From positions 186,001 through 250,000 of the forward strand of contig NZ_JIBC01000008.1 in assembly GCF_000620505.1 (NCBI RefSeq): 64,000 bases of DNA, read 5' to 3'. The notes under the pieces were generated by a model that did not search any database, had not been told where the DNA came from, and saw only the letters and a program-made list of their open reading frames with translations. Of this stretch, positions 1 to 64,000 are shown piece after piece; within the stretch, counting starts at the first letter, position 1, and the number at the start of each line of letters is the position of its first letter. Position numbers and translations under genes: made by a program. The DNA is from Sulfitobacter sp. 20_GPM-1509m (lineage in GTDB: Bacteria; Pseudomonadota; Alphaproteobacteria; Rhodobacterales; Rhodobacteraceae).

Positions 1-49
1 AACCCCGCGCGCACCGGCATCACGCCTGCATTTGCTTCGGCACCGGTGC

Positions 50-1240
50 TCACAGATCCTGTGCCTTTTTCCAGTCCCGTTTGATCTTTTTCGCCAGGCT
101 CCATTTGTGAACCTCTGTCGGGCCGTCATAGATGCGGAAGGCGCGGATTTCGCGGAACACCTGTTCGACGATGGTGTCCTGCGTGACCCCCTGCCCGCCC
201 ATGACCTGCACACAGCGGTCGGCCACACGCATCAGCGCCTCGGACACGGCGACCTTGGTCATCGAGCTTTCGGCGGTGCCCAGAACACCGGTGTCCAGAA
301 TATCGGCACACCAGTAGATCATCAGTTCGGCCTGTTTGAGGTCAATCAGGTTCTCGGCCAGCATAAAGCCGACACCTTCGTGATCGACCAGCGGTTTGCC
401 GAATGCCATGCGACGGTTGGCATAATCGCTGGCGATTTCATTGGCGCGGATGCAGGCCCCCAGCCAGCGCATGCAATGGGTCAGACGCGCGGGCGACAGG
501 CGCACCTGTGCGTAACGAAAACCCTCGCCGCTTTGGCCCAGCATCTGGCTGGCAGGCACCCGCAGGTTGTCGATGCTGATCACCGCGTGCCCTCCGGGCA
601 TCGAACTGTCGATGGTGTCCATCACCCGTTCGATGCGGATCGCGGGATCGGGCAGGTCGACCAGGAACATGCAGGCCCCGTCGTCGGATTTGGCCATGAC
701 AATGCCCAACCCGGCCCCTTCGGCACCGGTGATATAGGTTTTGCGCCCGTTGATGACCCAGTGATTGCCGTCCATCTTGCAGGTGGTCTGCATCATCATC
801 GGATCGGACCCGGCCCCGCCATCCTCGGCGGGTTCGGTCATGAAAAACGCCGACCGCATCTCGCCGCGCACCATTGGCTCAAGAAACCGTTCCTTCAACT
901 CGGGCGAGGCTTCCTTGCCCAGAAGATACATGTTCCCCTCGTCGGGGGCCGCGACGTTGCAGGCCACCGGCCCCAGCGGCGACAGCCCGGACCGGATCAG
1001 CACGGCGGCGGTTTCCAGATGGGTCAGGTGATCGCCACCTTCAAGGATATGCGGCGTCAGCACGCCGGCGTCACGCGCCTTGGCCTTCATCTCGTTGGCC
1101 AGCGCGTCGGTGGGGCCGTGGGACGTCTTGCGCGTGTCCTTTTCATAGGGCGCGATGGTCTCGCGCACAAAGGTTTCCACGCGGTTTGCGATGTCCAGCG
1201 CGCGGTCGGTGATGCGGGTGTTGTCGAGGGTAAAGCTCAT
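50..1240 (-). CDS. acyl-CoA dehydrogenase, ACAD10/11-like
   Basis: A 396-residue flavoprotein of the acyl-CoA dehydrogenase family, expected to introduce an alpha,beta double bond into an acyl-CoA and pass electrons to ETF in the cytoplasm. The FAD/substrate loop FFMTEP lies near residue 132, and the C-terminal catalytic stretch reads RIYDGPTEVHKW, with the base Glu in the usual place. The N-terminus resembles ACAD10/ACAD11-type enzymes, which favour long or branched chains. Its ATG overlaps the end of the upstream SDR gene by 4 nt, so the two are translationally coupled as the last visible genes of the TRAP/acyl-CoA operon. Family assignment is firm; the substrate is not known. The 49 bases to its left hold no gene I can support. 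Confidence 0.93.
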   Translation of the reverse strand: MSFTLDNTRITDRALDIANRVETFVRETIAPYEKDTRKTSHGPTDALANEMKAKARDAGVLTPHILEGGDHLTHLETAAVLIRSGLSPLGPVACNVAAPDEGNMYLLGKEASPELKERFLEPMVRGEMRSAFFMTEPAEDGGAGSDPMMMQTTCKMDGNHWVINGRKTYITGAEGAGLGIVMAKSDDGACMFLVDLPDPAIRIERVMDTIDSSMPGGHAVISIDNLRVPASQMLGQSGEGFRYAQVRLSPARLTHCMRWLGACIRANEIASDYANRRMAFGKPLVDHEGVGFMLAENLIDLKQAELMIYWCADILDTGVLGTAESSMTKVAVSEALMRVADRCVQVMGGQGVTQDTIVEQVFREIRAFRIYDGPTEVHKWSLAKKIKRDWKKAQDL

Positions 1241-1998
1241 TTTGGTGCCATTCGGATTGCGCCGTCCAGGCGGATCGTCTCGCCGTTCAGCATGATGTTG
1301 GTCACGATGCTTTGCACCATGGCTGCGAATTCGGTCGGGTTGCCCAGACGGGGCGGGAACGGCACCTGACGGCCTAGGCTGTCCTGGGCCTCTTGCGGCA
1401 GGGACGCCATCAGCGGTGTCAGAAACAGACCAGGTGCAATGGTCATGACGCGGATGCCATAGCGCGCAAGTTCGCGTGCGACAGGCAGGGTCATGCCGAC
1501 GATGCCACCCTTGGACGCCGCATAGGCCGCCTGCCCGATCTGCCCGTCAAAGGCCGCGACGGACGCGGTGTTGATGATCACGCCGCGCTCTTCCCCGATG
1601 GGGTCGGCGGTGTGCAGGCTGGCTGCGAATTTCGAAAGCACGTTGAACGACCCGAACAGGTTCACATTCACGATCGACGTGAAATCCTTCAGCGGGATGG
1701 CGTTGCCTTCGCGGTCGATGACCTTTTTGGGTGGCCCGATGCCCGCGCAGTTCACCAGTATGCGCGCCTTGCCATGGACGCCTTCGGCCTCGGCGATGGC
1801 GGCTTCAACCTCGCTTTCATCGGTGACGTTCACCTTGATGAACTTGCCGCCGATGTCCTTGGCCTTCGCCTCGCCCAGATCGGCGTTCTGGTCGAAGATG
1901 GTGACCTTGGCTCCGGCCTGCGCCAGCATGTCGGCGGTTGCACCACCCAGCCCCGATGCGCCGCCCGTTACGATGGCGGCCTGTCCCTTGATGTCCAT
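1237..1998 (-). CDS. SDR, 3-hydroxyacyl-CoA dehydrogenase type-2-like
   Basis: A 253-residue short-chain dehydrogenase with the Rossmann motif TGGASGLG at residues 12-19, the NAG-type motif NCAGIG, a catalytic serine in NTASVAAF and the YAASK active site. The overall pattern, including the FDQNADLG acidic residue for NAD(H) preference, matches HSD10-type 3-hydroxyacyl-CoA / 2-methyl-3-hydroxybutyryl-CoA dehydrogenases. It would carry out the third, oxidative step of acyl-CoA breakdown after a dehydrogenase and a hydratase, both encoded in the same operon. It is coupled by a 4-nt overlap to the downstream acyl-CoA dehydrogenase. The assignment as a CoA-ester dehydrogenase rests on similarity plus context. 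Confidence 0.88.
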   Translation of the reverse strand: MDIKGQAAIVTGGASGLGGATADMLAQAGAKVTIFDQNADLGEAKAKDIGGKFIKVNVTDESEVEAAIAEAEGVHGKARILVNCAGIGPPKKVIDREGNAIPLKDFTSIVNVNLFGSFNVLSKFAASLHTADPIGEERGVIINTASVAAFDGQIGQAAYAASKGGIVGMTLPVARELARYGIRVMTIAPGLFLTPLMASLPQEAQDSLGRQVPFPPRLGNPTEFAAMVQSIVTNIMLNGETIRLDGAIRMAPK

Positions 1999-2099
1999 GT
2001 CTTGTCCTTTTTGCTTCTTGCGGTTGACCGATCGTCAGCCCACCGCGCGTCTTTCCAATTGGGTTTGATCCGGTGCGCGCAAACGCCCCGCTGTTTCAG

Positions 2100-3248
2100 T
2101 CAGCCGCGATCCCCCAGCCCCAGCTTACGCCCGATGATCTCTTTCATGATCTCAGAGGTGCCCGCATAGATCCGGCTGACACGCGCCGAGCAGTACATGC
2201 GCCCGATCTCGTATTCCTCCATAAAGCCCGCGCCGCCGTGCAGTTGCAGGCAGGCGTCAACGACCTCTCCCTCGATCTCGGAACACAGCAGTTTGGCCTG
2301 CGCCGCCAGATCGGCGGTCAGTGCACCTTCCAGATGTTCGCGGGCGCAGTGATCGACAAAGGCCCAGCCCGCGTCGATCTTTGTCTTCAGGGCCGCCATC
2401 TGGAAACGCGAGTTCTGGAAAGAGCCGATGGTCTGCCCAAAGGCTTTGCGTTCGAGAATGTAATCCAGCGTGATGTCAAAAGCGCGCTGCGCATGGGCGA
2501 TGAACTGGTTCGAACCGACCAGCCGTTCCTCGGCCAGGTTCTGCATCATCATCCGAAAACCGCCCGCAGGTTCGCCCAGCACCGCGCTCTTGGGCAGCTT
2601 TACGTTTTCAAAATGCAGCTCGGCGGTGTCTTGAGAGTGCAAGCCGATCTTTTCCAGACGCCGGCCACGGGTGAACCCCGCCGTGCCTTCGGGCACCAGA
2701 AACAACCCAATGTCGTGTCGGCCCGTTCCGGTGCGCGCGGCGACGATGACCAGACCGGCAAGAATGCCGTTCGAGATATAGGTTTTGGACCCGTTCAACA
2801 GCCAGTGGTCGCCCCGGTCCTCGGCACGGGTGCGCATCCCGGCCAGGTCGGACCCGATGTCGGGTTCGGTCATCGCAATCGCCAGAATGGTGCCGCCCGA
2901 CACCACGCCGGGCAAGTACTGGCGTTTCTGCGCATCGGTGCCAAAGCGGTGCAGATAGGGGCCGACAATGCGGTTGTGCAACGGGATGTACAGACCGTTC
3001 TCGCGTGCCGCCAGTTCCTCGATCAGCACCATGTCAAAGCGGAAGTCGTCCAGTCCAAGACCGCCATATGCGGGATCGGCATACATCGCCAGAAACCCCT
3101 GACTGCCGGCCGAGGCCCAGACATCCCGCGCGACCATACCCGCGCGGCGGAACTCTGCGCTGCGCGGATAGACTTCGGCCTCGGCCCACTTGCGGACCGT
3201 GTCGCGGAACATCTCGTGCTCGGGCTCGAATATGCGTCTGCGGATCAT
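2100..3248 (-). CDS. acyl-CoA dehydrogenase
   Basis: A 382-residue standard acyl-CoA dehydrogenase: N-terminal helical domain, FAD/substrate beta-domain with AMTEPDIGSD near residue 125, and the C-terminal domain with QLHGGAGFMEEYEIGR followed by RIYAGTSEIMKEII, where the Glu is the catalytic base. It lies between the acyl-CoA ligase and the SDR in the catabolic operon, so it is the probable first oxidative enzyme acting on the CoA ester made by that ligase. Two different dehydrogenases in one operon suggest either two oxidation rounds or two chain lengths. The specific acyl substrate cannot be read from sequence. Confidence 0.93.
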   Translation of the reverse strand: MIRRRIFEPEHEMFRDTVRKWAEAEVYPRSAEFRRAGMVARDVWASAGSQGFLAMYADPAYGGLGLDDFRFDMVLIEELAARENGLYIPLHNRIVGPYLHRFGTDAQKRQYLPGVVSGGTILAIAMTEPDIGSDLAGMRTRAEDRGDHWLLNGSKTYISNGILAGLVIVAARTGTGRHDIGLFLVPEGTAGFTRGRRLEKIGLHSQDTAELHFENVKLPKSAVLGEPAGGFRMMMQNLAEERLVGSNQFIAHAQRAFDITLDYILERKAFGQTIGSFQNSRFQMAALKTKIDAGWAFVDHCAREHLEGALTADLAAQAKLLCSEIEGEVVDACLQLHGGAGFMEEYEIGRMYCSARVSRIYAGTSEIMKEIIGRKLGLGDRG

Positions 3249-3302
3249 GTCATGTTCCTTTTCGCTGGCTCCGCCCCGGTGCGCGCCGGGTTGGGGCTGT
3301 TT

Positions 3303-4883
3303 TCAATCCTCTGCAAAGACATCGCCATACTGCTGGCGCAAATCCCGTTTCAGGATCTTGCCGCTGGCGTTCTTGGGCAGCTGGTCGGTGATCGCGATAT
3401 GTTTGGGTGCCTTGTAGTGGGTCAGGTTCTCGCGGCAGTAGGTCTGGATCTGCTCGACCGTTGCAGAGGCACCTGCCTTGAGGACGACAATCGCCGTCAC
3501 CGCTTCGATCCACTTGGGGTGCGGCACGCCAAAGACGGCCACTTCGGCCACGTCCGGGTGCCGAAAGATCGATTCCTCGACCTCGCGGCTGGCCACGTTT
3601 TCGCCGCCCGTCTTGATCATGTCCTTCTTGCGGTCGACGATATAAAGGTAGCCCTCGTCGTCATAACGCCCCAGATCGCCACTGTGGAACCAGCCGTTGC
3701 GAAAGGCGTCGGCGGTCTTGTCGGTGTCGTTGTAGTATTCCGAGATCAGATGCGGGCTGCGGTGCACGACCTCGCCCACTTCGCCCACGGCGACGGGTTC
3801 GTCATTGTCATCAACCACGCGCGTTTCCACGTTCAGCGCCGGGCGCCCGGCCGAGCCCAGCTTGCGCACCTGATCCTCGGGCCGCAGGATCGTGGCGACG
3901 GGCGCCATTTCCGTCTGGCCGTAAAAGTTGAACAGGCGCATGTTCGGCAGCCGCTGCATCAGCTCTTCGATCACCGCCGTGGGCATGATCGACGCGCCGT
4001 AATAGCCCACGTTCAGGCTGCTCAGGTCGCGCTTGTCGAAATCGGGATGGCGCAGCAGCGCGATCCAGACGGTCGGCGGGCAGAACAGTTTGGTCACGCC
4101 ATATTCCTCGATGGCGGCCAGCATGTCGGCGGGGTCGGCCTTTTCGTGCAGGATCGACGTGACACCCAGATACAGGTCAGGGCTGAGGAAACAGTCCAGC
4201 TGCGCACAGTGGAACAGCGGCAGACAATGCAGCGACACGGCGTCGCCGGTCATCTCGCCGTCGACGATACAGCTGACGTATTGCGCATAGAGCGCGTCCG
4301 ACGACAAAAGCGCACCCTTGGGGCGGGATTCCGTGCCGCTTGTGTACATCATCTGCACCGGATCATCGCCCGAAAGGTCGGTCCAGACCTCTGCGGCATC
4401 GTCGTGGTCCAGAATGGCCGCGACCGGCTCCCATCCGTCCGCGACCGCAACGCCCGCGTGCGGGATCACCAGCCGTGGCATGTCGCTGTTCATCGCGCTC
4501 AGCGCCGCATCCGCCACCGCGCACAGCGCATCCTCGGCCACCAGCATCCGCGCGCCGGAGTGGTCGAGGATATAGGCAAAATCCTCGGCGTTCAGCATGA
4601 AGTTCACAGGCGTCGCAATCGCCCCCAGCCGCGCCAGTGCAAAGCGCAACACGACAAAGCTGCGGTTGTTGTGCGTGAACAGCGCGACACGGTCGCGCTT
4701 GGCGATGCCGCGCGCGCTCAGCGCGTTGGCGGCACGGTTCACAGCGGCATCAAGCTCTGCAAAGGTGTCGCTTTGATCGCGGAACACCAGCGCCGTTTTG
4801 TTGGGTACGCGCGCCGCCGACCGCCGCAGCAGATCACCCAGTTGCTGGCTGCGGGCACGACGGACCAGACGTTCATTTCCCAT
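3303..4883 (-). CDS. AMP-forming acyl-CoA ligase
   Basis: A 526-residue member of the ANL superfamily that would activate an imported carboxylic acid to its CoA thioester with ATP. Visible motifs are the P-loop MYTSGTESRPKG, which is a variant of the usual SGTTGxPKG, the adenine motif NFYGQTE, the hinge motif SGDLGRYDDEGYL and the C-terminal KDMIKTGGENV with the catalytic lysine region PKNASGKILKRDL at the end. The frame is open further upstream, but the start was taken at the ATG of MGNERLV because an AAGGA sequence precedes it and the family begins here. It sits just downstream of the TRAP importer, which fits activation of the transported acid. Confidence 0.92.
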   Translation of the reverse strand: MGNERLVRRARSQQLGDLLRRSAARVPNKTALVFRDQSDTFAELDAAVNRAANALSARGIAKRDRVALFTHNNRSFVVLRFALARLGAIATPVNFMLNAEDFAYILDHSGARMLVAEDALCAVADAALSAMNSDMPRLVIPHAGVAVADGWEPVAAILDHDDAAEVWTDLSGDDPVQMMYTSGTESRPKGALLSSDALYAQYVSCIVDGEMTGDAVSLHCLPLFHCAQLDCFLSPDLYLGVTSILHEKADPADMLAAIEEYGVTKLFCPPTVWIALLRHPDFDKRDLSSLNVGYYGASIMPTAVIEELMQRLPNMRLFNFYGQTEMAPVATILRPEDQVRKLGSAGRPALNVETRVVDDNDEPVAVGEVGEVVHRSPHLISEYYNDTDKTADAFRNGWFHSGDLGRYDDEGYLYIVDRKKDMIKTGGENVASREVEESIFRHPDVAEVAVFGVPHPKWIEAVTAIVVLKAGASATVEQIQTYCRENLTHYKAPKHIAITDQLPKNASGKILKRDLRQQYGDVFAED

Positions 4884-4906
4884 CCCACTATCCTTTCTGT
4901 TGAAAG

Positions 4907-4931
4907 GGTCCGGCGCTTTTGCCGCCGGACC
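4907..4931 (-). terminator. stem-loop between dctM and the acyl-CoA ligase
   Basis: A perfect 9-bp GC-rich inverted repeat (4907-4915 with 4923-4931, loop of 7) in the gap between the TRAP large permease gene and the ligase gene. There is no clear T-run on the minus strand, so it may act as an attenuator, RNA processing point or stabiliser rather than a full stop. Confidence 0.5.
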
Positions 4932-4936
4932 GGTAT

Positions 4937-6244
4937 TTATTGCATCAATGCAGGCAACGTCAGGATCAGCGCAGGGAAGGCACAGAGGATGGCCACCAGG
5001 ACCAGATCCATGACAAGGAACCACAGCACCCCACGGAAAATGGCCGAAGTGGATACCAGGTTGCCCACCACGCTTTTGATCACAAAGACGTTCATCCCGA
5101 TGGGCGGCGTGATCATCCCGATCTCAAGCAGTTTGGTCAGCACGATGCCGAACCACAAAAGGCTCCACCCCGAGGCGTCGACCACCGGCAGGATGATTGG
5201 CAGCGTCAGCAGCATTGCCCCGATGGGTTCCAGAAACATCCCGATCAGCAGGTAGACACAGACAATGCCCAGCATCAAAAGCACCGGGCTGTCCGCGATG
5301 GACAGGATACCCGACGACAGATAGTTCCCCGCACCCGACAGCGCCAGAAAGCGCGTCAACAGGCTGGCCCCCACCGCGATCACCAGCAGCGACGCGGTGG
5401 TCATCAGGGTTTCGCGCGCCGCCGTCAGGAAACGGGCCCATGTCATTTCGCCGGTGACCAACGCCACGATACAGGCCAGAAAGGCACCCACGGCGCCCGC
5501 CTCGGTCGGTGTGAACACACCGCCGAACAGGCCTCCGAAAATCCCCAGCATGATCAGCAGCAGCGGCCAGGTCTCGCGCAATGCGAGGATCTTTTCCCGC
5601 ATCGTGACGCTTTCGTCCTTTTGCGGGGCGAGGTCCGGGTTCAGTTTGACCCGGATCAGCACGACGATCACATACCCCAGCGCGGTCAGCAGACCGGCGG
5701 AGACGCCGCCCAGAAACAGGTCCGCAATCGAGATCTGGGCGATGACCCCGTAGAGGATCAGAATGATCGACGGCGGGATCAGCGCCCCGATGGTGCCCGC
5801 CACCGCGACCGTACCAGTGGCCAGTTCGGGGTGGTATTTGTGCTTCATCATTTCGGGGATCGCGATGCGCCCCATCGCCGCCGAACATGCGATGGACGAC
5901 CCCGACACCGCCGCAAAACCGGCCGAGCCAAAGATGGACGCAATCGCCAGCCCACCGGGCAGGCCTGCCATCCAGATGCGCGCGGCATTGAACATGCCCT
6001 TGGTCAGTTGCGTGTGATAGCTGATGAACCCCAGGAACAGGAACATCGGGATCGACGACAGGATCCAGCTCGACGTGAACTGATAGGGCACCAGCCCCAT
6101 CGCCCCCCAGGCCACACGCGGCCCCATCAGCACCCAAAGCCCTCCGAACGACACCCCGATCAACGAGATTCCAATCGGCACACGCGCCGCAATAAGGGCG
6201 ATCAGCGTCGCCAGGCCGGTCAGGCCAATTCCAACATCAGTCAT
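4937..6244 (-). CDS. dctM: TRAP transporter large permease (DctM type)
   Basis: A 435-residue polytopic membrane protein, hydrophobic throughout with about a dozen predicted spans, matching the DctM/TRAP-M family that forms the sodium-driven transport channel in the inner membrane. Characteristic stretches are PMFLFLGF near residue 66, the GSSIACSAAMGRIAIPEM motif, and GALIPPSIILILYG. The start overlaps the end of the small permease gene by 8 nt, the usual coupling for DctQ-DctM pairs. Together with the neighbouring DctP and DctQ it completes an importer whose substrate should be the acid degraded by this operon. Confidence 0.95.
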   Translation of the reverse strand: MTDVGIGLTGLATLIALIAARVPIGISLIGVSFGGLWVLMGPRVAWGAMGLVPYQFTSSWILSSIPMFLFLGFISYHTQLTKGMFNAARIWMAGLPGGLAIASIFGSAGFAAVSGSSIACSAAMGRIAIPEMMKHKYHPELATGTVAVAGTIGALIPPSIILILYGVIAQISIADLFLGGVSAGLLTALGYVIVVLIRVKLNPDLAPQKDESVTMREKILALRETWPLLLIMLGIFGGLFGGVFTPTEAGAVGAFLACIVALVTGEMTWARFLTAARETLMTTASLLVIAVGASLLTRFLALSGAGNYLSSGILSIADSPVLLMLGIVCVYLLIGMFLEPIGAMLLTLPIILPVVDASGWSLLWFGIVLTKLLEIGMITPPIGMNVFVIKSVVGNLVSTSAIFRGVLWFLVMDLVLVAILCAFPALILTLPALMQ

Positions 6245-6773
6245 TTATAAATTCAGCATCTATTCCGGTTTCGTTCAACCCGCTGCGCAGGCCCGTGAGG
6301 GTCGTGATCACACGGTAGGCGGCAATCAGGACCATCAGCCCCGCGCCGACCGGAATGGCCCAGTAGCTCTGCCAGACCTCGATCATCTGCGACCCTTGCT
6401 CCATCGTGGCCCCGATGTTCGTCTTTTTCACCGCTTCGGTGTAACCTGCTACCATCAGCGCCGAGATCACCACGACGGTCAGCGCACTTGAAAAGACAGA
6501 GAACCCGGTCTGCACCCGTTCGGGCATCATGTCCGTGACGAACTCGACCGAGATATGCGCCCGCTGTTCCTCGGCCACGCCGATCGCAAGGAACACCAGC
6601 ACAACCATGTAATAGTTTGCCACCACGACGATCGTGCCGGGCAATGGCGCGTTGAAGAAATAGCGTCCGATGACGTCGGCGGTGACGTGCAGCATCATCA
6701 GAATGACGCAGATCGTCCCGATCAGGGATGATACCTTGGACAGGGATGACAGAAATCTGCCGATCAGAAACAT
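6237..6773 (-). CDS. dctQ: TRAP transporter small permease (DctQ type)
   Basis: A 178-residue protein with four hydrophobic segments, the size and topology of TRAP small permeases that pair with DctM in the inner membrane. The family hallmark is visible in the second and third segments, NYYMVVLVFLAIGVAEEQ, where the conserved E and the RAHI-type continuation occur. It lies between the binding protein gene and dctM and overlaps dctM by 8 nt. No function apart from the TRAP complex is expected. Confidence 0.93.
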   Translation of the reverse strand: MFLIGRFLSSLSKVSSLIGTICVILMMLHVTADVIGRYFFNAPLPGTIVVVANYYMVVLVFLAIGVAEEQRAHISVEFVTDMMPERVQTGFSVFSSALTVVVISALMVAGYTEAVKKTNIGATMEQGSQMIEVWQSYWAIPVGAGLMVLIAAYRVITTLTGLRSGLNETGIDAEFIND

Positions 6774-6799
6774 GGTTGGGCCTCCCGTTGTTGCAAGTG

Positions 6800-6829
6800 T
6801 CGGGCACCGAACCGCAGTCCGGTGCCCGA
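6800..6829 (-). promoter_or_regulatory. intercistronic stem-loop after dctP
   Basis: A perfect 10-bp inverted repeat (6800-6809 with 6820-6829, loop of 10) in the 81-bp gap between the binding-protein gene and dctQ, without a T-run. Stem-loops at this position in transporter operons commonly protect the upstream message and keep binding protein in excess over the permeases; that role is inferred. Confidence 0.55.
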
Positions 6830-6854
6830 TCTTTCATAGGTGCGGTGTCGCGGA

Positions 6855-7991
6855 TTATTTGCCGTAGCTGGCGACATCGACCTTCGAGAAGATTTCGTCG
6901 TAGTACAGTTTGGCCAGTGCCTCGCCACCCTCGACGTCTTTGGTCAGGCCGGTCCACTTGACCAGCAGCGTGTTCAACGCCTCGGCCGCTGCGGCACCGG
7001 TCTCCAGACCAAACCGCTCCTTATAGATCGAAGCGATGGCGTCCTTGTCCTTGGCGATGAACTCGCGGTTCATCTGCACAAGATCAGCCGCCGCATCGGT
7101 GTATTCGATGCCCAGCCCCGGTGCGCGTTCCTTGCCCGCGCGGGCCTCTTCGATATAGACCCATGTGACATCTGCCATCAGTTTGGCATTGGCCCGCATG
7201 ACCTGACCCTTGGAGTCGTCGGACAGGCTGTTCCAGGCGTCCATGTTCATGGTGAACGGCACGTTGAACTGAGCACCCGGCAGCCCGACGTAAAGGTATT
7301 TCACAACGTCGATAAAGCTGAAGTTCACAAAGTCCGCCGTGTTGCTGGCCGTGCAATCGACAACGCCCTGGTTCAAACCTTCCAGTGTTTCGTTAACCGA
7401 CATCGAAACGGGCACAGCCCCCACGGTTTCCGCCCAACGTGCCCAATAGGCACCGGCGGCGCGAATGCGTTTGCCCTTGAGGTCCGCGACCGAGTTCAGC
7501 GGCACAACGCATTGCAGCACATAGGACGTGGTCGACGCCGCACCCAGATAGACCTGGTTTTGCGCCGCAACTTCTGTCTGGCAGTCGTCGCAGTTCAACA
7601 TGACGTATTCGGTGATCGCACCGGCAAAGGCGGTCGAGCTCAGCTCGCCCGCGAATTCCTCAAGTTCGACCAGCTCCGAGAATTCGGACAGCATGTTCAG
7701 GTTGGGATATTCCGCAGGGAAATAGGCGGTCAGGTTGGCGGCAGCGTCGGCGATCCCGTCGCGCACGCCTGCGTTCACTTCGGCAAAGCTGAGCAGGGAC
7801 AGCGGGAACACACGCATGGTCACATCGCCGTTTGTGTATTCTTCGACGGCCTTGGCATAGTCTTCCAGCATACGCGTCGGCGCCGAACCGGGTGGCCAGC
7901 CGCCTGCGAATGTCAGATCCTGGGCATAGGTCGCCCCTGCCAGTGCCAGCATGGATGCGCTGGCCAGAATTCCTTTGATAGCGGTTTTCAT
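6855..7991 (-). CDS. dctP: TRAP transporter substrate-binding protein (DctP type)
   Basis: A 378-residue periplasmic binding protein. It starts with an export signal (MKTAIKG, then a hydrophobic run ending in ATYAQ, cleavage expected around residue 23) and continues with the DctP fold; the ligand-binding Arg region lies near IRAAGAYWARW. The start was placed at the ATG behind an AATCGGAGGAAACG ribosome site although the frame stays open upstream. The mature protein has at least four cysteines (NCDDC, LQCV, VDCTA), which is more than most DctP proteins and could mean disulfides. It opens the transporter block of the operon and defines what is imported. Confidence 0.94.
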   Translation of the reverse strand: MKTAIKGILASASMLALAGATYAQDLTFAGGWPPGSAPTRMLEDYAKAVEEYTNGDVTMRVFPLSLLSFAEVNAGVRDGIADAAANLTAYFPAEYPNLNMLSEFSELVELEEFAGELSSTAFAGAITEYVMLNCDDCQTEVAAQNQVYLGAASTTSYVLQCVVPLNSVADLKGKRIRAAGAYWARWAETVGAVPVSMSVNETLEGLNQGVVDCTASNTADFVNFSFIDVVKYLYVGLPGAQFNVPFTMNMDAWNSLSDDSKGQVMRANAKLMADVTWVYIEEARAGKERAPGLGIEYTDAAADLVQMNREFIAKDKDAIASIYKERFGLETGAAAAEALNTLLVKWTGLTKDVEGGEALAKLYYDEIFSKVDVASYGK

Positions 7992-8065
7992 GGTCTCGTT
8001 TCCTCCGATTGAGACGTTCCCTTCCCGTTTCACCGGCTGGCGAATTGGGTCTCCTTCAAACGTGT

Positions 8066-8095
8066 GCGCGGGCCTCTCTCCCGGTTGGCCTGCGC
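8066..8095 (-). promoter_or_regulatory. stem-loop upstream of dctP
   Basis: A 9-bp inverted repeat with one mismatch (8066-8074 against 8087-8095, loop of 12), lying in the 110-bp gap between the isomerase-like crotonase gene and dctP. No T-run follows on the minus strand. It could be a processing or attenuation element dividing the operon before the transporter genes. Confidence 0.4.
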
Positions 8096-8101
8096 AATCG
8101 C

Positions 8102-8878
8102 TTATTCGTTGAACCGTGCTGGGCGTTTCTCCAGAAACGCGGACAGTCCTTCGGCAAAATCGGGCGTTTCTCCCGCCTGTTTCTGCCATTCACGCTCGTT
8201 ACCAAGCGTGGATTCAAAGTCGCTGTCGGCGGCGCGCCATGCCGCGCGACGGATCAGGGCAAGGCTGGACGATGGTCCCTCTGCCAGTCGCTGCGCAATC
8301 TCCAGCGCCGTCGCCTCGACCGCGTCGTTGTCGACCAGCCGCGTGATCAACCCCCAATCGAACGCCTGTGGCGCGGGGATCTTTTCCGCCAACAGCATCA
8401 TTTCCATTGCACGCACACGGCCCACCGCACGGGTCAGCAACCAGGTGGCGCCGCCGTCGGGGATCAGACCGATGCGCGCGAAAGCTTCGAGGAAATAGGC
8501 ATCCCGCCCCGCGACGATGATGTCGCAAGACAGCGCAATCGACGCGCCCACCCCAGCCGCGGCGCCATTGACTGCCGACACCAACGGGACCGACAGATCG
8601 CGGATCGCCAGCATCAGCGGGTTGTAATCCTGCTCCAGCGTTTCGCCGACATCGAAACTGGCGATGTCCTGGGGGATCGCCGCCTTCAGGTTGGCACCTG
8701 TTGAAAATGCGCGCTCACTTCCGGCCAGCACGATGGCACGCGCGGTTTTGGCCTCCTCGACCAGCCGCTCGTGCAACTCCCGCGCCATGGCGGGCGTCAG
8801 GCTGTTCATCGTGACAGGATCGTTCAGACGCAGCGTTGTGACCGCACCTTTGCGTTCGATCAGGATCTTGTCGGTCAT
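8102..8878 (-). CDS. enoyl-CoA hydratase/isomerase, PaaG-like
   Basis: A 258-residue crotonase-fold enzyme. The oxyanion motif SGANLKA lies near residue 62, and the active-site segment reads IGLIPDGGATW. The aspartate there, in place of the second catalytic glutamate of true hydratases, is the pattern seen in PaaG-type isomerases, so double-bond or ring isomerisation is as likely as hydration. The start was taken at the ATG that overlaps the upstream crotonase gene by 4 nt, although the frame is open further. Its presence beside a second crotonase suggests the acid degraded here is cyclic or has a double bond in the wrong position. Confidence 0.88.
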   Translation of the reverse strand: MTDKILIERKGAVTTLRLNDPVTMNSLTPAMARELHERLVEEAKTARAIVLAGSERAFSTGANLKAAIPQDIASFDVGETLEQDYNPLMLAIRDLSVPLVSAVNGAAAGVGASIALSCDIIVAGRDAYFLEAFARIGLIPDGGATWLLTRAVGRVRAMEMMLLAEKIPAPQAFDWGLITRLVDNDAVEATALEIAQRLAEGPSSSLALIRRAAWRAADSDFESTLGNEREWQKQAGETPDFAEGLSAFLEKRPARFNE

Positions 8879-9777
8879 TTCGGCTCTCCCTTGCGCGCCG
8901 CCATCTGCCATTCGGGTTCGTCCCACCATGGAAAGAACCCGGGCATGTCGGTCGAGACCTTGTCCGGGAACACCGGCGCGCGTTTTTCCATGAAGCTGGC
9001 CACACCCTCGGCCGCGTCGCCCGATCCGCTGCGCGCAGCGATGCCGCGGCTGTCGATCTGGTGTGCCTCCATCGGATGCGCGGCACCGGCCATGCGCCAC
9101 ATCATCTGACGGGTCAGGGCAATGGACACGGGTGCGGTGTTGTCCGCGATCTCACGCGCGATCCGGTGGGCTTCGGCCAACAGGTCCTGGGGTTCATGCA
9201 CCGACCGGACCAGCCCGCCCGCCAGGGCCTCATCCGCGCCGAACACCCGACCGGAATAGCACCATTCCAACGCCTGCGACATGCCGACAAGGCGCGGCAG
9301 GAACCATGACGATGCCGCTTCGGGCACGATGCCGCGCCGGGCAAAGACAAAGCCGAAACGCGCCGAGGTGGACGCGATGCGGATGTCCATCGGCAATTGC
9401 ATGGTCATGCCGATCCCGACAGCGGGACCATTCACGGCGGCAATCACCGGCTTGAGACAGTTGAACAGGCGCAGCGCCAGAACCCCGCCCATGTCGCGGT
9501 TGGCCGGATCGTTCCATACCGCGGGGTCGGTCGAGGTCATGTCGGGCCGTGCCGAAGTGAAGGCATCGGGGTCATCCAGATCGACGCCGGCACAGAACCC
9601 TCGCCCCGCGCCGGTCACGATGATCGCGCGCACATCGTCATCCGCATCAGCCACATCCAGCGCCGCGATCATCTCTTGCATCATCACCAGCGTAAAGGCG
9701 TTCAGCCGGTCGGGCCGGTTCAACGTCAGCACCATGATGCCGTCGGCGGTGTGTGTGGTCAGTGTCTGGTATGTCAT
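8875..9777 (-). CDS. enoyl-CoA hydratase/isomerase family protein
   Basis: A 300-residue crotonase-fold protein, slightly long for the family because of an extended C-terminus. The N-terminal strand LTLNRPDRLNAF, the oxyanion region GRGFCAGVDL and the segment RRGIVPEAASSW are visible; the glutamate in VPEA corresponds to the usual second catalytic residue, while the first catalytic glutamate is not obvious. The ATG follows a GGAGGAAACACG ribosome site. It is the first enzyme gene after the GntR regulator and is coupled by overlap to the PaaG-like gene. It likely hydrates the enoyl-CoA made by the operon's dehydrogenases. Confidence 0.88.
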   Translation of the reverse strand: MTYQTLTTHTADGIMVLTLNRPDRLNAFTLVMMQEMIAALDVADADDDVRAIIVTGAGRGFCAGVDLDDPDAFTSARPDMTSTDPAVWNDPANRDMGGVLALRLFNCLKPVIAAVNGPAVGIGMTMQLPMDIRIASTSARFGFVFARRGIVPEAASSWFLPRLVGMSQALEWCYSGRVFGADEALAGGLVRSVHEPQDLLAEAHRIAREIADNTAPVSIALTRQMMWRMAGAAHPMEAHQIDSRGIAARSGSGDAAEGVASFMEKRAPVFPDKVSTDMPGFFPWWDEPEWQMAARKGEPK

Positions 9778-9803
9778 CGTGTTTCCTCCCCCCAAGGTCC
9801 GCG

Positions 9804-10544
9804 CTACGACAAGGCGCGCGGGTTTAAGGCGATCTCGTCTTCCAGACCGGCAATCTGCGCACCGCGCCAGAAATCTTCGATGTGCATCCGCGCCCATTTC
9901 TCGGCGCGGTCGGCATCACGGTCACGCAGGGCGGCGATGATGTTGGAGTGGGCCTCGATCTGGCGTTTGTAGAATTTGGGCGCAAAGGGCGCGATCTGTT
10001 CAAACCCGCGGAACAGCAACAGCGCAATCGGTTCACGCGCCAGCCCCAGCACGCGGTTGCGGCCCATGTCGGCCAGACGGGTGTGAAAGTCCTCATCCAG
10101 GCTGATGGTGCGTTTCATCATGCCCTCGGCGGCGACGGTTTCGGCGTGCAGGCTTTGCAGGCCATTGATTTCATCCTCGGTGCCATGTTCGGCAGCCAGA
10201 CGCGCGGCCAGCGGCTCTGTCATCATGGTGACCTGCCACAGCTCGCGGAATGTCACCTTCATCAATGCCATCGCGCGTCCGGACCGCGTGGTCAGCTGAT
10301 CCGCCTGCGGCACCGCAACTTCCAGCCGTCGCGGTGACGGGCGATGCACCAGACCGTCGCTTTCCAGCTGGCGCAGCCCTTCGCGCAGGGTCGAACGTGT
10401 CACCCCGAACTGACCGGCAAGCTCGGCCTCGCCAGGCAACTGGTCGCCGGGGTTGAGGTCGCCGCGCAGGATCTGCGCCTCGATCTCGTCGGCGATCTGC
10501 TGGTAGGCAAAGTGTACCTGTGCCGGCTTGCCCGTGGCCTTCAT
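9804..10544 (-). CDS. GntR-family regulator, FadR subfamily
   Basis: A 246-residue transcription factor. Residues 10-75 form the GntR winged helix (QILRGDLNPGDQLPGE, then VTRSTLREGLRQLE), and the rest is an all-helical FCD ligand domain with the metal-type histidines in LDEDFH and EAHSNI. FCD-type regulators usually bind a carboxylic acid or CoA-ester intermediate and repress the adjacent catabolic genes. It is the first gene of the leftward TRAP/acyl-CoA operon, 26 nt ahead of the first crotonase gene, so autoregulation of the whole operon is likely. A small perfect stem-loop (10550-10567) covers its poor ribosome-binding region. Confidence 0.92.
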   Translation of the reverse strand: MKATGKPAQVHFAYQQIADEIEAQILRGDLNPGDQLPGEAELAGQFGVTRSTLREGLRQLESDGLVHRPSPRRLEVAVPQADQLTTRSGRAMALMKVTFRELWQVTMMTEPLAARLAAEHGTEDEINGLQSLHAETVAAEGMMKRTISLDEDFHTRLADMGRNRVLGLAREPIALLLFRGFEQIAPFAPKFYKRQIEAHSNIIAALRDRDADRAEKWARMHIEDFWRGAQIAGLEDEIALNPRALS

Positions 10545-10975
10545 GTCAGCACCCGTTGATCCGGGTGCACCATGTCACGGGACCCGTATCCCGGTTGAGA
10601 ATGCTGTTTGATCGCGTTGCAGGTCATGAGGCCCTCTTGGTCAGACACTCGGGCACTCTGGATGTGTCCCATGAATTCTGTCAACCGGGACAAAACTGCG
10701 GGGTTCTCTCCAATATCTAGATGTTGTGGGGAAAAACATGCTGCATGTAGTGGAATTTCAGGAGATAGACGCCGTTTTCGCTCAGTTTTCCTGCCAGCGC
10801 GCTTGCATTTAGTGTCGGACACAAAGCCCGTGACGCAGCGGCATTTCACCCTTCCGGACCACACTGTATCGGTGGTCTCCTCATTCAGGGGCTCATTTGT
10901 TGGCTGTTCGGACGTCAAGCCACAGATTCGATGCCTGCGCGAAGAACGGCGCGCAGCATATGCAAAGTGACGAGG
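10545..10975. other. 431-bp non-coding stretch upstream of the GntR gene
   Basis: No convincing gene: open frames on both strands (for example minus 10541-10918) have no family-like sequence and no ribosome site. The composition is less GC-rich than the flanking genes. It contains a 6-bp stem-loop at 10550-10567 and a TTGACA on the minus strand at 10679-10684 without a good -10. It presumably carries the promoter and operator of the GntR-led operon and the end of the regulator transcript coming from the right, but I see no clear terminator. Confidence 0.6.
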
Positions 10976-12316
10976 TCAGCCCGGGGGCACTTCGCCCCAG
11001 GCTTGGAGCTTGCGGTCGATGGTCTTGCGCGACACACCCAGACGGCGGGCCGCCTCGGCGCGGTTGCCGTGGCACAGGTCCAACATGTGCAACATGTGCC
11101 GTTGCACCACCAGATCCAGATCCTCGATGGCACGTGCACCCGCCACCGATCCTTTCCCCGCGAATTCATCGGGAAAGAACCCCAGAATCACCGACCGTTC
11201 GATCAGGTTGCGCAGTTCGCGCACGTTGCCGGGCCAGTCGTAGCGGCGCAGTTTCAGCAGCGTGTCGTCGTCCAGCCGCAGCGCGGGCATGCCCAGGGCT
11301 GTCGAAAACTGGTCCATGAACAGCGCCGCCAGGTCGACAATATCCTCGGACCGGTCCTTCAGCGGCGGCATCTCGATCTTCATCACGTTGATGCGGTGGT
11401 ACAGGTCGGCGCGGAACCGCCCCTCAGCCACGGCCTGTTCCAGATCGGCGTTGGTGGCGAACAGGAACCGCAGGTCCAGCGGGATCTCGCGTTCGGCCCC
11501 TTGCGGACGGATGCGCTGATCCTCCAGCACCCGCAGGAACGCCGCTTGCAGCGGCTCGGGCATCTGCGCCACTTCGTCTAGAAAAAGCGTGCCGCCATCG
11601 GCCAGCAGCAACAGGCCGGGTTTCAGCGTCGCGTCCCCCTCGACCGAGCCGAACAGCTCGGGCACGATCCGGTCGGGCGCAATCGCGGCACAGTTCACCG
11701 CAACAAACGCCTTGTCAGCGCGCGGCGACATCTGGTGCAATTGCCGCGCCGCCAGCTCCTTGCCCGTGCCGCTGGCACCGGTGAACAGCACCGGCGTCGG
11801 CAGCGGCGCCAGCCGTTTCAACAGGTCGCGGACCGCAGACAACGCAGGCGATTTGCCCAGCATCCGCACGGTCGATCCCGCGTCCAGCTCTCGGCGCAGC
11901 AACGTGTTGTCGCGGCGCAGGTTCTTGCGGTCCAGCGTGCGCGATACCGCCCCCAATATCTGGTTGGTGCGGAAGGGTTTCAGGATGAAATCACTGACCC
12001 CTGCCCGCAGGGCTGCAATGGCGGTTTCCAGATCGGCATAGGCGGTGATCAGGATGGTGTCGGCGTAAAACCCCTTGCGGCGCTGTTCGGTGACCCATTC
12101 CAGGCCGGTCTTGCCCGGCATGATGTTGTCCAGCACGACCACGTCGAAATGCGCCTTGTCCAGCAACTGCGTCGCCTCGGCCGGTGACGCGGCCTGTGCC
12201 ACCCGCTCGACGCGGGGTTCCAGCATCTTGACCAGAAAATTGCGCATGCCCGGCTCGTCGTCGATCACAAGGACCGACGCGCCCGCAAGCGTGCCGCCGT
12301 ATTCGTCATCTGCCAT
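10976..12316 (-). CDS. NtrC-type response regulator lacking the GAFTGA motif
   Basis: A 446-residue regulator with three domains. The receiver (12-130) has the acidic pair D19/D20, phospho-acceptor D63, T91 and K113. The AAA+ domain has Walker A GASGTGKE at 180-187 and Walker B GGTLFLDEV at 241-249. A Fis-type helix-turn-helix (RAEAARRLGVSRKTIDRKL) closes the protein. Between ELFG (220-223) and Walker B, where GAFTGA should contact sigma-54, the sequence is GSVEGDATLKPG, so sigma-54 activation is unlikely. The gene closes the formate dehydrogenase operon; no sensor kinase is nearby. It probably controls fdh expression through sigma-70, but that is inference. Confidence 0.9.
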   Translation of the reverse strand: MADDEYGGTLAGASVLVIDDEPGMRNFLVKMLEPRVERVAQAASPAEATQLLDKAHFDVVVLDNIMPGKTGLEWVTEQRRKGFYADTILITAYADLETAIAALRAGVSDFILKPFRTNQILGAVSRTLDRKNLRRDNTLLRRELDAGSTVRMLGKSPALSAVRDLLKRLAPLPTPVLFTGASGTGKELAARQLHQMSPRADKAFVAVNCAAIAPDRIVPELFGSVEGDATLKPGLLLLADGGTLFLDEVAQMPEPLQAAFLRVLEDQRIRPQGAEREIPLDLRFLFATNADLEQAVAEGRFRADLYHRINVMKIEMPPLKDRSEDIVDLAALFMDQFSTALGMPALRLDDDTLLKLRRYDWPGNVRELRNLIERSVILGFFPDEFAGKGSVAGARAIEDLDLVVQRHMLHMLDLCHGNRAEAARRLGVSRKTIDRKLQAWGEVPPG

Positions 12317-12330
12317 GGTCTTCCCTCGTG

Positions 12331-12456
12331 TCAGTCCACGCGGACGTTGTCACTGGAATAGACCTGTTGCGATGAAAAGCCCATCTCGTGCAGCCCGAAA
12401 TAGGCCATGACACCGATCACGATGATCCCGGCAAAGCCTGCAAACATCACTTTCAT
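12331..12456 (-). CDS. 41-residue single-span membrane peptide of the fdh operon
   Basis: A short gene found by reading between the regulator and the cytochrome b gene. It begins with an ATG 8 nt behind a perfect AGGAGG. The product has a basic start (MKVMFAG), one hydrophobic span of about 16 residues (AGIIVIGVMAYFG) and a polar tail ending in SSDNVRVD. It lies 34 nt after the cytochrome b subunit gene and 14 nt before the regulator gene, on the same strand, so it is co-transcribed. Size and position suggest a small accessory subunit of the membrane formate dehydrogenase, as known for other respiratory complexes. I recognise no family. Confidence 0.8.
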   Translation of the reverse strand: MKVMFAGFAGIIVIGVMAYFGLHEMGFSSQQVYSSDNVRVD

Positions 12457-12490
12457 GCCCGGCCTCCTGTTGCCTGTGCACTGAATGCGG

Positions 12491-13693
12491 TCATTCTGCG
12501 GGCCTCCGAAGTTCGTCTTCCTTGACCTTTTCCAGCCAGATCGAATGGTGCTGTTCGGCCCAGTTCACGTCAACCTCGCCGCTGCCCATCGCGTCATAGG
12601 CGCCTTCCATGCCCAGGGTCCCGATATAGATGTGGCCAAAGATGATCGCCATCATGACAAAGGCAATGATGGCATGCCACAGCTGCGCGTATTGCATCTC
12701 TTCCTGCGGGGCCAGGTTGACAGGCAGGGTGCCAAATCCCACGGCTTGCGGCAATCCGCTGTCGTTCAACAGTGCGAACGTATGCCCGAACAGCGGCAGG
12801 TCGAAGGGAAACAGCAATGACAGACCCGAGGCCGACACCGACGCGCCCAGAACGATCACCGACCAGAAGATCAGCTTTTGACCGGCGTTGAACTTCTTCG
12901 CGGGCGGGTGCTTTTTGCCGATGATGCCACCGCCATAGCGGAACCATGTCAGGTCCGTGCGGTCGGGCAGATTGTGCCAGACCCACATCACGAACACCAT
13001 CACCAGCGCGATCATGAAGGCCCACGAGACGTTGTCGTGAATATATTTTGTCCCCGTCAGCAGGACCGAGTTGAAGTCGTGGCCAAAGGTCGGGATCAAC
13101 ACCTTGCGTCCGAACAGGGATAACAGCCCTGTAATCGCAAGCAGGATAAAGGACCCCGCGAGCATCCAGTGGGCAAAGCGTTCAATCGCCTTGAACCGGG
13201 TCACGGTGCGCCCCGACATGCCGTCCTCGACCCGCACGCGACCGCGCAACAGGAAGAACACAGCCAGAATGGCCAGCGTGCCCAGCAGCAACCAGCCACC
13301 ATAGGTCAGCAACGGGCCACGGCGCACATTCAGCCACCACATGCCCCCGTCCTGCACCAGCACTTTGCCGGTGGGGTTCAGGGTGGTCACGCGCACGTCC
13401 GCCTCGTTATAGCGCAGCGCGCGCCATTGTTCGGCATCCGAGGTGCCACCCAACGGCCCAAGGCCGGGCGCGGTGCCCGCATCGCCGCCGATGTTGTTGC
13501 GGCGGAAACTGTCATCAACCTCAAGACCCTGCTGGCGGCGCAGCACGTCCTGAAGCGTTTGCGCCCCGCCGGTCGAGGCGCGTGGCGTATCGACGTTTGC
13601 CGCGTTTTCAGGCGGGCGCACGTCTTGTGCAGATGCGATACCGGGCAAGGCCAGCAACGCAATAACGAATAGTGCCATCAGATGGCGCAACAT
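12491..13693 (-). CDS. formate dehydrogenase cytochrome b subunit (gamma)
   Basis: A 400-residue inner-membrane protein of the FdoI/FdnI cytochrome b556 family, extended at the N-terminus. It begins with a signal-like segment (MLRHLMALFVIALLALPGIASA), a poorly conserved periplasmic region, then a first span and the diheme b core starting at KAIERFAHWMLAGSFI, where the histidine is a probable heme ligand; further heme-type histidines occur in AQLWHAIIAF and FGHIYIG. It would take electrons from the FeS subunit to the quinone pool. The start is the ATG of MLRHLM; the open frame further upstream lacks family similarity. It lies downstream of the FeS subunit gene. Confidence 0.92.
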   Translation of the reverse strand: MLRHLMALFVIALLALPGIASAQDVRPPENAANVDTPRASTGGAQTLQDVLRRQQGLEVDDSFRRNNIGGDAGTAPGLGPLGGTSDAEQWRALRYNEADVRVTTLNPTGKVLVQDGGMWWLNVRRGPLLTYGGWLLLGTLAILAVFFLLRGRVRVEDGMSGRTVTRFKAIERFAHWMLAGSFILLAITGLLSLFGRKVLIPTFGHDFNSVLLTGTKYIHDNVSWAFMIALVMVFVMWVWHNLPDRTDLTWFRYGGGIIGKKHPPAKKFNAGQKLIFWSVIVLGASVSASGLSLLFPFDLPLFGHTFALLNDSGLPQAVGFGTLPVNLAPQEEMQYAQLWHAIIAFVMMAIIFGHIYIGTLGMEGAYDAMGSGEVDVNWAEQHHSIWLEKVKEDELRRPAE

Positions 13694-13724
13694 GGGAAAT
13701 CCCCCGCATGAATAACGGTGAAGC

Positions 13725-13750
13725 GGCGGCCCGCCACAACGGGGGCCGCC
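13725..13750 (-). promoter_or_regulatory. stem-loop between fdh FeS and cytochrome b genes
   Basis: An 8-bp perfect GC inverted repeat (13725-13732 with 13743-13750) in the 110-bp gap between the two subunit genes; a second, looser 8-bp repeat (13762-13769 with 13791-13798) follows just upstream. Neither has a T-run on the minus strand. They may stabilise the fdhA-FeS message relative to the membrane subunit. Confidence 0.4.
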
Positions 13751-13803
13751 AGACCTGTCATCGGCACGGACGCGTGGCCCGTAAGTGTGACCGTGCCGCC
13801 GGG

Positions 13804-14397
13804 TTACTGACCCTTCTGGCCGTAGGCTGTGCCCCAACCCCATGCGCCGGACCCGAAACCACGGGCCACCACACGTTCGCGGTAGATGTCCGAGACCATG
13901 TCGCCGTCACCGGCCAACAGGGCCTTGGTCGAACACATCTCGGCACAGATCGGCAGCTTGCCTTCTGCAATCCGGTTGCGCCCGTACTTCTGGAACTCGG
14001 CGGCCGAGTTGTTTTCCTCGGGGCCACCGGCACAGAAGGTGCACTTGTCCATCTTGCCGCGCGAGCCGAAGTTGCCCGCCTGCGGATACTGCGGCGCACC
14101 AAAGGGGCACGCGTAGAAACAGTAACCACAGCCGATGCACAGGTCCTTGGAGTGCAGAACCACGCCTTCGTCGGTCTGGTAAAAGCAGTCCACGGGACAG
14201 ACGGCCATACAGGGCGCGTCCGAACAGTGCATACAGGCCACCGAGATCGAGCGTTCGCCCGGCTTGCCGTCCTGAATGGTCACCACCCGACGGCGGTTGA
14301 TGCCCCAGGGCACTTCGTGCTCGTTCTTACAGGCCGTGACACAGGCGTTGCATTCGATGCAGCGTTCGGCATCGCAGAGAAATTTTGATCTAGCCAT
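13804..14397 (-). CDS. formate dehydrogenase iron-sulfur subunit (beta)
   Basis: A 197-residue ferredoxin-type electron-transfer subunit. Four cysteine groups are visible: CIECNACVTAC near residue 13, CMHCSDAPCMAVCP near 55, CIGCGYCFYACP near 87, and the remaining ligands in KCTFC and CAEMC. This is the four-cluster layout of the HybA/FdnH/DmsB family, although it lacks the long C-terminal membrane anchor of FdnH. It connects the catalytic subunit to the cytochrome b subunit. It has an AAGGAG ribosome site 8 nt ahead of the ATG and starts 12 nt after the stop of fdhA, consistent with one operon. Confidence 0.94.
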   Translation of the reverse strand: MARSKFLCDAERCIECNACVTACKNEHEVPWGINRRRVVTIQDGKPGERSISVACMHCSDAPCMAVCPVDCFYQTDEGVVLHSKDLCIGCGYCFYACPFGAPQYPQAGNFGSRGKMDKCTFCAGGPEENNSAAEFQKYGRNRIAEGKLPICAEMCSTKALLAGDGDMVSDIYRERVVARGFGSGAWGWGTAYGQKGQ

Positions 14398-14409
14398 TCT
14401 CTTGTCTCC

Positions 14410-17397
14410 TTACGCGGGCATGATTTTGCAAAGAGTCGCTTTGGTCTCTTGCATCTGTGTGACGGAATCGTAGCCATAGGTCTGCACGGTGTTGGTGCTT
14501 TCCCCCAGAACGATCGGATCGGCACCCACGGGGTATTTGTCCCGCAGGCTGACGCCTTCCATATGGCCGCCAAAGTGGAACGGCATAAAGGCAACGCCCT
14601 CGCCGACCCGTTCGGTGACCATGGCCTGCACCTTGATCCGCCCGCCTTCCGGCCCTTCGACCCAGACATCGGTCCCGTCACGCACACCCAGATTGTTGGC
14701 GTCGCGCGTGTTGATCTCGATGAACATGGTCTGCTGAAGCTCGGCCAGCCACGGGTTCGACCGCGTCTCGTCGCCGCCGCCCTCGTATTCGACCAGACGG
14801 CCCGAGGTCAGGATGATCGGGAACTCCTTGGAAAAGTCGTTCTTCTGGATCGACGCATACAGCGTCGGAACCCGCCAGAACGATTTGTCCTCGTAGGTCG
14901 GATAGTCTTCGACCAGATCGCGGCGGTTGGTGTACAGCGGCTCGCGGTGCACCGGCACAGGATCGGGGAAGGTCCAGACCACGCAACGTGCCTTGGCGTT
15001 GCCAAAGGGCGCACAGCCATGGGCAATCGCCACCCGCTGGATGCCGCCCGACAGGTCGGTCTTCCAGTTGATGCCGCCAACTGCCTCGACATAATCCGAG
15101 GGCATGTCACCCTGTTGCGAGGTTTCGCCAACTTCTTCGGTGCCTTCGTCGGCCTTTTCGGGCGCTTCATAGCCTGCGACCATTTCAATCGAACGGCGTT
15201 CATCTGCTGTCAGATCACCGTCCCAACCAAGGTCGATCAGCATCTGCATGGTGAATTCAGGATAGCCATCCTGAATTTCAGACCCGACGGAGTAAACACC
15301 CTCGGCCAGCAGGTTTTCACCGTCACGTTCCACACCGAACCGGGCGCGGAAGGTCAAACCGCCTTCGGCCACCGGCATCGACATATCATACAGGTTGGCC
15401 GTGCCGGGGTGGTTCATCTCGGGCGTGCCCCAGCAGGGCCACGGCATCCCGTAGAAGTCACCATCCGCCGGACCGCCATTGGCCCGCAGCGTGGTCTTGT
15501 CAAAGGTATGCTGGTTTTCCATGTGAATCTTCATCCGCTCGGGGCTTTGACCCGTATAGCCGATGGTCCACATGCCGCGGTTGAACTCGCGGGTGATATC
15601 CTCGATCAGCGGCTCCTCGCCGTTCACCTCGATGTTGCGGAACATGCGATCCGCAAAGCCGAACTTGGTGGCGAACTTGTGCAGGATCGTGTGATCGGGC
15701 AGCGATTCAAACAGCGGCTCGACAACCTTTTCCCGCCATTGCAGCGACCGGTTCGACGCGGTGACCGAGCCAGAGGTTTCAAACTGCGTCGACGCGGGCA
15801 ACAGATAGGTGTTGTCGGTGCGGTCGTGCAGCACGGCGGAAACGGTGGGGTAAGGATCGACCACGACCAGCAGGTCCAGCTTCTCCATCGCCGTTTTCAT
15901 TTCCTTCTGACGGGTCTGCGAGTTGGGCGCATGACCCCACAGCACCATCGCCTTGGTGTTATCCGGCTGCTCCAGGTTTTCGCGTGCCTCAAGAACACCG
16001 TCGATCCAGCGCGAAACGGGAATGCCCGTCAGCCCCATCATCTGCTTGTCCTTGCCATCGGCGCCCTTGATGGTGCCAAAGCGGCCCTTGAGCCAATCCA
16101 GGTCTTCCTCCCAGACGCGCGCCCAGTGGGCCCACGATCCGGCAGACAGACCGTAATAGCCCGGCAGCGTGTCGGCGAGAACGCCCAGATCGGTCGCCCC
16201 CTGCACGTTGTCGTGGCCGCGGAAGATGTTGGTGCCACCGCCTGCGGTGCCCATGTTCCCCAGCGCAAGCTGAAGGATGCAATAGGCGCGGGTGTTGTTG
16301 TTGCCGTTGGTGTGCTGCGTGCCACCCATGCACCAGATCACGGTGCCGGGGCGGTTGTTGGCCAAAGTGCGGGCCACGCGTTTCAACTGTGCCTCGGGCA
16401 CACCTGTCACACGCTCGACCTCGTCCGGTGTCCAGTTGGCCACCTCTTTGCGGATCTCGTCCATGCCCCAGACACGGGTGCGGATGAATTCCTGATCCTC
16501 CCAACCGTTGTCGAAGATGTGGTACAGAATGCCCCAAACCAGCGCCACGTCCGACCCGGGCCGGAAGCGCACGAATTCGTCCGCATGGGCCGCCGTGCGG
16601 GTAAAGCGCGGATCGCAGACGATCAGCGGCGCGTTATTCTGTTCCTTGGCTTTCAGCAGGTGCTGAAGCGAAACAGGGTGCGCCTCGGCGGGGTTGCCGC
16701 CAATGATGAAGATCGCCTTGGAATTGTGGATGTCGTTATAGCTGTTGGTCATGGCGCCGTAGCCCCATGTGTTCGCAACACCCGCAACCGTGGTCGAGTG
16801 GCAGATACGCGCCTGGTGATCGACGTTGTTGGTGCCCCAATAGGCCGCGAACTTGCGGAACAGGTACGCCTGTTCGTTCGAATGCTTGGCCGAGCCCAGC
16901 CAATAGACGCTGTCGGGACCGGACGTGTCACGGATCGACGTCATCTTGTCGCCGATCTCGTTGATCGCCTGCTCCCAGCTGATGCGCTGCCATTCGCCGC
17001 CGACTTTCTTCATCGGATACTTCAGGCGGCGTTCGCCGTGGGCGTGTTCACGCACCGACGCGCCCTTGGCGCAGTGAGCGCCCAGGTTGAACGGGCTGTC
17101 CCAGCCGGGTTCCTGCCCGACCCAGACACCGCCCGACACTTCGGCGATGACCGTGCAGCCCACCGAACAGTGGGTGCAAATGGATTTCTTGATTTCGATG
17201 GCGCCTGTCGCCGCTGCCGTTGCGGCATTGGCTTGTTGGACGGTGCCGCCTGTCGCAGCAATGGCAGCAAGGCCGCCAATGGCCAGCCCTGAACCGCGCA
17301 GAAACGCACGGCGGTCGATCTTGGACCGGGCCACGTCAGACAGGATACTTGTCCGCTGGGGGCGTCGCGCAACCCCGTTGGTCTTTTTCCTCAACAT
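14410..17397 (-). CDS. fdhA: formate dehydrogenase catalytic subunit, Tat-exported, cysteine type
   Basis: A 995-residue molybdo/tungsto-bis-MGD oxidoreductase that would oxidise formate to CO2 in the periplasm. The twin-arginine signal is at residues 28-32 (DRRAFLRG). The N-terminal 4Fe-4S ligands are C74, C77, C81 and C109, and the metal ligand is C199 in ARICHSTTV, where E. coli FdnG has selenocysteine. K111 of HCAKG is the electron-relay lysine. The C-terminal pterin-binding domain ends near SVTQMQETKATL. A GGAG site precedes the ATG. TorD-like chaperone, Tat-small, FeS and cytochrome genes surround it. A tungstate importer nearby suggests W may be used, which sequence alone cannot settle. 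Confidence 0.96.
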   Translation of the reverse strand: MLRKKTNGVARRPQRTSILSDVARSKIDRRAFLRGSGLAIGGLAAIAATGGTVQQANAATAAATGAIEIKKSICTHCSVGCTVIAEVSGGVWVGQEPGWDSPFNLGAHCAKGASVREHAHGERRLKYPMKKVGGEWQRISWEQAINEIGDKMTSIRDTSGPDSVYWLGSAKHSNEQAYLFRKFAAYWGTNNVDHQARICHSTTVAGVANTWGYGAMTNSYNDIHNSKAIFIIGGNPAEAHPVSLQHLLKAKEQNNAPLIVCDPRFTRTAAHADEFVRFRPGSDVALVWGILYHIFDNGWEDQEFIRTRVWGMDEIRKEVANWTPDEVERVTGVPEAQLKRVARTLANNRPGTVIWCMGGTQHTNGNNNTRAYCILQLALGNMGTAGGGTNIFRGHDNVQGATDLGVLADTLPGYYGLSAGSWAHWARVWEEDLDWLKGRFGTIKGADGKDKQMMGLTGIPVSRWIDGVLEARENLEQPDNTKAMVLWGHAPNSQTRQKEMKTAMEKLDLLVVVDPYPTVSAVLHDRTDNTYLLPASTQFETSGSVTASNRSLQWREKVVEPLFESLPDHTILHKFATKFGFADRMFRNIEVNGEEPLIEDITREFNRGMWTIGYTGQSPERMKIHMENQHTFDKTTLRANGGPADGDFYGMPWPCWGTPEMNHPGTANLYDMSMPVAEGGLTFRARFGVERDGENLLAEGVYSVGSEIQDGYPEFTMQMLIDLGWDGDLTADERRSIEMVAGYEAPEKADEGTEEVGETSQQGDMPSDYVEAVGGINWKTDLSGGIQRVAIAHGCAPFGNAKARCVVWTFPDPVPVHREPLYTNRRDLVEDYPTYEDKSFWRVPTLYASIQKNDFSKEFPIILTSGRLVEYEGGGDETRSNPWLAELQQTMFIEINTRDANNLGVRDGTDVWVEGPEGGRIKVQAMVTERVGEGVAFMPFHFGGHMEGVSLRDKYPVGADPIVLGESTNTVQTYGYDSVTQMQETKATLCKIMPA

Positions 17398-17545
17398 ATC
17401 TTCACTCCCTGAACGCGGGTCTTGGCCCGCATCTGGTGGCTAATGGATGGCAATTCGCAGTCGGGCGTCACGCAACCAGTCGCTTATTGCCGGTGTTGCA
17501 GGTCCGGGATCGGGCCGTGCGGTGTCTTGGGTCCGGGCCGGGGGC

Positions 17546-17752
17546 CTAGAACCGCGCGCTGGCGTAATAGGCGCGGGTGTGTGCGGTGTCCTGCATCTTG
17601 TCCGATGACAGGTCTGCCTCGACGGGGGCGGCCTGCGCCTCGGTCGTGCCGGTGGCCACGGCAACCGCAGCCAGCGGTGCGGCGGTGCCCGCAAATTTCA
17701 GGAACGCACGTCGATCCTTGCGGACCTCGGGTGCGTCGGATTGCTTGGTCAT
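17546..17752 (-). CDS. Tat-signal small protein of the fdh operon
   Basis: A 68-residue protein with a twin-arginine signal (RKDRRAFLKFAGTAAPLAAVAVATG, cut here to its core DRRAFLKFAG) and only about 30 residues after it, ending AYYASARF. The ATG follows a perfect AGGAGG. Small Tat-signal proteins of this kind recur beside formate dehydrogenase genes in proteobacteria; their role is unknown, perhaps in assembly or export of the catalytic subunit. It lies between the TorD-like chaperone gene and fdhA in the same direction, with a 148-bp gap before fdhA that holds only weak stem-loops. Confidence 0.88.
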   Translation of the reverse strand: MTKQSDAPEVRKDRRAFLKFAGTAAPLAAVAVATGTTEAQAAPVEADLSSDKMQDTAHTRAYYASARF

Positions 17753-17811
17753 CTTTGCCTCCTCTTGGTAAAATCAGTGTTGCGCGAACCAGTGGCCCGC
17801 TTGGGTGAATG

Positions 17812-18417
17812 TCAGGTGCCGCTCAGCCGGAAGGCCTCGGATTCGACCTCCATGAACGCGCGGCCGATCTTGCCCACGGGCGCGTAGAAGACCGACGTTT
17901 TGGCCCCCTCCAGATCGGAAAAGAAATGTCCCGCCCAAGGGGCGATGTGTTTGCCGAAAAACGTCTTTTGCTGGTCCAGCGTGGCCGGCGTGCCAAAGCG
18001 GCCCGCGATCATCGCGCCCATCATCTCCATCAGCGATGCGATATTGTCCTCGGGCTCGAACACCGTATCGGCCCGCGCCAGCCCCCGCGCCGCCATGTCC
18101 TGACGCAACAGCGCCAGCGGCTTTTCGTTCAGGAAACCGGTCAGGTAATAGCTGGCATAGGGCAACAACTCGCCCCGCCCCAGCCCGATGAACAGGCGAT
18201 TGAACTCGGCCTCGACCGTCGCGGGTTTGGTCAGGCGCGCCAGTTTGGCCAGCGTCGCAATCCCCTGCCCCAGCTCGGTGTCGTCGCCGTTCAGGCCCGC
18301 GCACTGGTCCAGCAACATGCGATCCGGCGGGCCGGACAGGATCAAACCCATAAAGTTGTACAGGTCCGCGCGCAGGCGGTCTTCTTCGGGGATCTGTGTG
18401 CCGGTCATCTGGTTCAT
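17812..18417 (-). CDS. TorD/DmsD-type molybdoenzyme chaperone
   Basis: A 201-residue all-helical cytoplasmic protein of the TorD family, which binds Tat signals of molybdoenzymes and holds them until the cofactor is inserted. The family signature is recognisable as EPEDNIASLMEMMGAMI, followed by FFGKHIAPWAGHFFSDLE. Its ATG overlaps the stop of the DUF3306 gene (ATGA), and it is followed by the Tat-signal small protein and fdhA. It most likely serves FdhA. No FdhD or FdhE homologue is present in the window, so sulfuration of the cofactor must be encoded elsewhere. Confidence 0.9.
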   Translation of the reverse strand: MNQMTGTQIPEEDRLRADLYNFMGLILSGPPDRMLLDQCAGLNGDDTELGQGIATLAKLARLTKPATVEAEFNRLFIGLGRGELLPYASYYLTGFLNEKPLALLRQDMAARGLARADTVFEPEDNIASLMEMMGAMIAGRFGTPATLDQQKTFFGKHIAPWAGHFFSDLEGAKTSVFYAPVGKIGRAFMEVESEAFRLSGT

Positions 18418-19007
18418 GCGCCTGTGCTTTCTGCGTCGGGTGCCGCTGCGAATTGAAACCGCATCCGGCGGTGGGTCGGGGCGGTCAGCGGTGCATCGTC
18501 GTCTTCGCTGTCCTCGTGAACATAGGCCGGTGCGGTTTCGATCTGCGTCGTCTGCGGTTCGGGAACGTCCACATCGGTGGTCTGCGCAAGGATCATTTCA
18601 GCCTGCGGCGTGTCGTCCTCAAGCATATCCGCGATCGGCTGCACCATGCCCTTGCCGACCTGATACAACGTGTTCACCGTCTGCCCCGCAGTCGACGCCA
18701 ACGTGTAATCGTCGTCGTAATCGTTCAGCCCGTCCAGACAGGCCAGAACCGGATTGCTGCGCCAGAACCCGCGCAGCGCCCGTGTTTTCAGCCGTTGCGG
18801 CAACTGCGCTTTCAGAAATTCCCGCAACTGCGCGCCGTCCACCAGATTGTCCGGCGCGGGCAGGCCCAGTTCCGCCAACAGCTCCGCATCGTCGCGCGCC
18901 TCAAGCTCGGCCTGCTCTTGCGCCTGCACCGCGGCGGCAACAGCTTGCGCCTCGCCTTCGGCCTCGGCGGCGACGGCAGCGCGGCGGCGATCCCAGAACC
19001 CACTCAT
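18414..19007 (-). CDS. DUF3306 family protein of the fdh operon
   Basis: A 197-residue acidic protein. It begins with the family opening MSGFWDRRRAAV, then an Ala/Glu-rich helix, and has the family core LPQRLKTRALRGFWRSNPVLA followed by LDGLNDYDDDYT (residues about 90-125); the C-terminal third is low-complexity and acidic. DUF3306 proteins are found beside formate dehydrogenase genes, with DUF3305, in many proteobacteria and have no established function. The frame is open upstream, but the ATG used here overlaps the DUF3305 stop by 4 nt. It probably acts in maturation or assembly of the dehydrogenase. Confidence 0.88.
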   Translation of the reverse strand: MSGFWDRRRAAVAAEAEGEAQAVAAAVQAQEQAELEARDDAELLAELGLPAPDNLVDGAQLREFLKAQLPQRLKTRALRGFWRSNPVLACLDGLNDYDDDYTLASTAGQTVNTLYQVGKGMVQPIADMLEDDTPQAEMILAQTTDVDVPEPQTTQIETAPAYVHEDSEDDDAPLTAPTHRRMRFQFAAAPDAESTGA

Positions 19008-19573
19008 ATCATCCGCCTGCGTTTCAACGCGGGCGACGCATAAACATCGGCGCTGGTCTGCACACGCGGATCGCCGATGCCGTCCTGCGACTGGTCCACC
19101 CGCTGCTTGTCGCGGCGGCGTTTCACGAACACCTCGTCCTGGTGGAACTGCTCGACAAAGTCTCGCACCCACGCCTCCAGCCCCTGCGGCATGGCAACCT
19201 TCTCGACCACCTCTTCGGCGCTGTCGCAATAATCCTGCGCCTCGTAGGGCGACGCCGTGACCAGCAGCATCTCGAACGGGCGCTCGGTCGCCCCCGCAAT
19301 CGGGCGCATCACGACGTAGACACACGGCACCTCGGCGCCCAGCCCGTGCACATAGGCCTCGGTCTCGGCCCCGTGCAGCTCCAGCGGCAGGGTGGCGGCG
19401 TGGTATTCGGTGATCTCACCCTCGCGGCGCAGCTCGCGCCATTGCGCGTCCGACGCACCGGGCAGCACCGCGGTCGCCTTCCAGCTCCAGCGCGCCCAAC
19501 GGGTCACGCCGGGGGTCCGCCGCAATACGACGCCCACGGGCAGGGTCCGGTACATATTCGGGTTGTAGATCAA
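19004..19573 (-). CDS. DUF3305 family protein of the fdh operon
   Basis: A 189-residue protein matching DUF3305, with the typical start LPVGVVLRRTPGVTRWARWSWKA, the YVVMRP stretch mid-protein and the region SPYEAQDY-CDSAEEVVEKVAMP. It is the promoter-proximal gene of the leftward formate dehydrogenase operon and is coupled to DUF3306 by an ATGA overlap. The start is chosen at a TTG (19571-19573) because a GGAGGAG site lies 6 nt ahead; the in-frame ATG at 19555 lies 24 nt from that site and is the alternative. Function unknown; the constant DUF3305-DUF3306-fdh association implies an assembly or regulatory role. Confidence 0.85.
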   Translation of the reverse strand: MIYNPNMYRTLPVGVVLRRTPGVTRWARWSWKATAVLPGASDAQWRELRREGEITEYHAATLPLELHGAETEAYVHGLGAEVPCVYVVMRPIAGATERPFEMLLVTASPYEAQDYCDSAEEVVEKVAMPQGLEAWVRDFVEQFHQDEVFVKRRRDKQRVDQSQDGIGDPRVQTSADVYASPALKRRRMI

Positions 19574-19920
19574 GATGCTCCTCCGGCGTCTATCCTCTCG
19601 CGGCCTTGGTCCGGTGCAAAGCCTTAACGCCCAGCTAGCCCAAAAAATCCTGTTCTCCAGACAAGTTGGCCAGTCCGCGGCAGGCAAACCGGCACTGTCG
19701 GACGAATTGTCTAACCCGACTGTTTTCATAGGAAAAAGCCGCTGCACCCGAAAACGAATCACATGATACGAATGCTGCTGTGCGGCATCGCGCGCCGGCG
19801 GGCGCGGCACCCCTGCCTGCGCAGAATTGCGGTTGTGGGCGGGGTTGAAAGCCGTCTAGCTTGGGGCCTGATCGCCGTCCGCGAACCGCCTGAAATGGCG
19901 CGTCCAGCAAGGGAAAAATC
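19574..19920. other. 347-bp divergent control region between the two fdh operons
   Basis: No gene seen. It drives the leftward structural operon and the rightward accessory operon. It holds a 7-bp inverted repeat with one mismatch (CTGTCGG at 19695-19701, CCGACTG at 19716-19722). Overlapping it, at 19700-19712, is GGACG-AAT-TGTCT, an 8/10 match to the palindrome found three times in front of the tungstate importer genes. I see no -24/-12 sigma-54 promoter, in line with the regulator's missing GAFTGA motif. Confidence 0.6.
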
Positions 19921-21891
19921 ATGGCAAAGACGTTGATAACATGTGATTGTGAGGGCTCGCAAAGCATCGATTCCGCAGCACTTGCCGACACCCTTGGCCA
20001 TGCGGTCACACCCCCCTGTTCGGCCCTGTGCACCCGCCAGATCGACCGTGCTGCCGCCGCATTGACCGCAGGTGATGCAATTTTCTGCTGCACCCAGGAA
20101 TCGCGGGTCTTCACCGAACTGGCCGAGGAACTGGGGGTGGCCCCGCCCCCCCTGCTGGACCTGCGCGACCGGGCCGGTTGGTCCGATGACCCCGCGTCGA
20201 AACTGCCCAAAATGTCCGCGCTGGCATCCGAGGCGCTGCTGAACGCCCCGCTGGAGAAGTCGCTGGATGTGACATCCGAAGGGCTGTGCCTGATCCTGGG
20301 CACGGGCGAGGCCGCGGTGCAGGCCGCGCACCAGTTGAAAGACCACCTTGCCGTCACCCTGCTGACCGACCCGTCGCAGCCCCTGCCCGACACCCGCGCG
20401 TTTGACGTGATCGGCGGCACCCTGCGCAAGGCCAAGGGCGCGCTGGGGCACTTCGAGGTCACGATTGATGCGCTGCGCCAGGTCGTGCCCGGCGGCCGTG
20501 GCGAGCTGACCTACACCGCCCCGCAAGACGGCGCGATCAGCCACTGCGACGTGATCCTTGATATGCGCGGGCAGCAGCCGCCGCTGTTCCCCGCCCACGA
20601 GAAACGCGAGGGCTACCTGCGCGCCGACCCAGCCCATCCGCCCGCCGTCGCCGCCGCCGTGCTGGCCGCGTCGCATCTGGTCGGCACGTTTGAACAACCC
20701 TTGTATGTGCGCACCGAACCGCTGCTGTGCGCCCACAGCCGCGCGGGGCAGACCGCCTGCACCAACTGTCTGGACCTGTGCCCGACGGGGGCGATCACCC
20801 CCGACGGCGACCACGTGAGCGTTGATCCGATGATCTGCGCAGGCTGCGGGGCGTGCTCTGCCGCCTGCCCGTCCGGTGCCATCAGCTATGACGCGCCGCC
20901 CGTTGATTTCACCATGCTGCGGGTGCAGACGCTGGCGCGGGCCTATCTGGATGCGGGCGGCACGGCCCCCCGCCTGCTGGTCCACGACGACACCTTTGGT
21001 TCCGAAATGATCCGCCTGTCGGCCCGCCACGGGCGCGGCTTGCCGGCCGATGTGATCCCCATGGCCCTGCCCGCGCTGGCGGCCTTTGGCCATGCCGAGG
21101 CGCTGGCGGCGCTGGCCGCCGGTTTCGCGGGCGTCAGCCTGCTGCTCGGGCCGAAATCGGACCGCGAGGCGATTGAAACGCAGATTGCACTGGCCCGCGC
21201 CATCGGTGGCGACGCCCGCGTGCAGCTGATCGACGCGCCCGACCCTGACGCCATGTCCGACACGCTGTACGACGGCACACTGTATAACGGCACGGTCCCC
21301 GCGCCTGTGGCCAGCCCCGTGCGCCCCATGGGCACCCGCCGCCAGATCACCCGTCAGGCCGCCCGCGCCCTGCACCCCGACGCCGACGTGCTGCCATTGC
21401 CCGCCGGTGCGCCTTATGGTGCCGTTGTCGTCGACAGTGACGCCTGCACCCTGTGCCTGTCGTGCGTGTCGCTGTGCCCCTCGGGCGCATTGGGCGACAA
21501 CCCCGACCTGCCGCAACTGCGCTTTCAGGAAGACGCCTGTCTGCAATGCGGCCTGTGCGCCAACATCTGCCCCGAGGATGCGATCACCCTTGCCCCGCAG
21601 CTGAACCTGACCGGCGCGGCACTGGAACAGCGCGTGCTGCACGAGGAAGAGCCGTTCCCTTGCGTCGAATGCGGCACGCTCTTTGGCGTCAAATCCACCA
21701 TCGACCGGATCACCGACAAACTGCGCAACCATTCCATGTTCGCGGACGAGGGCAAGTTGCGCATGATCCAGATGTGTGATGATTGCCGCATCAACGCGCA
21801 GTATCACAGCGCCAACAACCCGCTGGCGGGCGCCGAGCGCCCCCGCCCCCGCACAACCGACGATTACCTTAGCAAGCGGCGCGATCACTGA
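19921..21891 (+). CDS. multi-cluster 4Fe-4S ferredoxin-like protein, fdh-linked
   Basis: A 656-residue cytoplasmic-looking protein. The N-terminal half has its own cysteines (CDCEG at 8-12, PPCSALC near 33). A pair of ferredoxin motifs lies at about 278-315 (CTNCLDLCP, CAGCGACSAACP), and a second pair at about 507-555 (CTLCLSCVSLCP, CLQCGLCANICP). A final CxxC pair (CVEC near 580, CDDC near 619) could bind one more metal centre. It begins the rightward operon opposite fdh and has an AAGGGA ribosome site. Similar proteins are known from alphaproteobacterial fdh loci, but the electron partner is unknown; linking formate-derived electrons to a cytoplasmic acceptor is a guess. Confidence 0.85.
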   Translation: MAKTLITCDCEGSQSIDSAALADTLGHAVTPPCSALCTRQIDRAAAALTAGDAIFCCTQESRVFTELAEELGVAPPPLLDLRDRAGWSDDPASKLPKMSALASEALLNAPLEKSLDVTSEGLCLILGTGEAAVQAAHQLKDHLAVTLLTDPSQPLPDTRAFDVIGGTLRKAKGALGHFEVTIDALRQVVPGGRGELTYTAPQDGAISHCDVILDMRGQQPPLFPAHEKREGYLRADPAHPPAVAAAVLAASHLVGTFEQPLYVRTEPLLCAHSRAGQTACTNCLDLCPTGAITPDGDHVSVDPMICAGCGACSAACPSGAISYDAPPVDFTMLRVQTLARAYLDAGGTAPRLLVHDDTFGSEMIRLSARHGRGLPADVIPMALPALAAFGHAEALAALAAGFAGVSLLLGPKSDREAIETQIALARAIGGDARVQLIDAPDPDAMSDTLYDGTLYNGTVPAPVASPVRPMGTRRQITRQAARALHPDADVLPLPAGAPYGAVVVDSDACTLCLSCVSLCPSGALGDNPDLPQLRFQEDACLQCGLCANICPEDAITLAPQLNLTGAALEQRVLHEEEPFPCVECGTLFGVKSTIDRITDKLRNHSMFADEGKLRMIQMCDDCRINAQYHSANNPLAGAERPRPRTTDDYLSKRRDH

Positions 21892-21918
21892 TCCGCCCGA
21901 ACACAGGGAGCCACCCCA

Positions 21919-22122
21919 ATGAGCGATGACTTCAACATGTCGATGCGCAAGTTTCTCAAACAGGTCGGCGTGACCTCGCAGCAGGCCATCGAAAAGGCCA
22001 TGCGAGAAGGCGCAACCGCCGGTCAGGCCGTGCCGGTGCGCGCCGTCATCACCATCCCCGAACTGGGCATGACCCACGAGGTCACCGGCACCATCACCGC
22101 GCCAGACGCAGAACAGGAATAA
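21919..22122 (+). CDS. DUF6494 family small protein
   Basis: A 67-residue soluble protein with the family opening NMSMRKFLKQVGVTSQQ, a short helix and a beta-strand region (RAVITIPELGMTHEVTG). It lies 27 nt after the ferredoxin-like gene and 3 nt before the Mrp-type gene, so it is part of the same operon. An AGGGAG precedes the ATG. The family name is from memory of alphaproteobacterial annotations; no function is established. Position between two FeS-related genes suggests a role in FeS or dehydrogenase maturation. Confidence 0.82.
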   Translation: MSDDFNMSMRKFLKQVGVTSQQAIEKAMREGATAGQAVPVRAVITIPELGMTHEVTGTITAPDAEQE

Positions 22123-22125
22123 GCC

Positions 22126-23196
22126 GTGGCAGCCACCAGAGAAGCGGTTCTGACCGCGCTCAAGACCGTCAATGATCCGGCAACCGACACCGACATCGTC
22201 GCCAGCGGCGTGATGCGCGCGCTGAACGTCGATGACACCGGCGCGGTGCGTTTCGTCATGGAAATTCCGCCGGCACTGGCCGACGCCTACGCGCAGGCCA
22301 AAGCACAGGCCGAAGCCGCGCTGGCGCAGGTCGATGGCATCGGCAAAGTGTCCATCGTGCTGACCGGCCACAGCGAAAAGGCCCCGCCCCCCGACCTGAA
22401 ACCGCAACGCGCCGCCGAACCCAAAGGCCCGCAGAAAATCCCCGGCATCGACCGTATCCTGGCCGTCGCCTCGGGCAAGGGCGGGGTGGGCAAATCCACC
22501 GTATCCGCCAACCTGGCCTGCGCCTTGGCGCAACAGGGGCGGCGTGTCGGCCTGCTGGACGCCGATGTCTACGGCCCCAGCCAGCCGCGGATGCTGGGCG
22601 TGTCCGGCCGGCCCGCCTCGCCCGATGGCAAGACGATCCTGCCGATGCGCAACCACGGCGTCACCATGATGTCCATCGGCCTGATGACCAACGAGGATCA
22701 GGCGGTGGTCTGGCGCGGCCCGATGCTGATGGGCGCGCTGCAACAGATGATGACCCAGGTGCAATGGGGCGCGCTGGATGTGCTGATCGTGGATCTGCCC
22801 CCCGGCACCGGCGACGTGCAGATGACGCTGGCGCAAAAGGCGCAGGTGGACGGGGCGATCATCGTCTCGACCCCGCAGGATGTGGCGCTGCTGGACGCCC
22901 GCAAGGGCATTGATATGTTCAACCAGCTCAAGGTGCCGATCATCGGCATGATCGAAAACATGTCCACGCACATCTGCACCAACTGCGGCCACGAGGAACA
23001 CGTGTTCGGCCACGGTGGCGTGGCGGCGGAAGCGGCCAAGATGGGCGTGCCCCTGCTGGCCGAGGTGCCGCTGGACCTGCAAATCCGCCTTGCCTCCGAC
23101 GGCGGCGCGCCGATCACCGTCAGCCAGCCCGACAGCGCGCAGGCGGCCAGCTTTCAGGCCATCGCCCGCCAACTGATCGACGGCGGCCACGCATGA
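22126..23196 (+). CDS. apbC: Mrp/ApbC-type FeS cluster carrier ATPase
   Basis: A 356-residue protein with an N-terminal MIP18-like domain (residues 1-85) fused to a deviant-Walker P-loop ATPase: SGKGGVGKST near residue 117, and ICTNCGHEEHVFG near 283, whose CxxC is the bridging FeS ligand at the dimer interface. Proteins of this type hold and transfer 4Fe-4S clusters to client enzymes in the cytoplasm. The start is a GTG with an AGGAA site. It lies inside the accessory operon opposite fdh, so the FeS-rich dehydrogenase and ferredoxin-like protein are natural clients. Stop and next start overlap by 4 nt. Confidence 0.93.
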   Translation: MAATREAVLTALKTVNDPATDTDIVASGVMRALNVDDTGAVRFVMEIPPALADAYAQAKAQAEAALAQVDGIGKVSIVLTGHSEKAPPPDLKPQRAAEPKGPQKIPGIDRILAVASGKGGVGKSTVSANLACALAQQGRRVGLLDADVYGPSQPRMLGVSGRPASPDGKTILPMRNHGVTMMSIGLMTNEDQAVVWRGPMLMGALQQMMTQVQWGALDVLIVDLPPGTGDVQMTLAQKAQVDGAIIVSTPQDVALLDARKGIDMFNQLKVPIIGMIENMSTHICTNCGHEEHVFGHGGVAAEAAKMGVPLLAEVPLDLQIRLASDGGAPITVSQPDSAQAASFQAIARQLIDGGHA

Positions 23197-23909
23197 CCGA
23201 CACGCTGACCTTTCCGCCGCTGCTGTGGGGGGAACCCGTGGCCACGGATGCGTTCGAACACGCCGCCATGCGCGCCGCGATGGGCTGTGACGCGGGGCTG
23301 GTGGTCTATGCGCTAGCGGGTCACGTGGTGCAGGCCGCATTGGTCTTTGCCCCCGAAGTGCCCTTGCGGGACGCCATGGCGATGCTGCCGCTGTGTGGCA
23401 TCGGCTTTCAGAACGCACTGGGCGCGCTGGCCCCGCCCGAGATTGCCGTGCATCTGGATTGGGACGGCGGCATTCGCATCAACAACGCGGCGTGCGGGCG
23501 GTTCCGCTGCATCGCCTCGGCCACCGACCCCGACGCGGTGCCCGACTGGCTGGTCGTGGGGTTCACCCTGCCGCTCTATCCGCTGGACGACCCCGACCTT
23601 GCCGAAACCGGCCTGCGCCCGGATCAGACCGCGCTTTATGCCGAAGGCTGCTCCGAAGTGTCCCCGCCCGCACTGGTCGAGGCATGGGCCCGCCACAGCC
23701 TGCACTGGATCAACCGCTGGGACGGCGAGGGCGCAGCCCCCCTGCACAGCGAATGGCGCGGGCTGGCCTACGGCATCGGCGAAGAGACAACCCAAGACGG
23801 CAAAACCGGCACCTATCTTGGCGTCGACGAACACTTTGGCCTGCTCTTGCGCGACGCCGACACCACCCACCTGATCCCGCTGACCGCCATATTGGAGCCC
23901 AGCCCGTGA
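23193..23909 (+). CDS. biotin/lipoate protein ligase-like protein with DUF4444 tail
   Basis: A 238-residue protein. The first two thirds resemble the catalytic fold of the biotin/lipoate ligase superfamily (the stretch VHLDWDGGIRINNAACGRFR corresponds to the substrate loop), and the C-terminal part, from about WRGLAYGIGE to the end, is the DUF4444 domain. The canonical ligase lysine motif is not obvious, so activity as a true ligase is uncertain. It overlaps the Mrp-type gene by 4 nt and the next gene by 4 nt, showing tight coupling with FeS/fdh functions. Role unknown. Confidence 0.82.
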   Translation: MTDTLTFPPLLWGEPVATDAFEHAAMRAAMGCDAGLVVYALAGHVVQAALVFAPEVPLRDAMAMLPLCGIGFQNALGALAPPEIAVHLDWDGGIRINNAACGRFRCIASATDPDAVPDWLVVGFTLPLYPLDDPDLAETGLRPDQTALYAEGCSEVSPPALVEAWARHSLHWINRWDGEGAAPLHSEWRGLAYGIGEETTQDGKTGTYLGVDEHFGLLLRDADTTHLIPLTAILEPSP

Positions 23910-24403
23910 CCCAGCCCGACCTGCGCAAACTTGCCCGCGCGATCCACTTTGACGAAAGCGACCTAAACGTGTTTTCCAGCCCCGCGCGGACCGGGGAATG
24001 GTGCGTGTCGGGCGGGTTCGAGTTTTCGGACTGGACCGACGGCGACCTGACCGGCAAGGCGCGACAGGCCTTTGCCAACGGCTGGCTGGGGCTGGAAACC
24101 TTTGGCCGCGTGACATTCGTCGCGGTGACGCAGGTCGAGCCGTCCGAGATTGCCACCCTGACCGACATGCTGGCACAGCATTTCGTCACCTATTACGGCG
24201 CACCGAACGTGGACGCCGCCCGCCCCGTCGCCGCCGAGGAGCTGGCGCAGATGATGGACATGTGCGCCGACCACGACGCCAACACCCTGCTGACCGTGGC
24301 GCGCGAGCTGACCGATGCTGGGGTGCGCGAAAGCTTTCGCGTGATCCAGCCGCAGGATGCCGGGCTGGAACAGTTCGCCATTCACGGCGACCTGCCGGAA
24401 TAA
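23906..24403 (+). CDS. small DUF6505-type protein
   Basis: A 165-residue soluble protein starting at a GTG that overlaps the preceding stop by 4 nt. It has a strand-rich N-terminal half (WCVSGGFEFSDW, FGRVTFVAVTQVE) and a helical C-terminal half with an acidic face (EELAQMMDMCADHDAN). It appears to be the family annotated DUF6505 in Rhodobacterales, an attribution from memory. It is the last gene of the rightward accessory operon and is followed directly by a strong stem-loop with a T-run. Function is unknown. Confidence 0.75.
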   Translation: MTQPDLRKLARAIHFDESDLNVFSSPARTGEWCVSGGFEFSDWTDGDLTGKARQAFANGWLGLETFGRVTFVAVTQVEPSEIATLTDMLAQHFVTYYGAPNVDAARPVAAEELAQMMDMCADHDANTLLTVARELTDAGVRESFRVIQPQDAGLEQFAIHGDLPE

Positions 24404-24434
24404 AGCATTTCTCGGAAAACATGATATACAGCGC

Positions 24435-24492
24435 ATCACTTGACGCGTTGAAATCTATGATTTCAGGCAGCGTTAAGTGATTCAGGTTTTTT
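24435..24492 (+). terminator. long imperfect hairpin plus T6, end of the accessory operon
   Basis: Arms 24435-24455 and 24459-24481 pair over 12 outer and 7 inner bp around a small asymmetric bulge, with a 3-nt loop, followed by TTTTTT at 24487-24492. This fits a rho-independent terminator for the rightward operon. The AT-rich sequence and the unusual length differ from the GC-rich surroundings, so it may be a repeated palindromic element used as a terminator. Confidence 0.72.
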
Positions 24493-24512
24493 CGAAAGTG
24501 CTCTAACGCCAC

Positions 24513-24535
24513 CGCGCCCCCGTTACAGGGGCGCG
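24513..24535. terminator. GC hairpin between convergent operons
   Basis: A perfect 8-bp stem (24513-24520 with 24528-24535, loop of 7) lies 20 nt beyond the tupA stop. It has no T-run on either side. It probably ends or protects the leftward tup transcript. Confidence 0.5.
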
Positions 24536-24554
24536 ATGTGTCACTAATGCGGGG

Positions 24555-25367
24555 TTATTCCGCCGCCTTGGCGTTGAACACGAACAGCGTTTCGCCGTTG
24601 ATCTTGTAATCGTTGATCAAGGTCGCCGCGCGGTCCGACACCAGCCACGCCTCAAGCTTGCCCGCCAGTTCGGTTTTGACATGGGCATGCTTTTCAGGGT
24701 TCACGGGGATATAGGCGTATTGGTTGAACAGCACCGGATCGCCCGCATACAGCAGTTCCAGATCGCCCTTGTTGCCAAAGTTCAGCCAGCTTGCACGGTC
24801 CGACATGATATAGGCCGGAATGCCCGACGCGGTGTTCAGCGCAGCGCCCATGCCGGCACCGACGGCCTTGTACCAGTCGCCAAAACCAGTGGGGTCCAGA
24901 CCCGCCGCTTTCCACAGCGACAGCTCTTTCTTGTGTGTCCCGCTGTCATCGCCACGGCTGACGAAGGGCGCCTCGGCCTCGGCAATCGCTGTCAGCGCGG
25001 TGGCGGCAGCGTCGGCATCCTTGATGCCCGCGGGGTCGGCCTTGGGGCCGATGAACACGAAATCATTGTACATAATCTCGGTGCGATGTGTACCAAATCC
25101 GGCATCAACGAACGCCTCTTCGGCCTTGCGCGAATGGACCAGAATGGCGTCAACGTCGCCTGCCTCGCCCAGCTTGATCGCCTGTCCGGTGCCGACGACC
25201 AGCAACTGAACGTCCAGGTCCAGATCCTTCTTGATCTCGGGCAACAGCACCTCGGCCAGTCCCGAGTTGTTGAACGACGTCGTCACCGCCATTTTCATCA
25301 CGTCCGTCGCCTGTGCGGCGGTGCCGATAGCCAGCGCCGCCAGCGTAAGTGCAAACCGTTTCATCAT
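24555..25367 (-). CDS. tupA: tungstate ABC transporter, binding protein
   Basis: A 270-residue periplasmic protein with a cleavable signal (MMKRFALTLAALAIGTAAQA). The mature part begins with MAVTTSFNNSGL, the TTS-type oxyanion loop of TupA, and contains RGDDSGTHKKELSLW near residue 150, a hallmark of TupA that separates it from ModA and WtpA. It binds tungstate with high affinity for import. It is the last gene of tupBCA; the order permease, ATPase, binding protein is reversed from the common one. Its location beside a bis-MGD formate dehydrogenase suggests the enzyme can receive tungsten. Confidence 0.9.
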   Translation of the reverse strand: MMKRFALTLAALAIGTAAQATDVMKMAVTTSFNNSGLAEVLLPEIKKDLDLDVQLLVVGTGQAIKLGEAGDVDAILVHSRKAEEAFVDAGFGTHRTEIMYNDFVFIGPKADPAGIKDADAAATALTAIAEAEAPFVSRGDDSGTHKKELSLWKAAGLDPTGFGDWYKAVGAGMGAALNTASGIPAYIMSDRASWLNFGNKGDLELLYAGDPVLFNQYAYIPVNPEKHAHVKTELAGKLEAWLVSDRAATLINDYKINGETLFVFNAKAAE

Positions 25368-26080
25368 TCGACTATGTCTCCTCTTAGAAAAGCCCGTGCC
25401 TGTGGCGTTTCGGGCCGGTTGAAAAATGTCTCTGCCGGGCCGCTTTCATGGATGCGCCCGCCCAGCAGGAACAGCACCTGGTCCGCCAACCGCCGCGCCT
25501 GCCCCATGTCGTGGGTGGACAGGATCAGCCGCGTGCCGGTGGATTTCGCATGTGTCAGAATCTCTTCGATCTCGCGCGTGGCGCGACCGTCGAGCGCGGC
25601 ACAGGGTTCGTCGAGAAACAGCACCTTGGGCTCTGAAATCAGCGCCCGCGCCAGCGCCAGCTTTTGCTGCTCGCCCCCTGACAGGACGGGTGCGGCCCGG
25701 TCCAGCATATCCGCCAGCCCCACCTGTGCGGCCCAATCGCGCGCACGGTCGCGGGCTTGCGCCAACGGCACCCCGCGCAGGCGCAGCGGATAGATCAGGT
25801 TCTGCATCACCGTGCGCCGCAGCATCACGGGCCGCTGAAAGACAAACCCCTGATGGTGGCGCGCCTCGTCCGTTGGACAGGCCCAATTGATCTGTCCCGC
25901 CGACAGCCGCGCGGTGCCGTGCAGCAGCCGCAGCAAAGTCGTCTTGCCCGAACCGTTCGGCCCCACCACCACACAGGCGCCGGTTCCGTCCAGCGTCAGG
26001 TCGATCGGCCCCACCAGAACCTGCCCGCGCCTGCGGCTTTCGATCCCCTTGGCCGTCATCGGGAACAGCTGCATCACCAT
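25364..26080 (-). CDS. tupC: tungstate ABC transporter, ATP-binding protein
   Basis: A 238-residue ABC ATPase. Walker A VGPNGSGKTTLLR lies near residue 38, the Q-loop in GFVFQRPVMLRR, the signature LSGGEQQKLALAR near 133 and Walker B VLFLDEPCAALD follow, then the switch His in STHDMG. It powers tungstate uptake with TupB and TupA and acts on the cytoplasmic face. It is coupled by short overlaps to both neighbours (7 nt with tupB, 4 nt with tupA). Sequence alone would not separate it from other oxyanion ATPases; the tupA neighbour gives the specificity. Confidence 0.9.
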   Translation of the reverse strand: MVMQLFPMTAKGIESRRRGQVLVGPIDLTLDGTGACVVVGPNGSGKTTLLRLLHGTARLSAGQINWACPTDEARHHQGFVFQRPVMLRRTVMQNLIYPLRLRGVPLAQARDRARDWAAQVGLADMLDRAAPVLSGGEQQKLALARALISEPKVLFLDEPCAALDGRATREIEEILTHAKSTGTRLILSTHDMGQARRLADQVLFLLGGRIHESGPAETFFNRPETPQARAFLRGDIVE

Positions 26081-26778
26081 GCCCCCTCGCGTTCGGTGCG
26101 GCCCAGCCAGTGGATCGCCAGATTGACCGCCACCGCCAGCCCGATCAGCACAAAGCCCAAGGCCAGCGCCAGCGCGAATTCACCCTTGCCGGTTTCCAGC
26201 GCAATCGCCGTGGTCAACACCCGCGTGGCGTGGTCGATGTTGCCGCCCACGATCATGATCGCGCCCACCTCGCCAATCGCGCGCCCAAATCCGGCCAGCG
26301 CGGCGGTCAGCAGGGCACGGCGGCAATCCCACAGCAGCGTGCGGATCTTTTGCCCCTGCGTGACGTTCATCGAGATCAGAAGATCATGATATTCCTGCCA
26401 AAGATCGCGGATCGACTGATGCGCAATCGACGCGATCAGCGGCACGATGATGATGGTCTGGGCGATGATCATCGCCGTGGGTGTGAACAACAGCCCCATG
26501 ACCCCAAAAGGACCGGACCGCGACAGGAACACGTAAACAATCAGCCCCACCACCACCGGCGGCAGCCCCATCAGCGCGTTCAGAATGGCAATGACAAACC
26601 GCCGCGCGCGGAACCGTTTCACCGCGACAAAGGCGGCCAGCGGCAGGGCAATGACACAGGCCACGGCCAGCGCGCTCAGCGTCACCCGCAGCGACCGCAG
26701 CGCGATCTCGACCAGCTCGGCGTCCAGCGTTACGACCAGCCAGAAGGCTTGCGCCAGACCGCTCCATAAATCGACCAT
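26074..26778 (-). CDS. tupB: tungstate ABC transporter, permease
   Basis: A 234-residue inner-membrane permease with five to six hydrophobic spans and the ABC permease coupling motif (RRALLTAALAGFGRAIGEVGAIMIVGG, where the EAA-type loop runs LAGFGRAIGEVGA). It forms the channel for tungstate. It is the first gene of the tup operon, downstream of a promoter region with three similar palindromes, so tungstate- or molybdate-dependent control is likely. Confidence 0.9.
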   Translation of the reverse strand: MVDLWSGLAQAFWLVVTLDAELVEIALRSLRVTLSALAVACVIALPLAAFVAVKRFRARRFVIAILNALMGLPPVVVGLIVYVFLSRSGPFGVMGLLFTPTAMIIAQTIIIVPLIASIAHQSIRDLWQEYHDLLISMNVTQGQKIRTLLWDCRRALLTAALAGFGRAIGEVGAIMIVGGNIDHATRVLTTAIALETGKGEFALALALGFVLIGLAVAVNLAIHWLGRTEREGAW

Positions 26779-26841
26779 GCGAGACTGGCCCCCTCCCCCC
26801 GCAGTTGGGCGGGCCCAACCGTATTCGCGTGCAGAGTGTCA

Positions 26842-26854
26842 GGACATTTTGTCC
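26842..26854. promoter_or_regulatory. tup operator copy 1 (GGACA-TTT-TGTCC)
   Basis: A perfect 5-3-5 palindrome 64 bp upstream of the tupB start. The same pattern recurs at 26891 and, with one mismatch, at 26933, with centres 49 and 42 bp apart. Three copies in a 182-bp gap are best explained as binding sites for a regulator of tungstate uptake. Confidence 0.6.
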
Positions 26855-26890
26855 AAGGCCAGCCCCGTCGGGCACGAATACCCCCTCTGC

Positions 26891-26903
26891 GGACAAGCTG
26901 TCC
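26891..26903. promoter_or_regulatory. tup operator copy 2 (GGACA-AGC-TGTCC)
   Basis: The second perfect palindrome, extended on both sides to 9-bp arms (26887-26907). A minus-strand TATAAA (26912-26917), a fair -10, lies just upstream of it in the direction of tup transcription, so this site would cover the transcription start. On the plus strand it is followed by ATTTTTAT and could also look like a terminator, but no plus-strand gene ends here. Confidence 0.6.
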
Positions 26904-26932
26904 GCAGATTTTTATACGCTTTGCAGGGGGCT

Positions 26933-26945
26933 GGACATTTTGACC
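26933..26945. promoter_or_regulatory. tup operator copy 3 (GGACA-TTT-TGACC)
   Basis: A third copy with one mismatch in the right arm, placed about 15 bp upstream of the putative tup -10, over the -35 region. It lies 16 bp beyond the stop of the neighbouring crotonase gene. Confidence 0.5.
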
Positions 26946-26960
26946 GTCCGGCCTGTCCGG

Positions 26961-27767
26961 TCAGCTTTCGGGACGCACCCGCGCGCCGGTCTTGTCGGCA
27001 AAAGCTTCGAGCCGCGCACGGGCCGCCGGTTGTGTGTTGACGATACCTGCGACCACAGATTCGGCATAGGCGCCGTCCATCGCGGACATATTGTTGATGT
27101 GGCTGATCGCCGAACAAATGGCAAAATTGGTCAGAGGCAGGTTTGCTGCCGCTTTGTCCGCAAGCTCGATGGCCTTGTCCAGGCTGGACCCCTCGACCAG
27201 ATATTGCGCAAGGCCAAGATCAACCGCCTCTTGGCCCTGATAGACGCGGCCGGTCAGAACCATGTCGACCATCCGCGCCTTGCCGATCAGGCCACTGACG
27301 CGGATCGTAGCACCGCCGCCGGTGAAGATACCGCGCTGGCCTTCGGGCAGGGCGAAATAGGTGGACGCATCCGCAACCCGCACATGGGCCGCACTGGCCA
27401 GTTCCAGCCCGCCACCGACAACGGCCCCTTTCAGCGCTGCGATGACCGGAACACCGCCGTATTCCATCTTGTTGAAAGCCTCGTGCCAGCGCAGGCAGAC
27501 GTGCATGAATTCATCGGGGCTGCGGTCGGCCTTCCAGTGTTCGATCAGGTCCAGACCGGCGCAAAAGTGGTCACCTGCCCCGGCCAGCACCACAGCCCGC
27601 ACGCCATTGCGATGGGCCGAGCTGAAAAACCGCACCAGCTCGTCGATGGTCGCCACGTCCAGCGCATTGCGCTTGTCCGCGCGGTCCAGTGTCACGATCA
27701 CCACACCATTGTCGCGCAGGGCAATGTCCAGATTGGTGTAGTCGTCGAAATGCGAAGCGTCGAGCAT
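26961..27767 (-). CDS. enoyl-CoA hydratase/isomerase family protein
   Basis: A 268-residue crotonase-fold protein with the strand [13 protein letters not shown], the oxyanion region [10 protein letters not shown] and the active-site segment [15 protein letters not shown], in which the glutamate occupies the position of the first catalytic residue of hydratases while the second is absent. It would act on a CoA thioester, but reaction and substrate are open. The start is the ATG of MLDASHF, preceded by AAAGGACTTTGCC. It stands alone between the tup promoter region and a 283-bp gap, with no co-directional partner close by. Confidence 0.88.
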
Positions 27768-28050
27768 GGCAAAGTCCTTTTTTGGTTTAACGGGGCCGCG
27801 ATCAAAGACCGGCTGTGCGCGCGCAAAGCCCCGTTTGAAGAGGTCAGGACGAGAGATATGCCCAATGAAACAGGCAAACAATCTGAAAGTCCGCCTTGAT
27901 CCGTGACGGCGCGTCAGTTTGGCCGCCCGACCCGGGGGCGCGTTTGCGGGCCTCGTATGTATAGGTGCTATGATCTATTTCCTTGGTGAGGGAGATCATG
28001 ACGTGTGCATCTGACAGAATGCACAAGGCCGTGCCCTCTCGGCAGTGTCC
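27768..28050. other. 283-bp gap between two leftward genes
   Basis: No gene supported. It contains a perfect 7-bp inverted repeat with an 8-nt loop (TGTGCAT at 28004-28010, ATGCACA at 28019-28025), 26 nt beyond the stop of the threonine-aldolase-type gene. Without a T-run it is either a factor-independent stop of unusual form or an operator for the crotonase gene downstream. Confidence 0.5.
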
Positions 28051-29121
28051 TCAAGAAAATTGGCCCGTGTCGCCCCCGGCCTTGGCAAGACCTGCAATCT
28101 CGCTTTCGCTGCTCGCGAACGACGTCACGAAACGCACCAGCGCCTCATGGTTCAGGTCAATTTTGTCTGGCAGGATCGCGTCGGCGTACCATTCAGCAAA
28201 GCCAATTCCTGCCGCAGCCAGTTGCGCGCAAACCTCGCGGGGGAGCACCGCAAAGACCTCGTTGGCCTGTGGCGTCATGGCAATTCGCGCGCCCTTGATA
28301 GAGGCCAGGGTCATTGCCAAAACCTGTGCCCGTGCATTTGCGTGACGCGCAAGATCCAGCCAGTGATCATCGTGCAGCCATGCACTGAATTGCGCGCCCA
28401 GAAAGCGGCCTTTGGACAACAGATGACCGCTGCGCTTCATGCGTTCAGGAAAGCCTCGCGCCAGTGTCTTGTCAAAGAATACAACGGCTTCGGCGGCCAC
28501 TGCTCCGTTCTTGGTCGCCCCCAGACACAAGACATCTACCCCCGCACGCGCAGAGATGTCAGCCGGATGGCACCCCAAATGCGCCACAGCATTGGCAAAA
28601 CGGGCGCCATCCATGTGAACGCGCAACCCCGCATCGTGCGCAACACCGCACAGGGCCTGCACTTCGGCGGGCGTATAGACTTGGCCGTTCTCGCTGGATT
28701 GCGCGATCGACAGGATCTGCGGGCGGATGTTGTGTGGTTTGTCGTCGGGCATGGCGCGGATGTGGGCGGCGACGGCATTCGCGTCCAGCCGCGTGGCATA
28801 GGGAGCGACCGGCATCAGGCGCATACCACCTGTCAAAAACTCGGGCGCGGTCGATTCATCGCGCAGCACATGCGCCTGATGATGGCACAGGATCGCCCCC
28901 CACGGATCGCCAAGCGCAGACAAGGCCAGACAGTTTGCCGCCGTGCCCGAAGTGACAAAATAGGCAGCAAGGTCGCGATCAAACACCTCGCGCAACTTGT
29001 CTTCTGCCTGCTTTGTGGCTTCATCTGTGCCGTAGGATGCGCCCTTTTGGCTGAACTCGCGCATCAGGGCATCCAGCACGGCGGGTGATGCGCCGGATTG
29101 ATTGTCGCTGCCAAAACTCAT
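28051..29121 (-). CDS. L-threonine aldolase-type PLP enzyme
   Basis: A 356-residue fold-type I PLP enzyme of the low-specificity L-threonine aldolase family, which cleaves beta-hydroxy amino acids to glycine and an aldehyde. Visible residues are the stacking His in HHQAHVLRDE (80-89), the PLP-binding DGARFANA (171-178) and the Schiff-base Lys204 in LGATKNGA, the pattern of the Pseudomonas-type enzyme. Its promoter, shared divergently with the YheO-type regulator, carries the element AGTATAC-N13-TTGACAATT also found before the M20 gene. Within this cluster the true substrate is probably a hydroxy amino acid other than threonine. Confidence 0.9.
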   Translation of the reverse strand: MSFGSDNQSGASPAVLDALMREFSQKGASYGTDEATKQAEDKLREVFDRDLAAYFVTSGTAANCLALSALGDPWGAILCHHQAHVLRDESTAPEFLTGGMRLMPVAPYATRLDANAVAAHIRAMPDDKPHNIRPQILSIAQSSENGQVYTPAEVQALCGVAHDAGLRVHMDGARFANAVAHLGCHPADISARAGVDVLCLGATKNGAVAAEAVVFFDKTLARGFPERMKRSGHLLSKGRFLGAQFSAWLHDDHWLDLARHANARAQVLAMTLASIKGARIAMTPQANEVFAVLPREVCAQLAAAGIGFAEWYADAILPDKIDLNHEALVRFVTSFASSESEIAGLAKAGGDTGQFS

Positions 29122-29159
29122 GACGGTCTGCTGCCTCCCTGCAGGTGCGTTGCGTCGTG

Positions 29160-29188
29160 AGTATACTAAATGAATAGTGTTGACAATT
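29160..29188. promoter_or_regulatory. cluster operator/promoter, copy A
   Basis: AGTATAC-N13-TTGACAATT between the divergent aldolase and regulator genes. Read leftward it gives TTGTCA-N15-TATACT, a promoter ending about 39 bp ahead of the aldolase ATG. Its core 29162-29176 is a degenerate palindrome (TATACT-AAA-TGAATA). Copy B at 34557 has the same layout and spacing. Confidence 0.7.
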
Positions 29189-29213
29189 TGTATAGAAAGG
29201 ATAGGTTGGACCC

Positions 29214-29852
29214 ATGCGAAAAATCTTCAGAAACTATGTTCCCATCGCCGACAGCTTTGCAGCTCTGCTGAGCCCTCATGCAGAGGTGGTTCTGCATGAT
29301 CTGGAAACCGACACGGTGGCCTATATCGTCAATCCGATCTCGGGTCGCAAAGTCGGTGATCCGTCCGAAACGGCAATGGACGAGAATATCTCGCTCGATC
29401 TTGATGTGATGGGACCCTATCCCAAGATCAGCCGCGACCTGCACCGGATGAAGTCGACAACCGCCGTGTTGCGCGACGAGAACGGTGCAGCGGCGGGGCT
29501 GTTTTGCGTGAACCTTGATGTCTCGCGCTTTGATGCCGCAGCCGAGATGTTGCAATCCTTGATCGGGATACCCGAGCAGTCGGACCAACCGTCGGTCCTG
29601 TTCGAAACCGACTGGCGAGAGCAGATCAACACGCGCATCTATGACTTCTTGCGTGAACGACGCACCTCGCTCGAGGCGATGACCCGCGACGAGCGCACGG
29701 AAATGATTCAGGCGCTGGATGCCAACGGCGCGTTCAGCATCCGCAATTCGCCGACCTATGTTTCGCAGCTGTTGGGGATCTCGCGGGCGACCCTGTACAA
29801 GGCGATGCGCCCTGCCCGCGACAAGTCCAACGATCTGGGAAGCGGGCTGTGA
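29214..29852 (+). CDS. YheO/DauR-type PAS-HTH transcriptional regulator
   Basis: A 212-residue regulator. The first 115 residues form the YheO-like PAS domain (LSPHAEVVLHDLETDTVAYIVNP is typical, here shortened to EVVLHDLETD), and the last 60 hold a helix-turn-helix (TYVSQLLGISRATLYKAMR). The best-known relative, DauR, represses D-arginine catabolism. It is divergent from the aldolase gene and leads the rightward dehydratase-ALDH-esterase operon, whose first gene it overlaps by 4 nt. It is the obvious candidate to bind the shared operator at 29160 and 34557. Confidence 0.9.
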   Translation: MRKIFRNYVPIADSFAALLSPHAEVVLHDLETDTVAYIVNPISGRKVGDPSETAMDENISLDLDVMGPYPKISRDLHRMKSTTAVLRDENGAAAGLFCVNLDVSRFDAAAEMLQSLIGIPEQSDQPSVLFETDWREQINTRIYDFLRERRTSLEAMTRDERTEMIQALDANGAFSIRNSPTYVSQLLGISRATLYKAMRPARDKSNDLGSGL

Positions 29853-30865
29853 CACCCCGTCTGGTCTGGTCCGATGCGCAAGACGACGCGGCACATCAGG
29901 CCGCCCGTGTCCTGCGCAACGACCATGGCCGCGCGGCTGGCCTGCTGCCTGCGGATGTCCGGGACTCGACCACCATCACCGCCACGATCAACGGCGCAGG
30001 GCCGCTGTTGCTGAAACTGGAAAACCTGCTGCCAACCGGATCGTTCAAGGTGCGTGGCGCGATGACGACTGTGCAGGGCATCCCCGGTGTTCTGCCGGCG
30101 GTGCAGGGCGAGGTTTTTACAGCATCGTCGGGCAATCACGGGCTGGCGGTCGCCTATGCGGCGGCGCGCAACGGTCTGTCCGCAACCGTGGTTCTGCCCG
30201 AGGATGTGTCGCTCGCGAAATACGAAGTTGTGCGCCAGATTGCGACGCGTACCATCATCTTCGGCGCGGATTGTCTGAGTGCCGAGCGTCATGCCGCAAG
30301 CCTCGCCGCGCGCAACGGGGCCACGTATATTTCCCCTTATAACCACATTGGCGTGCTGTTGGGTCATGCAACGATCGCGGCGGAGATCGTCCGTGACTAC
30401 CCCGATGTCACGGATGTGTTTGTCTCGGTCGGCGGCGGCGGGCTGTATTCCGCGCTGGCCGTGGTATTGCAGCACCTGCGGCCAGATATCCGGCTGCACG
30501 CCTGCTTTCCGCAGAACTCCGCGCCGCTCTACTGGCGAAAGGTGCCTGATGCCCTGCGCGCCCATGAGCCGACCCTTGCCAGCGCCGTGGCGGGCGAGAT
30601 CGACCCCGACAGCATCACGATACCGCTGTCGCTGGACCGCCTGACCAGTTCCGTCACCTGCACCGAGGCCCAGATCGCAGCCGCGATGAAACAGCTGATG
30701 GCCGACTGCGGGCAGCGGGTCGAAGGGGCCGCGGCACTGGCTGTCGCGGGATGGCAAAAGCTGTCGCAGACCCAGGACATGCCGCGCCCGCTTGCCGTGT
30801 TGTGCGGCGGAAACATCACCGAAAGCCGCCACGCAAAAGCGCTGGGGCAGATCACCATGCCCTAG
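29849..30865 (+). CDS. threonine dehydratase-type PLP enzyme
   Basis: A 338-residue fold-type II PLP enzyme. The Schiff-base Lys67 lies in [10 protein letters not shown], the substrate loop is ASSGNHG, and the phosphate-binding glycine loop is VGGGGLYSA. Members deaminate or dehydrate hydroxy amino acids (threonine, serine, 3-hydroxyaspartate, and the EutB enzyme of hydroxyectoine breakdown). The regulatory ACT domain of biosynthetic IlvA is absent, as expected for a catabolic enzyme. The start is a GTG overlapping the regulator's stop. Presence of both an aldolase and a dehydratase for hydroxy amino acids in one regulon is notable. Confidence 0.88.
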
Positions 30866-30890
30866 CGCGCATGCCCCTCAGGAGAGCCGA

Positions 30891-32315
30891 ATGGAAACCG
30901 CAAACTTTATTGATGGCAGTTTTGCCCCCGGACGTGGCGACGCGATCGAGCTGATCAATCCGCGCACCGGTGCGGGCATAGTCACCGTGCCCTCCGCCAG
31001 CGCAGACCAGATCGACGCGGCTGTCATGGCGGCGCGGCGTGCCTTTCCGGCATGGTCCGAAACCACGCCATCCGATCGCGCCACCGTGCTGCTGCAAATC
31101 GCCGACCGGATCGAGGCGGACGGCGACAGGCTGGCCGAGCTGGAAGCGCTGAACTGTGGCAAGCCGTTCCATTGCGTGCGCGATGACGAAATCCCTGCCA
31201 CCGCCGATTGCTTTCGCTTCTTTGCGGGCGCGATCCGGTCGATGACCGGGCCGATGGCGGGTGAATATCTGGCGGGCCACACATCCTTTGTGCGCCGCGA
31301 TCCGGTGGGGGTGGTTGCCGCGATTGCCCCCTGGAACTATCCGCTGATGATGCTGGCGTGGAAGCTGGCCCCCAGCCTTGCGGCGGGCAACACCGTGGTG
31401 CTGAAACCCGCCGAACACACGCCGCTGACCGCGTTGCGATTTGCCGCGCTCGTGGCTGACCTCTTGCCCAAGGGCGTGCTGAGCATCCTGACCGGCGACG
31501 GCCCCGGCGTCGGGGCTGCGTTGATCGGGCACCCGCAGGTCGACATGATCTCGCTGACCGGCGAGGTGGGCACCGGCAAGGCCGTGCTGAACGCCGCCGC
31601 GACCACGATCAAACGCACACATCTTGAACTGGGCGGCAAGGCCCCTGTGCTGGTCTTTGACGACGCGGATGTGGATGCGGCGGTCGATGCGGTCCGCAAT
31701 TTCGGCTTTTACAACGCCGGTCAGGATTGTACCGCAGCCTGCCGCATCTATGTTCAAGCCGGAATTCACGACGTCTTTGCGCAAAAGCTGTCGGAGGCAG
31801 TCAAAACACTGCGCTATGACAACGCCGACGATACCGAGAATGAAATCCCCCCGCTGATCACGGCAAAGCAACGCGACCGTGTCGACGGTTTTGTCCAGCG
31901 TGCCCGTGCGCGCGAAGGGGTGACCGTGCTGTGCGGCGGTGCGGCGGGTGAAGGCAACGGTCACTATTACCAACCGACAGTGATCACCAATGTCACCCAA
32001 GACGACGAGATCGTGCGCAAAGAGGTGTTTGGCCCCGTGGTGACGGTCGTGCGCTTTGACGATGAAGCGCAGGCGATGGATTGGGCCAATGACACCGATT
32101 ACGGTCTGGCCTCGTCGGTCTGGACCCGCGATGTGTCACGTGCGATGCGGGTGTCGAAAGGGCTGCGGTTCGGCTGCACCTGGGTGAACACCCACTTTAT
32201 GCTGGTCAACGAAATGCCCCATGGCGGGCTCAAGGCATCGGGCTATGGGCGGGATATGTCCTTGCATGCGCTTGAGGATTACACGGCAATCCGGCACATC
32301 ATGATCGCGCACTAG
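30891..32315 (+). CDS. aminobutyraldehyde dehydrogenase-type ALDH
   Basis: A 474-residue NAD(P)-dependent aldehyde dehydrogenase with the catalytic glutamate at about residue 246 (ELGGKAP) and nucleophile Cys280 ([11 protein letters not shown]). The C-terminal block [21 protein letters not shown] followed by [12 protein letters not shown] is close to E. coli PatD/YdcW, which oxidises 4-aminobutyraldehyde, so an omega-amino aldehyde is a plausible substrate. The start is the ATG behind AGGAGAG; the open frame upstream has no similarity. It lies between the dehydratase and the esterase in the rightward operon. Confidence 0.9.
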
Positions 32316-32316
32316 G

Positions 32317-33351
32317 ATGTCTTCGCATGATCCGTTGCTGCCGGACTGGTCGCATGCCCTGCCCCGCTGGCTGGACCCGCAACACGAAGAGCAACCGCAG
32401 GATATTCCCAACGCGCCCGCGGCCAGCCTGCTTGCACTGACGGCAAAGCTGGGCAGTTCGGGTCCGCAGGTTGATCCGACGACATTGCCCGCCGCCGAAG
32501 GCCGCGCCCTGGCCGCGAACCGCGCGAAAATCTGGAACACGGACCTGCCCCCGATGCAGCGCCGCGCGTATGTGGTGCCCCCCGCCCGCGCCAACGCAGC
32601 ACCCTGTCGTGTGGTGGTGCTGACGCCGGAGCGTGCTGCGCCGGGCGCGATCCTGATGATCCCCGGCGGCGGCTTTGCCTTTGGTGCGCCTGAAACCGAC
32701 GAACACGCCGGACGCTGTCTGGCGCAAGATGCCGGAATGACCGTTGTCTTGCCGGACTATCGCAAAGCGCCCGAAGACCCGTTTCCCGCCGGGTTGAAAG
32801 ACGTGGCCAGCGTCTATCTGACCCTTGCCACGCATCCTGAAACCATCGGCTGCACCACAGGTCCGGTGGTGGTGGGCGGCGATTCCGCCGGTGCCAACCT
32901 TGCCATCGCAACCCTGTTGCTGGAACAGCAGACGCCCGCGGCGGGATTGCTGCTGTATTACGGCATGTTCGCGCCGGGGCGGCAGCGTGCCTCGCACCTG
33001 CGCTTTGCGGATTACCCCGGCTTTACCGCGGGCAAGCTGCAGCGCTATACCGAATGGTATCTGCCCGACCCGGCCCGGCGCAGCGACCCGCTGGCCGCAC
33101 CGCTTCTGGCAGATGATGCGGCGCTGGATGCCTTGCCGCCGGTGCACATCCTTGGCGCGGAAACGGACCCGCTGCTGTCTGACAGCCTGGCCTTGTGGCG
33201 CAGGCTTTTGGCGCTGGCGCATTCCGTGCGGCTGGACGTGGCACCCGGGATGCCCCACGGATTTTTGCAGATGTCACAACATCTGCAGGACGCGCGACAA
33301 GCCCTGACCTTGTGCGGGCGTGTCGCGCGGGATTTCGCCTCAGGTCTGTGA
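32317..33351 (+). CDS. alpha/beta hydrolase, HSL-type esterase
   Basis: A 344-residue hydrolase of the hormone-sensitive-lipase group. The oxyanion loop reads IPGGGFAFG in place of the common HGGG, the nucleophile Ser190 is in GGDSAGAN, the acid lies in AETDPLLSD and the histidine in GMPHGFLQM. It begins one nucleotide after the ALDH stop. It could cleave an ester or amide side group of the compound handled by this cluster. The N-terminal 100 residues form the usual cap and carry no further motif. It ends convergently with the M20 gene, overlapping it by 12 nt. Confidence 0.88.
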   Translation: MSSHDPLLPDWSHALPRWLDPQHEEQPQDIPNAPAASLLALTAKLGSSGPQVDPTTLPAAEGRALAANRAKIWNTDLPPMQRRAYVVPPARANAAPCRVVVLTPERAAPGAILMIPGGGFAFGAPETDEHAGRCLAQDAGMTVVLPDYRKAPEDPFPAGLKDVASVYLTLATHPETIGCTTGPVVVGGDSAGANLAIATLLLEQQTPAAGLLLYYGMFAPGRQRASHLRFADYPGFTAGKLQRYTEWYLPDPARRSDPLAAPLLADDAALDALPPVHILGAETDPLLSDSLALWRRLLALAHSVRLDVAPGMPHGFLQMSQHLQDARQALTLCGRVARDFASGL

Positions 33352-34512
33352 CAACTGCCGTGCCAGCGCGGTCCAATAGCCGATGCCGTGCGGGATGGCC
33401 TTGTCGTTGAAATCATAGGTCGGCGCGTGCAACGCATCGCCCCCTGCGCCCTTTTCAACGCCATTGCCGATCAACATGAACGAGCTGGGCAAGGCCTGCG
33501 TCAGATCCGAGAAATCCTCGGCCCCCGTGGTCATCGGTGCCTCGTTCAGATCGCGTCCCAGGGTTTCGACGGCCGTGCGGGCTATCTCGGTGGCATCGGG
33601 ATCGGTGACCAGCGGGCGGGCTTCCCATTCCCCTTCGACCTTGACGTCACAGCCGTTGACCAGCGCGACGCGTTCCGCAAGATCGTTCAGCGCGGAATCA
33701 ATCCGGGCACAGTTTTCCTGGGTAAAGCACCGCATGGTGCCGGTCGCCTTGACCCGCGCGGGCATCACGTTCGAGGCGTTTTCGTTCCCGCCATGGACGG
33801 ATCCCAGCGTGAGCACAATCGGATCAAGCGGTGGGAACCCGCGCCGGATCACCGTTTGCATCCCGATGGTGAATTCGGCCAGCGCCAGTGTGAGATCCGC
33901 GGCCAGATGCGGCCTGCCGCCGCCGTGTCCGCCCATCCCGCTGAACACCACCGAAAAGATGCCCGAGGCGGCCATCATCGGGCCGGTCCGCGTCGCAAAG
34001 GTACCCACAGGCAGGCCCGGCGCATTGTGCAGACCAAAGGCCATGCCGCACGGAAAGCGTTTCAGCAACCCGTCGTCGATCATGCGCCGTGCGCCGCAAT
34101 AGCGTTCTTCGGCGGGCTGGAACACGAAATGGATGTCGCGGGTGACCGACGGATCCTCCGCCAACGCCCGCGCAGCACCCAGCAGCATCGCCGTGTGACC
34201 GTCATGGCCGCAGGCATGCATCACCCCGGCATTGCGGGAGGCATGTGCCACGCCCGAGGCCTCCTCGATGGCCAGCGCATCCATATCGGCGCGGAACATG
34301 ACCGCCGGGCGATTTCCGCCGCGTCGCAGGGTGCCCACGACCCCGTGGCCGCCGACACCGCGGGTCACTTCCAGCCCGCTTTCTTCCAGGTGGCGCGCCA
34401 CAATATCGGCCGTGCGCGCCTCTTCCAGCGACAGTTCAGGGTGCGCGTGCAGGTCGCGACGGACCTCTGTCATAGCGCCGCAAAGCGCGTCGAAATTGGG
34501 CAACAAAGTCAT
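33340..34512 (-). CDS. M20 family amidohydrolase (HipO/aminoacylase type)
   Basis: A 390-residue metal-dependent amidohydrolase with MHACGHDGHTAMLLG near residue 100, the catalytic acid in QPAEERYCGARRMIDDG, the dimerisation domain with GMGGHGG, and the late metal ligand in TTGAEDFSDL. M20 enzymes of this group remove N-acyl groups from amino acids or hydrolyse indole-amide-type conjugates. It is transcribed opposite to the operon but from a promoter with the same operator as the aldolase gene, so it belongs to the same regulon. Deacylation of an imported N-acyl amino compound is a reasonable first step. Confidence 0.92.
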   Translation of the reverse strand: MTLLPNFDALCGAMTEVRRDLHAHPELSLEEARTADIVARHLEESGLEVTRGVGGHGVVGTLRRGGNRPAVMFRADMDALAIEEASGVAHASRNAGVMHACGHDGHTAMLLGAARALAEDPSVTRDIHFVFQPAEERYCGARRMIDDGLLKRFPCGMAFGLHNAPGLPVGTFATRTGPMMAASGIFSVVFSGMGGHGGGRPHLAADLTLALAEFTIGMQTVIRRGFPPLDPIVLTLGSVHGGNENASNVMPARVKATGTMRCFTQENCARIDSALNDLAERVALVNGCDVKVEGEWEARPLVTDPDATEIARTAVETLGRDLNEAPMTTGAEDFSDLTQALPSSFMLIGNGVEKGAGGDALHAPTYDFNDKAIPHGIGYWTALARQLSQT

Positions 34513-34556
34513 TTGGCGTCCTTTTTAACGTTTCGTCACGAAGTTTCGCCACAAGA

Positions 34557-34585
34557 AGTATACAGTTTGTATAGTCTTGACAATT
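34557..34585. promoter_or_regulatory. cluster operator/promoter, copy B
   Basis: AGTATAC-N13-TTGACAATT between the divergent M20 and ABC permease genes. Leftward it reads TTGTCA-N15-TATACT, 45 bp ahead of the M20 ATG. Its core 34559-34573 is a perfect palindrome with 6-bp arms (TATACA-GTT-TGTATA). Confidence 0.72.
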
Positions 34586-34664
34586 AATAAACACGGGTGC
34601 AGCTTTGCGTCATGCCGAAGTTTGTAGATGGCACAAGCTTATCAGGTTCCGAGAAGGGGAATGG

Positions 34665-35372
34665 ATGCTCGACACTTTGACGATGTTCGGTTTCGGACCC
34701 GAAGGCTGGGGACCCGCCATGCTGCGCGCCGCGGCAAACACCGTGGCCGTCGCTGCGGCGGGGTTTGCCTTGGGAGGAGGTCTGGGCATTCTCGTGGCCT
34801 GGGCAAAGATCGCGGGCAACGCGCCGCTGCGCTGGTTGGCGGCAGCCTACACAACCATTCTGCGCGGCATCCCCGACCTGCTGGTGATCTATCTGTTCTA
34901 CTTCGGCTCGGGCCTGTTGCTGACGCCGATTGCAAATATGTTCGGGGTCGAAGGCTTTGTGTCGTTTCCGGGGTTCGTGGCAGGCATGGGGGCCATCGGC
35001 GTCGTCTCGGGCGCCTATCACGCCGAGGTCATTCGCGGTGCGTTCTATTCGGTCAAGGCCGGAGAGCTTGAGGCCGCAACCGCGATGGGCATGCCCCGCC
35101 TGTTGAAATTCCGCCGCATCACCCTGCCGCTGGTCGCGCGTCACGCGCTGCCGGGTCTGGGCAATGTCTGGCAAATGGTGCTGAAGGAATCCGCGCTGAT
35201 TTCCGTGACCGGGCTCGTGGAAATCATGCGTCAGGCGCAAATCGGGTCCAGCTTCACCCGCCAGCCATTCACCTTCTATTTTGCCGCCGGTGTGCTGTTT
35301 CTGACCATTACCATCCTCAGCGGGCTGATCTTCAACCGGTTGGAACACCGCTATTCCAGAGGAAGGGCCTGA
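34665..35372 (+). CDS. polar amino acid ABC transporter permease (HisQ type)
   Basis: A 235-residue membrane protein with about five spans and the HisQ/HisM coupling loop (GELEAATAMGMPRLLKFRRI). Start chosen at the ATG of MLDTLTMF, which follows GAGAAGGGGA; an earlier frame has no similarity. It is the first gene of a four-gene importer operon divergent from the M20 gene and shares its control region. It would bring the cluster's amino compound across the inner membrane together with the next permease. Confidence 0.92.
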   Translation: MLDTLTMFGFGPEGWGPAMLRAAANTVAVAAAGFALGGGLGILVAWAKIAGNAPLRWLAAAYTTILRGIPDLLVIYLFYFGSGLLLTPIANMFGVEGFVSFPGFVAGMGAIGVVSGAYHAEVIRGAFYSVKAGELEAATAMGMPRLLKFRRITLPLVARHALPGLGNVWQMVLKESALISVTGLVEIMRQAQIGSSFTRQPFTFYFAAGVLFLTITILSGLIFNRLEHRYSRGRA

Positions 35373-35375
35373 GCC

Positions 35376-36107
35376 ATGGACTTTGAATTTCTCGGCCAGA
35401 CCTTTTTGAAACTGCTGCCCGGCATTCCCGTGACGCTTGAGCTTGCCACGTTGTCCCTGCTTTTGGGGGCCTGTCTGGCACTGGCCTTTGCGGTGATCCG
35501 CGTGCGCCGGATCAGGCCGTTGAACTGGCTGGTGATCGGCTATGTCTATGTGTTTCGCGGCACGCCGCTGCTGGTGCAAATGTTCATTATCTACTACGGG
35601 CTGGCGCAATTCCCCGAGATCCGGAACAGCTTTGCCTGGACCTATCTGCGCGAGCCTTATTGGTGTGCGCTGCTGGCCTTGGTGCTGAACACAGCCGCCT
35701 ATGGCTCCGAGATACTGCGCGGCGCATTGTTGTCGGTGCCACGCGGTCAGATCATGGCGGCGCAGGCTTGTGGCATGTCAGGGTTCTTGCTGTTTCGTCG
35801 CATCAGTTTTCCGATCGCCCTGCGCCAAGCTCTGCCCGCCTATGGCAACGAGTTTATCCTGATGATCAAGGCAACCTCGCTGGCCTCATTGGTCACGCTG
35901 GCCGATGTCACCGGCATCGCCGCCCGGATCATTGCAGAAACCTATCGCCCCGTAGAGGTCTTTGTCGCCGCCGGCACGATCTATCTGGCCATCTCCTATG
36001 GCCTGATCCTGCTGGTGCGTCTGGCTGAAACCCGACTGAACCCCGATCAACGCGACCCTGCCCCCGTGGCGCGTGTCGACGCGGCCCGAAAGGAAGTGAC
36101 CCCGTGA
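35376..36107 (+). CDS. polar amino acid ABC transporter permease (HisM type)
   Basis: A 243-residue HisM-type permease with TLELATLSLLLGACLALAFA as the first span region (core LELATLSLLLG) and the coupling loop GQIMAAQACGMSGFLLFRRI. The combination with the preceding permease forms the usual heterodimeric channel. It begins 3 nt after that gene and overlaps the ATPase gene by 4 nt. The C-terminal tail after the last span is longer than usual and charged. Confidence 0.92.
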   Translation: MDFEFLGQTFLKLLPGIPVTLELATLSLLLGACLALAFAVIRVRRIRPLNWLVIGYVYVFRGTPLLVQMFIIYYGLAQFPEIRNSFAWTYLREPYWCALLALVLNTAAYGSEILRGALLSVPRGQIMAAQACGMSGFLLFRRISFPIALRQALPAYGNEFILMIKATSLASLVTLADVTGIAARIIAETYRPVEVFVAAGTIYLAISYGLILLVRLAETRLNPDQRDPAPVARVDAARKEVTP

Positions 36108-36901
36108 ACCAGATGACCCCGCACGCGCAACCCGATCCCATCCAGCCCTCCGCCGTGTCCGTGCGTGGCCTGCGCAAGCGCTATGGTGCACTCGAAGTGC
36201 TCAAAGGCATCGACTTTGACGCGCGCCGTGGCGAAGTGGTGTCAATCCTCGGGTCGTCCGGGTCCGGCAAGTCGACCTTGTTGCGGTGCATCAACATGCT
36301 GGAAATCCCCGAAGCCGGCACCGTCACCGTCGACGGCACCGAAATCGCGCTGATTGCCCAACGCGGCGGTGGACGGCAGCCTGCGGACGCACGCGCCATG
36401 GACCGGATGCGCGCGCGGATCGGCATGGTTTTCCAGGACTTTAACCTGTGGTCCCACAAGACCGTGCTGGGCAACGTGATCGAGGCCCCCACCCACGTCC
36501 AGAAACGTCCCCGCGCCGACTGTATCACCGAAGCACGGGCGCTGCTGGACAAGGTGGGCATTGCGGACAAGGCCGACCAGTATCCCTCGCGCCTGTCCGG
36601 TGGCCAGCAACAGCGTGCGGCCATCGCGCGCGCCCTTGCCATGAACCCGACCGTGATGCTGTTCGACGAGCCCACCTCGGCGCTTGATCCGGAACTGGTC
36701 GGTGAAGTGCTGCGGGTGATCCGCGCGCTGGCCGAAGAAGGGCGGACCATGCTGATCGTCACCCATGAAGTCAACTTTGCCCGCGACATCTCGGACACCG
36801 TTGTCTTCATGAACGAAGGCGTCATCGAGGAATCCGGCCCGCCCGAAGAAGTCTTTGCCGCCGGCAACAACACCCGCCTCGCGCGGTTCATCGAGGGGTA
36901 A
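36104..36901 (+). CDS. polar amino acid ABC transporter ATPase (HisP type)
   Basis: A 265-residue ABC ATPase. Walker A is GSSGSGKSTLLR near residue 50, followed by a short insertion rich in Arg/Gly (QRGGGRQPADARAMDR), the Q-loop in VFQDFNLWSH, the signature LSGGQQQR and Walker [15 protein letters not shown], all typical of the HisP/GlnQ group. The GTG start overlaps the previous stop and has an AAGGAAG site. It energises the importer next to the aldolase/dehydratase/ALDH cluster. Confidence 0.93.
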   Translation: MNQMTPHAQPDPIQPSAVSVRGLRKRYGALEVLKGIDFDARRGEVVSILGSSGSGKSTLLRCINMLEIPEAGTVTVDGTEIALIAQRGGGRQPADARAMDRMRARIGMVFQDFNLWSHKTVLGNVIEAPTHVQKRPRADCITEARALLDKVGIADKADQYPSRLSGGQQQRAAIARALAMNPTVMLFDEPTSALDPELVGEVLRVIRALAEEGRTMLIVTHEVNFARDISDTVVFMNEGVIEESGPPEEVFAAGNNTRLARFIEG

Positions 36902-36960
36902 ACGCCCCCAAAAACCGGCCCCGGCACGAAGGGCCAATCCAACACTGGAGGAAGACCACC

Positions 36961-37827
36961 ATGAAACTGACCTACCTGAAGCGCGGTATCGCTGCTGTTT
37001 TAATGGCGCTTTGCGCGCACGCGTTCCTGCCTGGAAAAGCGCATGCGCAAGAGAAATCATGGGACACGATCCGCATCGCGACCGAGGGGGCCTTTCCTCC
37101 GTTCAACCTGACCAAACAGGACGGAACCCTGGACGGCTATGATGTCGATCTGTCCAACGCCCTGTGCGAGCGGATGAAGGCAAAATGCACCATCATCGCC
37201 CAGCCGTGGGACGGGATCATCCCGGCGCTGAACGCAGGCAAATACGACGCGATTGTCGCGGCCATGTCGGCCAACCCCGAGCGCGCCAAGGTCGTGTCGT
37301 TCACCATCCCCTACGCCGCCGGCGGTCTGACGTTCCTCACCAGCAAGGACAACAGCCTGGCCGACGTGCCCTATGTCGACACGTTGATCCGGCTGGACGA
37401 CGCCAAGGATGCAGACAGCCTGAAAGACGCCCTGGCCGAACTGAACACCGTTTTCGCAGGCAAGGTCGCAGGGCTTCAGGCCTCGACCATCGCGACCGAG
37501 TTCTTTCACAAGTATCTGCCGGATGTGGAAATCCGCGAATACAAGGGCAACGAGGCCGAACTGGATCTGGCGGCCGGACGGGTCGACATGATTATGGCGT
37601 CACTGATGTATCTCAGCGATCTGGTCAAACAGGACGGCAAGGAAAACCTTGTGCTGTTCGGACCTCGCTTTGGCGGCGGCCTGCTGGGTCAGGGAGCTGC
37701 CATCGCGGTGCGGCAAGAAGACGATGCCCTGCGTGAAAAACTGGACGCAGCATTGGAAGAGCTGAAAGCCGATGGCACCATGAAAGAGATTTCAATGAAA
37801 TGGTTCGGTTTTGATGTGACACCCTGA
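36961..37827 (+). CDS. polar amino acid-binding periplasmic protein (ArgT/HisJ type)
   Basis: A 288-residue family 3 solute-binding protein. The signal is MKLTYLKRGIAAVLMALCAH with cleavage expected after AHA (about residue 29). The mature part starts with the ligand-binding pattern IRIATEGAFPPFNL and GYDVDLSNALCERM, like lysine/arginine/ornithine- and octopine-binding proteins. A strong GGAGGAAG site precedes it. It closes the importer operon. Positively charged, arginine- or ornithine-like substrates would fit both this protein and the aminobutyraldehyde-type dehydrogenase, but the ligand is not proven. Confidence 0.93.
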   Translation: MKLTYLKRGIAAVLMALCAHAFLPGKAHAQEKSWDTIRIATEGAFPPFNLTKQDGTLDGYDVDLSNALCERMKAKCTIIAQPWDGIIPALNAGKYDAIVAAMSANPERAKVVSFTIPYAAGGLTFLTSKDNSLADVPYVDTLIRLDDAKDADSLKDALAELNTVFAGKVAGLQASTIATEFFHKYLPDVEIREYKGNEAELDLAAGRVDMIMASLMYLSDLVKQDGKENLVLFGPRFGGGLLGQGAAIAVRQEDDALREKLDAALEELKADGTMKEISMKWFGFDVTP

Positions 37828-37868
37828 CCGCCTGGCGCAGGATCACTGCGCGCGCAAAGAAGGCACTC

Positions 37869-38729
37869 TCAGGCCGAGACCGCCCGCTCCCCTGCAGCCC
37901 GCAACGTGTCACGCAGCACGTCGAAGAACGCGCGCAGGTGGGGCTGGCGCAAGGCCTGGGGGCGCGTCACCAGGAACACATCCATCGGTGGCAATACGAC
38001 CGGGCCAAAGGGTTGCACAAGGCCCGCTGACAAAAGGTCAGGCAGCACAGCAACGCCGTAGCCGCTGGCGCAGGCCTGCAATTGCGCCGCGAAGGAAGAC
38101 ACCCGAAAGCGCGAGGATACGAAGCCTGCGGCGCGGGCACTGCGCAGATGGGCGGCCTGATCAAAGGGCGGCGACAGGTCGATCATCGCGGCATCGCCCG
38201 GCCTGGCATTTGCGGGAAGGCGGCGGGCATAATCCGCTGCGCAATAGACGCCAAAGGACAGCGCGGCGACCTTGCTGTAAATCAGCGACGGCTCGCCCAG
38301 GTGAACAGTACGAACCGCAATGTCGACCCCGCCACGCGCGACCTTGGTCAGCGTCGAGTCAACCAGCAGATCGACGGTGCACCGAGGATGCATTTCGATA
38401 TAGCGGTCGATTGCCTGTGTCAGCACCGGGACAAATCCGTCACCCACCGTCACGGTGACCCCGCCAGACAACGCTCCGTCCTGCGGCAGGGTCTGTCGTT
38501 GCAGATCGCGTTCGATGTTTTCGGCGGTTGCGACCAGCGCCGCGCCCCGGGCCGTCAGGCGCAGACCGTCAACGCCGCGCTCTACCACCGGCTCGCCGAT
38601 CTCCTGCTCCAGCCGGGTGATGCGCCGCGACAGGGTCGAGGCGGCCATGTCCAGCACCGCCCCGGCCTGAAGAAAGCTGCCGCGCCGCGAAATGGCGAGC
38701 AGCACGCGAAGATCGTCCCAATCGGTCAT
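37869..38729 (-). CDS. LysR-family transcriptional regulator
   Basis: A 286-residue regulator with the N-terminal winged helix (WDDLRVLLAISRRGSFLQAG, core LLAISRRGSF; then AASTLSRRITRLEQEIG) and the C-terminal periplasmic-binding-like effector domain. The start is the ATG of MTDWDD; the open frame upstream is not family-like. It is divergent from the SnoaL-like/epimerase pair with a 91-bp gap, the usual arrangement of a LysR regulator and its target. The gap holds TTGC-N6-GCAA at 38737-38750, a possible T-N11-A-type site. Confidence 0.92.
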   Translation of the reverse strand: MTDWDDLRVLLAISRRGSFLQAGAVLDMAASTLSRRITRLEQEIGEPVVERGVDGLRLTARGAALVATAENIERDLQRQTLPQDGALSGGVTVTVGDGFVPVLTQAIDRYIEMHPRCTVDLLVDSTLTKVARGGVDIAVRTVHLGEPSLIYSKVAALSFGVYCAADYARRLPANARPGDAAMIDLSPPFDQAAHLRSARAAGFVSSRFRVSSFAAQLQACASGYGVAVLPDLLSAGLVQPFGPVVLPPMDVFLVTRPQALRQPHLRAFFDVLRDTLRAAGERAVSA

Positions 38730-38820
38730 GACCCATTTTGCATAAACGCAAAGCAGAAGTCCATTGGTGGCTGTTCTTGCAATGCGCTGCTTGACGTATC
38801 CTGACCGTGAAAAGGAGACG

Positions 38821-39240
38821 ATGATGCAGATACCTTTCAACTTCACCGAACGGGCCAGCGCCGCGTTCAACAACCGCGACCTTGATGCGCTGCTCGGGCT
38901 GATGTCCGAGGACTTTCACTTTGCCGATCCGATGGGCGAAACCACCGGACGCGCGGCAACCCGTGCCCGCGAAGAGGCCTTGTTCACCGCCTTTCCAGAT
39001 ATCAGGGTCGAGATGTCCCCGGTGGTCTGGAACGCGCGCCATCTGGCGATGACGGCAGTGTTCACCGGCACGTTCACCGGCGCCTTTGCCATGGGCGGCC
39101 ATCTGATCCCGCCAAGCGGAGCGCCGTTCCAGTTCCGGTTTGCCGGGCTTTTCACCTTCGACGATCACCATGCCACCAGCGAAGAGGTCTTTTACGACAG
39201 GGTCGCGCTGATGCAGGCGCTTGGTCAGGGAGCGGGGTGA
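38821..39240 (+). CDS. SnoaL-like / NTF2-fold protein
   Basis: A 139-residue protein of the SnoaL-like polyketide-cyclase fold (NTF2 superfamily), with NFTERASAAFNNRDLDALL at the start, FPDIRVEMSPVVW in the middle and a short C-terminal strand. These proteins are small isomerases, cyclases or ester-processing enzymes, and many have no known substrate. Two ATG codons lie in tandem (38821 and 38824) behind AAAAGGAG; the second has the better spacing. It is followed immediately by an epimerase-type SDR and is probably regulated by the divergent LysR protein. Confidence 0.85.
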   Translation: MMQIPFNFTERASAAFNNRDLDALLGLMSEDFHFADPMGETTGRAATRAREEALFTAFPDIRVEMSPVVWNARHLAMTAVFTGTFTGAFAMGGHLIPPSGAPFQFRFAGLFTFDDHHATSEEVFYDRVALMQALGQGAG

Positions 39241-39241
39241 G

Positions 39242-40279
39242 ATGATGCGTGATACGAAAATCGCCTTTGTGACAGGGGCAACCGGCCTGTTGGGCAACAA
39301 CCTGGTCCGTATGCTTCTGGCAGAAGGGGTGCAGGTGCGGGGATTGGCGCGGTCCGCTGAAAAGGCACGGCAGCAGTTCGGGGATTTGGCGGGGCTTGAG
39401 ATCGTCGAGGGGGATATGGAGGATGTGACAGGCTTTGCCGGGGCGCTGGCAGGATGTGACACGCTGTTCCACACCGCGGCCTATTTCCGTGACAGCTATT
39501 ACGGCGGCAGCCATTGGGACAAGCTGAAGGCGATCAACATCGACGCGACCGGGCGGCTGCTGATCGCCGCGCATGAGGCCGGTATCCGTCAGATCGTGCA
39601 CACCAGCTCGATTGCCGTGGTGGACGGCGAGAAAGGACAGGTCGTCAACGAAACGATGAAACGCCCCGCCAGCGGAGCCGACGATTACTATCGGTCCAAG
39701 ATCCTGTCGGACCAGACGGTGATGGCGCATCTGGACCGGCATCCCGAGACCTTTGGCGTTTTCGTAATGCCAGGCTGGATGCACGGACCGGGTGACCGGG
39801 GACCGACAGCAGCGGGGCAATTCACGCTGGATTTCATGCGGGGCAAACTGCCGGGTATCCCGCCAGCGACTTTTGCCTTTGTCGATGCGCGTGACGTGGC
39901 GCGGGCCGAGATCCTTGCGTTGCGGCAAGGGCGGCGGGGGGAGCATTACCTGGCCGCCGGACGGCATGTCGCGATGACGGATCTCATGCAACTGTACCAG
40001 CGGGTCACCGGAGTGGCCGCGCCGAAGCGGAGGATACCAGCCGCGGCGTTGTGGTCTATCGCCGGGATTCAGGAGGCCATCGCCCGCCTGACTGGCCGTC
40101 CCGCTCTGCTCAGCCTCGCGGCGGTGCGCAACATGCGCCGCGAATTCGAGCACAGTCGTTTCGATCCGACGAAGGCGCAGACCGAGTTGGGGCTGTCCTT
40201 TCGCCCGATGGAGGAAACCATCGCCGATGAGGTTGCGTGGTATCGGGCCAACGGCATGTTGCCCTCAGCGGCAACATAG
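39242..40279 (+). CDS. NAD-dependent epimerase/dehydratase-type SDR
   Basis: A 345-residue extended SDR. The Rossmann motif is VTGATGLLGNNL near residue 9, and the active site has S in TSSIAVV and YYRSK, the pattern of dihydroflavonol-reductase-like and 3-beta-hydroxysteroid-dehydrogenase-like proteins. It starts 1 nt after the SnoaL-like stop, at the first of two tandem ATGs. The pair with a SnoaL-like protein suggests reduction of a ketone or sugar-type group followed by isomerisation, but no pathway is recognisable. Confidence 0.9.
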   Translation: MMRDTKIAFVTGATGLLGNNLVRMLLAEGVQVRGLARSAEKARQQFGDLAGLEIVEGDMEDVTGFAGALAGCDTLFHTAAYFRDSYYGGSHWDKLKAINIDATGRLLIAAHEAGIRQIVHTSSIAVVDGEKGQVVNETMKRPASGADDYYRSKILSDQTVMAHLDRHPETFGVFVMPGWMHGPGDRGPTAAGQFTLDFMRGKLPGIPPATFAFVDARDVARAEILALRQGRRGEHYLAAGRHVAMTDLMQLYQRVTGVAAPKRRIPAAALWSIAGIQEAIARLTGRPALLSLAAVRNMRREFEHSRFDPTKAQTELGLSFRPMEETIADEVAWYRANGMLPSAAT

Positions 40280-40354
40280 GCCTGTGGCCGGCCGGGCTTT
40301 GCACGCGGATTACGGATATTCCGCCAGGGGTTCGGACAGGGCGATGCCGATATT

Positions 40355-42010
40355 TCAGCTATCCGCGGTCTGCCGCGCGCACACCCCCTTGGCCCAGCGG
40401 TCCGAGGATTTGCCGAAACAGTCGTGCAGGGAATCGACCGCGATCACACTGCCCAAGGCAAGTCGGCCCAGAAGGCACAATCGGGGCACCACACGCCCCC
40501 GTTCGTCCAGAACCTGTCCGTCGGGTACGGTGCGCGCCGCCAGCCCGTGGCCCAGCGGAGCCAAGACGCCATTTTCCACCAGCGTGCAGACGGGTGCAGC
40601 CGCAATGGCCGACAGATCGGGTGATGGCAGGACCGCGTCGATCATGACCGAAACGCGGGCGGTGTTGCCACCCGTTTCCAACGTCCAACCGCTGTCCCTC
40701 AGGGTAAAATCAGGATCAACTGCAAGGTCCAGATCCACAATACCCGCATCAATCAGAGCCATCAGTTCGTGCGACGCAGACAGGGGCGGACCATAGCTGT
40801 AGCGCTTTAGCCCTTCGTCAAATCCAACAAGCACCTCCGCGGTTTCTGCGGGTGTCTCGACGGGATTGTACCCAGCGCGCAGGGCGTCCTGTGCCTTGCG
40901 CCAGACCTGCCCCACCACATAGCCGGTGGTGGGCGCACGGCTGCCCTCGGCCAGCGCAATGCCGGTGCGCAACATATCCATCGGGGACAGGTCTTTTTCT
41001 TGCGATCCCGCGTCGGTCCATTCGGCGTGCAGCCAATCGGCCACGGCCCCCTGCGGCACCGTCGCGTCACAGTCCGTCAAAATGCGCGTCACAACGGGTT
41101 CCAGCGTCGCGTTGATCGCCGCGCGGGCGGTGTCGGGATCAGCCACGGCCGCCTGTGCCATCGCCTGCGAAAACCGGTCGACCTCTGAGGGGTGCAGATC
41201 AAACCGCGCATCCAGGACCTCTGTCGCGGGCTTGGGGAACGGCGGATGACCGTTCAGCGAAAACGGATAGATGGCCGCAGGTTCGTGCCCCGAAGGGTGA
41301 TAACCCTGTGCATCAAACCGCCCGCCCTGCCCGCATGTCAGCACCCGTAACACGTCAAAGGTCGACAGACCCAAACCACGGATCGCCACAGTGCGGCCTG
41401 TCCAGTCTTGCGCGCGTTTCGCCAATTGCGCTGCCGGATAGGCCTGCGCCAGTTGCGCTTGAGTGTCGCGGGCATGGTCCTGCCATTCGGACAGCTGGTC
41501 GTTGGGTGCCGTCTCGGGCTGGCCCGGGGTCAGCAGCACCTCGTCGTACAGCGCGCGCGGCTGGTCACCGGCATGCACCTGCCAGCCCGCATCACGACGT
41601 TCGATCTGCACGACCTGTTCGGGAATGATGGTGATTGTACCGTTGGACGCGTCCAGCAGGTCGTCCAGCCGTGCCTGCAAATACCGGCCCAGATCGGCCC
41701 GTGGCGGGAAACTGTCGGGATCGGCCTGCTCGCCCGTGTGTCGGGCGAACCACTCGGCAAAGCTGCCAGCGCGTGAAAATGCGGGCGGACGGATAGCAAT
41801 GTCGCGAAAAGGAATGTTCAACAGGCACAGCGGGCTTTCGTCGGGGTGAAAGTTCGGCCCCGCCCCCGGTGCGTCAGACGGTTCGAACACGTCGACCGTA
41901 ACACGGCAGCCGCTGTCTGCCAGATGGGCCACCAACGCTTCAAGCGCACCCAAACTTCGTGGCCCCAGACCGACAATCGCAATCCGTGCCGCAGCCGTGC
42001 CTGACTTCAT
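40355..42010 (-). CDS. FAD/NAD(P)-binding protein (NAD_binding_9 type)
   Basis: A 551-residue protein with an N-terminal dinucleotide fold (IAIVGLGPRSLGALEAL, residues 9-25), the GAGPNFHPDESPLCLLN stretch and a second nucleotide motif TVAIRGLGLSTFDVLRVL near residue 210. This is the pattern of the FAD-NAD(P)-binding family PF13454, often annotated as hydroxyacylglutathione-hydrolase-like or simply FAD/NAD(P)-binding; the reaction is unknown. It is monocistronic, ends convergently with the epimerase gene and is separated by 108 bp from the beta-oxidation operon upstream. Its ribosome site is weak. Confidence 0.85.
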   Translation of the reverse strand: MKSGTAAARIAIVGLGPRSLGALEALVAHLADSGCRVTVDVFEPSDAPGAGPNFHPDESPLCLLNIPFRDIAIRPPAFSRAGSFAEWFARHTGEQADPDSFPPRADLGRYLQARLDDLLDASNGTITIIPEQVVQIERRDAGWQVHAGDQPRALYDEVLLTPGQPETAPNDQLSEWQDHARDTQAQLAQAYPAAQLAKRAQDWTGRTVAIRGLGLSTFDVLRVLTCGQGGRFDAQGYHPSGHEPAAIYPFSLNGHPPFPKPATEVLDARFDLHPSEVDRFSQAMAQAAVADPDTARAAINATLEPVVTRILTDCDATVPQGAVADWLHAEWTDAGSQEKDLSPMDMLRTGIALAEGSRAPTTGYVVGQVWRKAQDALRAGYNPVETPAETAEVLVGFDEGLKRYSYGPPLSASHELMALIDAGIVDLDLAVDPDFTLRDSGWTLETGGNTARVSVMIDAVLPSPDLSAIAAAPVCTLVENGVLAPLGHGLAARTVPDGQVLDERGRVVPRLCLLGRLALGSVIAVDSLHDCFGKSSDRWAKGVCARQTADS

Positions 42011-42118
42011 CCTGGAGCCTTTCCGTGGCGGGCGTCAGCGCGCCGGCCGGTATTGTTGAACCAATGTCATCAAACATACCGCGCAGCGAAAAGGTTCCCC
42101 TCAAGATCCACCGAACGA

Positions 42119-43930
42119 CTACCCGACCTGCCGCAACGCACCTTTTAACGCCAATGCCTCAAGCCGGTTGCGCACGCCGCGCGGGGCCGTCAGCGCCATG
42201 CGGTCCATACAGGCACGGTCGGCATCCCCGGCCCGCAAACCTTCCAGAACCAGCCGGATCATGGCCGCACGGTTGCCTTGGGTTTGGGACAGCAGGTCCA
42301 GCGCAGGCAGCAGCCGCTGTTCCACGTCATCGAAATCGGTGCCAAAGGGAAAATTTGGCAATCCCGCAGGCTCAAGCCAGCCAGTCAGTTGCCGCGGTGT
42401 GTTGCACCGCCAACCGTCGGGCACCGTAAAATCCGCCGCAAGTTTGCCCGCCGCCTTGGCCTGCGCGACCAGATCGTCCTGAAACCTGCTGTCGGCTATG
42501 CGCACCATACGGGCCACCGCAACCTCGTCGCGCATCCCGCGCAGATCGGCGATGCCGTATTCCGTCACCACGATATCACGATAGGCACGCGGCACGCTTT
42601 CGTGCGGATGCGACCAGACAATATTGGACGTGGTTTGCCCCGCCTTGGTCCGTGTTGCAGGCAGCGTGATGATCGACCGTGCCCCGTCGAGCGCAAAGGC
42701 CTGTTCGATGAAATTGAACTGGCCTCCGATCCCGCTCACCACCTGACCACTGCTGGTGATGTCGCTGGTCACACCGCCCATCAGCGTCACCTTCATCGCG
42801 GCGTTTACAAACCGCGCATCGGTGCGGGCGGCGCGTTTGGCGTCCTCGTCGCCGTACAACTGGTTGGTGAAGGACACCGGCATCATGCGGATGCGGGCGT
42901 GCTCGGCCTCTGTCAGCCCGCGCAGCGCCTGATAAAAGGCGCGGCAGTCCACGAAGAACCCCGCGTGTATCGCGACGCCATCGACCTCGCGGCGTACGAT
43001 GCCGACCTTGAACAGCTGCAGCAAGCCGTCGACCAGCATTTCGGTCACCACATACAGCCCCGCGTCAAAGGCCCCGCTTTCGTCAAAGCCGTCCTGTGCA
43101 AAGGGGCTGTTGCGCTGGATGTCCAAGGCCTTGCCCGCATGGCGCAACATCAGCGCATGGGCCACCGCATCGCCAATCGCGCCGATGCCGATCTGCAGCG
43201 TGCCGCCATCCCGGATCAGCCGCGACACATGCAGTCCGATCGCGTGTTCCACAGCTCCGACAGGGCGTTTGACCACGGAAAACAGCTCGAACTGCGGACC
43301 ATCGTCCATCAGCATCTGCACCTCGCCGCGGTCCACCAACGCCTGTGGGCCGGTCATCGCGGGCAGCGTGTCGTTCACCTCGGCCGCAAGGACAAAGTCC
43401 TGCCGCCCTGCCCGCCGGTCGTCCAACAGATCGGCGGAAATATCGGTGTTGCACGACAGGCTGAAATGATCGCCATCGACCGGGGCCAGCAGTTGCATCA
43501 TCACATTTGGCCGCCAGCGTCGCAGCACGTCCAGCGCATGCGTGTAGTTCGCCGCGATATAGCGCCGTTGCGCCACGGGCTGCGACAGCCAGCGCCCTGC
43601 CTGCATGAAGAATTCGGACACTTCGATGTTGTCGGGCAAAGTGCCGTCACGCATCATTCGCGCGTATTCAATCTGCGGGTACTTCCCGAAAAGACGGTCA
43701 GCCGCCGGTTCCAGCAGCCGGCGCGCCATGCCCTGCCCCATATCGGGCCGCTCCAGCGTCAGCGCGGTCAGGATCGACAGACGCACGTCAGGCCGGGCGG
43801 CCACCGCGCGTGTCAGCGCGTTCAGCAGCGTCACAGGCTTGCCCAGACCCAATGGCAGGGCCAGACGGATGTCACCGCCCGTGCGTTCGATGATCTCGGC
43901 TGCGATCCGGTCTGCGGTCGTCTCAGCCAA
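42119..43930 (-). CDS. acetyl-CoA hydrolase/CoA-transferase family protein
   Basis: A protein of about 603 residues in the acetyl-CoA hydrolase/transferase (class I CoA-transferase-like) family, recognisable by SGGQVVSGIGGQFNF-like GSGQV region (here SSGQVVSGIGGQ), the VTEYGIADLRGM motif and the C-terminal extension of the long subgroup. It may remove or transfer CoA at the end of fatty acid breakdown. No in-frame ATG fits; I placed the start at a TTG that overlaps the FadB-type stop by 8 nt, so the exact N-terminus is uncertain. It is the last gene of the fad operon. Confidence 0.85.
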   Translation of the reverse strand: MAETTADRIAAEIIERTGGDIRLALPLGLGKPVTLLNALTRAVAARPDVRLSILTALTLERPDMGQGMARRLLEPAADRLFGKYPQIEYARMMRDGTLPDNIEVSEFFMQAGRWLSQPVAQRRYIAANYTHALDVLRRWRPNVMMQLLAPVDGDHFSLSCNTDISADLLDDRRAGRQDFVLAAEVNDTLPAMTGPQALVDRGEVQMLMDDGPQFELFSVVKRPVGAVEHAIGLHVSRLIRDGGTLQIGIGAIGDAVAHALMLRHAGKALDIQRNSPFAQDGFDESGAFDAGLYVVTEMLVDGLLQLFKVGIVRREVDGVAIHAGFFVDCRAFYQALRGLTEAEHARIRMMPVSFTNQLYGDEDAKRAARTDARFVNAAMKVTLMGGVTSDITSSGQVVSGIGGQFNFIEQAFALDGARSIITLPATRTKAGQTTSNIVWSHPHESVPRAYRDIVVTEYGIADLRGMRDEVAVARMVRIADSRFQDDLVAQAKAAGKLAADFTVPDGWRCNTPRQLTGWLEPAGLPNFPFGTDFDDVEQRLLPALDLLSQTQGNRAAMIRLVLEGLRAGDADRACMDRMALTAPRGVRNRLEALALKGALRQVG

Positions 43931-45983
43931 AGGAGGTCCACCCCGGATCGGACGCAAACCGCGCGCCGTGCTCTGCCGCCAGCGCCTCCAGCCTGCGGGG
44001 CACATCGCGGCGTACCTTGGCGTAATGCATCGGACCGCCACGGAATGGCGCCCATCCGGTGCCAAAAATCACGGCCGCATCCACGCTGTCGGCATCCTGC
44101 GCCACGCCCTTGCGCAGACATTCCACGCCTGCGTCGCACATCGGCAGGATCAGCCGGTCAATGATGCTGTCAGACGGATCGTCTGTCGGCGCATCAGGCG
44201 GTGTTTCGCCCTTGTCATAGTCATACAGACCGCGCCCGGACTTGCGGCCCGTATGCCCCTTTTCGACCATCTCAGACAGCCAGCCGGGCGTTTCTGCCAT
44301 CGGCCGATCCAGATTTTCGCGCAACGACCGCGCAACCTCAAGGCAGATATCCAGTCCCACCTGATCGGCCAGCGTCACAGGCCCCATCGGCATCCCGAAG
44401 GCCAGCGCAGCGCGGTCGATCTCTTCCTTGGTTTTGCCCTCTTCCAGCATCACCATCGCCTCCATCAAATAGGGGCCAAGAATGCGGTTCACCAGAAAAC
44501 CCGGATAGTCGGTGACGCGCACGGGCAGCCGGTCGATCCCTTCGGCAAAGGCGGCCAGACGGTCCAGTGTTTTGACCTCGGCCCCGTCATGCGACACGAC
44601 CTCGACCAGCGGCATTTGCGACACGGGGTTAAAGAAATGCAGCCCTGCGAAACGGCCCGCGTCGGGTGTGGTCGCGACCAGATCGGCCAGTTTCAGGCTG
44701 GACGTGTTGCTGGCCAGTATCGCGTTCGGCTTCATCACGCCGCCAAGCGAAGCATAGATCTTTTCCTTGATCTCCAGCTTTTCGGGCGCGGCCTCGATCA
44801 CCAGGTCGGCACGGGCGCGGCCCAGCCCATCGGGATCGGGCATCATCCGGTCCAGCGCGTCGCGGGCGTCGATCCCGCTCAGGTGTTTCCTGTCATAGAC
44901 GCCAACGGCCCGTTTCACCGCCTTGCCCAATGGCTCCAGCGCCACGTCTTCCAGCGTGACCCGCTTGCCCTGCATCGCGGACCATGCGGCAATCTCGGCG
45001 CCCATCGCACCGGCACCGATCACATGCACGTGCTGGATGTCGTCGGTGCCTTTGCCTTCGGACTTCAACTTGCGGCGCAGGAAAAACACGCGGATCAGGT
45101 TTTGCGCCGTGGCGCTGTCCAGCAGTTCGACGAACGAGGCGATTTCCGCCTTTTGCATCTCGGTCCTGTCGCCGCCGTGGTCTTCCCACAGGTTTATCAA
45201 CGCATAGGGCGCGGGATAGTGCTGGTTGGGGGCTTTCTTTTCCGCCTCCGCGCGCATCCGCGTGGCGGCAAGCGCCCGTGCGGCACGCGTGCGCATCGCC
45301 GTGGCGCGCAGACCGCCGGAGTCGTGGTCCAGTTTCCCCGCCGCTGCCGCGCAAATCGCGGCCTCTACATGGCGCTCGGGCACCAGCGCATCCAGAATAC
45401 CCAGCTTGCGCGCCTTGCGGTCGTGGGCCGAGCTGCCGGTCAGCATCATCTGCATCGCTGCCACCGGATCAATCAACCGGGTCAACCGAACGGTCCCGCC
45501 CAGCCCCGGATGCAGGCCCAGCTGTACCTCCGGAAAGCCGACCTTGACCCCCTCGACCCCGATGCGGTGATCGCAGGCCAGCGCAAGTTCCAGCCCGCCA
45601 CCCAGCGTGTTGCCGTGGACAACGGCAATGGTCGTGAACGGCAGGGCGGCCAGCTTGTCCAGCACGGCGTGTCCCTGTTCCAGCATCTGTACGGCATCGT
45701 CGCCGCGCAGATCGGCAAACCCGTCAATGTCGGCCCCCGCCGCGAAACCGCCCGTCTTGGCCGACCGGATCACCAGCGCACGCGGATTGTCTGCCTTTGC
45801 CATGTCCAGCAAGCTGTCCAGTTCGCGCAGCACAGCCTCGGATATGACATTGGTGCCGGTGTCGGCACAGTCCAGCCACAGCTGAGCGATATCGCCTTGG
45901 GCATAACGCCAGTTGGCCACACCCTGCGGTTTGGGCGTATCTTCGGGCGCAAGCCTTTTGGGAAGGTGTTCCAGAACGTCCAT
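43923..45983 (-). CDS. FadB/FadJ-type multifunctional enoyl-CoA hydratase/3-hydroxyacyl-CoA dehydrogenase
   Basis: A 686-residue fusion enzyme. The N-terminal crotonase domain (about 1-190) has NTLGGGLELALACD and PEVQLGLHPGLGG, holding both catalytic glutamates. The dehydrogenase part begins with VIGAGAMGAEIAAW near residue 300, has HFFNPVSQMPLVEVV with the catalytic His region and GFLVNRILGPYLMEA, and ends in the C-terminal 3HCDH domains. It performs the hydration and second oxidation of beta-oxidation. The ATG overlaps the thiolase stop (ATGA). The order FadE, thiolase, FadB-type, hydrolase is coupled at every junction. Confidence 0.94.
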   Translation of the reverse strand: MDVLEHLPKRLAPEDTPKPQGVANWRYAQGDIAQLWLDCADTGTNVISEAVLRELDSLLDMAKADNPRALVIRSAKTGGFAAGADIDGFADLRGDDAVQMLEQGHAVLDKLAALPFTTIAVVHGNTLGGGLELALACDHRIGVEGVKVGFPEVQLGLHPGLGGTVRLTRLIDPVAAMQMMLTGSSAHDRKARKLGILDALVPERHVEAAICAAAAGKLDHDSGGLRATAMRTRAARALAATRMRAEAEKKAPNQHYPAPYALINLWEDHGGDRTEMQKAEIASFVELLDSATAQNLIRVFFLRRKLKSEGKGTDDIQHVHVIGAGAMGAEIAAWSAMQGKRVTLEDVALEPLGKAVKRAVGVYDRKHLSGIDARDALDRMMPDPDGLGRARADLVIEAAPEKLEIKEKIYASLGGVMKPNAILASNTSSLKLADLVATTPDAGRFAGLHFFNPVSQMPLVEVVSHDGAEVKTLDRLAAFAEGIDRLPVRVTDYPGFLVNRILGPYLMEAMVMLEEGKTKEEIDRAALAFGMPMGPVTLADQVGLDICLEVARSLRENLDRPMAETPGWLSEMVEKGHTGRKSGRGLYDYDKGETPPDAPTDDPSDSIIDRLILPMCDAGVECLRKGVAQDADSVDAAVIFGTGWAPFRGGPMHYAKVRRDVPRRLEALAAEHGARFASDPGWTSFG

Positions 45984-47266
45984 CACGCGGCCTCCAGCAA
46001 CATGGCACCGCCCAGCCCGCCGCCGATGCATTCGGTGGCGATGCCGCGACGGACACCTTTGGTTTTCATGGCATTGGCAAGGTGCAGCACGATCCTGTTG
46101 CCACTGGCCCCGACAGGATGACCCAGGCTGATCGCCCCGCCATCCACATTCAGACGGCCCCGGTCGATGCGGCCAAAGGCGGCGTCATAGCCCAGAACCT
46201 CGCGGCAAAAGTCGTCATCCTGCCATGCGGCCAGACAGGACAGAACCTGTGCAGCAAAGGCCTCGTTGATCTCCCACAGGTCGATGTCATCCACCGACAG
46301 CCCGTGTCGCTGCGCCAGCGGGGTTGACGACAACACCGGACCCAGCCCCATGACCGACGGGTCCAGGGCTGCCCATTCGCTGTCGACCAGCCGCGCAATC
46401 GGGTCCAGCCCGTGGGCCTCGACCGCGGTTTCCGACGCAAGGATCACCCAGGACGCACCATCGGTGATCTGGCTGGAATTGCCCGCCGTGACCTTGCCAT
46501 AGGGTTTTTCAAATGCGGGACCAAGCTTGGCCAGTTGATCCATGGAATTGTCGGGACGCACGCCGTCGTCCTTCGCGTGTGCCACCCCGTCGCGGTCAAA
46601 GGCTGGCAATACCTCGCCGTCCAGCCGCCCGTCGGCCTGCGCCGCGGCAAGGCGTTTGTGACTGTCCACGGCATAGGCGTCCGCGGTTGCGCGGTCGATG
46701 CCGAAACGGTGCGCCAGCACTTCGGCGGTCTGGCCCATGTTCAGCGCGGTAATCGGATCGGTCAGCCCGCGTTCCAGCCCGATGACAGGGCTGAAGAAAT
46801 CGGGCCGCAGCTCGGTCAGCTTCGCGGCCTTGTCCATCGCGCCCTTGGCCCGCGCCATGCCACCGAACCATTCGGTCGCCTCGCGGTTATAGACCAGCGG
46901 CGCGTGGCTCAGCGCCTCGGTCCCACCTGCGAGGATCATCTCGTGGCTGCCATCGCGGATATAACGAAAGGCGGTGTCGATGCTTTGCATCCCCGAGCCA
47001 CAGTTGATCTGCACGGTAAAGGCCACCTGTTCATCACCCATACCCAGCCGCAATGCGGCCACGCGCGCGGGGTTCATTTCGTCCTGAATGACGTTCACAC
47101 AGCCCAGGATAACCAGATCAAATGCATCCCGTGGCATCGGCTGACGCATCAGCAACGGCCTGCCGCATTGCACGGCCAGATCAACCGGCGTGAATGGCCC
47201 CGGTGCGCCACGCGCCTTTAGAAACGGGGTGCGGGCACCATCGACAAGGTAAACGGGTCGGGTCAT
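45983..47266 (-). CDS. acetyl-CoA acyltransferase (thiolase)
   Basis: A 427-residue thiolase for the final cleavage in fatty acid beta-oxidation. The nucleophile is Cys89 in INCGSGMQS; NEAFAAQ, the base His in SLGHPVGASG and the second cysteine in ECIGGGLGGAM are all present. It resembles FadI-type trifunctional-partner thiolases. The open frame runs upstream, but the ATG of MTRPVYL overlaps the FadE stop by 4 nt and begins the family similarity. It forms the beta-oxidation set with FadE and the FadB-type enzyme. Confidence 0.94.
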   Translation of the reverse strand: MTRPVYLVDGARTPFLKARGAPGPFTPVDLAVQCGRPLLMRQPMPRDAFDLVILGCVNVIQDEMNPARVAALRLGMGDEQVAFTVQINCGSGMQSIDTAFRYIRDGSHEMILAGGTEALSHAPLVYNREATEWFGGMARAKGAMDKAAKLTELRPDFFSPVIGLERGLTDPITALNMGQTAEVLAHRFGIDRATADAYAVDSHKRLAAAQADGRLDGEVLPAFDRDGVAHAKDDGVRPDNSMDQLAKLGPAFEKPYGKVTAGNSSQITDGASWVILASETAVEAHGLDPIARLVDSEWAALDPSVMGLGPVLSSTPLAQRHGLSVDDIDLWEINEAFAAQVLSCLAAWQDDDFCREVLGYDAAFGRIDRGRLNVDGGAISLGHPVGASGNRIVLHLANAMKTKGVRRGIATECIGGGLGGAMLLEAA

Positions 47267-49512
47267 TCTGCGGCCTCTCTTGGGGTAAAGCTGTCCGGGT
47301 TTTTCGGCGCGTCGGGGAACATCGCCGCGATCTCTTCGGGGCTGTATTCGTCCACCGCCACAACCTTTTGCACCGCTGCGTCCACGCGCTGAAGCTGCGC
47401 GAATTCGGCATCGGTCAGCGCGCCGGCCTTCAGTGCATCGGCGGGCGATTGTTTGAGCTTGCGCAGGCGTTTGGTCAGCGGTTCCGCATCGATCACCATG
47501 CGGTAAGCGGTGTCCAGCAACCCCTGTCCGCTGTCCGGTTCCCCCGGATGCAACGGCCCCACCAGACGGTCGCGGGTTTGCGACGGGTGGTACAGGATCA
47601 TCGCACACTGTTCCGCCAGCTTGTCCGACGGCCCGCGCGACCGCGAACGGGGCAGCAATGTCGGGCGCAGCAGCCAGCCGACCCAGCGCGCGGGAAAGTT
47701 GGCGATGGTTTCGTCCAGCGCGCGTCCGATACGGTTGAACGACACTTCGGCTGCGTATTGCACCAACGGCAGGTCCGCCTTGTGCCGCCCGTCGTCCTCC
47801 CAGCGTTTCAGCGCCGCAGACACCAGGAACATTTCGGACAAGGCATCGCCCAAACGCGCCGAGATCATCTCTTTGCGTTTCAGCTCTCCGCCGAGCGTCA
47901 GGAACGCCATATCCGCGGTCACGGCAAAGGCCGCCGACCAGCGTGACAGGCGCGCATAAAGCGCTGCGATGTCGCCTGCATTGTCAGGTGCGTTCCCGCG
48001 GCCCGTCCAGCCAGACCACCATGCGCGAAAGAACGTGCGCGTCGAATGACCAACATGCGCCCAGAAGTGTTTATCGAAATCGGTCAGGGATTTCTCTTGG
48101 TCCGGTTCCTGCAGTGCCTGCATCTCATCCAGCAGATGCGGATGCGCACGGATTGCCCCCTGGCCAAAGATGATCAGGTTGCGGGTGACGATATTGGCGC
48201 CCTCGACCGTGATACCGATGGGAATGGCACGATAATGCGGCTGCAGGTAGTTCAGCGGCCCGTCAATCACCGCCTTGCCCGAATGCACGTCCATCGCGTC
48301 GTTGATGCTTTCGCGCATCCGCGTCGTGGCGTGGTATTTCATGATGGCCGAGATCACCGCCAGCTTGTGGCCCTCGTCCAGCGCCGCCATGGTCAGCCGG
48401 CGACCCGCGTCGATGGTATAAGCATTGGCCGCGATCCGCGCCATCGGCTCTTGCACACCGCCGAACAGGCCGATGGGCATGTTGAACTGCTTGCGCACGC
48501 GGGCATAGGCCCCCGTGGTATGCGCCGCCAGTGCCGCGCCTGCCGCCGACAGCGACGGCAGCGAAATCCCGCGCCCGGCGGCCAGCGCGCTCATCAGCAT
48601 CATCCAGCCTTTGCCCGCATAGTCCGGCCCGCCGATGATGTGGTCCAGCGGGATGAACACGTCCTTGCCGGTGGTCGGCCCGTTCATGAACATCGTACCG
48701 GATGGCAGGTGACGGCGACCCGTTTCGACGCCCTCTAGATCAGTGGGAACCAATGCGCAGGTGATGCCGATGTCGGGCGTGTCCCCCAGCAACCCATCCG
48801 GGTCGCGCAACTGGAACGCCAGCCCCAGCACCGTGCACACAGGGGACAGCGTGATGTAACGCTTGGCCCAGTTCAGGCGGATGCCCAAGACCTCCTCGCC
48901 CTGCCACTCCTGCTTGCAGATCACGCCCTCGTCCACCATGGCCGAGGCGTCCGAACCTGCGTCCTCGCTGGTCAGACCGAATGCAGGCAGCTCTTTGCCC
49001 GAGGCCAGGCGGGGCAGCCAGTCGTCGCGCTGTTCTTGCGTACCAAACTGCAAGATCAACTCTCCGGGCCCAAGCGAATTGGGCACCATCACGGTCACCG
49101 CGCCCGCCACCGACCGGCTGGAGATATAGCGCACCACTTCGGAGTGGGCGTAGGCGGAAAAACCCATGCCACCGTATTCCTTGGGAATGATCATGCCAAA
49201 GAAACCGTTGTCGCGCAGATAGTCCCATGCCTCCTTCGGCAGGTCACCGTCGACGCGATCAATCTGCCAGTTGTCCAGCATATCGCAAAACTCCCGGCAC
49301 GGCCCTTCGACAAAGGCCTGTTCCTCTGCCGTCAGGGTCGGCGCCTTCATCTTGCGCAGCATTGTCCAGTCGGGCTTGCCGGAGAACAGCTCTGCCTCGA
49401 AATGCACGTCGCCGGAAGAAATCGCTTCGGCTTCGGTCTCGGACAGGGCGGGCAATGCGGTCTTGGCCCATTTGAAAATCGGCTTGGTGATGTAATCGCG
49501 ACGAAATGGCAT
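47263..49512 (-). CDS. fadE: FadE-type acyl-CoA dehydrogenase
   Basis: A 749-residue long-form acyl-CoA dehydrogenase, the E. coli FadE type with an extra C-terminal DUF1974 domain. Visible are FGMIIPKEYGGMGFSAYA near residue 105, GLTSEDAGSDA near 178 and GRGISLPSLSAAG near 305, all family signatures; the C-terminal 250 residues are the helical extension. It catalyses the first oxidation of long-chain acyl-CoA. It is the first gene of the fad operon with a GGAGGGA site. Residue count is slightly below the E. coli protein (about 815), through a shorter N-terminus without membrane spans. Confidence 0.94.
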   Translation of the reverse strand: MPFRRDYITKPIFKWAKTALPALSETEAEAISSGDVHFEAELFSGKPDWTMLRKMKAPTLTAEEQAFVEGPCREFCDMLDNWQIDRVDGDLPKEAWDYLRDNGFFGMIIPKEYGGMGFSAYAHSEVVRYISSRSVAGAVTVMVPNSLGPGELILQFGTQEQRDDWLPRLASGKELPAFGLTSEDAGSDASAMVDEGVICKQEWQGEEVLGIRLNWAKRYITLSPVCTVLGLAFQLRDPDGLLGDTPDIGITCALVPTDLEGVETGRRHLPSGTMFMNGPTTGKDVFIPLDHIIGGPDYAGKGWMMLMSALAAGRGISLPSLSAAGAALAAHTTGAYARVRKQFNMPIGLFGGVQEPMARIAANAYTIDAGRRLTMAALDEGHKLAVISAIMKYHATTRMRESINDAMDVHSGKAVIDGPLNYLQPHYRAIPIGITVEGANIVTRNLIIFGQGAIRAHPHLLDEMQALQEPDQEKSLTDFDKHFWAHVGHSTRTFFRAWWSGWTGRGNAPDNAGDIAALYARLSRWSAAFAVTADMAFLTLGGELKRKEMISARLGDALSEMFLVSAALKRWEDDGRHKADLPLVQYAAEVSFNRIGRALDETIANFPARWVGWLLRPTLLPRSRSRGPSDKLAEQCAMILYHPSQTRDRLVGPLHPGEPDSGQGLLDTAYRMVIDAEPLTKRLRKLKQSPADALKAGALTDAEFAQLQRVDAAVQKVVAVDEYSPEEIAAMFPDAPKNPDSFTPREAAE

Positions 49513-49728
49513 GATAAGGTCCCTCCATCGCGAAAACGCACAGACCGGCCACGCAGTTCCCCCCAGAGATGTATGCCGCGCAGTCAGGGGCCAACTCCAG
49601 GACCTCCAAGCGGGCAGATTGAGCAGGTGTGCTCCCCTTCAATCAATACGTGCGCCGTGGAAACGCTTGCGTCTGGGAAAGCGCCCTGCATTCGGTTAAC
49701 CAACCTTCAGACCTCCCACAGAAGAAAG

Positions 49729-51441
49729 ATGCGCTTCATGCTCCGGCAATTCTTTGAATACTACCGCCCCTGGAAAGCCCTGTTCTGGCTGGATTTTGGC
49801 TGTGCGGTGGCCTCGGGATTACTTGAGCTTGCCTTTCCGCTGGCGATCAAGGCGTTCATTGATGTGCTTTTGCCTGCGGGCGATCTGGGGCTGACCCTGC
49901 TGGCTGCTTTCGGCCTGCTGGTGATCTACATTCTGAACTCGGGCCTGATGACCATCGTGATCTATTGGGGTCACATGCTGGGCATCAACATCGAAACCGA
50001 AATGCGCCGCCGCGCCTTTGCGCATTTCCAGCGGCTGTCGTTTTCCTTCTTTGACAAGATGCGCACCGGCAAACTGGTCGCGCGCGTCACCCGTGACCTT
50101 GAAGAGATCGGCGAGGTCGCCCACCACGGGCCAGAGGATCTGTTCATCGCGATCATGACATTCGTCGGAGCCTTTGCCCTGATGATGACGATCAACGTCA
50201 AACTGGCGCTGATCACGGCGGTGATCGTTCCCGCCTGCGTCGTTATCGTGGTCGTGTTCGGCGGGCGCATGACCCGCACATGGCGGTCCATCTATGCACG
50301 CGTGGCCGATTTCAACGTGCGGCTTGAGGAGAACATCGGCGGCATCCGCGTGATCCAGGCCTTTGCCAACGAAGACCACGAAGCCGCCCTCTTCGCCAAG
50401 GACAACAACCGCTACCGCGAGACCAAGCTGTCAGCCTACAAGCTGATGGCCGGATCGTCGGCGCTGAACTACATGGGGATGCGTCTGATCCAGGTGGTTG
50501 TGATGGTGGCAGGTGCAGGTTTTGTGCTGGAAGGATCGCTGAGCACCGGCGGCTTTGTGGCGTTCCTGTTGCTGGTGACGGTGTTCTTTCGTCCCCTCGA
50601 CAAGATTGCAGCCGTGATCGAAACCTACCCCCGCGGGATCGCAGGCTTTCGCCGCTATCTTGAGCTGTTGGAGACCGAGCCCGACGTGGCCGACGCCAAG
50701 GACGCCGCAGAGGCACCTGCGTTCAAAGGGGCGGTGCGTTTTGAAAATATTGGATTTGACTACGGTCAGGGGCGACCTGTGCTCAAGGGCATTACACTGG
50801 ATGTGCGGCCGGGCGAGAAGATGGCCTTTGTCGGTCAGTCCGGCGCAGGCAAAACCACCCTGCTGGCATTGGTGCCGCGCTTCTACGATCCGCAGGCGGG
50901 GCGGATCACGATTGACGGTTTTGACGTGGCCAGCGTCACGTTGAATTCCCTGCGCAGTCAGATCGGCATTGTCAGTCAGGATGTGTTTCTGTTCGGCGGC
51001 ACCCTGCGCGAGAACATCGCCTATGGCCGTCTTGACGCAAGCGAAGACGACATCCTGGACGCGGCCGCCAAGGCACAGCTGAGCGACATGATCGCGCAGA
51101 TGCCTGACGGGCTTGATACCATTGTGGGCGAACGCGGTGTCAGCCTGTCGGGCGGGCAAAAGCAACGGGTTGCGATTGCGCGGATATTCCTGAAAAACCC
51201 GCCGATCCTGATCCTGGACGAGGCGACCTCGGCGCTGGACACCCAGACCGAGCGCCAGATTCAGGACGCGCTGGATGCTCTGTCGGAAAACCGCACGACA
51301 TTGATCATCGCGCACCGTCTGGACACAATCCGCAACGCGGACCGCATCGCCGTGATGCAGGACGGCCAGATCGTGGAAATGGGCACGCATTCCGAACTCA
51401 GCCAGTCTTTTGGCCACTACACGCGGCTTGCGAACTCCTGA
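49729..51441 (+). CDS. ABC exporter, fused permease-ATPase (MsbA/LmrA type)
   Basis: A 570-residue type IV ABC exporter half-transporter: about six membrane spans in residues 15-300, then an ATPase domain with Walker A GQSGAGKTTLLAL near 375, signature SLSGGQKQRVAIAR near 475 and Walker B ILILDEATSALD. It would work as a homodimer for export of a lipid or drug-like molecule. The start was set at the ATG behind AGAAGAAAG (a second ATG 9 nt later is possible); the frame is open much further upstream but antisense to fadE. Lies alone, divergent from the fad operon across a 216-bp gap in which I see no clear operator. Confidence 0.92.
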   Translation: MRFMLRQFFEYYRPWKALFWLDFGCAVASGLLELAFPLAIKAFIDVLLPAGDLGLTLLAAFGLLVIYILNSGLMTIVIYWGHMLGINIETEMRRRAFAHFQRLSFSFFDKMRTGKLVARVTRDLEEIGEVAHHGPEDLFIAIMTFVGAFALMMTINVKLALITAVIVPACVVIVVVFGGRMTRTWRSIYARVADFNVRLEENIGGIRVIQAFANEDHEAALFAKDNNRYRETKLSAYKLMAGSSALNYMGMRLIQVVVMVAGAGFVLEGSLSTGGFVAFLLLVTVFFRPLDKIAAVIETYPRGIAGFRRYLELLETEPDVADAKDAAEAPAFKGAVRFENIGFDYGQGRPVLKGITLDVRPGEKMAFVGQSGAGKTTLLALVPRFYDPQAGRITIDGFDVASVTLNSLRSQIGIVSQDVFLFGGTLRENIAYGRLDASEDDILDAAAKAQLSDMIAQMPDGLDTIVGERGVSLSGGQKQRVAIARIFLKNPPILILDEATSALDTQTERQIQDALDALSENRTTLIIAHRLDTIRNADRIAVMQDGQIVEMGTHSELSQSFGHYTRLANS

Positions 51442-51485
51442 CGCCGATACGCCCGGGCGCAGTGGACAGTTGCGGCCCCTGAGAC

Positions 51486-52682
51486 TTAAGCCAAAGCCGC
51501 CTGTATCGCCTGATCCAGATCGGCAATGATATCGTCCACATGCTCAATGCCCACGGACACACGGACCAGACCCGGCTCGATCCCCATGGCGATCCGCTCT
51601 TGCAAAGGGATGTCCAGAAACGCCATCGTCCCGGGCATCTGGGTGGTGGTGCGGACCCCGCCCAGGCTGGCGGCAAAAGCGCAGAGTTTGAGGTTTTTCA
51701 GGATCTGCACGCCCATTTCCTCGGTGGCGACCTTGAACGACATCATGCAGCCGAAATCACGCAACTGGATCTTTGCCGCCTCATGGTTGGGGTGCGATTC
51801 CAAGCCCGGATAGAACACACGTTCGACCTGGGGATGGGTGTCCAGCCATGCGGCGATCTTGGCGGCGCTCTGGCACTGACGCTCGGCGCGCAGGGCCAGG
51901 GTCTGCGCCCCACGCAACAGCAGCCAGGCATTGAACGGCGAGATGGGCGCGCCCAGTTTGTTCAGCGTGTTCCAGCGGACGTCTTCCAGCCAGTCGGCGG
52001 GCAGGATATCGGATTTCTGCGTGATGACACCACCCACCGCATCGTTGTGGCCGCCGATGAATTTCGTCGCACTTTCCACGACCACGTCAACGCCAAAGTC
52101 ATGCGGACGGCAGATTGCGGGCGAGGCAAAAGTGTTGTCGCAGATCACCACGATGCCATGTTCATGCGCCAGTGCCACCAGCTCGGCCATCGGTGCGACC
52201 TTCATTGTCGGGTTGGCAATCGCCTCGAAATACAGAACCTTGGTTTCGGGGCGGATTGCGGCGCGGACGCGGGCCACATCGGTGCAGTCCACCAGCGTCA
52301 CGTCCAGACCGAAATCACACGCGCGGTGGTCAAAGAATTCATGTGTGCTGGAATAGGTCGTCAGGTCCGCAATCACGTGATCGCCCGCTTTCATCACCCC
52401 GAACAGCGCATGCGAGATCGCGGCCATCCCCGACGCAGTCGCCAGACAGGCCGTGCCGCCCGCCAGCCGGGCGACGTGTTCTTCGAACTGGTATTCCGTC
52501 GGATTGCCACAGCGCGAATAGATGTTCACGTCCTTGCGCGCGCCTTGGGTGATGCGGTCATAGGTATCGCCGCCGTATTCAAAGTTCGCGGACATATACA
52601 GCGGGTAGTTGATGGATTGCGAATGCTCTTCCGGTTCGTAAAAGACTGCGAGGCTGGCAAAGTCGAGTTCGGATTTGTCCAT
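51486..52682 (-). CDS. trans-sulfuration-type PLP enzyme (Cys/Met metabolism family)
   Basis: A 398-residue fold-type I PLP enzyme of the cystathionine gamma-synthase/beta-lyase/methionine gamma-lyase family. The Schiff-base Lys207 lies in ESATKFIGGHND, D182 in VICDNTFASP contacts the pyridine nitrogen, and R57 in IYSRCGNPT contacts phosphate from the partner subunit. Two features are unusual: the active-site loop reads TTYSSTHEFF where YGGT is common, and the C-terminal loop has GGVRTTTQMPGTMA in place of SLGG-VESL-type sequence. It is the last gene of the oxygenase-ABC importer operon, so a special substrate is likely. Confidence 0.88.
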   Translation of the reverse strand: MDKSELDFASLAVFYEPEEHSQSINYPLYMSANFEYGGDTYDRITQGARKDVNIYSRCGNPTEYQFEEHVARLAGGTACLATASGMAAISHALFGVMKAGDHVIADLTTYSSTHEFFDHRACDFGLDVTLVDCTDVARVRAAIRPETKVLYFEAIANPTMKVAPMAELVALAHEHGIVVICDNTFASPAICRPHDFGVDVVVESATKFIGGHNDAVGGVITQKSDILPADWLEDVRWNTLNKLGAPISPFNAWLLLRGAQTLALRAERQCQSAAKIAAWLDTHPQVERVFYPGLESHPNHEAAKIQLRDFGCMMSFKVATEEMGVQILKNLKLCAFAASLGGVRTTTQMPGTMAFLDIPLQERIAMGIEPGLVRVSVGIEHVDDIIADLDQAIQAALA

Positions 52683-52750
52683 CTTGGATACCTTTGTTTG
52701 CTGACACGCGGGGTCAGCGGAAATTGTGGGAGTTTCAGGCCGTCGCAGCG

Positions 52751-53557
52751 TTACAGAACGCGCGACAGAAATTCTCGTGTGCGCGGCGATTGCGGGTTTT
52801 CGATCATCTCTTTGGGATCGCCCTTTTCGACGACCACGCCGTCATCCATGAAAATAAGCTGATCCCCGATTTCGCGGGCAAAGGCGATTTCGTGCGTAAC
52901 GACAACCATGGTCATGCCGCTTTTCGCCAGATCGCGCATGACGTTCAGCACCTCGCCAACCAGCTCGGGGTCCAGCGCCGATGTGGGTTCGTCAAACAAC
53001 AGCGCCTTGGGCTTCATCGCCAGTGCGCGCGCAATCGCCACACGTTGTTGCTGGCCGCCGGATAGTTCGCGCGGATAGCTGGCCGCCTTGTCGCTCAGCC
53101 CCACGCGCGCCAAAAGCGTCAGGGCATCGGCTTCTGCTTCGGCTTTTGGCAACTTGCGCACACGCACCGGCGCTTCGATCAGGTTCTCCATGACCGTCAT
53201 GTGTGAAAACAGGTTGAACGACTGGAACAGCATCCCGATCTCGGCCCGCCGTTGGCAAACCAGCTTGTCCTTCAGCTCGATCAGACGGTCGCCCACCAGA
53301 TCGTAGCCCACAAAATTCCCGTCGATCAGGATGACGCCGCCGCTGAGCTTTTCCAGATGGTTCATGCAGCGCAGGAACGTGCTTTTGCCTGATCCCGACG
53401 GCCCGATGATGCAGGTCACGGACCCTTCGGCCACGTCCACGTCGACACCTTTCAGGACTTCGATCGCGCCAAAACTTTTGCGCACGCCACGTGCAAAGAT
53501 CATCGAGGTTTCGGGCACGTCAAACCGTGCCCTGTTCAGCTTTTGCGCCTCAGACAT
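52751..53557 (-). CDS. amino acid ABC transporter ATPase (GlnQ/HisP type)
   Basis: A 268-residue ABC ATPase with Walker [14 protein letters not shown] near residue 46, a short insertion after the first strand region ([18 protein letters not shown]), the Q-loop in [10 protein letters not shown], the signature LSGGQQQR and Walker [15 protein letters not shown]. The ATG of MSEAQKL lies 8 nt behind GGAG and overlaps the permease stop; an ATG 6 nt earlier is the alternative. Together with the next two genes it makes an importer for an amino-acid-like compound. Confidence 0.92.
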
Positions 53558-54500
53558 CGGCATTGCTCCGGTTTTTGCGGCCAACGATCGCGCGGATCCA
53601 CGTGTCGAACAGCGTCTCGTTGCGCTTGTCGCTGCGTCCGAAATGCCGCTCGAGGAAGTATTGGCCAACGGACATGATGCTGACCACGGCCAGATACCAG
53701 GTCGATACGACGATCAGCAGCGGGATCGTCTCGAACGTGCGGGCATAGATGCTTTGGGCCGAGTAAAACAGATCATCCACGGCGATGAAGGTCACCAGCG
53801 ACGTCATTTTCAACAGGTTGATCGCCTCGTTTCCCGTGGGTGGCACGACAAAGCGCATGGCTTGGGGCAGAGTGATGCGTTTCAGGATCATCCGGTACGG
53901 CATCCCAAGGGCTGTCGCCGCTTCGGCCTGACCGGACGGCACAGATTTGATGCCTGCGCGGATGATTTCGGCCATGTAACCCGCTTCGCACAGCGCCAGC
54001 GCCACAACCGCCGAAAAGAACGGGGTCATAAAGTCGTTGGTGCGCACGGAAAACACCTCGCCCACGAACGGCAGGGTGATCGAGATTTTGCTGACCAGCA
54101 AGGACAGGTTGAACCAGAAAATCAGCTGAATCAAAGCGGGCACGCCGCGAAAGAACCAGACATAGACGCCCGCGAAACCGTTCAGGATTTCACTGCGCGA
54201 CACCCGCATGATCGCGATAATTGTGCCCAGGATCGTGGCCACGACCATGATGATCACAGTCAGCAGCAGCGTGTTGTAAAGTCCGCGCATGATCGAAGGA
54301 TGGAACATATAGCTGCGCGCCACGTCCCATTCAAAGGCCGGATTGACGGCAAATGCGCGGATGATGAAATACATCAACACCAGCACCAGCGCCGTGCCGA
54401 TCCACAGCCCGTACTGCTTTTGCGGCACAACCTTCAGTGACGCCACTGTCTCAGAGGCCGACCGCACCTGTGCATTATTATTTGCGTCATGAGCGCTCAT
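53550..54500 (-). CDS. amino acid ABC transporter permease
   Basis: A 316-residue HisM/GlnP-type permease with a long polar N-terminus (about 30 residues) and a first span near [12 protein letters not shown], which makes it larger than usual; the coupling loop reads [20 protein letters not shown]. Only one permease gene is present, so it should work as a homodimer. It lies between the binding-protein and ATPase genes, overlapping the latter by 8 nt. Confidence 0.92.
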
Positions 54501-54557
54501 CGGCAGACGTCCTTTGGTGTGTGCAGGGCGCCCGGAACAACCGGACGCCTGTTGTCA

Positions 54558-55415
54558 TCAGTCCTGACGCAGATCGTCCATCGAGCTGACAAGATAGGGT
54601 TCGTTGATCGCATAGGCACCCATGCCAAATTTATCCAGAACGGCCTTGTAAGTGCCGTTTTCAAATACGGCCGCCAGCGCCTCTTGCATCATGTTGGCCG
54701 TGTCTGGGTCATCCTTGGCGATGGCCATGCCCAGTGGCGACACTTCATAGAGTGTCGGCAGAACGACCAGCTTGCCCTTGCTCTCGATCTCGAAAAAGCT
54801 CGAGGCGGTGGCATCGTCCAGACGGGCATCAATGCGACCGGACAGAACGGCCTGCACGATGTCGGTCGATGTGTTGAACACCGATTTCTCGACCACGTCC
54901 AAGCTGTTTGCGGTGCATTCCGCATTCAGTTTTTCAACAAGGAAATCGGCCAGGCTGCCTGCCGACACGCCAACGGACTTGCCGCACAACGGATAGTCGC
55001 CGGAAAATTCCTCGACCTTGGCTGGCAACGTTGATGCGGCGACACCTGCCTTGAGGAACATCACGAAATCAACCTGTTCCAGACGTTCGGGCGTGGCGGA
55101 AAATGTCTCCCATGCGACGCTGAAGCGGCCCGCGGCAAGGCCGGGGATCATCGACGGGAACGGCGTGCGCTGGATTTCCAGTTCGACGTTCATGGCGTCG
55201 GCAACAGCATTGGCCAGCTCGACGATGATACCGGCCTGTTCGCCGTTTTCATCCAGATATTCGAAGGGCGCGTAATCCAGCGTGTTCGCAATCGTCAGCA
55301 CGCCGCTTTCGGCCACATCCGGTGACACCGTGATGTCTGCTGCAGACACGCTGCCTGTGCTCAGCGCAAGCAAGGCGCCCGCGATGGGTGCGATCAGTTT
55401 ATTGGTTTTTTTCAT
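54558..55415 (-). CDS. amino acid-type ABC transporter binding protein
   Basis: A 285-residue family 3 solute-binding protein with signal MKKTNKLIAPIAGALLALST (cleavage after VSAA, about residue 26). The mature protein has ANTLDYAPFEYLDENGEQAG and VELANAVADAMNVE, the usual ligand-site pattern, and two cysteines (PLCGKS, AECTAN) that may form a disulfide. Start chosen at the ATG behind GGAGGGATATC. It follows the oxygenase gene by 55 nt in the same operon. The ligand is unknown; the partner enzymes point to an amino acid- or nucleoside-derived compound. Confidence 0.92.
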   Translation of the reverse strand: MKKTNKLIAPIAGALLALSTGSVSAADITVSPDVAESGVLTIANTLDYAPFEYLDENGEQAGIIVELANAVADAMNVELEIQRTPFPSMIPGLAAGRFSVAWETFSATPERLEQVDFVMFLKAGVAASTLPAKVEEFSGDYPLCGKSVGVSAGSLADFLVEKLNAECTANSLDVVEKSVFNTSTDIVQAVLSGRIDARLDDATASSFFEIESKGKLVVLPTLYEVSPLGMAIAKDDPDTANMMQEALAAVFENGTYKAVLDKFGMGAYAINEPYLVSSMDDLRQD

Positions 55416-55470
55416 GATATCCCTCCAAGTTGGTGTTGGTTGATAAGCCAATAAGTGACACAGCCGCCGG

Positions 55471-56478
55471 CTATGTCGCCTGTTCGGCTGCTTTCTTGCG
55501 GTAATGATAATTCTTGTCGATCCGTTCCATCAGGTAGTCGCGGTAAAGGATCGGCTCGTATTTCTCTTGCCCGTCGGGTCCGATGCAGGGTTGCAGAACC
55601 TTGATCGTCTCATCCATCGAGGGATCGAAGAAGAACGGTTGCGAATACCGTTCGCGGCCAGAACTGTTGATGACCCGGTGCGGGGTGGACACGAACAGAT
55701 CATTGGACCAGCGCGCCAGGATATCGCCCACGTTCATCACAAAGGCCCCCGGAACCGGCGGTGCCGCGACCCAGTCGCCGTTCTTGTTCAACACTTCAAG
55801 CCCGCCCACGTCATCCTGCGCCAACAACGTGATAAACCCATAATCAGTATGCGGAGCGGAGCCGAACAAGCCGTCTTCGGGTGGTTGCGGAGGGTAGTGC
55901 AGAAGACGCAGAAATGTTGTCGGATCTTCAAAATAACGGTTCAGACTGTCGGCGGGCAACCCCAGCGAGATTGCAATCGCGCTGGCCATCTTGCGGCCCA
56001 GCACCGTCATCGCCTCGACATAAGCTTCGATCGTTTCACGAAAGCCCGGCAGCACTTCCGCGTCCGGCCATTGGTTCGGCCCCTGCAACGGCAGGCCCGC
56101 GATGGCACGCGGATCGTCTTCGGCAACCTCGTGCATGAAGAATATGGATTCGCTTTGATTGGGCTTGCTCACTTGCTCGACCGACGACGTCACGATGGTC
56201 GAACCCGCAAACTTCAGGTAGCCGCGAAAATTCTTGTCGATCTGGATCTTGGCTTTTTCGTCCTCGGACAGCGCAAAGAAGCGTTTGCCCATCGCACGCA
56301 CCGCTTCGATCTGACCCGTGGTGATGGGATGGCCGACGACATAAAGGAAACCGGTCGTTTCAAGGTGGCCGCGCATTTCGGCGGCGGTGGCGGCAATGGC
56401 GGCCTCGTCCGTACCGTACAACGCCGATACATCCAGCTTCGGGATTTCAGAAAAATCGCCCCGTTCAGTGCCGTTCAT
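55471..56478 (-). CDS. isopenicillin-N-synthase-like Fe(II) oxygenase
   Basis: A 335-residue non-heme iron oxygenase of the isopenicillin N synthase family, most members of which use 2-oxoglutarate. The N-terminal DIOX_N part (about 10-130) precedes the double-stranded beta-helix with metal ligands H210 and D212 (APHTDYGF) and H267 (TPHRVINS), and the 2-oxoglutarate-binding RxS as R277/S279 (RYSQP). It would hydroxylate or oxidatively demethylate a small molecule. It is the first gene of the leftward importer/PLP-enzyme operon and divergent from the nucleoside hydrolase gene, so it may act on a modified base, nucleoside or amino acid. Confidence 0.9.
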   Translation of the reverse strand: MNGTERGDFSEIPKLDVSALYGTDEAAIAATAAEMRGHLETTGFLYVVGHPITTGQIEAVRAMGKRFFALSEDEKAKIQIDKNFRGYLKFAGSTIVTSSVEQVSKPNQSESIFFMHEVAEDDPRAIAGLPLQGPNQWPDAEVLPGFRETIEAYVEAMTVLGRKMASAIAISLGLPADSLNRYFEDPTTFLRLLHYPPQPPEDGLFGSAPHTDYGFITLLAQDDVGGLEVLNKNGDWVAAPPVPGAFVMNVGDILARWSNDLFVSTPHRVINSSGRERYSQPFFFDPSMDETIKVLQPCIGPDGQEKYEPILYRDYLMERIDKNYHYRKKAAEQAT

Positions 56479-56513
56479 TTCAGTCTCCCGTTCTTGTCGA
56501 TCTTGCCATCTAC

Positions 56514-56527
56514 ATACAGTACTGTAT
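56514..56527. promoter_or_regulatory. perfect 14-bp palindrome in the divergent promoter
   Basis: ATACAGTACTGTAT lies between the oxygenase gene (ATG at 56478) and the nucleoside hydrolase gene (ATG at 56587). A perfect AT-rich 14-mer in such a GC-rich genome, in a 108-bp divergent gap, is a strong operator candidate, most likely for the TetR-type regulator encoded downstream of the hydrolase. Confidence 0.65.
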
Positions 56528-56586
56528 TGTATTCATGAAGCGCAAAAAACAGCAATAGTTTTTTGCCACAAAGGAAGGTCACGCGG

Positions 56587-57531
56587 ATGAGTGCGCGCAA
56601 AATCATTATAGATACCGATCCAGGGCATGATGATGCCTTTGCAATCCTGTTCGCTCTGGGATCACCCGAAGAACTGGAGGTTGTGGGCATTACCACCGTT
56701 GCAGGCAACGTCCCCCTGCCTTTGACTTCTCTGAACGCGCTGAAGGTTGTCGAGTTGGCAAAACGCACCGATGTCCCGGTCTATGCGGGCTGCGCGGCTC
56801 CGATGGTACGCAAGTTGCTGACCGCCGAACATATCCACGGTGACACCGGGATCGACGGGGCCGATCTGCCGCACCCTGTCACCCCCTTGCAGAATGAACA
56901 TGCGGTCAACTTCATTGTGCGCACACTGTTGGAAGCGCCCGAGGGCGAGATCACGATTTGCACCCTTGGCCCCATGACCAATGTCGCAATGGCGATGACG
57001 ATGGAGCCGCGTATCATCCCGCGCATCCGCGAGGTCGTCCTGATGGGTGGCGGCTTTTTCGAGGGGGGCAACACCACGCCCGCCGCCGAATTCAACATCT
57101 TCGTCGACCCACATGCCGCGCACAAAGTGTTCGCATCCGGCGTTCCGGTCACAATGGCGGGCATTGATTGCACCTATACCGCACAGATGACGCCGGAATG
57201 GCTGCAAAAGCTGCGCAAAACCGGCAGCCACGCCGCCGTTCAAGCCGCCAATCTGGCCGATTTCTTCCGCCAGTACGGGTCGCATAAATTCCCGACCGAA
57301 GCGCGCCCGATCCATGATGCCTGTGTCACCGGTTATCTTCTGGCGCCCGAGATCTACGAACAGCGCATGTGCCACGTCACAGTTGATATATCCTCGCCCG
57401 TGACCATTGGCATGACCGTTGTCGACTGGTGGGGTGTTACCGGCAACGACAAGAACTGCAATGTTCTGCGGCGGGTCGATGCGGATGCATTCTTTGCCCT
57501 GATGCTGGAACGTATCGGGTCGCTGCCGTGA
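56587..57531 (+). CDS. nucleoside hydrolase
   Basis: A 314-residue inosine/uridine-preferring nucleoside hydrolase-type enzyme, splitting nucleosides into base and ribose. The calcium and ribose site DTDPGHDDAFAI is at residues 9-20, VTTVAGN near 40, and the late metal aspartate in the region IHDACVTGYLL; the histidine that protonates purine leaving groups in some members is not clear. Start at the ATG of MSARK behind AAGGAAGG. It is divergent from the oxygenase gene and followed by a TetR-type regulator gene 67 nt downstream. Confidence 0.92.
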   Translation: MSARKIIIDTDPGHDDAFAILFALGSPEELEVVGITTVAGNVPLPLTSLNALKVVELAKRTDVPVYAGCAAPMVRKLLTAEHIHGDTGIDGADLPHPVTPLQNEHAVNFIVRTLLEAPEGEITICTLGPMTNVAMAMTMEPRIIPRIREVVLMGGGFFEGGNTTPAAEFNIFVDPHAAHKVFASGVPVTMAGIDCTYTAQMTPEWLQKLRKTGSHAAVQAANLADFFRQYGSHKFPTEARPIHDACVTGYLLAPEIYEQRMCHVTVDISSPVTIGMTVVDWWGVTGNDKNCNVLRRVDADAFFALMLERIGSLP

Positions 57532-57598
57532 CCGGTCTCTGGACATAGACTGGCAAACATGACAGCTTTTGCCGCGACCTTCGGGCGTGGAAATCACA

Positions 57599-58243
57599 AT
57601 GAAAGCAAGGCCCTGTTGGCACGTGAGTGAACCTGTAAAAACAGACAAGCCCACCAGGGTCCCCCGCAAGAACCTGTCACGCGATGCCTGGGTTGCGGCG
57701 GCACGAAAGGTGCTGGAGAAACGCGGCATTGCCGAGGTCAAGATCGACGGACTTGCCCGGAAACTGAAGGTCACCCGCGGCAGTTTCTATTTCCACTTCA
57801 AAAGCTTGAAGGACCTGCACGAAGAGCTTTTGAACGAATGGCGCCGCGCCAACTGTGCCCCGTTCCATGCCCTGAGCGAGGCAAACTATGACGATGGCCT
57901 GCAACTGTTCACCGACATCGTGCATGTCTGGGTGGACGAAGCCCCGTTCAGCCCCGCGCTTGATCTGGCCACCCGCGACTGGTCGCGCACCTCGAAAGCA
58001 TTGGCAGGCGAGGTCGAGGAGAACGACAATCTGCGCATGGAGCTTCTGACGCAGGCGTTTCAGAAAATGGGCTATGATCAGGATGAAAGCATTGTGCGCG
58101 CGCGCATCACCTATTTTCACCAGATTGGCCAATACGCGCTGTCGTTCAAGGAACCCCGCGACATCCGCGAACAATACCAGCCCCTGTTCGGCTCCGTCCT
58201 TTTGGGTCCGCTGGTGCGCGATCCGAACCTGAAAAAACGCTAG
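57599..58243 (+). CDS. TetR-family transcriptional regulator
   Basis: A regulator of about 214 residues with an N-terminal TetR helix-turn-helix (AARKVLEKRGIAEVKIDGLARKL region, core IDGLARKLKVTRGSFYFHFKS) and a helical ligand domain. The exact start is uncertain: the ATG used here has no good ribosome site and a GTG at 57623 is a reasonable alternative. It follows the nucleoside hydrolase gene in the same direction. By position it should control the divergent hydrolase and oxygenase-transporter operons through the palindrome at 56514. Confidence 0.88.
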   Translation: MKARPCWHVSEPVKTDKPTRVPRKNLSRDAWVAAARKVLEKRGIAEVKIDGLARKLKVTRGSFYFHFKSLKDLHEELLNEWRRANCAPFHALSEANYDDGLQLFTDIVHVWVDEAPFSPALDLATRDWSRTSKALAGEVEENDNLRMELLTQAFQKMGYDQDESIVRARITYFHQIGQYALSFKEPRDIREQYQPLFGSVLLGPLVRDPNLKKR

Positions 58244-58356
58244 GTGTTCGACCCTGACATCCGGTGAAACGGGTTGACGCTGAGGACCAGATTCTGAGAG
58301 CCGTCCTGCACCCGATGATCCACATCGACTGTGTCACACCGGGATGCAAGTCGTTG

Positions 58357-59868
58357 TCAGACCTTCTGGCTGCGACCAGCCATAGTTTGTCGCGTTCCCT
58401 GATAGATGAACCAGCCGATGATCATGAAGGTGATGACCATGATCACACCCGAGATGGGCCGTGTGATGAAGGTCGAGACCTCTCCGTTTGCCACCACAAG
58501 AGCCCGACGAAAGTTTTCTTCCATCATTGGTCCAAGGACAAACCCAAGCAACAAGGGCGCGACTTCGAAATTCAACGCTTTCATGCCCCATCCCAGAAAG
58601 CCGAACCCGAGCAAGACAAACAGGTCCATCACCTGATAGTTCACGCTGTAAATGCCGATGCAGACAAAGGCGACGATTACCGGGAAAAGCAGGTTGTAGG
58701 GGATCGACAGAATGCGCACCCAAAGCCCGATCAAAGGCAGATTGAGGATCAAGAGAAAGATGTTGCCGATGATAAAGCTGACAACCAGCCCCCAGAAGAG
58801 ATCTGGGGAATCTGTGATAACGCTTGGCCCGGGCAAAATGCCATGCACCATCATCACACCCAACATGATTGCCATAACCGGATCGCCGGGAATCCCGAGG
58901 CTGAGCGTCGGGATAAAGGCCGCTTGCACGGCAGCATTGTTCGCAGCCTCTGGCGCTGCGACCCCTTCGATTGCACCCTTCCCGAATTCCTCTGGATGAC
59001 GGCTTAACTTTTTCTCAGCTGCATAAGAGATGAACGTGGCCACGACGCCGCCTGTGCCGGGCAACGCGCCAAAGAACGCACCAATGCTGGATCCGCGCAA
59101 CATCGGCATACCCGACTTGCGCCATTGGTCGCGCGACGGCAGCATAGACCTGAACGATATATCCTTTGAGCTGACGCTACTTTTTACCGTGCGCCCCGCA
59201 TTTGCGATGATTTCCGGCAAGCCGAACAGCCCGATGGCCACAGCAACCAAAGGCAGCCCGTCGTAAAATTCCGTAACGCCAAAGGTAAATCGAGCGGCTC
59301 CGCTGTTCAAATCAAGGCCGACCAACCCAAGCGCGAGGCCCAAGGTCACAGCGGCAAGCGAACGGACCGATTTGCCGGACCCAACCAATGATGCTGCGAT
59401 CAGACCAAGGAACATCAGCGAGAAATATTCCTGCGGACCAAATTGCAACGCCACGCGCGCAAGAGGGGCAGAGAACAACGACAAAAGAACAACGCCGAAC
59501 AACGACCCGACGCAGGATGCGATGGCTGTTATGAACAACGCAACGCCGGCCTGTCCCTTTTGCGCCATAGGATAGCCGTCCAGACCGGTCACCGCGCTTG
59601 TCGCAGTGCCGGGCAGGTTCAGCAAGATTGACGCCGTCGAGCCGCCGTAAGCTGCGCCATAGTAGATACCCGCCAGCATGATCAGTGCAAAGTTGGGCTC
59701 GACATGAAAGGTGATCGGCAAAAGCATGGCAAGCGTCGCCATGGTTCCGATGCCCGGCAGCACACCAACAAGCGTCCCCAGCGTGACGCCCAAAAGACAA
59801 TACCCTAGCCCGCCAAGCGACGCTGCGACGCCAAAGCCCAAGGAGAGGTTGCTGAAAAGATCACCCAT
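58357..59868 (-). CDS. tctA: tripartite tricarboxylate transporter large membrane subunit
   Basis: A 503-residue very hydrophobic protein with 11-12 spans, of the TctA family. The repeated signature is clear: GTLVGVLPGIGTMATLAMLLP near residue 30 (core GVLPGIG), YYGAAYGGSTASILLNLPG near 70 and GALPGTGGVVATFISYA near 265. It imports a carboxylate with TctB and a periplasmic TctC, driven by an ion gradient. It overlaps tctB by one base. No tctC gene is found beside it. The operon leader genes upstream are SDRs and acyl-CoA dehydrogenases, so the imported acid probably feeds them. Confidence 0.94.
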   Translation of the reverse strand: MGDLFSNLSLGFGVAASLGGLGYCLLGVTLGTLVGVLPGIGTMATLAMLLPITFHVEPNFALIMLAGIYYGAAYGGSTASILLNLPGTATSAVTGLDGYPMAQKGQAGVALFITAIASCVGSLFGVVLLSLFSAPLARVALQFGPQEYFSLMFLGLIAASLVGSGKSVRSLAAVTLGLALGLVGLDLNSGAARFTFGVTEFYDGLPLVAVAIGLFGLPEIIANAGRTVKSSVSSKDISFRSMLPSRDQWRKSGMPMLRGSSIGAFFGALPGTGGVVATFISYAAEKKLSRHPEEFGKGAIEGVAAPEAANNAAVQAAFIPTLSLGIPGDPVMAIMLGVMMVHGILPGPSVITDSPDLFWGLVVSFIIGNIFLLILNLPLIGLWVRILSIPYNLLFPVIVAFVCIGIYSVNYQVMDLFVLLGFGFLGWGMKALNFEVAPLLLGFVLGPMMEENFRRALVVANGEVSTFITRPISGVIMVITFMIIGWFIYQGTRQTMAGRSQKV

Positions 59869-60329
59869 TATCCGAATGCCTTGATCTGAAGCCCGAGGGC
59901 AAAACTAAAGATAAACCAGCACACCGCCGCCGTTCCAAAGGCAAGGATCACGGCGACGCCAAGCTTTGTGTTGCGATTGGCAAGTGCAGACAGAAAAACC
60001 GCGACCGTCACGGATGGCACGAGGCCAACCCGTTCAATCATCAGCGCGAACGCAAGAAAGGCCGCCGTGACCAGAAAAACTCCGCGCCGGTCGGCAATGG
60101 GCGGCGGTAGACTGTCGTCATTCTGGGGTTCGGGTTTCGACAACAGGATCAAGCCCGCACCCAGCAGGCACATCAAGACCGCCAGAAGCATTGGGAAATA
60201 TCCCGGCCCCATGCTGCGCATTGTCCCAAGCCGATAGCCCACGGCCTCTACAAGGATGAACGCCCCTAGACCAGCCGTGACAAGTCCCGCAATCAAGTCT
60301 TCTCTTCTGTCTATGAGCGACTTCAACAT
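59868..60329 (-). CDS. tctB: tripartite tricarboxylate transporter small membrane subunit
   Basis: A 153-residue protein with four hydrophobic spans and the TctB pattern (GPGYFPMLLAVLMCLLG near residue 40). The start is the ATG of MLKSLID behind GGGGAGGGC. It lies 84 nt downstream of the two-domain SDR gene and immediately upstream of tctA. It should form the membrane part of a tripartite carboxylate importer with TctA. Confidence 0.9.
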   Translation of the reverse strand: MLKSLIDRREDLIAGLVTAGLGAFILVEAVGYRLGTMRSMGPGYFPMLLAVLMCLLGAGLILLSKPEPQNDDSLPPPIADRRGVFLVTAAFLAFALMIERVGLVPSVTVAVFLSALANRNTKLGVAVILAFGTAAVCWFIFSFALGLQIKAFG

Positions 60330-60413
60330 ATGCCCTCCCCGACCCGTAGGTCGCTTGTTTGTATCTGCACTGCACCAGCTCTCCCCGCACGGCAGCATGA
60401 ACCCAGTGTTGTC

Positions 60414-61685
60414 CTAGTTTGGTTGCGGTGCCTTTGCGGTGATGACCTGGCCCGTCACATATCCGGCCTGTTCACTTGAGATCCATCCCGCCAAGCGGCC
60501 CAATCCGTCGAGGTTCTCGCCCGACCAAACCACCGTGTTCACCCGGTGCCCACGCGGCGCCCATTCAAGTGCCATTACCTGAGACAACATTCCCACGGCA
60601 GCGGCTGTCGGCGCATCCCTCTCTGCGGTCACAAGCAAAAGCGAAAACGGCTGGCCCGTCTCCAAGTTTTCTATTTCCTGCGCAAGCGCGTGCAGATGGG
60701 ACAACGCGCCGGGCACATCACGACACGACAGCGGCGTCATATCAATGATCGCGGATGGCGTTGGGCCGTCCGCAAGTTCGACGTGGGTTTCGATCTGTTT
60801 GACCGCGTGATGCGGCGCAAGTGTCTGGGATATGGCCCTCGCGGATGGGCCGCCGCCGATGATGACGATGGGGCCATCACCGGGCTGTTCAGATTGGCGC
60901 GCATCTGATGCCAAAGGTCGCCCGCCGGAGATGATCGTTCCACCATCCACGGAGAGACATTCACCCGCCAGCGGGCCGCCTTCTGAGGACGCCAGAAAGG
61001 CCACTGCGCGCGCTATGTCATCGGGATCACCCAAACGCCCCAACGGAACTGTCGCGGCCGCAGCCTCTGCATCCAGTCTGCCATTGGCAATCAGGCTTTC
61101 GACCAACTCTGTGCGCACGTATCCCGGGGCAACAGCGCAAACACGCTGTCCCAGTTTCGCAGCCGAGGTGTTGTAGTTTTTGGTCAATGTCAGAATTGCC
61201 GCTTTGGTCGCGCTATAAGCACCGCGCAAGGCCAGAGGGCGGTATGCGGCGCCGGAGGCCAGGTTGACGACCACTCCGCCCGCTTGCAGCACCTCTTGTG
61301 ACGCTTTGCAGATAGCATCAACGCTCGAAAGGTTCACAGCCACCAGTCGTTCGAAATCAGCAATCGGGATCTCGCCGACACGGCGTCCCGAGGTGTCTGT
61401 GATGCCCGCATTGTTCACAACGATATCCAGCCCGCCCACGACCTGTGCTGCCCGCGCGACAAGCCCGGCAGCCTGGGCCAGGTCGGACAGGTCAACACCG
61501 ATCGCGACATGGCCGGGACCAAGGGTCTGGGCGCGCTCCTGTGCGGCTTTCTCGTTTATGTCTGCAATGACACAAACTATGCCACTGGCAGCAAACCTCT
61601 GGCAGATGGCCCACCCAATTCCCGTGGCCCCTCCGGTAACAAGTGCCTTGCGGGGAAGGTTATCGGCTTTGCTGTTCTGTGACAT
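60414..61685 (-). CDS. two-domain SDR: complete dehydrogenase plus degenerate SDR-like tail
   Basis: A 423-residue protein. Residues 10-260 are a complete SDR with TGGATGIG, NNAGIT, the serine in NLASGAAY, YSATK and the C-terminal VDGGT. The remaining 160 residues look like a second, shortened Rossmann domain: it restarts with VIIGGGPSARAI, has a late helix MALEWAPRGHRVNTVVW reminiscent of SDR cores (core ALEWAPRGHRVN) and ends with YVTGQVI, the usual SDR C-terminus, but lacks a YxxxK. The first domain should be active; the second may be structural. It lies in the acyl-CoA dehydrogenase/SDR operon. Confidence 0.85.
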   Translation of the reverse strand: MSQNSKADNLPRKALVTGGATGIGWAICQRFAASGIVCVIADINEKAAQERAQTLGPGHVAIGVDLSDLAQAAGLVARAAQVVGGLDIVVNNAGITDTSGRRVGEIPIADFERLVAVNLSSVDAICKASQEVLQAGGVVVNLASGAAYRPLALRGAYSATKAAILTLTKNYNTSAAKLGQRVCAVAPGYVRTELVESLIANGRLDAEAAAATVPLGRLGDPDDIARAVAFLASSEGGPLAGECLSVDGGTIISGGRPLASDARQSEQPGDGPIVIIGGGPSARAISQTLAPHHAVKQIETHVELADGPTPSAIIDMTPLSCRDVPGALSHLHALAQEIENLETGQPFSLLLVTAERDAPTAAAVGMLSQVMALEWAPRGHRVNTVVWSGENLDGLGRLAGWISSEQAGYVTGQVITAKAPQPN

Positions 61686-61694
61686 ACTGTGCCC

Positions 61695-62447
61695 TTAAAG
61701 GTTCGAGGTGCCGATGCCGCCATCAACCAACAGCACCTGACCGGTGACAAAGTCGCTTTCTGCAGCAGAAAGATACATGATTGCACGGGCGATATCGTCG
61801 ACCGTGCCCAACCGGCCAAGCGGCGTATGGGCAATCCGTTTGGCGTCCAGGTCGGCGTTGCGGTGCTTTTGCGTGCCCTCGGTCGGGACGGCGGACGGGG
61901 CCACGGCATTTACGCGAATATTGCTTGCCCCAAGCTCGGCAGCCGCAGCGCGGGTCATGCCCATAACCCCTGCCTTCAGGCCGCTGTACACCAGCGAGCG
62001 CGGCGCAGATCGGAAACCGGCGGCAGAGGCGACATTCACGATGGCCCCGCCACGGGTTTTGTCCATCACTTCGACCGCCGCCTGAATGCCCCAGATGATA
62101 CTGTTAAAACCAATTTGCACCATGCGGTCGACCGTTTCCGGCGCAATGTCGGGAATGGCCTGATAGCGCACCCATGCTGCGTTGTTCACCAGAACATCAA
62201 GCTGCCCGGCAGCCTCCATGACCTGATTCACGGCAGCGCGGACACCCTCGCGGGTGCCGACGTTCTGAACAACCGGGATAGCCTTGCCACCTTCGGCAGT
62301 GATTTCGGCAACGGCTTCTTCGACGAATTCTGCTTTCAGGTCATTGATCGCCACGGTCCAGCCGCGCGCAGCCATGAGCTTGGCTGTTGCCTTGCCGATG
62401 CCATGCCCGGCCCCGGTGATCAGTGCGACGGTTTTATCAGCTTGCAC
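61695..62447 (-). CDS. short-chain dehydrogenase/reductase
   Basis: A 250-residue classical SDR with TGAGHGIG near residue 11, NNAAWV, the serine in NVASAAGF, YSGLK as the active-site Tyr-Lys and the C-terminal DGGIGTSNL. The start is a GTG 7 nt behind a perfect AAGGAG and overlaps the end of the upstream acyl-CoA dehydrogenase gene by 11 nt, although the frame is open upstream. It likely oxidises a hydroxyl of the CoA-activated or free acid handled by this operon. Confidence 0.9.
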   Translation of the reverse strand: MQADKTVALITGAGHGIGKATAKLMAARGWTVAINDLKAEFVEEAVAEITAEGGKAIPVVQNVGTREGVRAAVNQVMEAAGQLDVLVNNAAWVRYQAIPDIAPETVDRMVQIGFNSIIWGIQAAVEVMDKTRGGAIVNVASAAGFRSAPRSLVYSGLKAGVMGMTRAAAAELGASNIRVNAVAPSAVPTEGTQKHRNADLDAKRIAHTPLGRLGTVDDIARAIMYLSAAESDFVTGQVLLVDGGIGTSNL

Positions 62448-63441
62448 GTTGCAGCTCCTTTTTGTTGTTCTCAGCCGACAAAAGTTGCTGCGCAACATTG
62501 TCCAGCAGCTCGGCCGCCTTTCCTTGCGCGGCAAGCGTGCGCACGAACCGCAGATGACGGTGCAGCGGAACGTCCCATGTGTATCCCATGCCGCCGAATA
62601 TCTGGATCGCAGTCTCGGCGGTATTGGCGCCAAGACCAGTGGCCCCGATGAACGTTGCGCGCGCGGCGTCAACGGGCATTTCGCAGTGGGGAGAAAGACT
62701 GCGGGCGATAGAGTTGCGGATGGTTTCAACTGCCAGACACTGACGGGCAAGATGGTGCTGGATCGCCTGATATGACACCAGCGTTTTGCCAAACTGCCGA
62801 CGGTCCTGCGCATATTCACATGCTCTTTCAAGACTGTCTTCTGCGGCGCCTAATATCAACGCGGATCGCAGAATTTGCGCAGTGCGCTGCAATTCCGTCA
62901 CCGTTTCAGCACTCAACACCGGACCCTCGGCGGCGGTGATGACGACACGCGCCTCGGGCCGCTCCAGATCAAGGGTATCGTCCGCCAAAACCTCGGCACT
63001 CTCGCCCAAGGTGACCAGAATTGCCGAACCATCGCGTCGAAATACCAGAACCGCGTCACAGTCTTCAGCCAACGGAGCGCGGTCTACTGTCCCTGCTGAT
63101 CCGTCAAGTTCACCGTTCCATGCGATCGTCACCTTGGTGTGACCTATCGCGATAGCAGTGGCCAGATCATCACGGGTGCCGCTGAAGGCCTGCGCCAGAA
63201 GCATCGTCTCAAGCAATGGCGCGGCCAGCATTCCGGCCCCTGCGGCATGAAGAACAGGCACGGCAAAGTCGACGGGCAGCCCCATACCACCAGAGCTGTC
63301 GCTGGCCAGAATACCGGTCAGCCCCGCATCGGCCAAAAGCGCGATCCTGGTGGCGGTGGTGTCCGCCTCGGCACAGGCGTTCACCACGGCCTTGGCTGTA
63401 TCGGCAAAATCCTCGGGGGAAAGATCATATTCGGTGGTCAT
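62437..63441 (-). CDS. acyl-CoA dehydrogenase, short form (heteromer partner type)
   Basis: A 334-residue acyl-CoA dehydrogenase-family protein, shorter than the standard 380-390. The C-terminal half is recognisable (YAQDRRQFGKTLVSYQAIQHH, core RRQFGKTLVSYQ; IQIFGGMGYTWDVPLH), but the beta-domain lacks a clear FxMTEP loop and the end has LHRHLRFVRTLA instead of a YxGTxEI base. This is the layout of the subunit that pairs with a longer dehydrogenase in alpha2beta2 enzymes of steroid and terpenoid breakdown. The longer partner is directly upstream. Confidence 0.88.
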   Translation of the reverse strand: MTTEYDLSPEDFADTAKAVVNACAEADTTATRIALLADAGLTGILASDSSGGMGLPVDFAVPVLHAAGAGMLAAPLLETMLLAQAFSGTRDDLATAIAIGHTKVTIAWNGELDGSAGTVDRAPLAEDCDAVLVFRRDGSAILVTLGESAEVLADDTLDLERPEARVVITAAEGPVLSAETVTELQRTAQILRSALILGAAEDSLERACEYAQDRRQFGKTLVSYQAIQHHLARQCLAVETIRNSIARSLSPHCEMPVDAARATFIGATGLGANTAETAIQIFGGMGYTWDVPLHRHLRFVRTLAAQGKAAELLDNVAQQLLSAENNKKELQRAS

Positions 63442-63444
63442 GGA

Positions 63445-64000
63445 TTATCTCTCCCAGTTCAGTTTCAGAATTCGCTTTGCAATAATGCCCAGCTGGATTT
63501 CGGTGGTGCCCGCATAGATCGTTTCGGCGCGCGCCTTGATATAAATGTCTTCCATCCGCCGTTTCACAGCACGCAAGGGATCGGACATATCGGGCGGAAA
63601 ACGTGAAACGATTTCCAGGGCAAGCTTGGAAAAATCCTGATGCGCCTCGCTCCAGAACATCTTGGGAAGCGACCCACGGGGCCCGATTTCATTGCCGTCG
63701 ATCAGGGACCCGACCAATGTTTCTACGTGCCCCTTGAGCAATTCGATGTTCACGGCGACTTCGGCAAGCGGTCGGGCATAGTCATGTTCGACCAGCCTGC
63801 GGGTCGCCGGGTTTTCGGCGCAGGCCGACACCAGGTGCTGCAGCTGGTTTTCAAACCGCCAGGCGCGGTGCATCCGGTTGGTGGCACGTTCAATCGACAA
63901 CACCCGCGTCGCCGCAGCCCAGCCCTGATCGGGCGAGCCGAGCATATCCGCCTCGGGGACGACAACATCATTGAAGAACACTTCACAGAAATGCCGCGCA
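63445..64000 (-). CDS. acyl-CoA dehydrogenase, C-terminal part (gene cut by window end)
   Basis: The frame stays open to the last base of the window, continuing upstream from a family-typical RHFCEVFFNDV, so only the C-terminal 184 residues are visible. They contain the second half of the FAD domain and end with RAETIYAGTTEIQLGIIAKRIL, which holds the catalytic Glu missing in the neighbouring short dehydrogenase. The two genes are 3 nt apart. A heterotetrameric dehydrogenase is therefore probable, with this as the catalytic chain. The start lies outside the window. Confidence 0.9.
   Translation of the reverse strand, partial: ARHFCEVFFNDVVVPEADMLGSPDQGWAAATRVLSIERATNRMHRAWRFENQLQHLVSACAENPATRRLVEHDYARPLAEVAVNIELLKGHVETLVGSLIDGNEIGPRGSLPKMFWSEAHQDFSKLALEIVSRFPPDMSDPLRAVKRRMEDIYIKARAETIYAGTTEIQLGIIAKRILKLNWER

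What the first reader, a model, noticed from the sequence alone, without database searches (positions are those of the whole stretch)
28051..37827. Unrecognised catabolic cluster for an amino compound, tied together by a shared operator
Seen: regulator of the YheO/DauR type, threonine-aldolase-type and threonine-dehydratase-type PLP enzymes, PatD-like aldehyde dehydrogenase, HSL esterase, M20 amidohydrolase and a complete HisQMP/ArgT-like importer, in three transcription units. The family set does not match ectoine, beta-hydroxyaspartate-cycle, D-arginine or putrescine clusters I know. Inference: import of an N-acylated or esterified hydroxy diamino acid, deacylation, then retro-aldol or dehydration and aldehyde oxidation. 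This is the best candidate in the window for an undescribed pathway.
Basis: partly seen in the sequence, partly recalled or inferred. Interest (0 to 1): 0.8.

Follow-up and report, generated by a model that had tools for sequence, protein, structure and literature searches.

The report
Unknown hydroxy-amino-acid breakdown gene cluster
A compact set of ten genes, found as one block in two kinds of marine bacteria, appears to import and dismantle a blocked, positively charged hydroxy amino acid whose identity is not yet known.

Summary
Window 28051-37827 carries ten intact genes: phenylserine/threonine-aldolase-type enzyme, DauR/YheO-type regulator, EutB-like PLP dehydratase, PatD-type aldehyde dehydrogenase, HSL esterase, M20 amidohydrolase and a four-part importer. 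The shared operator is real: a 29-bp element (23/29 identical) occurs only twice in the window, once in each divergent promoter region, and its core essentially only there in the 4.74-Mb genome. That makes four transcription units, not three. The unit is discrete: the same ten genes recur at 87% DNA identity in Pseudooceanicola pacificus with unrelated flanks, every gene under purifying selection (dN/dS 0.04-0.18). It is rare in what I searched. The binding protein is closest to octopine/nopaline-binding proteins; it keeps the residues for the cationic amino-acid half but only 2 of 5 of the octopine keto-acid signature. This favours, without proving, an N-alpha-blocked basic amino acid. With a PatD-type dehydrogenase and an aldolase, the simplest reading is: N-acyl 3-hydroxylysine-like substrate, deacylation, cleavage to glycine and an aminoaldehyde, oxidation. 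Substrate and steps are inferred; the roles of dehydratase and esterase are unsettled. My literature searches found no described pathway with this set.

The parts
28051..29121 (-). PLP aldolase of the phenylserine/L-threonine aldolase type (TA)
   Evidence: PF01212; best solved relatives 1v72 'Aldolase' (E 3.6e-80) and 7yvr/9l9g L-threonine aldolases. The lysine in GATKNG lines up with theirs; its role as the PLP lysine is recalled.
29160..29188 (+). operator copy 1 (AGTATACTAAATGAATAGTGTTGACAATT), between the divergent aldolase and regulator genes
   Evidence: two changes in L008
29214..29852 (+). DauR/YheO-type regulator (PAS_6 + HTH_22)
   Evidence: dN/dS 0.035 against L008, the lowest of the ten
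29849..30865 (+). EutB/threonine-dehydratase-like fold-type-II PLP enzyme (DHT), overlaps the regulator by 4 bp
   Evidence: PF00291; best NCBIfam model PRK06815, 228 bits against cut-off 371; SFK-, SSGNHG and GGGGL motifs present
30891..32315 (+). aminobutyraldehyde dehydrogenase (PatD) type ALDH
   Evidence: NCBIfam NF010000 764.7 bits over cut-off 615 (scanned from 30885, two codons upstream of the start); best solved 4dal, 1wnb, 6c43; start from L011 annotation
32317..33351 (+). HSL-family alpha/beta hydrolase (esterase)
   Evidence: PF07859; GDSAG in the translation; the place of the usual HGGG motif (recalled) reads PGGG
33340..34512 (-). M20 amidohydrolase (TIGR01891 subfamily)
   Evidence: 294.8 bits over cut-off 153.75; best solved 1xmb, 1ysj
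34557..34585 (+). operator copy 2 (AGTATACAGTTTGTATAGTCTTGACAATT), between the divergent M20 and importer genes
   Evidence: in L008 its right part is kept and its left part changed
34665..35372 (+). ABC permease (HisQ/ArtQ type)
   Evidence: scanned from 34605; start from L011 annotation
35376..36107 (+). ABC permease (HisM/ArtM type)
36104..36901 (+). ABC ATPase (HisP type)
36961..37827 (+). periplasmic binding protein of the octopine/nopaline clade
   Evidence: best solved relative OccJ 5ore E 3.5e-66, then NocT; pocket residues compared

Best explanation
A horizontally transferred regulon, controlled by its own DauR-type regulator, for uptake and catabolism of an N-alpha-blocked (most simply N-acylated) basic beta-hydroxy amino acid. 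SHOWN by sequence: gene content, shared operator, presence as one block with unrelated flanks in another genus, purifying selection, binding-protein pocket residues. INFERRED: (1) the opine-clade binding protein and HisQMP-type importer take up the N-blocked basic amino acid; (2) the M20 enzyme removes the N-acyl group; (3) the PLP aldolase splits the free beta-hydroxy amino acid into glycine and an omega-amino aldehyde; (4) the PatD-type dehydrogenase oxidises the aldehyde to the omega-amino acid. If the aldehyde is 4-aminobutanal, the parent is 3-hydroxylysine and the product GABA. (5) The dehydratase handles another stereoisomer of the same amino acid, or a side product; (6) the HSL enzyme removes an O-acyl group or hydrolyses a related ester or amide. 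Steps 5 and 6 are the weakest. Both operator copies contain a TTGACA hexamer, so the regulator may repress until the ligand or a breakdown product binds its PAS domain.
For: Operator in both divergent regions and nowhere else convincing in the genome. Same ten genes, same order, 87.3% DNA identity, in Pseudooceanicola pacificus, homology confined to window 28092-37973; dN/dS 0.035-0.183 in 10 of 10 genes. Binding protein: OccJ residues for the arginine half, Glu30, Trp71, Ala88, Ala89, Ser91, Arg96, Gln159, are all kept (Tyr33 is Phe); the keto-acid signature Ser91-Asn111-Thr163-Ala164-Asn202 reads Ser-Leu-Ile-Ala-Ser (Val for Leu in L008); LAO's Asp161, which binds a free alpha-amino group, corresponds to Ser (residue roles from PMC5740067, passages). 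ALDH: NF010000 cut-off met; 57.8 and 58.6% identical to two patD-annotated enterobacterial proteins and 60-61% to proteins annotated gamma-aminobutyraldehyde dehydrogenase in Sinorhizobium, Phyllobacterium, Thioclava and Agrobacterium vitis; stretches [12 protein letters not shown] and [12 protein letters not shown] as in solved PatD-type proteins; next best match in the genome at E<=1e-60 is 41% identical or less. Dehydratase relatives sit with DauR and deacylase-type genes in several other loci.
Against: No enzyme or ligand has been tested. PMC5740067 itself weakens the pocket argument: OccJ-N202D binds octopine and arginine like wild type, so that position is not decisive, and Ser91, which the window protein has, also supports binding of free amino acids (OccJ binds arginine, lysine, ornithine at micromolar level). 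NocT, with Ser at that place, binds opines, so a different opine is possible. M20, aldolase and dehydratase fall below the cut-offs of every substrate-specific NCBIfam model listed. The aldolase is nearest to 1v72 (a phenylserine-type aldolase, recalled) and HSL scores weakly with chloramphenicol hydrolase, which would fit an aryl substrate. One compound should not need both an aldolase and a dehydratase. The three HSL relatives examined lie in sugar clusters. In 17 dehydratase neighbourhoods there is no hit of the aldolase or HSL and no ALDH above 36.1% identity, so there is no independent comparative support for the combination. No abundant marine source of 3-hydroxylysine is known to me. 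No consensus promoter stands out.
Confidence: 0.35

Rival explanations
1. Opine-type catabolism: the importer takes up an octopine-family or other conjugated basic amino acid, and the enzymes process the released parts.
For: Nearest solved binding proteins are OccJ and NocT; OccT-annotated proteins are about 43-44% identical; Ser91 and the arginine-half residues except Tyr33 kept.
Against: Octopine keto-acid signature kept at 2 of 5 positions, nopaline signature at 1 of 4; no opine-oxidase or cyclodeaminase family among the ten proteins.
Confidence: 0.18
2. Guanidino version: the substrate is N-blocked 3-hydroxyarginine or a relative, giving glycine and 3-guanidinopropanal, continued by a ureohydrolase elsewhere in the genome.
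For: Glu30/Gln159/Trp71 pocket for a guanidinium group kept; dehydratase relatives lie near PRK07324-type enzymes in L042, L048, L053, L010, L012 (the L048 one hits GntC and capreomycidine synthase models below cut-off); three Arginase-family genes in the genome.
Against: No ureohydrolase among the ten proteins and no PRK07324-type hit in the window; ALDH is of the aminobutyraldehyde type.
Confidence: 0.15
3. Trimethylated version: N-blocked or free 3-hydroxy-trimethyllysine is cut to glycine and 4-trimethylaminobutanal, then oxidised to gamma-butyrobetaine, the same two steps as in eukaryotic carnitine synthesis.
For: Aldolase plus ALDH pair matches the eukaryotic pair (recalled; PMC8085414 and PMC7767417 seen only in the search listing with abstract starts); pocket has Phe45, Phe48, Trp83.
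Against: No hydroxylase family among the ten proteins; the pocket keeps Glu and Gln that suit a hydrogen-bonding cation; a free alpha-amino group would leave M20 unexplained.
Confidence: 0.07
4. Aryl or hydrophobic beta-hydroxy amino acid (phenylserine or an amide-linked aryl-serinol compound): HSL or M20 opens the amide, aldolase releases an aryl aldehyde, ALDH oxidises it.
For: 1v72 is the best solved relative of the aldolase (its identity as phenylserine aldolase is recalled); HSL hits the chloramphenicol hydrolase model at 92 bits, cut-off 500.
Against: Cation-type pocket of the binding protein and PatD-type ALDH do not fit an aryl substrate.
Confidence: 0.07
5. The genes share a regulator but serve two substrates: importer plus M20 for N-acyl or peptide-like basic amino acids, and aldolase, dehydratase, ALDH and esterase for other compounds.
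For: Two separate promoter regions; DauR, M20 and the dehydratase occur together without the other enzymes in L051 and L054; a related binding protein in Shinella lies with M20- and M28-annotated genes.
Against: Same operator in both regions and one shared block in two genera.
Confidence: 0.18

Closest known systems
Octopine/nopaline uptake systems (OccJ/NocT with their importers)
   Same: binding protein clade and most residues for the arginine half of the ligand
   Different: keto-acid signatures not kept; no opine-oxidase family; different regulator and enzymes
5-Hydroxyectoine/ectoine catabolism (eutABCDE, EhuABCD)
   Same: EutB-like PLP enzyme, deacylase theme, polar amino acid ABC importer
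   Different: no EutA-, EutC- or EutD-type family among the ten proteins, EutB and DoeB2 models below cut-off, PAS_6/HTH_22 regulator instead of EnuR
Beta-hydroxyaspartate cycle (bhcABCD)
   Same: fold-type-II dehydratase related to one acting on a beta-hydroxy amino acid
   Different: BhcB 129.3 bits against cut-off 550, no BhcD-like reductase hit in the window; bhcB is annotated on other plasmids of P. pseudonitzschiae
Aldolase plus aminoaldehyde dehydrogenase steps of eukaryotic carnitine synthesis
   Same: PLP aldolase giving glycine and an omega-amino aldehyde, then ALDH (recalled)
   Different: bacterial, substrate unknown, with importer and amidohydrolase, no hydroxylases
Loci with DauR, EutB-like dehydratase and a deacylase in other genomes (L046, L048, L051, L054, L012)
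   Same: DauR, dehydratase and a deacylase-type gene together
   Different: they carry an ornithine-cyclodeaminase-family protein that the window module lacks; no aldolase, HSL or ALDH hit above 36.1% in them

Membership tests
Octopine-binding protein (OccJ) | arginine-half residues Glu30, Tyr33, Trp71, Ser91, Arg96, Gln159 | tested here: inconclusive
   5 of 6 kept, Tyr33 is Phe45 (residues from PMC5740067)
Octopine-binding protein (OccJ) | keto-acid signature Ser91-Asn111-Thr163-Ala164-Asn202 | tested here: not met
   S-L-I-A-S, 2 of 5
Nopaline-binding protein (NocT) | Gly97-Met117-His170-Ser207 | tested here: not met
   window has Ser, Leu, Ala, Ser, 1 of 4 (signature from PMC4192606). The NocT chain used (5ot8) prints Ser at position 97, the 4p0i chain prints Gly.
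Hydroxyectoine catabolism (eut/doe) | EutB model cut-off | tested here: not met
   162.8 of 413 and 137 of 413.35 bits
Hydroxyectoine catabolism (eut/doe) | EutC/OCD reductase and EutD hydrolase in the cluster | tested here: not met
   no such Pfam family among the ten proteins; no hit of four OCD-family queries in the window (families)
Beta-hydroxyaspartate cycle | BhcB model cut-off and BhcD partner | tested here: not met
   129.3 of 550 bits; no OCD hit in the window
Aminobutyraldehyde dehydrogenase (PatD) | NCBIfam subfamily NF010000 cut-off | tested here: met
   764.7 against 615 bits
Aminobutyraldehyde dehydrogenase (PatD) | NCBIfam equivalog TIGR03374 cut-off | tested here: not met
   707.5 against 909.3 bits
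Aminobutyraldehyde dehydrogenase (PatD) | activity on 4-aminobutanal | not testable with these tools
   needs enzyme assay
Threonine/phenylserine aldolase | Pfam PF01212 over its cut-off | tested here: met
   158.5 against 27 bits
Threonine/phenylserine aldolase | NCBIfam PRK10534 (L-threonine aldolase) or GntG cut-offs | tested here: not met
   44.6 against 312 and 72.6 against 230 bits
DauR/YheO-type regulator | PAS_6 plus HTH_22 | tested here: met
   88.3 against 27 and 62.2 against 29.6 bits
M20 amidohydrolase (TIGR01891) | subfamily cut-off | tested here: met
   294.8 against 153.75 bits
DoeB2 N-acetyl-diaminobutyrate deacetylase | equivalog cut-off | tested here: not met
   268.5 against 550 bits

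The most novel reading that the evidence does not exclude
An undescribed bacterial pathway that feeds on N-acylated 3-hydroxylysine (or its trimethyl or guanidino counterpart) released by algae, using the aldolase-plus-aminoaldehyde-dehydrogenase logic known from eukaryotic carnitine synthesis, with a new ligand class for the opine-binding protein clade and a new regulon for a DauR-type regulator.
Probability: 0.13. Interest if true: 0.75.

Novelty: new variant of a known kind. Interest (0 to 1): 0.5.

Why it matters
If right, it points to a nutrient class (N-blocked basic hydroxy amino acids) that diatom-associated roseobacters can use and for which I know no described pathway, extends the opine-binding protein clade to a non-opine ligand, and gives an operator for a DauR-type regulator. 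The set is compact (ten genes, one regulator, two operators), so a ligand screen of one protein would test it. Even if the substrate is different, the discrete block shared by two genera and its unusual enzyme set are facts that any explanation must meet.

Tried and rejected
Ectoine/hydroxyectoine, beta-hydroxyaspartate cycle and octopine/nopaline use: rejected as memberships on model cut-offs, missing partners and pocket signatures. N-acyl homoserine lactone use: considered because of the HSL and M20 pair, set aside because of the cation-type binding protein (inference, not tested). Aryl-serine or chloramphenicol-like substrate: kept as a weak rival.

Guilt by association through single genes gave little. 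Three HSL relatives (45-49% identical) lie in sugar ABC clusters. Two aldolase relatives in Azospirillum are not in a matching cluster, though in one (L064) a gene annotated threo-3-hydroxy-L-aspartate ammonia-lyase lies about 4 kb away. PatD-type relatives lie behind ABC transporter genes in Phyllobacterium and Thioclava, a polyamine type being my guess, and in another setting in Agrobacterium. The Shinella binding protein (50.8%) lies with two peptidase-annotated genes; a Rhizobium rhizogenes one lies with oxidoreductase genes.

Wider search for the module: in genome contigs 42 stretches matched a pattern and 3 loci were confirmed for the dehydratase, two above 90% identity and one at 31%. 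In sampled genomes, at strict thresholds, only the window's own: 1 of 398 (dehydratase, 1e-52), 1 of 248 (binding protein, 1e-70), 1 of 292 (aldolase, 1e-90); 3 of 289 for HSL at 1e-40, the others 44 and 41% identical and not followed; for the dehydratase at 1e-30, 50 of 394, the 49 others at 29-42% identity. Dehydratase residues: SSGNHG is shared with most relatives, so the serine that matters in racemases (recalled) does not decide between racemase and dehydratase; the 'dls' block of that script printed nothing. The promoter scan gave no support.

Literature: nine searches, of which 45, 55, 57, 58 and 72 bear on the pathway; only the best 20 were listed where more were found (212, 38, 37,458). 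None of the titles and abstracts listed describes this set. The library lacks most subscription papers, and the canavanine gamma-lyase paper was not held.

Full report
WHERE IT IS. The window is contig C6:186001-250000 of a 4.74-Mb genome. The finding's 9.8 kb match 77 of 72,556 plasmid records; in 44 one place covers at least 80% of the query; 45 of the 77 are named Pseudosulfitobacter, the best 97.8% identical. The genome is therefore Pseudosulfitobacter or very near it (inference). The Pseudosulfitobacter records listed are plasmids of about 195-250 kb, with diatom or surface-seawater sources given.

THE OBSERVATION. The dauR and dehydratase genes overlap by 4 bp, ALDH and esterase follow closely, and the M20 gene converges on the esterase with a 12-bp overlap. 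The two divergent gaps (aldolase/dauR and M20/importer) share a 29-bp element, 23 of 29 positions identical. Local alignment of the two gaps scores 14.0, against a largest value of 13.5 in 2000 shuffles. Searched as a pattern made from both sites, the element is found only there in the window. The 19-bp core with up to two mismatches finds the two sites, the reverse reading of one, and one more site in the genome, with two hits for the reversed control pattern. In Pseudooceanicola pacificus (L008) copy 1 has two changes and copy 2 keeps its right part. By eye both copies look like two direct 14-bp repeats with an 18-bp period over a TTGACA hexamer; that reading is mine and was not tested, and the promoter scan does not support consensus promoters. 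Orientation implies four transcription units, not three.

ONE MODULE. I compared 26 kb of the window (20001-46000) with the 21 kb of L008. The homology is a single block, window 28092-37973, 87.3% identical over 9,906 columns; nothing else matched, whereas L007 (P. pseudonitzschiae DSM 26824) also matches outside the block. All ten genes are under purifying selection between window and L008 (dN/dS 0.035-0.183). The block is rare in what was searched: in genome contigs two loci above 90% identity and one at 31% for the dehydratase; in sampled genomes only the window's own at strict thresholds, 1 of 398 (dehydratase), 1 of 248 (binding protein), 1 of 292 (aldolase), and 3 of 289 for the esterase at 1e-40, the other two at 44 and 41%. 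At the looser 1e-30 the dehydratase finds 50 of 394 genomes, the other 49 at 29-42% identity. These samples do not cover all species.

WHAT THE IMPORTER SAYS. The binding protein's closest solved relatives are OccJ (octopine) and NocT (nopaline), 46.0% and 40.4% identical in my alignment. PMC5740067 (passages) lists the pocket. The 16 OccJ residues I looked up all fell on the letters of its Table 3, which supports the numbering. In the window the residues for the arginine half are kept (E42, W83, A100, A101, S103, R108, Q173; Tyr33 is F45). The keto-acid signature Ser-Asn-Thr-Ala-Asn reads Ser-Leu-Ile-Ala-Ser, with Val for Leu in L008. The Asp that binds a free alpha-amino group in LAO is Ser; NocT, with Ser there, is reported not to bind free amino acids. 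So I expect a basic amino acid whose alpha-nitrogen carries something other than pyruvate or ketoglutarate, and an N-acyl group would suit the M20 enzyme. Against this, the same paper reports that OccJ-N202D behaves like wild type, that OccJ binds free basic amino acids at micromolar level, and that Ser91 (kept here) favours both. The inference is therefore moderate.

WHAT THE ENZYMES SAY. The ALDH passes the NCBIfam aminobutyraldehyde dehydrogenase subfamily cut-off but not the equivalog's. It is 57.8 and 58.6% identical to two patD-annotated enterobacterial proteins and 60-61% to proteins annotated gamma-aminobutyraldehyde dehydrogenase in rhizobia, Agrobacterium vitis and Thioclava, shares near-identical stretches with solved PatD-type proteins, and has no other relative above 41% in the genome at E<=1e-60. 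The aldolase is closest to 1v72 and to L-threonine aldolases. Together they suggest: beta-hydroxy amino acid to glycine plus omega-amino aldehyde, then to the omega-amino acid. Working backwards from 4-aminobutanal gives 3-hydroxylysine. This is chemistry, not a measurement.

THE DEHYDRATASE AND ITS RELATIVES. An ornithine-cyclodeaminase-family protein lies in 12 of 17, three of these being the sources of the queries; DauR in 5 (L046, L048, L051, L054, L012); a deacylase-type gene in at least 6 (L046, L047, L048, L051, L054, L012); a PRK07324-type protein at 62% or more to the L048 query (or the query itself) in 5 (L042, L048, L053, L010, L012). Families of the query proteins were checked. None of the 17 shows a hit of the aldolase or the esterase, or an ALDH above 36.1% identity. 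Thus DauR + dehydratase + deacylase is a recurring theme, and the window module has aldolase, ALDH and esterase where most of these have the reductase-type protein. The window protein also departs from the relatives at places that are otherwise nearly invariant ([13 protein letters not shown] for [21 protein letters not shown] for GGGGLISGIG), which hints at a changed reaction or substrate. In the EutABC proposal reviewed in PMC5924519 (passages; said there not to have been biochemically evaluated) the EutB-type enzyme removes water and the EutC-type enzyme reduces; without a reductase the window enzyme may simply deaminate. I cannot tell.

LITERATURE. Nine searches, five of them on the pathway, listed no described pathway with this set; only 20 of the papers found were listed. 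Papers used: PMC5740067, PMC4192606, PMC13188858, PMC5924519, PMC10018355, PMC9788692 (passages found by term), PMC12930554 (term search of its text, no hit); PMC8085414 and PMC7767417 only as search listings with abstract starts.

VERDICT. A real, apparently co-controlled, transferable catabolic module of unknown substrate. The best reading is catabolism of an N-blocked basic beta-hydroxy amino acid (0.35; any single named compound is much less likely). It is a new combination of known enzyme families, worth a ligand screen.

Noticed in passing
L048:2855-8848, L046:2969-8897, L053:8035-15093, L010:6693-8771, L012:1763-7763: Recurring loci with a PRK07324-type aminotransferase-fold enzyme (weaker, 33%, in L046), in four of the five one or two ornithine-cyclodeaminase-family proteins, an EutB-like dehydratase and in some DauR and a deacylase: perhaps an uncharacterised guanidino amino acid pathway. 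The L048 enzyme passes the PRK07324 cut-off and hits GntC and capreomycidine synthase models below cut-off. PMC9788692 links PRK07324 and COG2423 genes to a guanidine-IV riboswitch variant.
   Followed up: partly
L066:2596-9768 (Shinella sp. HZN7 plasmid): An opine-clade binding protein related to the window's (50.8%) lies with a second binding protein, an importer and genes annotated as M20 and M28 peptidases; a hint at amide-linked ligands in this clade.
   Followed up: partly
window 37869-37973: The block shared with L008 runs about 100 bp into the 3' end of the neighbouring LysR gene, so one junction lies inside or beside that gene.
   Followed up: no
window 24555-26778: Three-gene ABC system upstream of the gene annotated dmdD in L011; binding protein and permease hit the tungstate TupA and TupB models (194.1 of 400 and 170.6 of 320 bits, both below cut-off).
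   Followed up: partly
window 29849-30865: The dehydratase differs from its relatives at several nearly invariant motifs, unexplained.
   Followed up: partly
G000:C11:4208-6089: An Arginase-family gene lies next to an ornithine-cyclodeaminase-family gene in the same genome: probably ordinary arginine catabolism.
   Followed up: no
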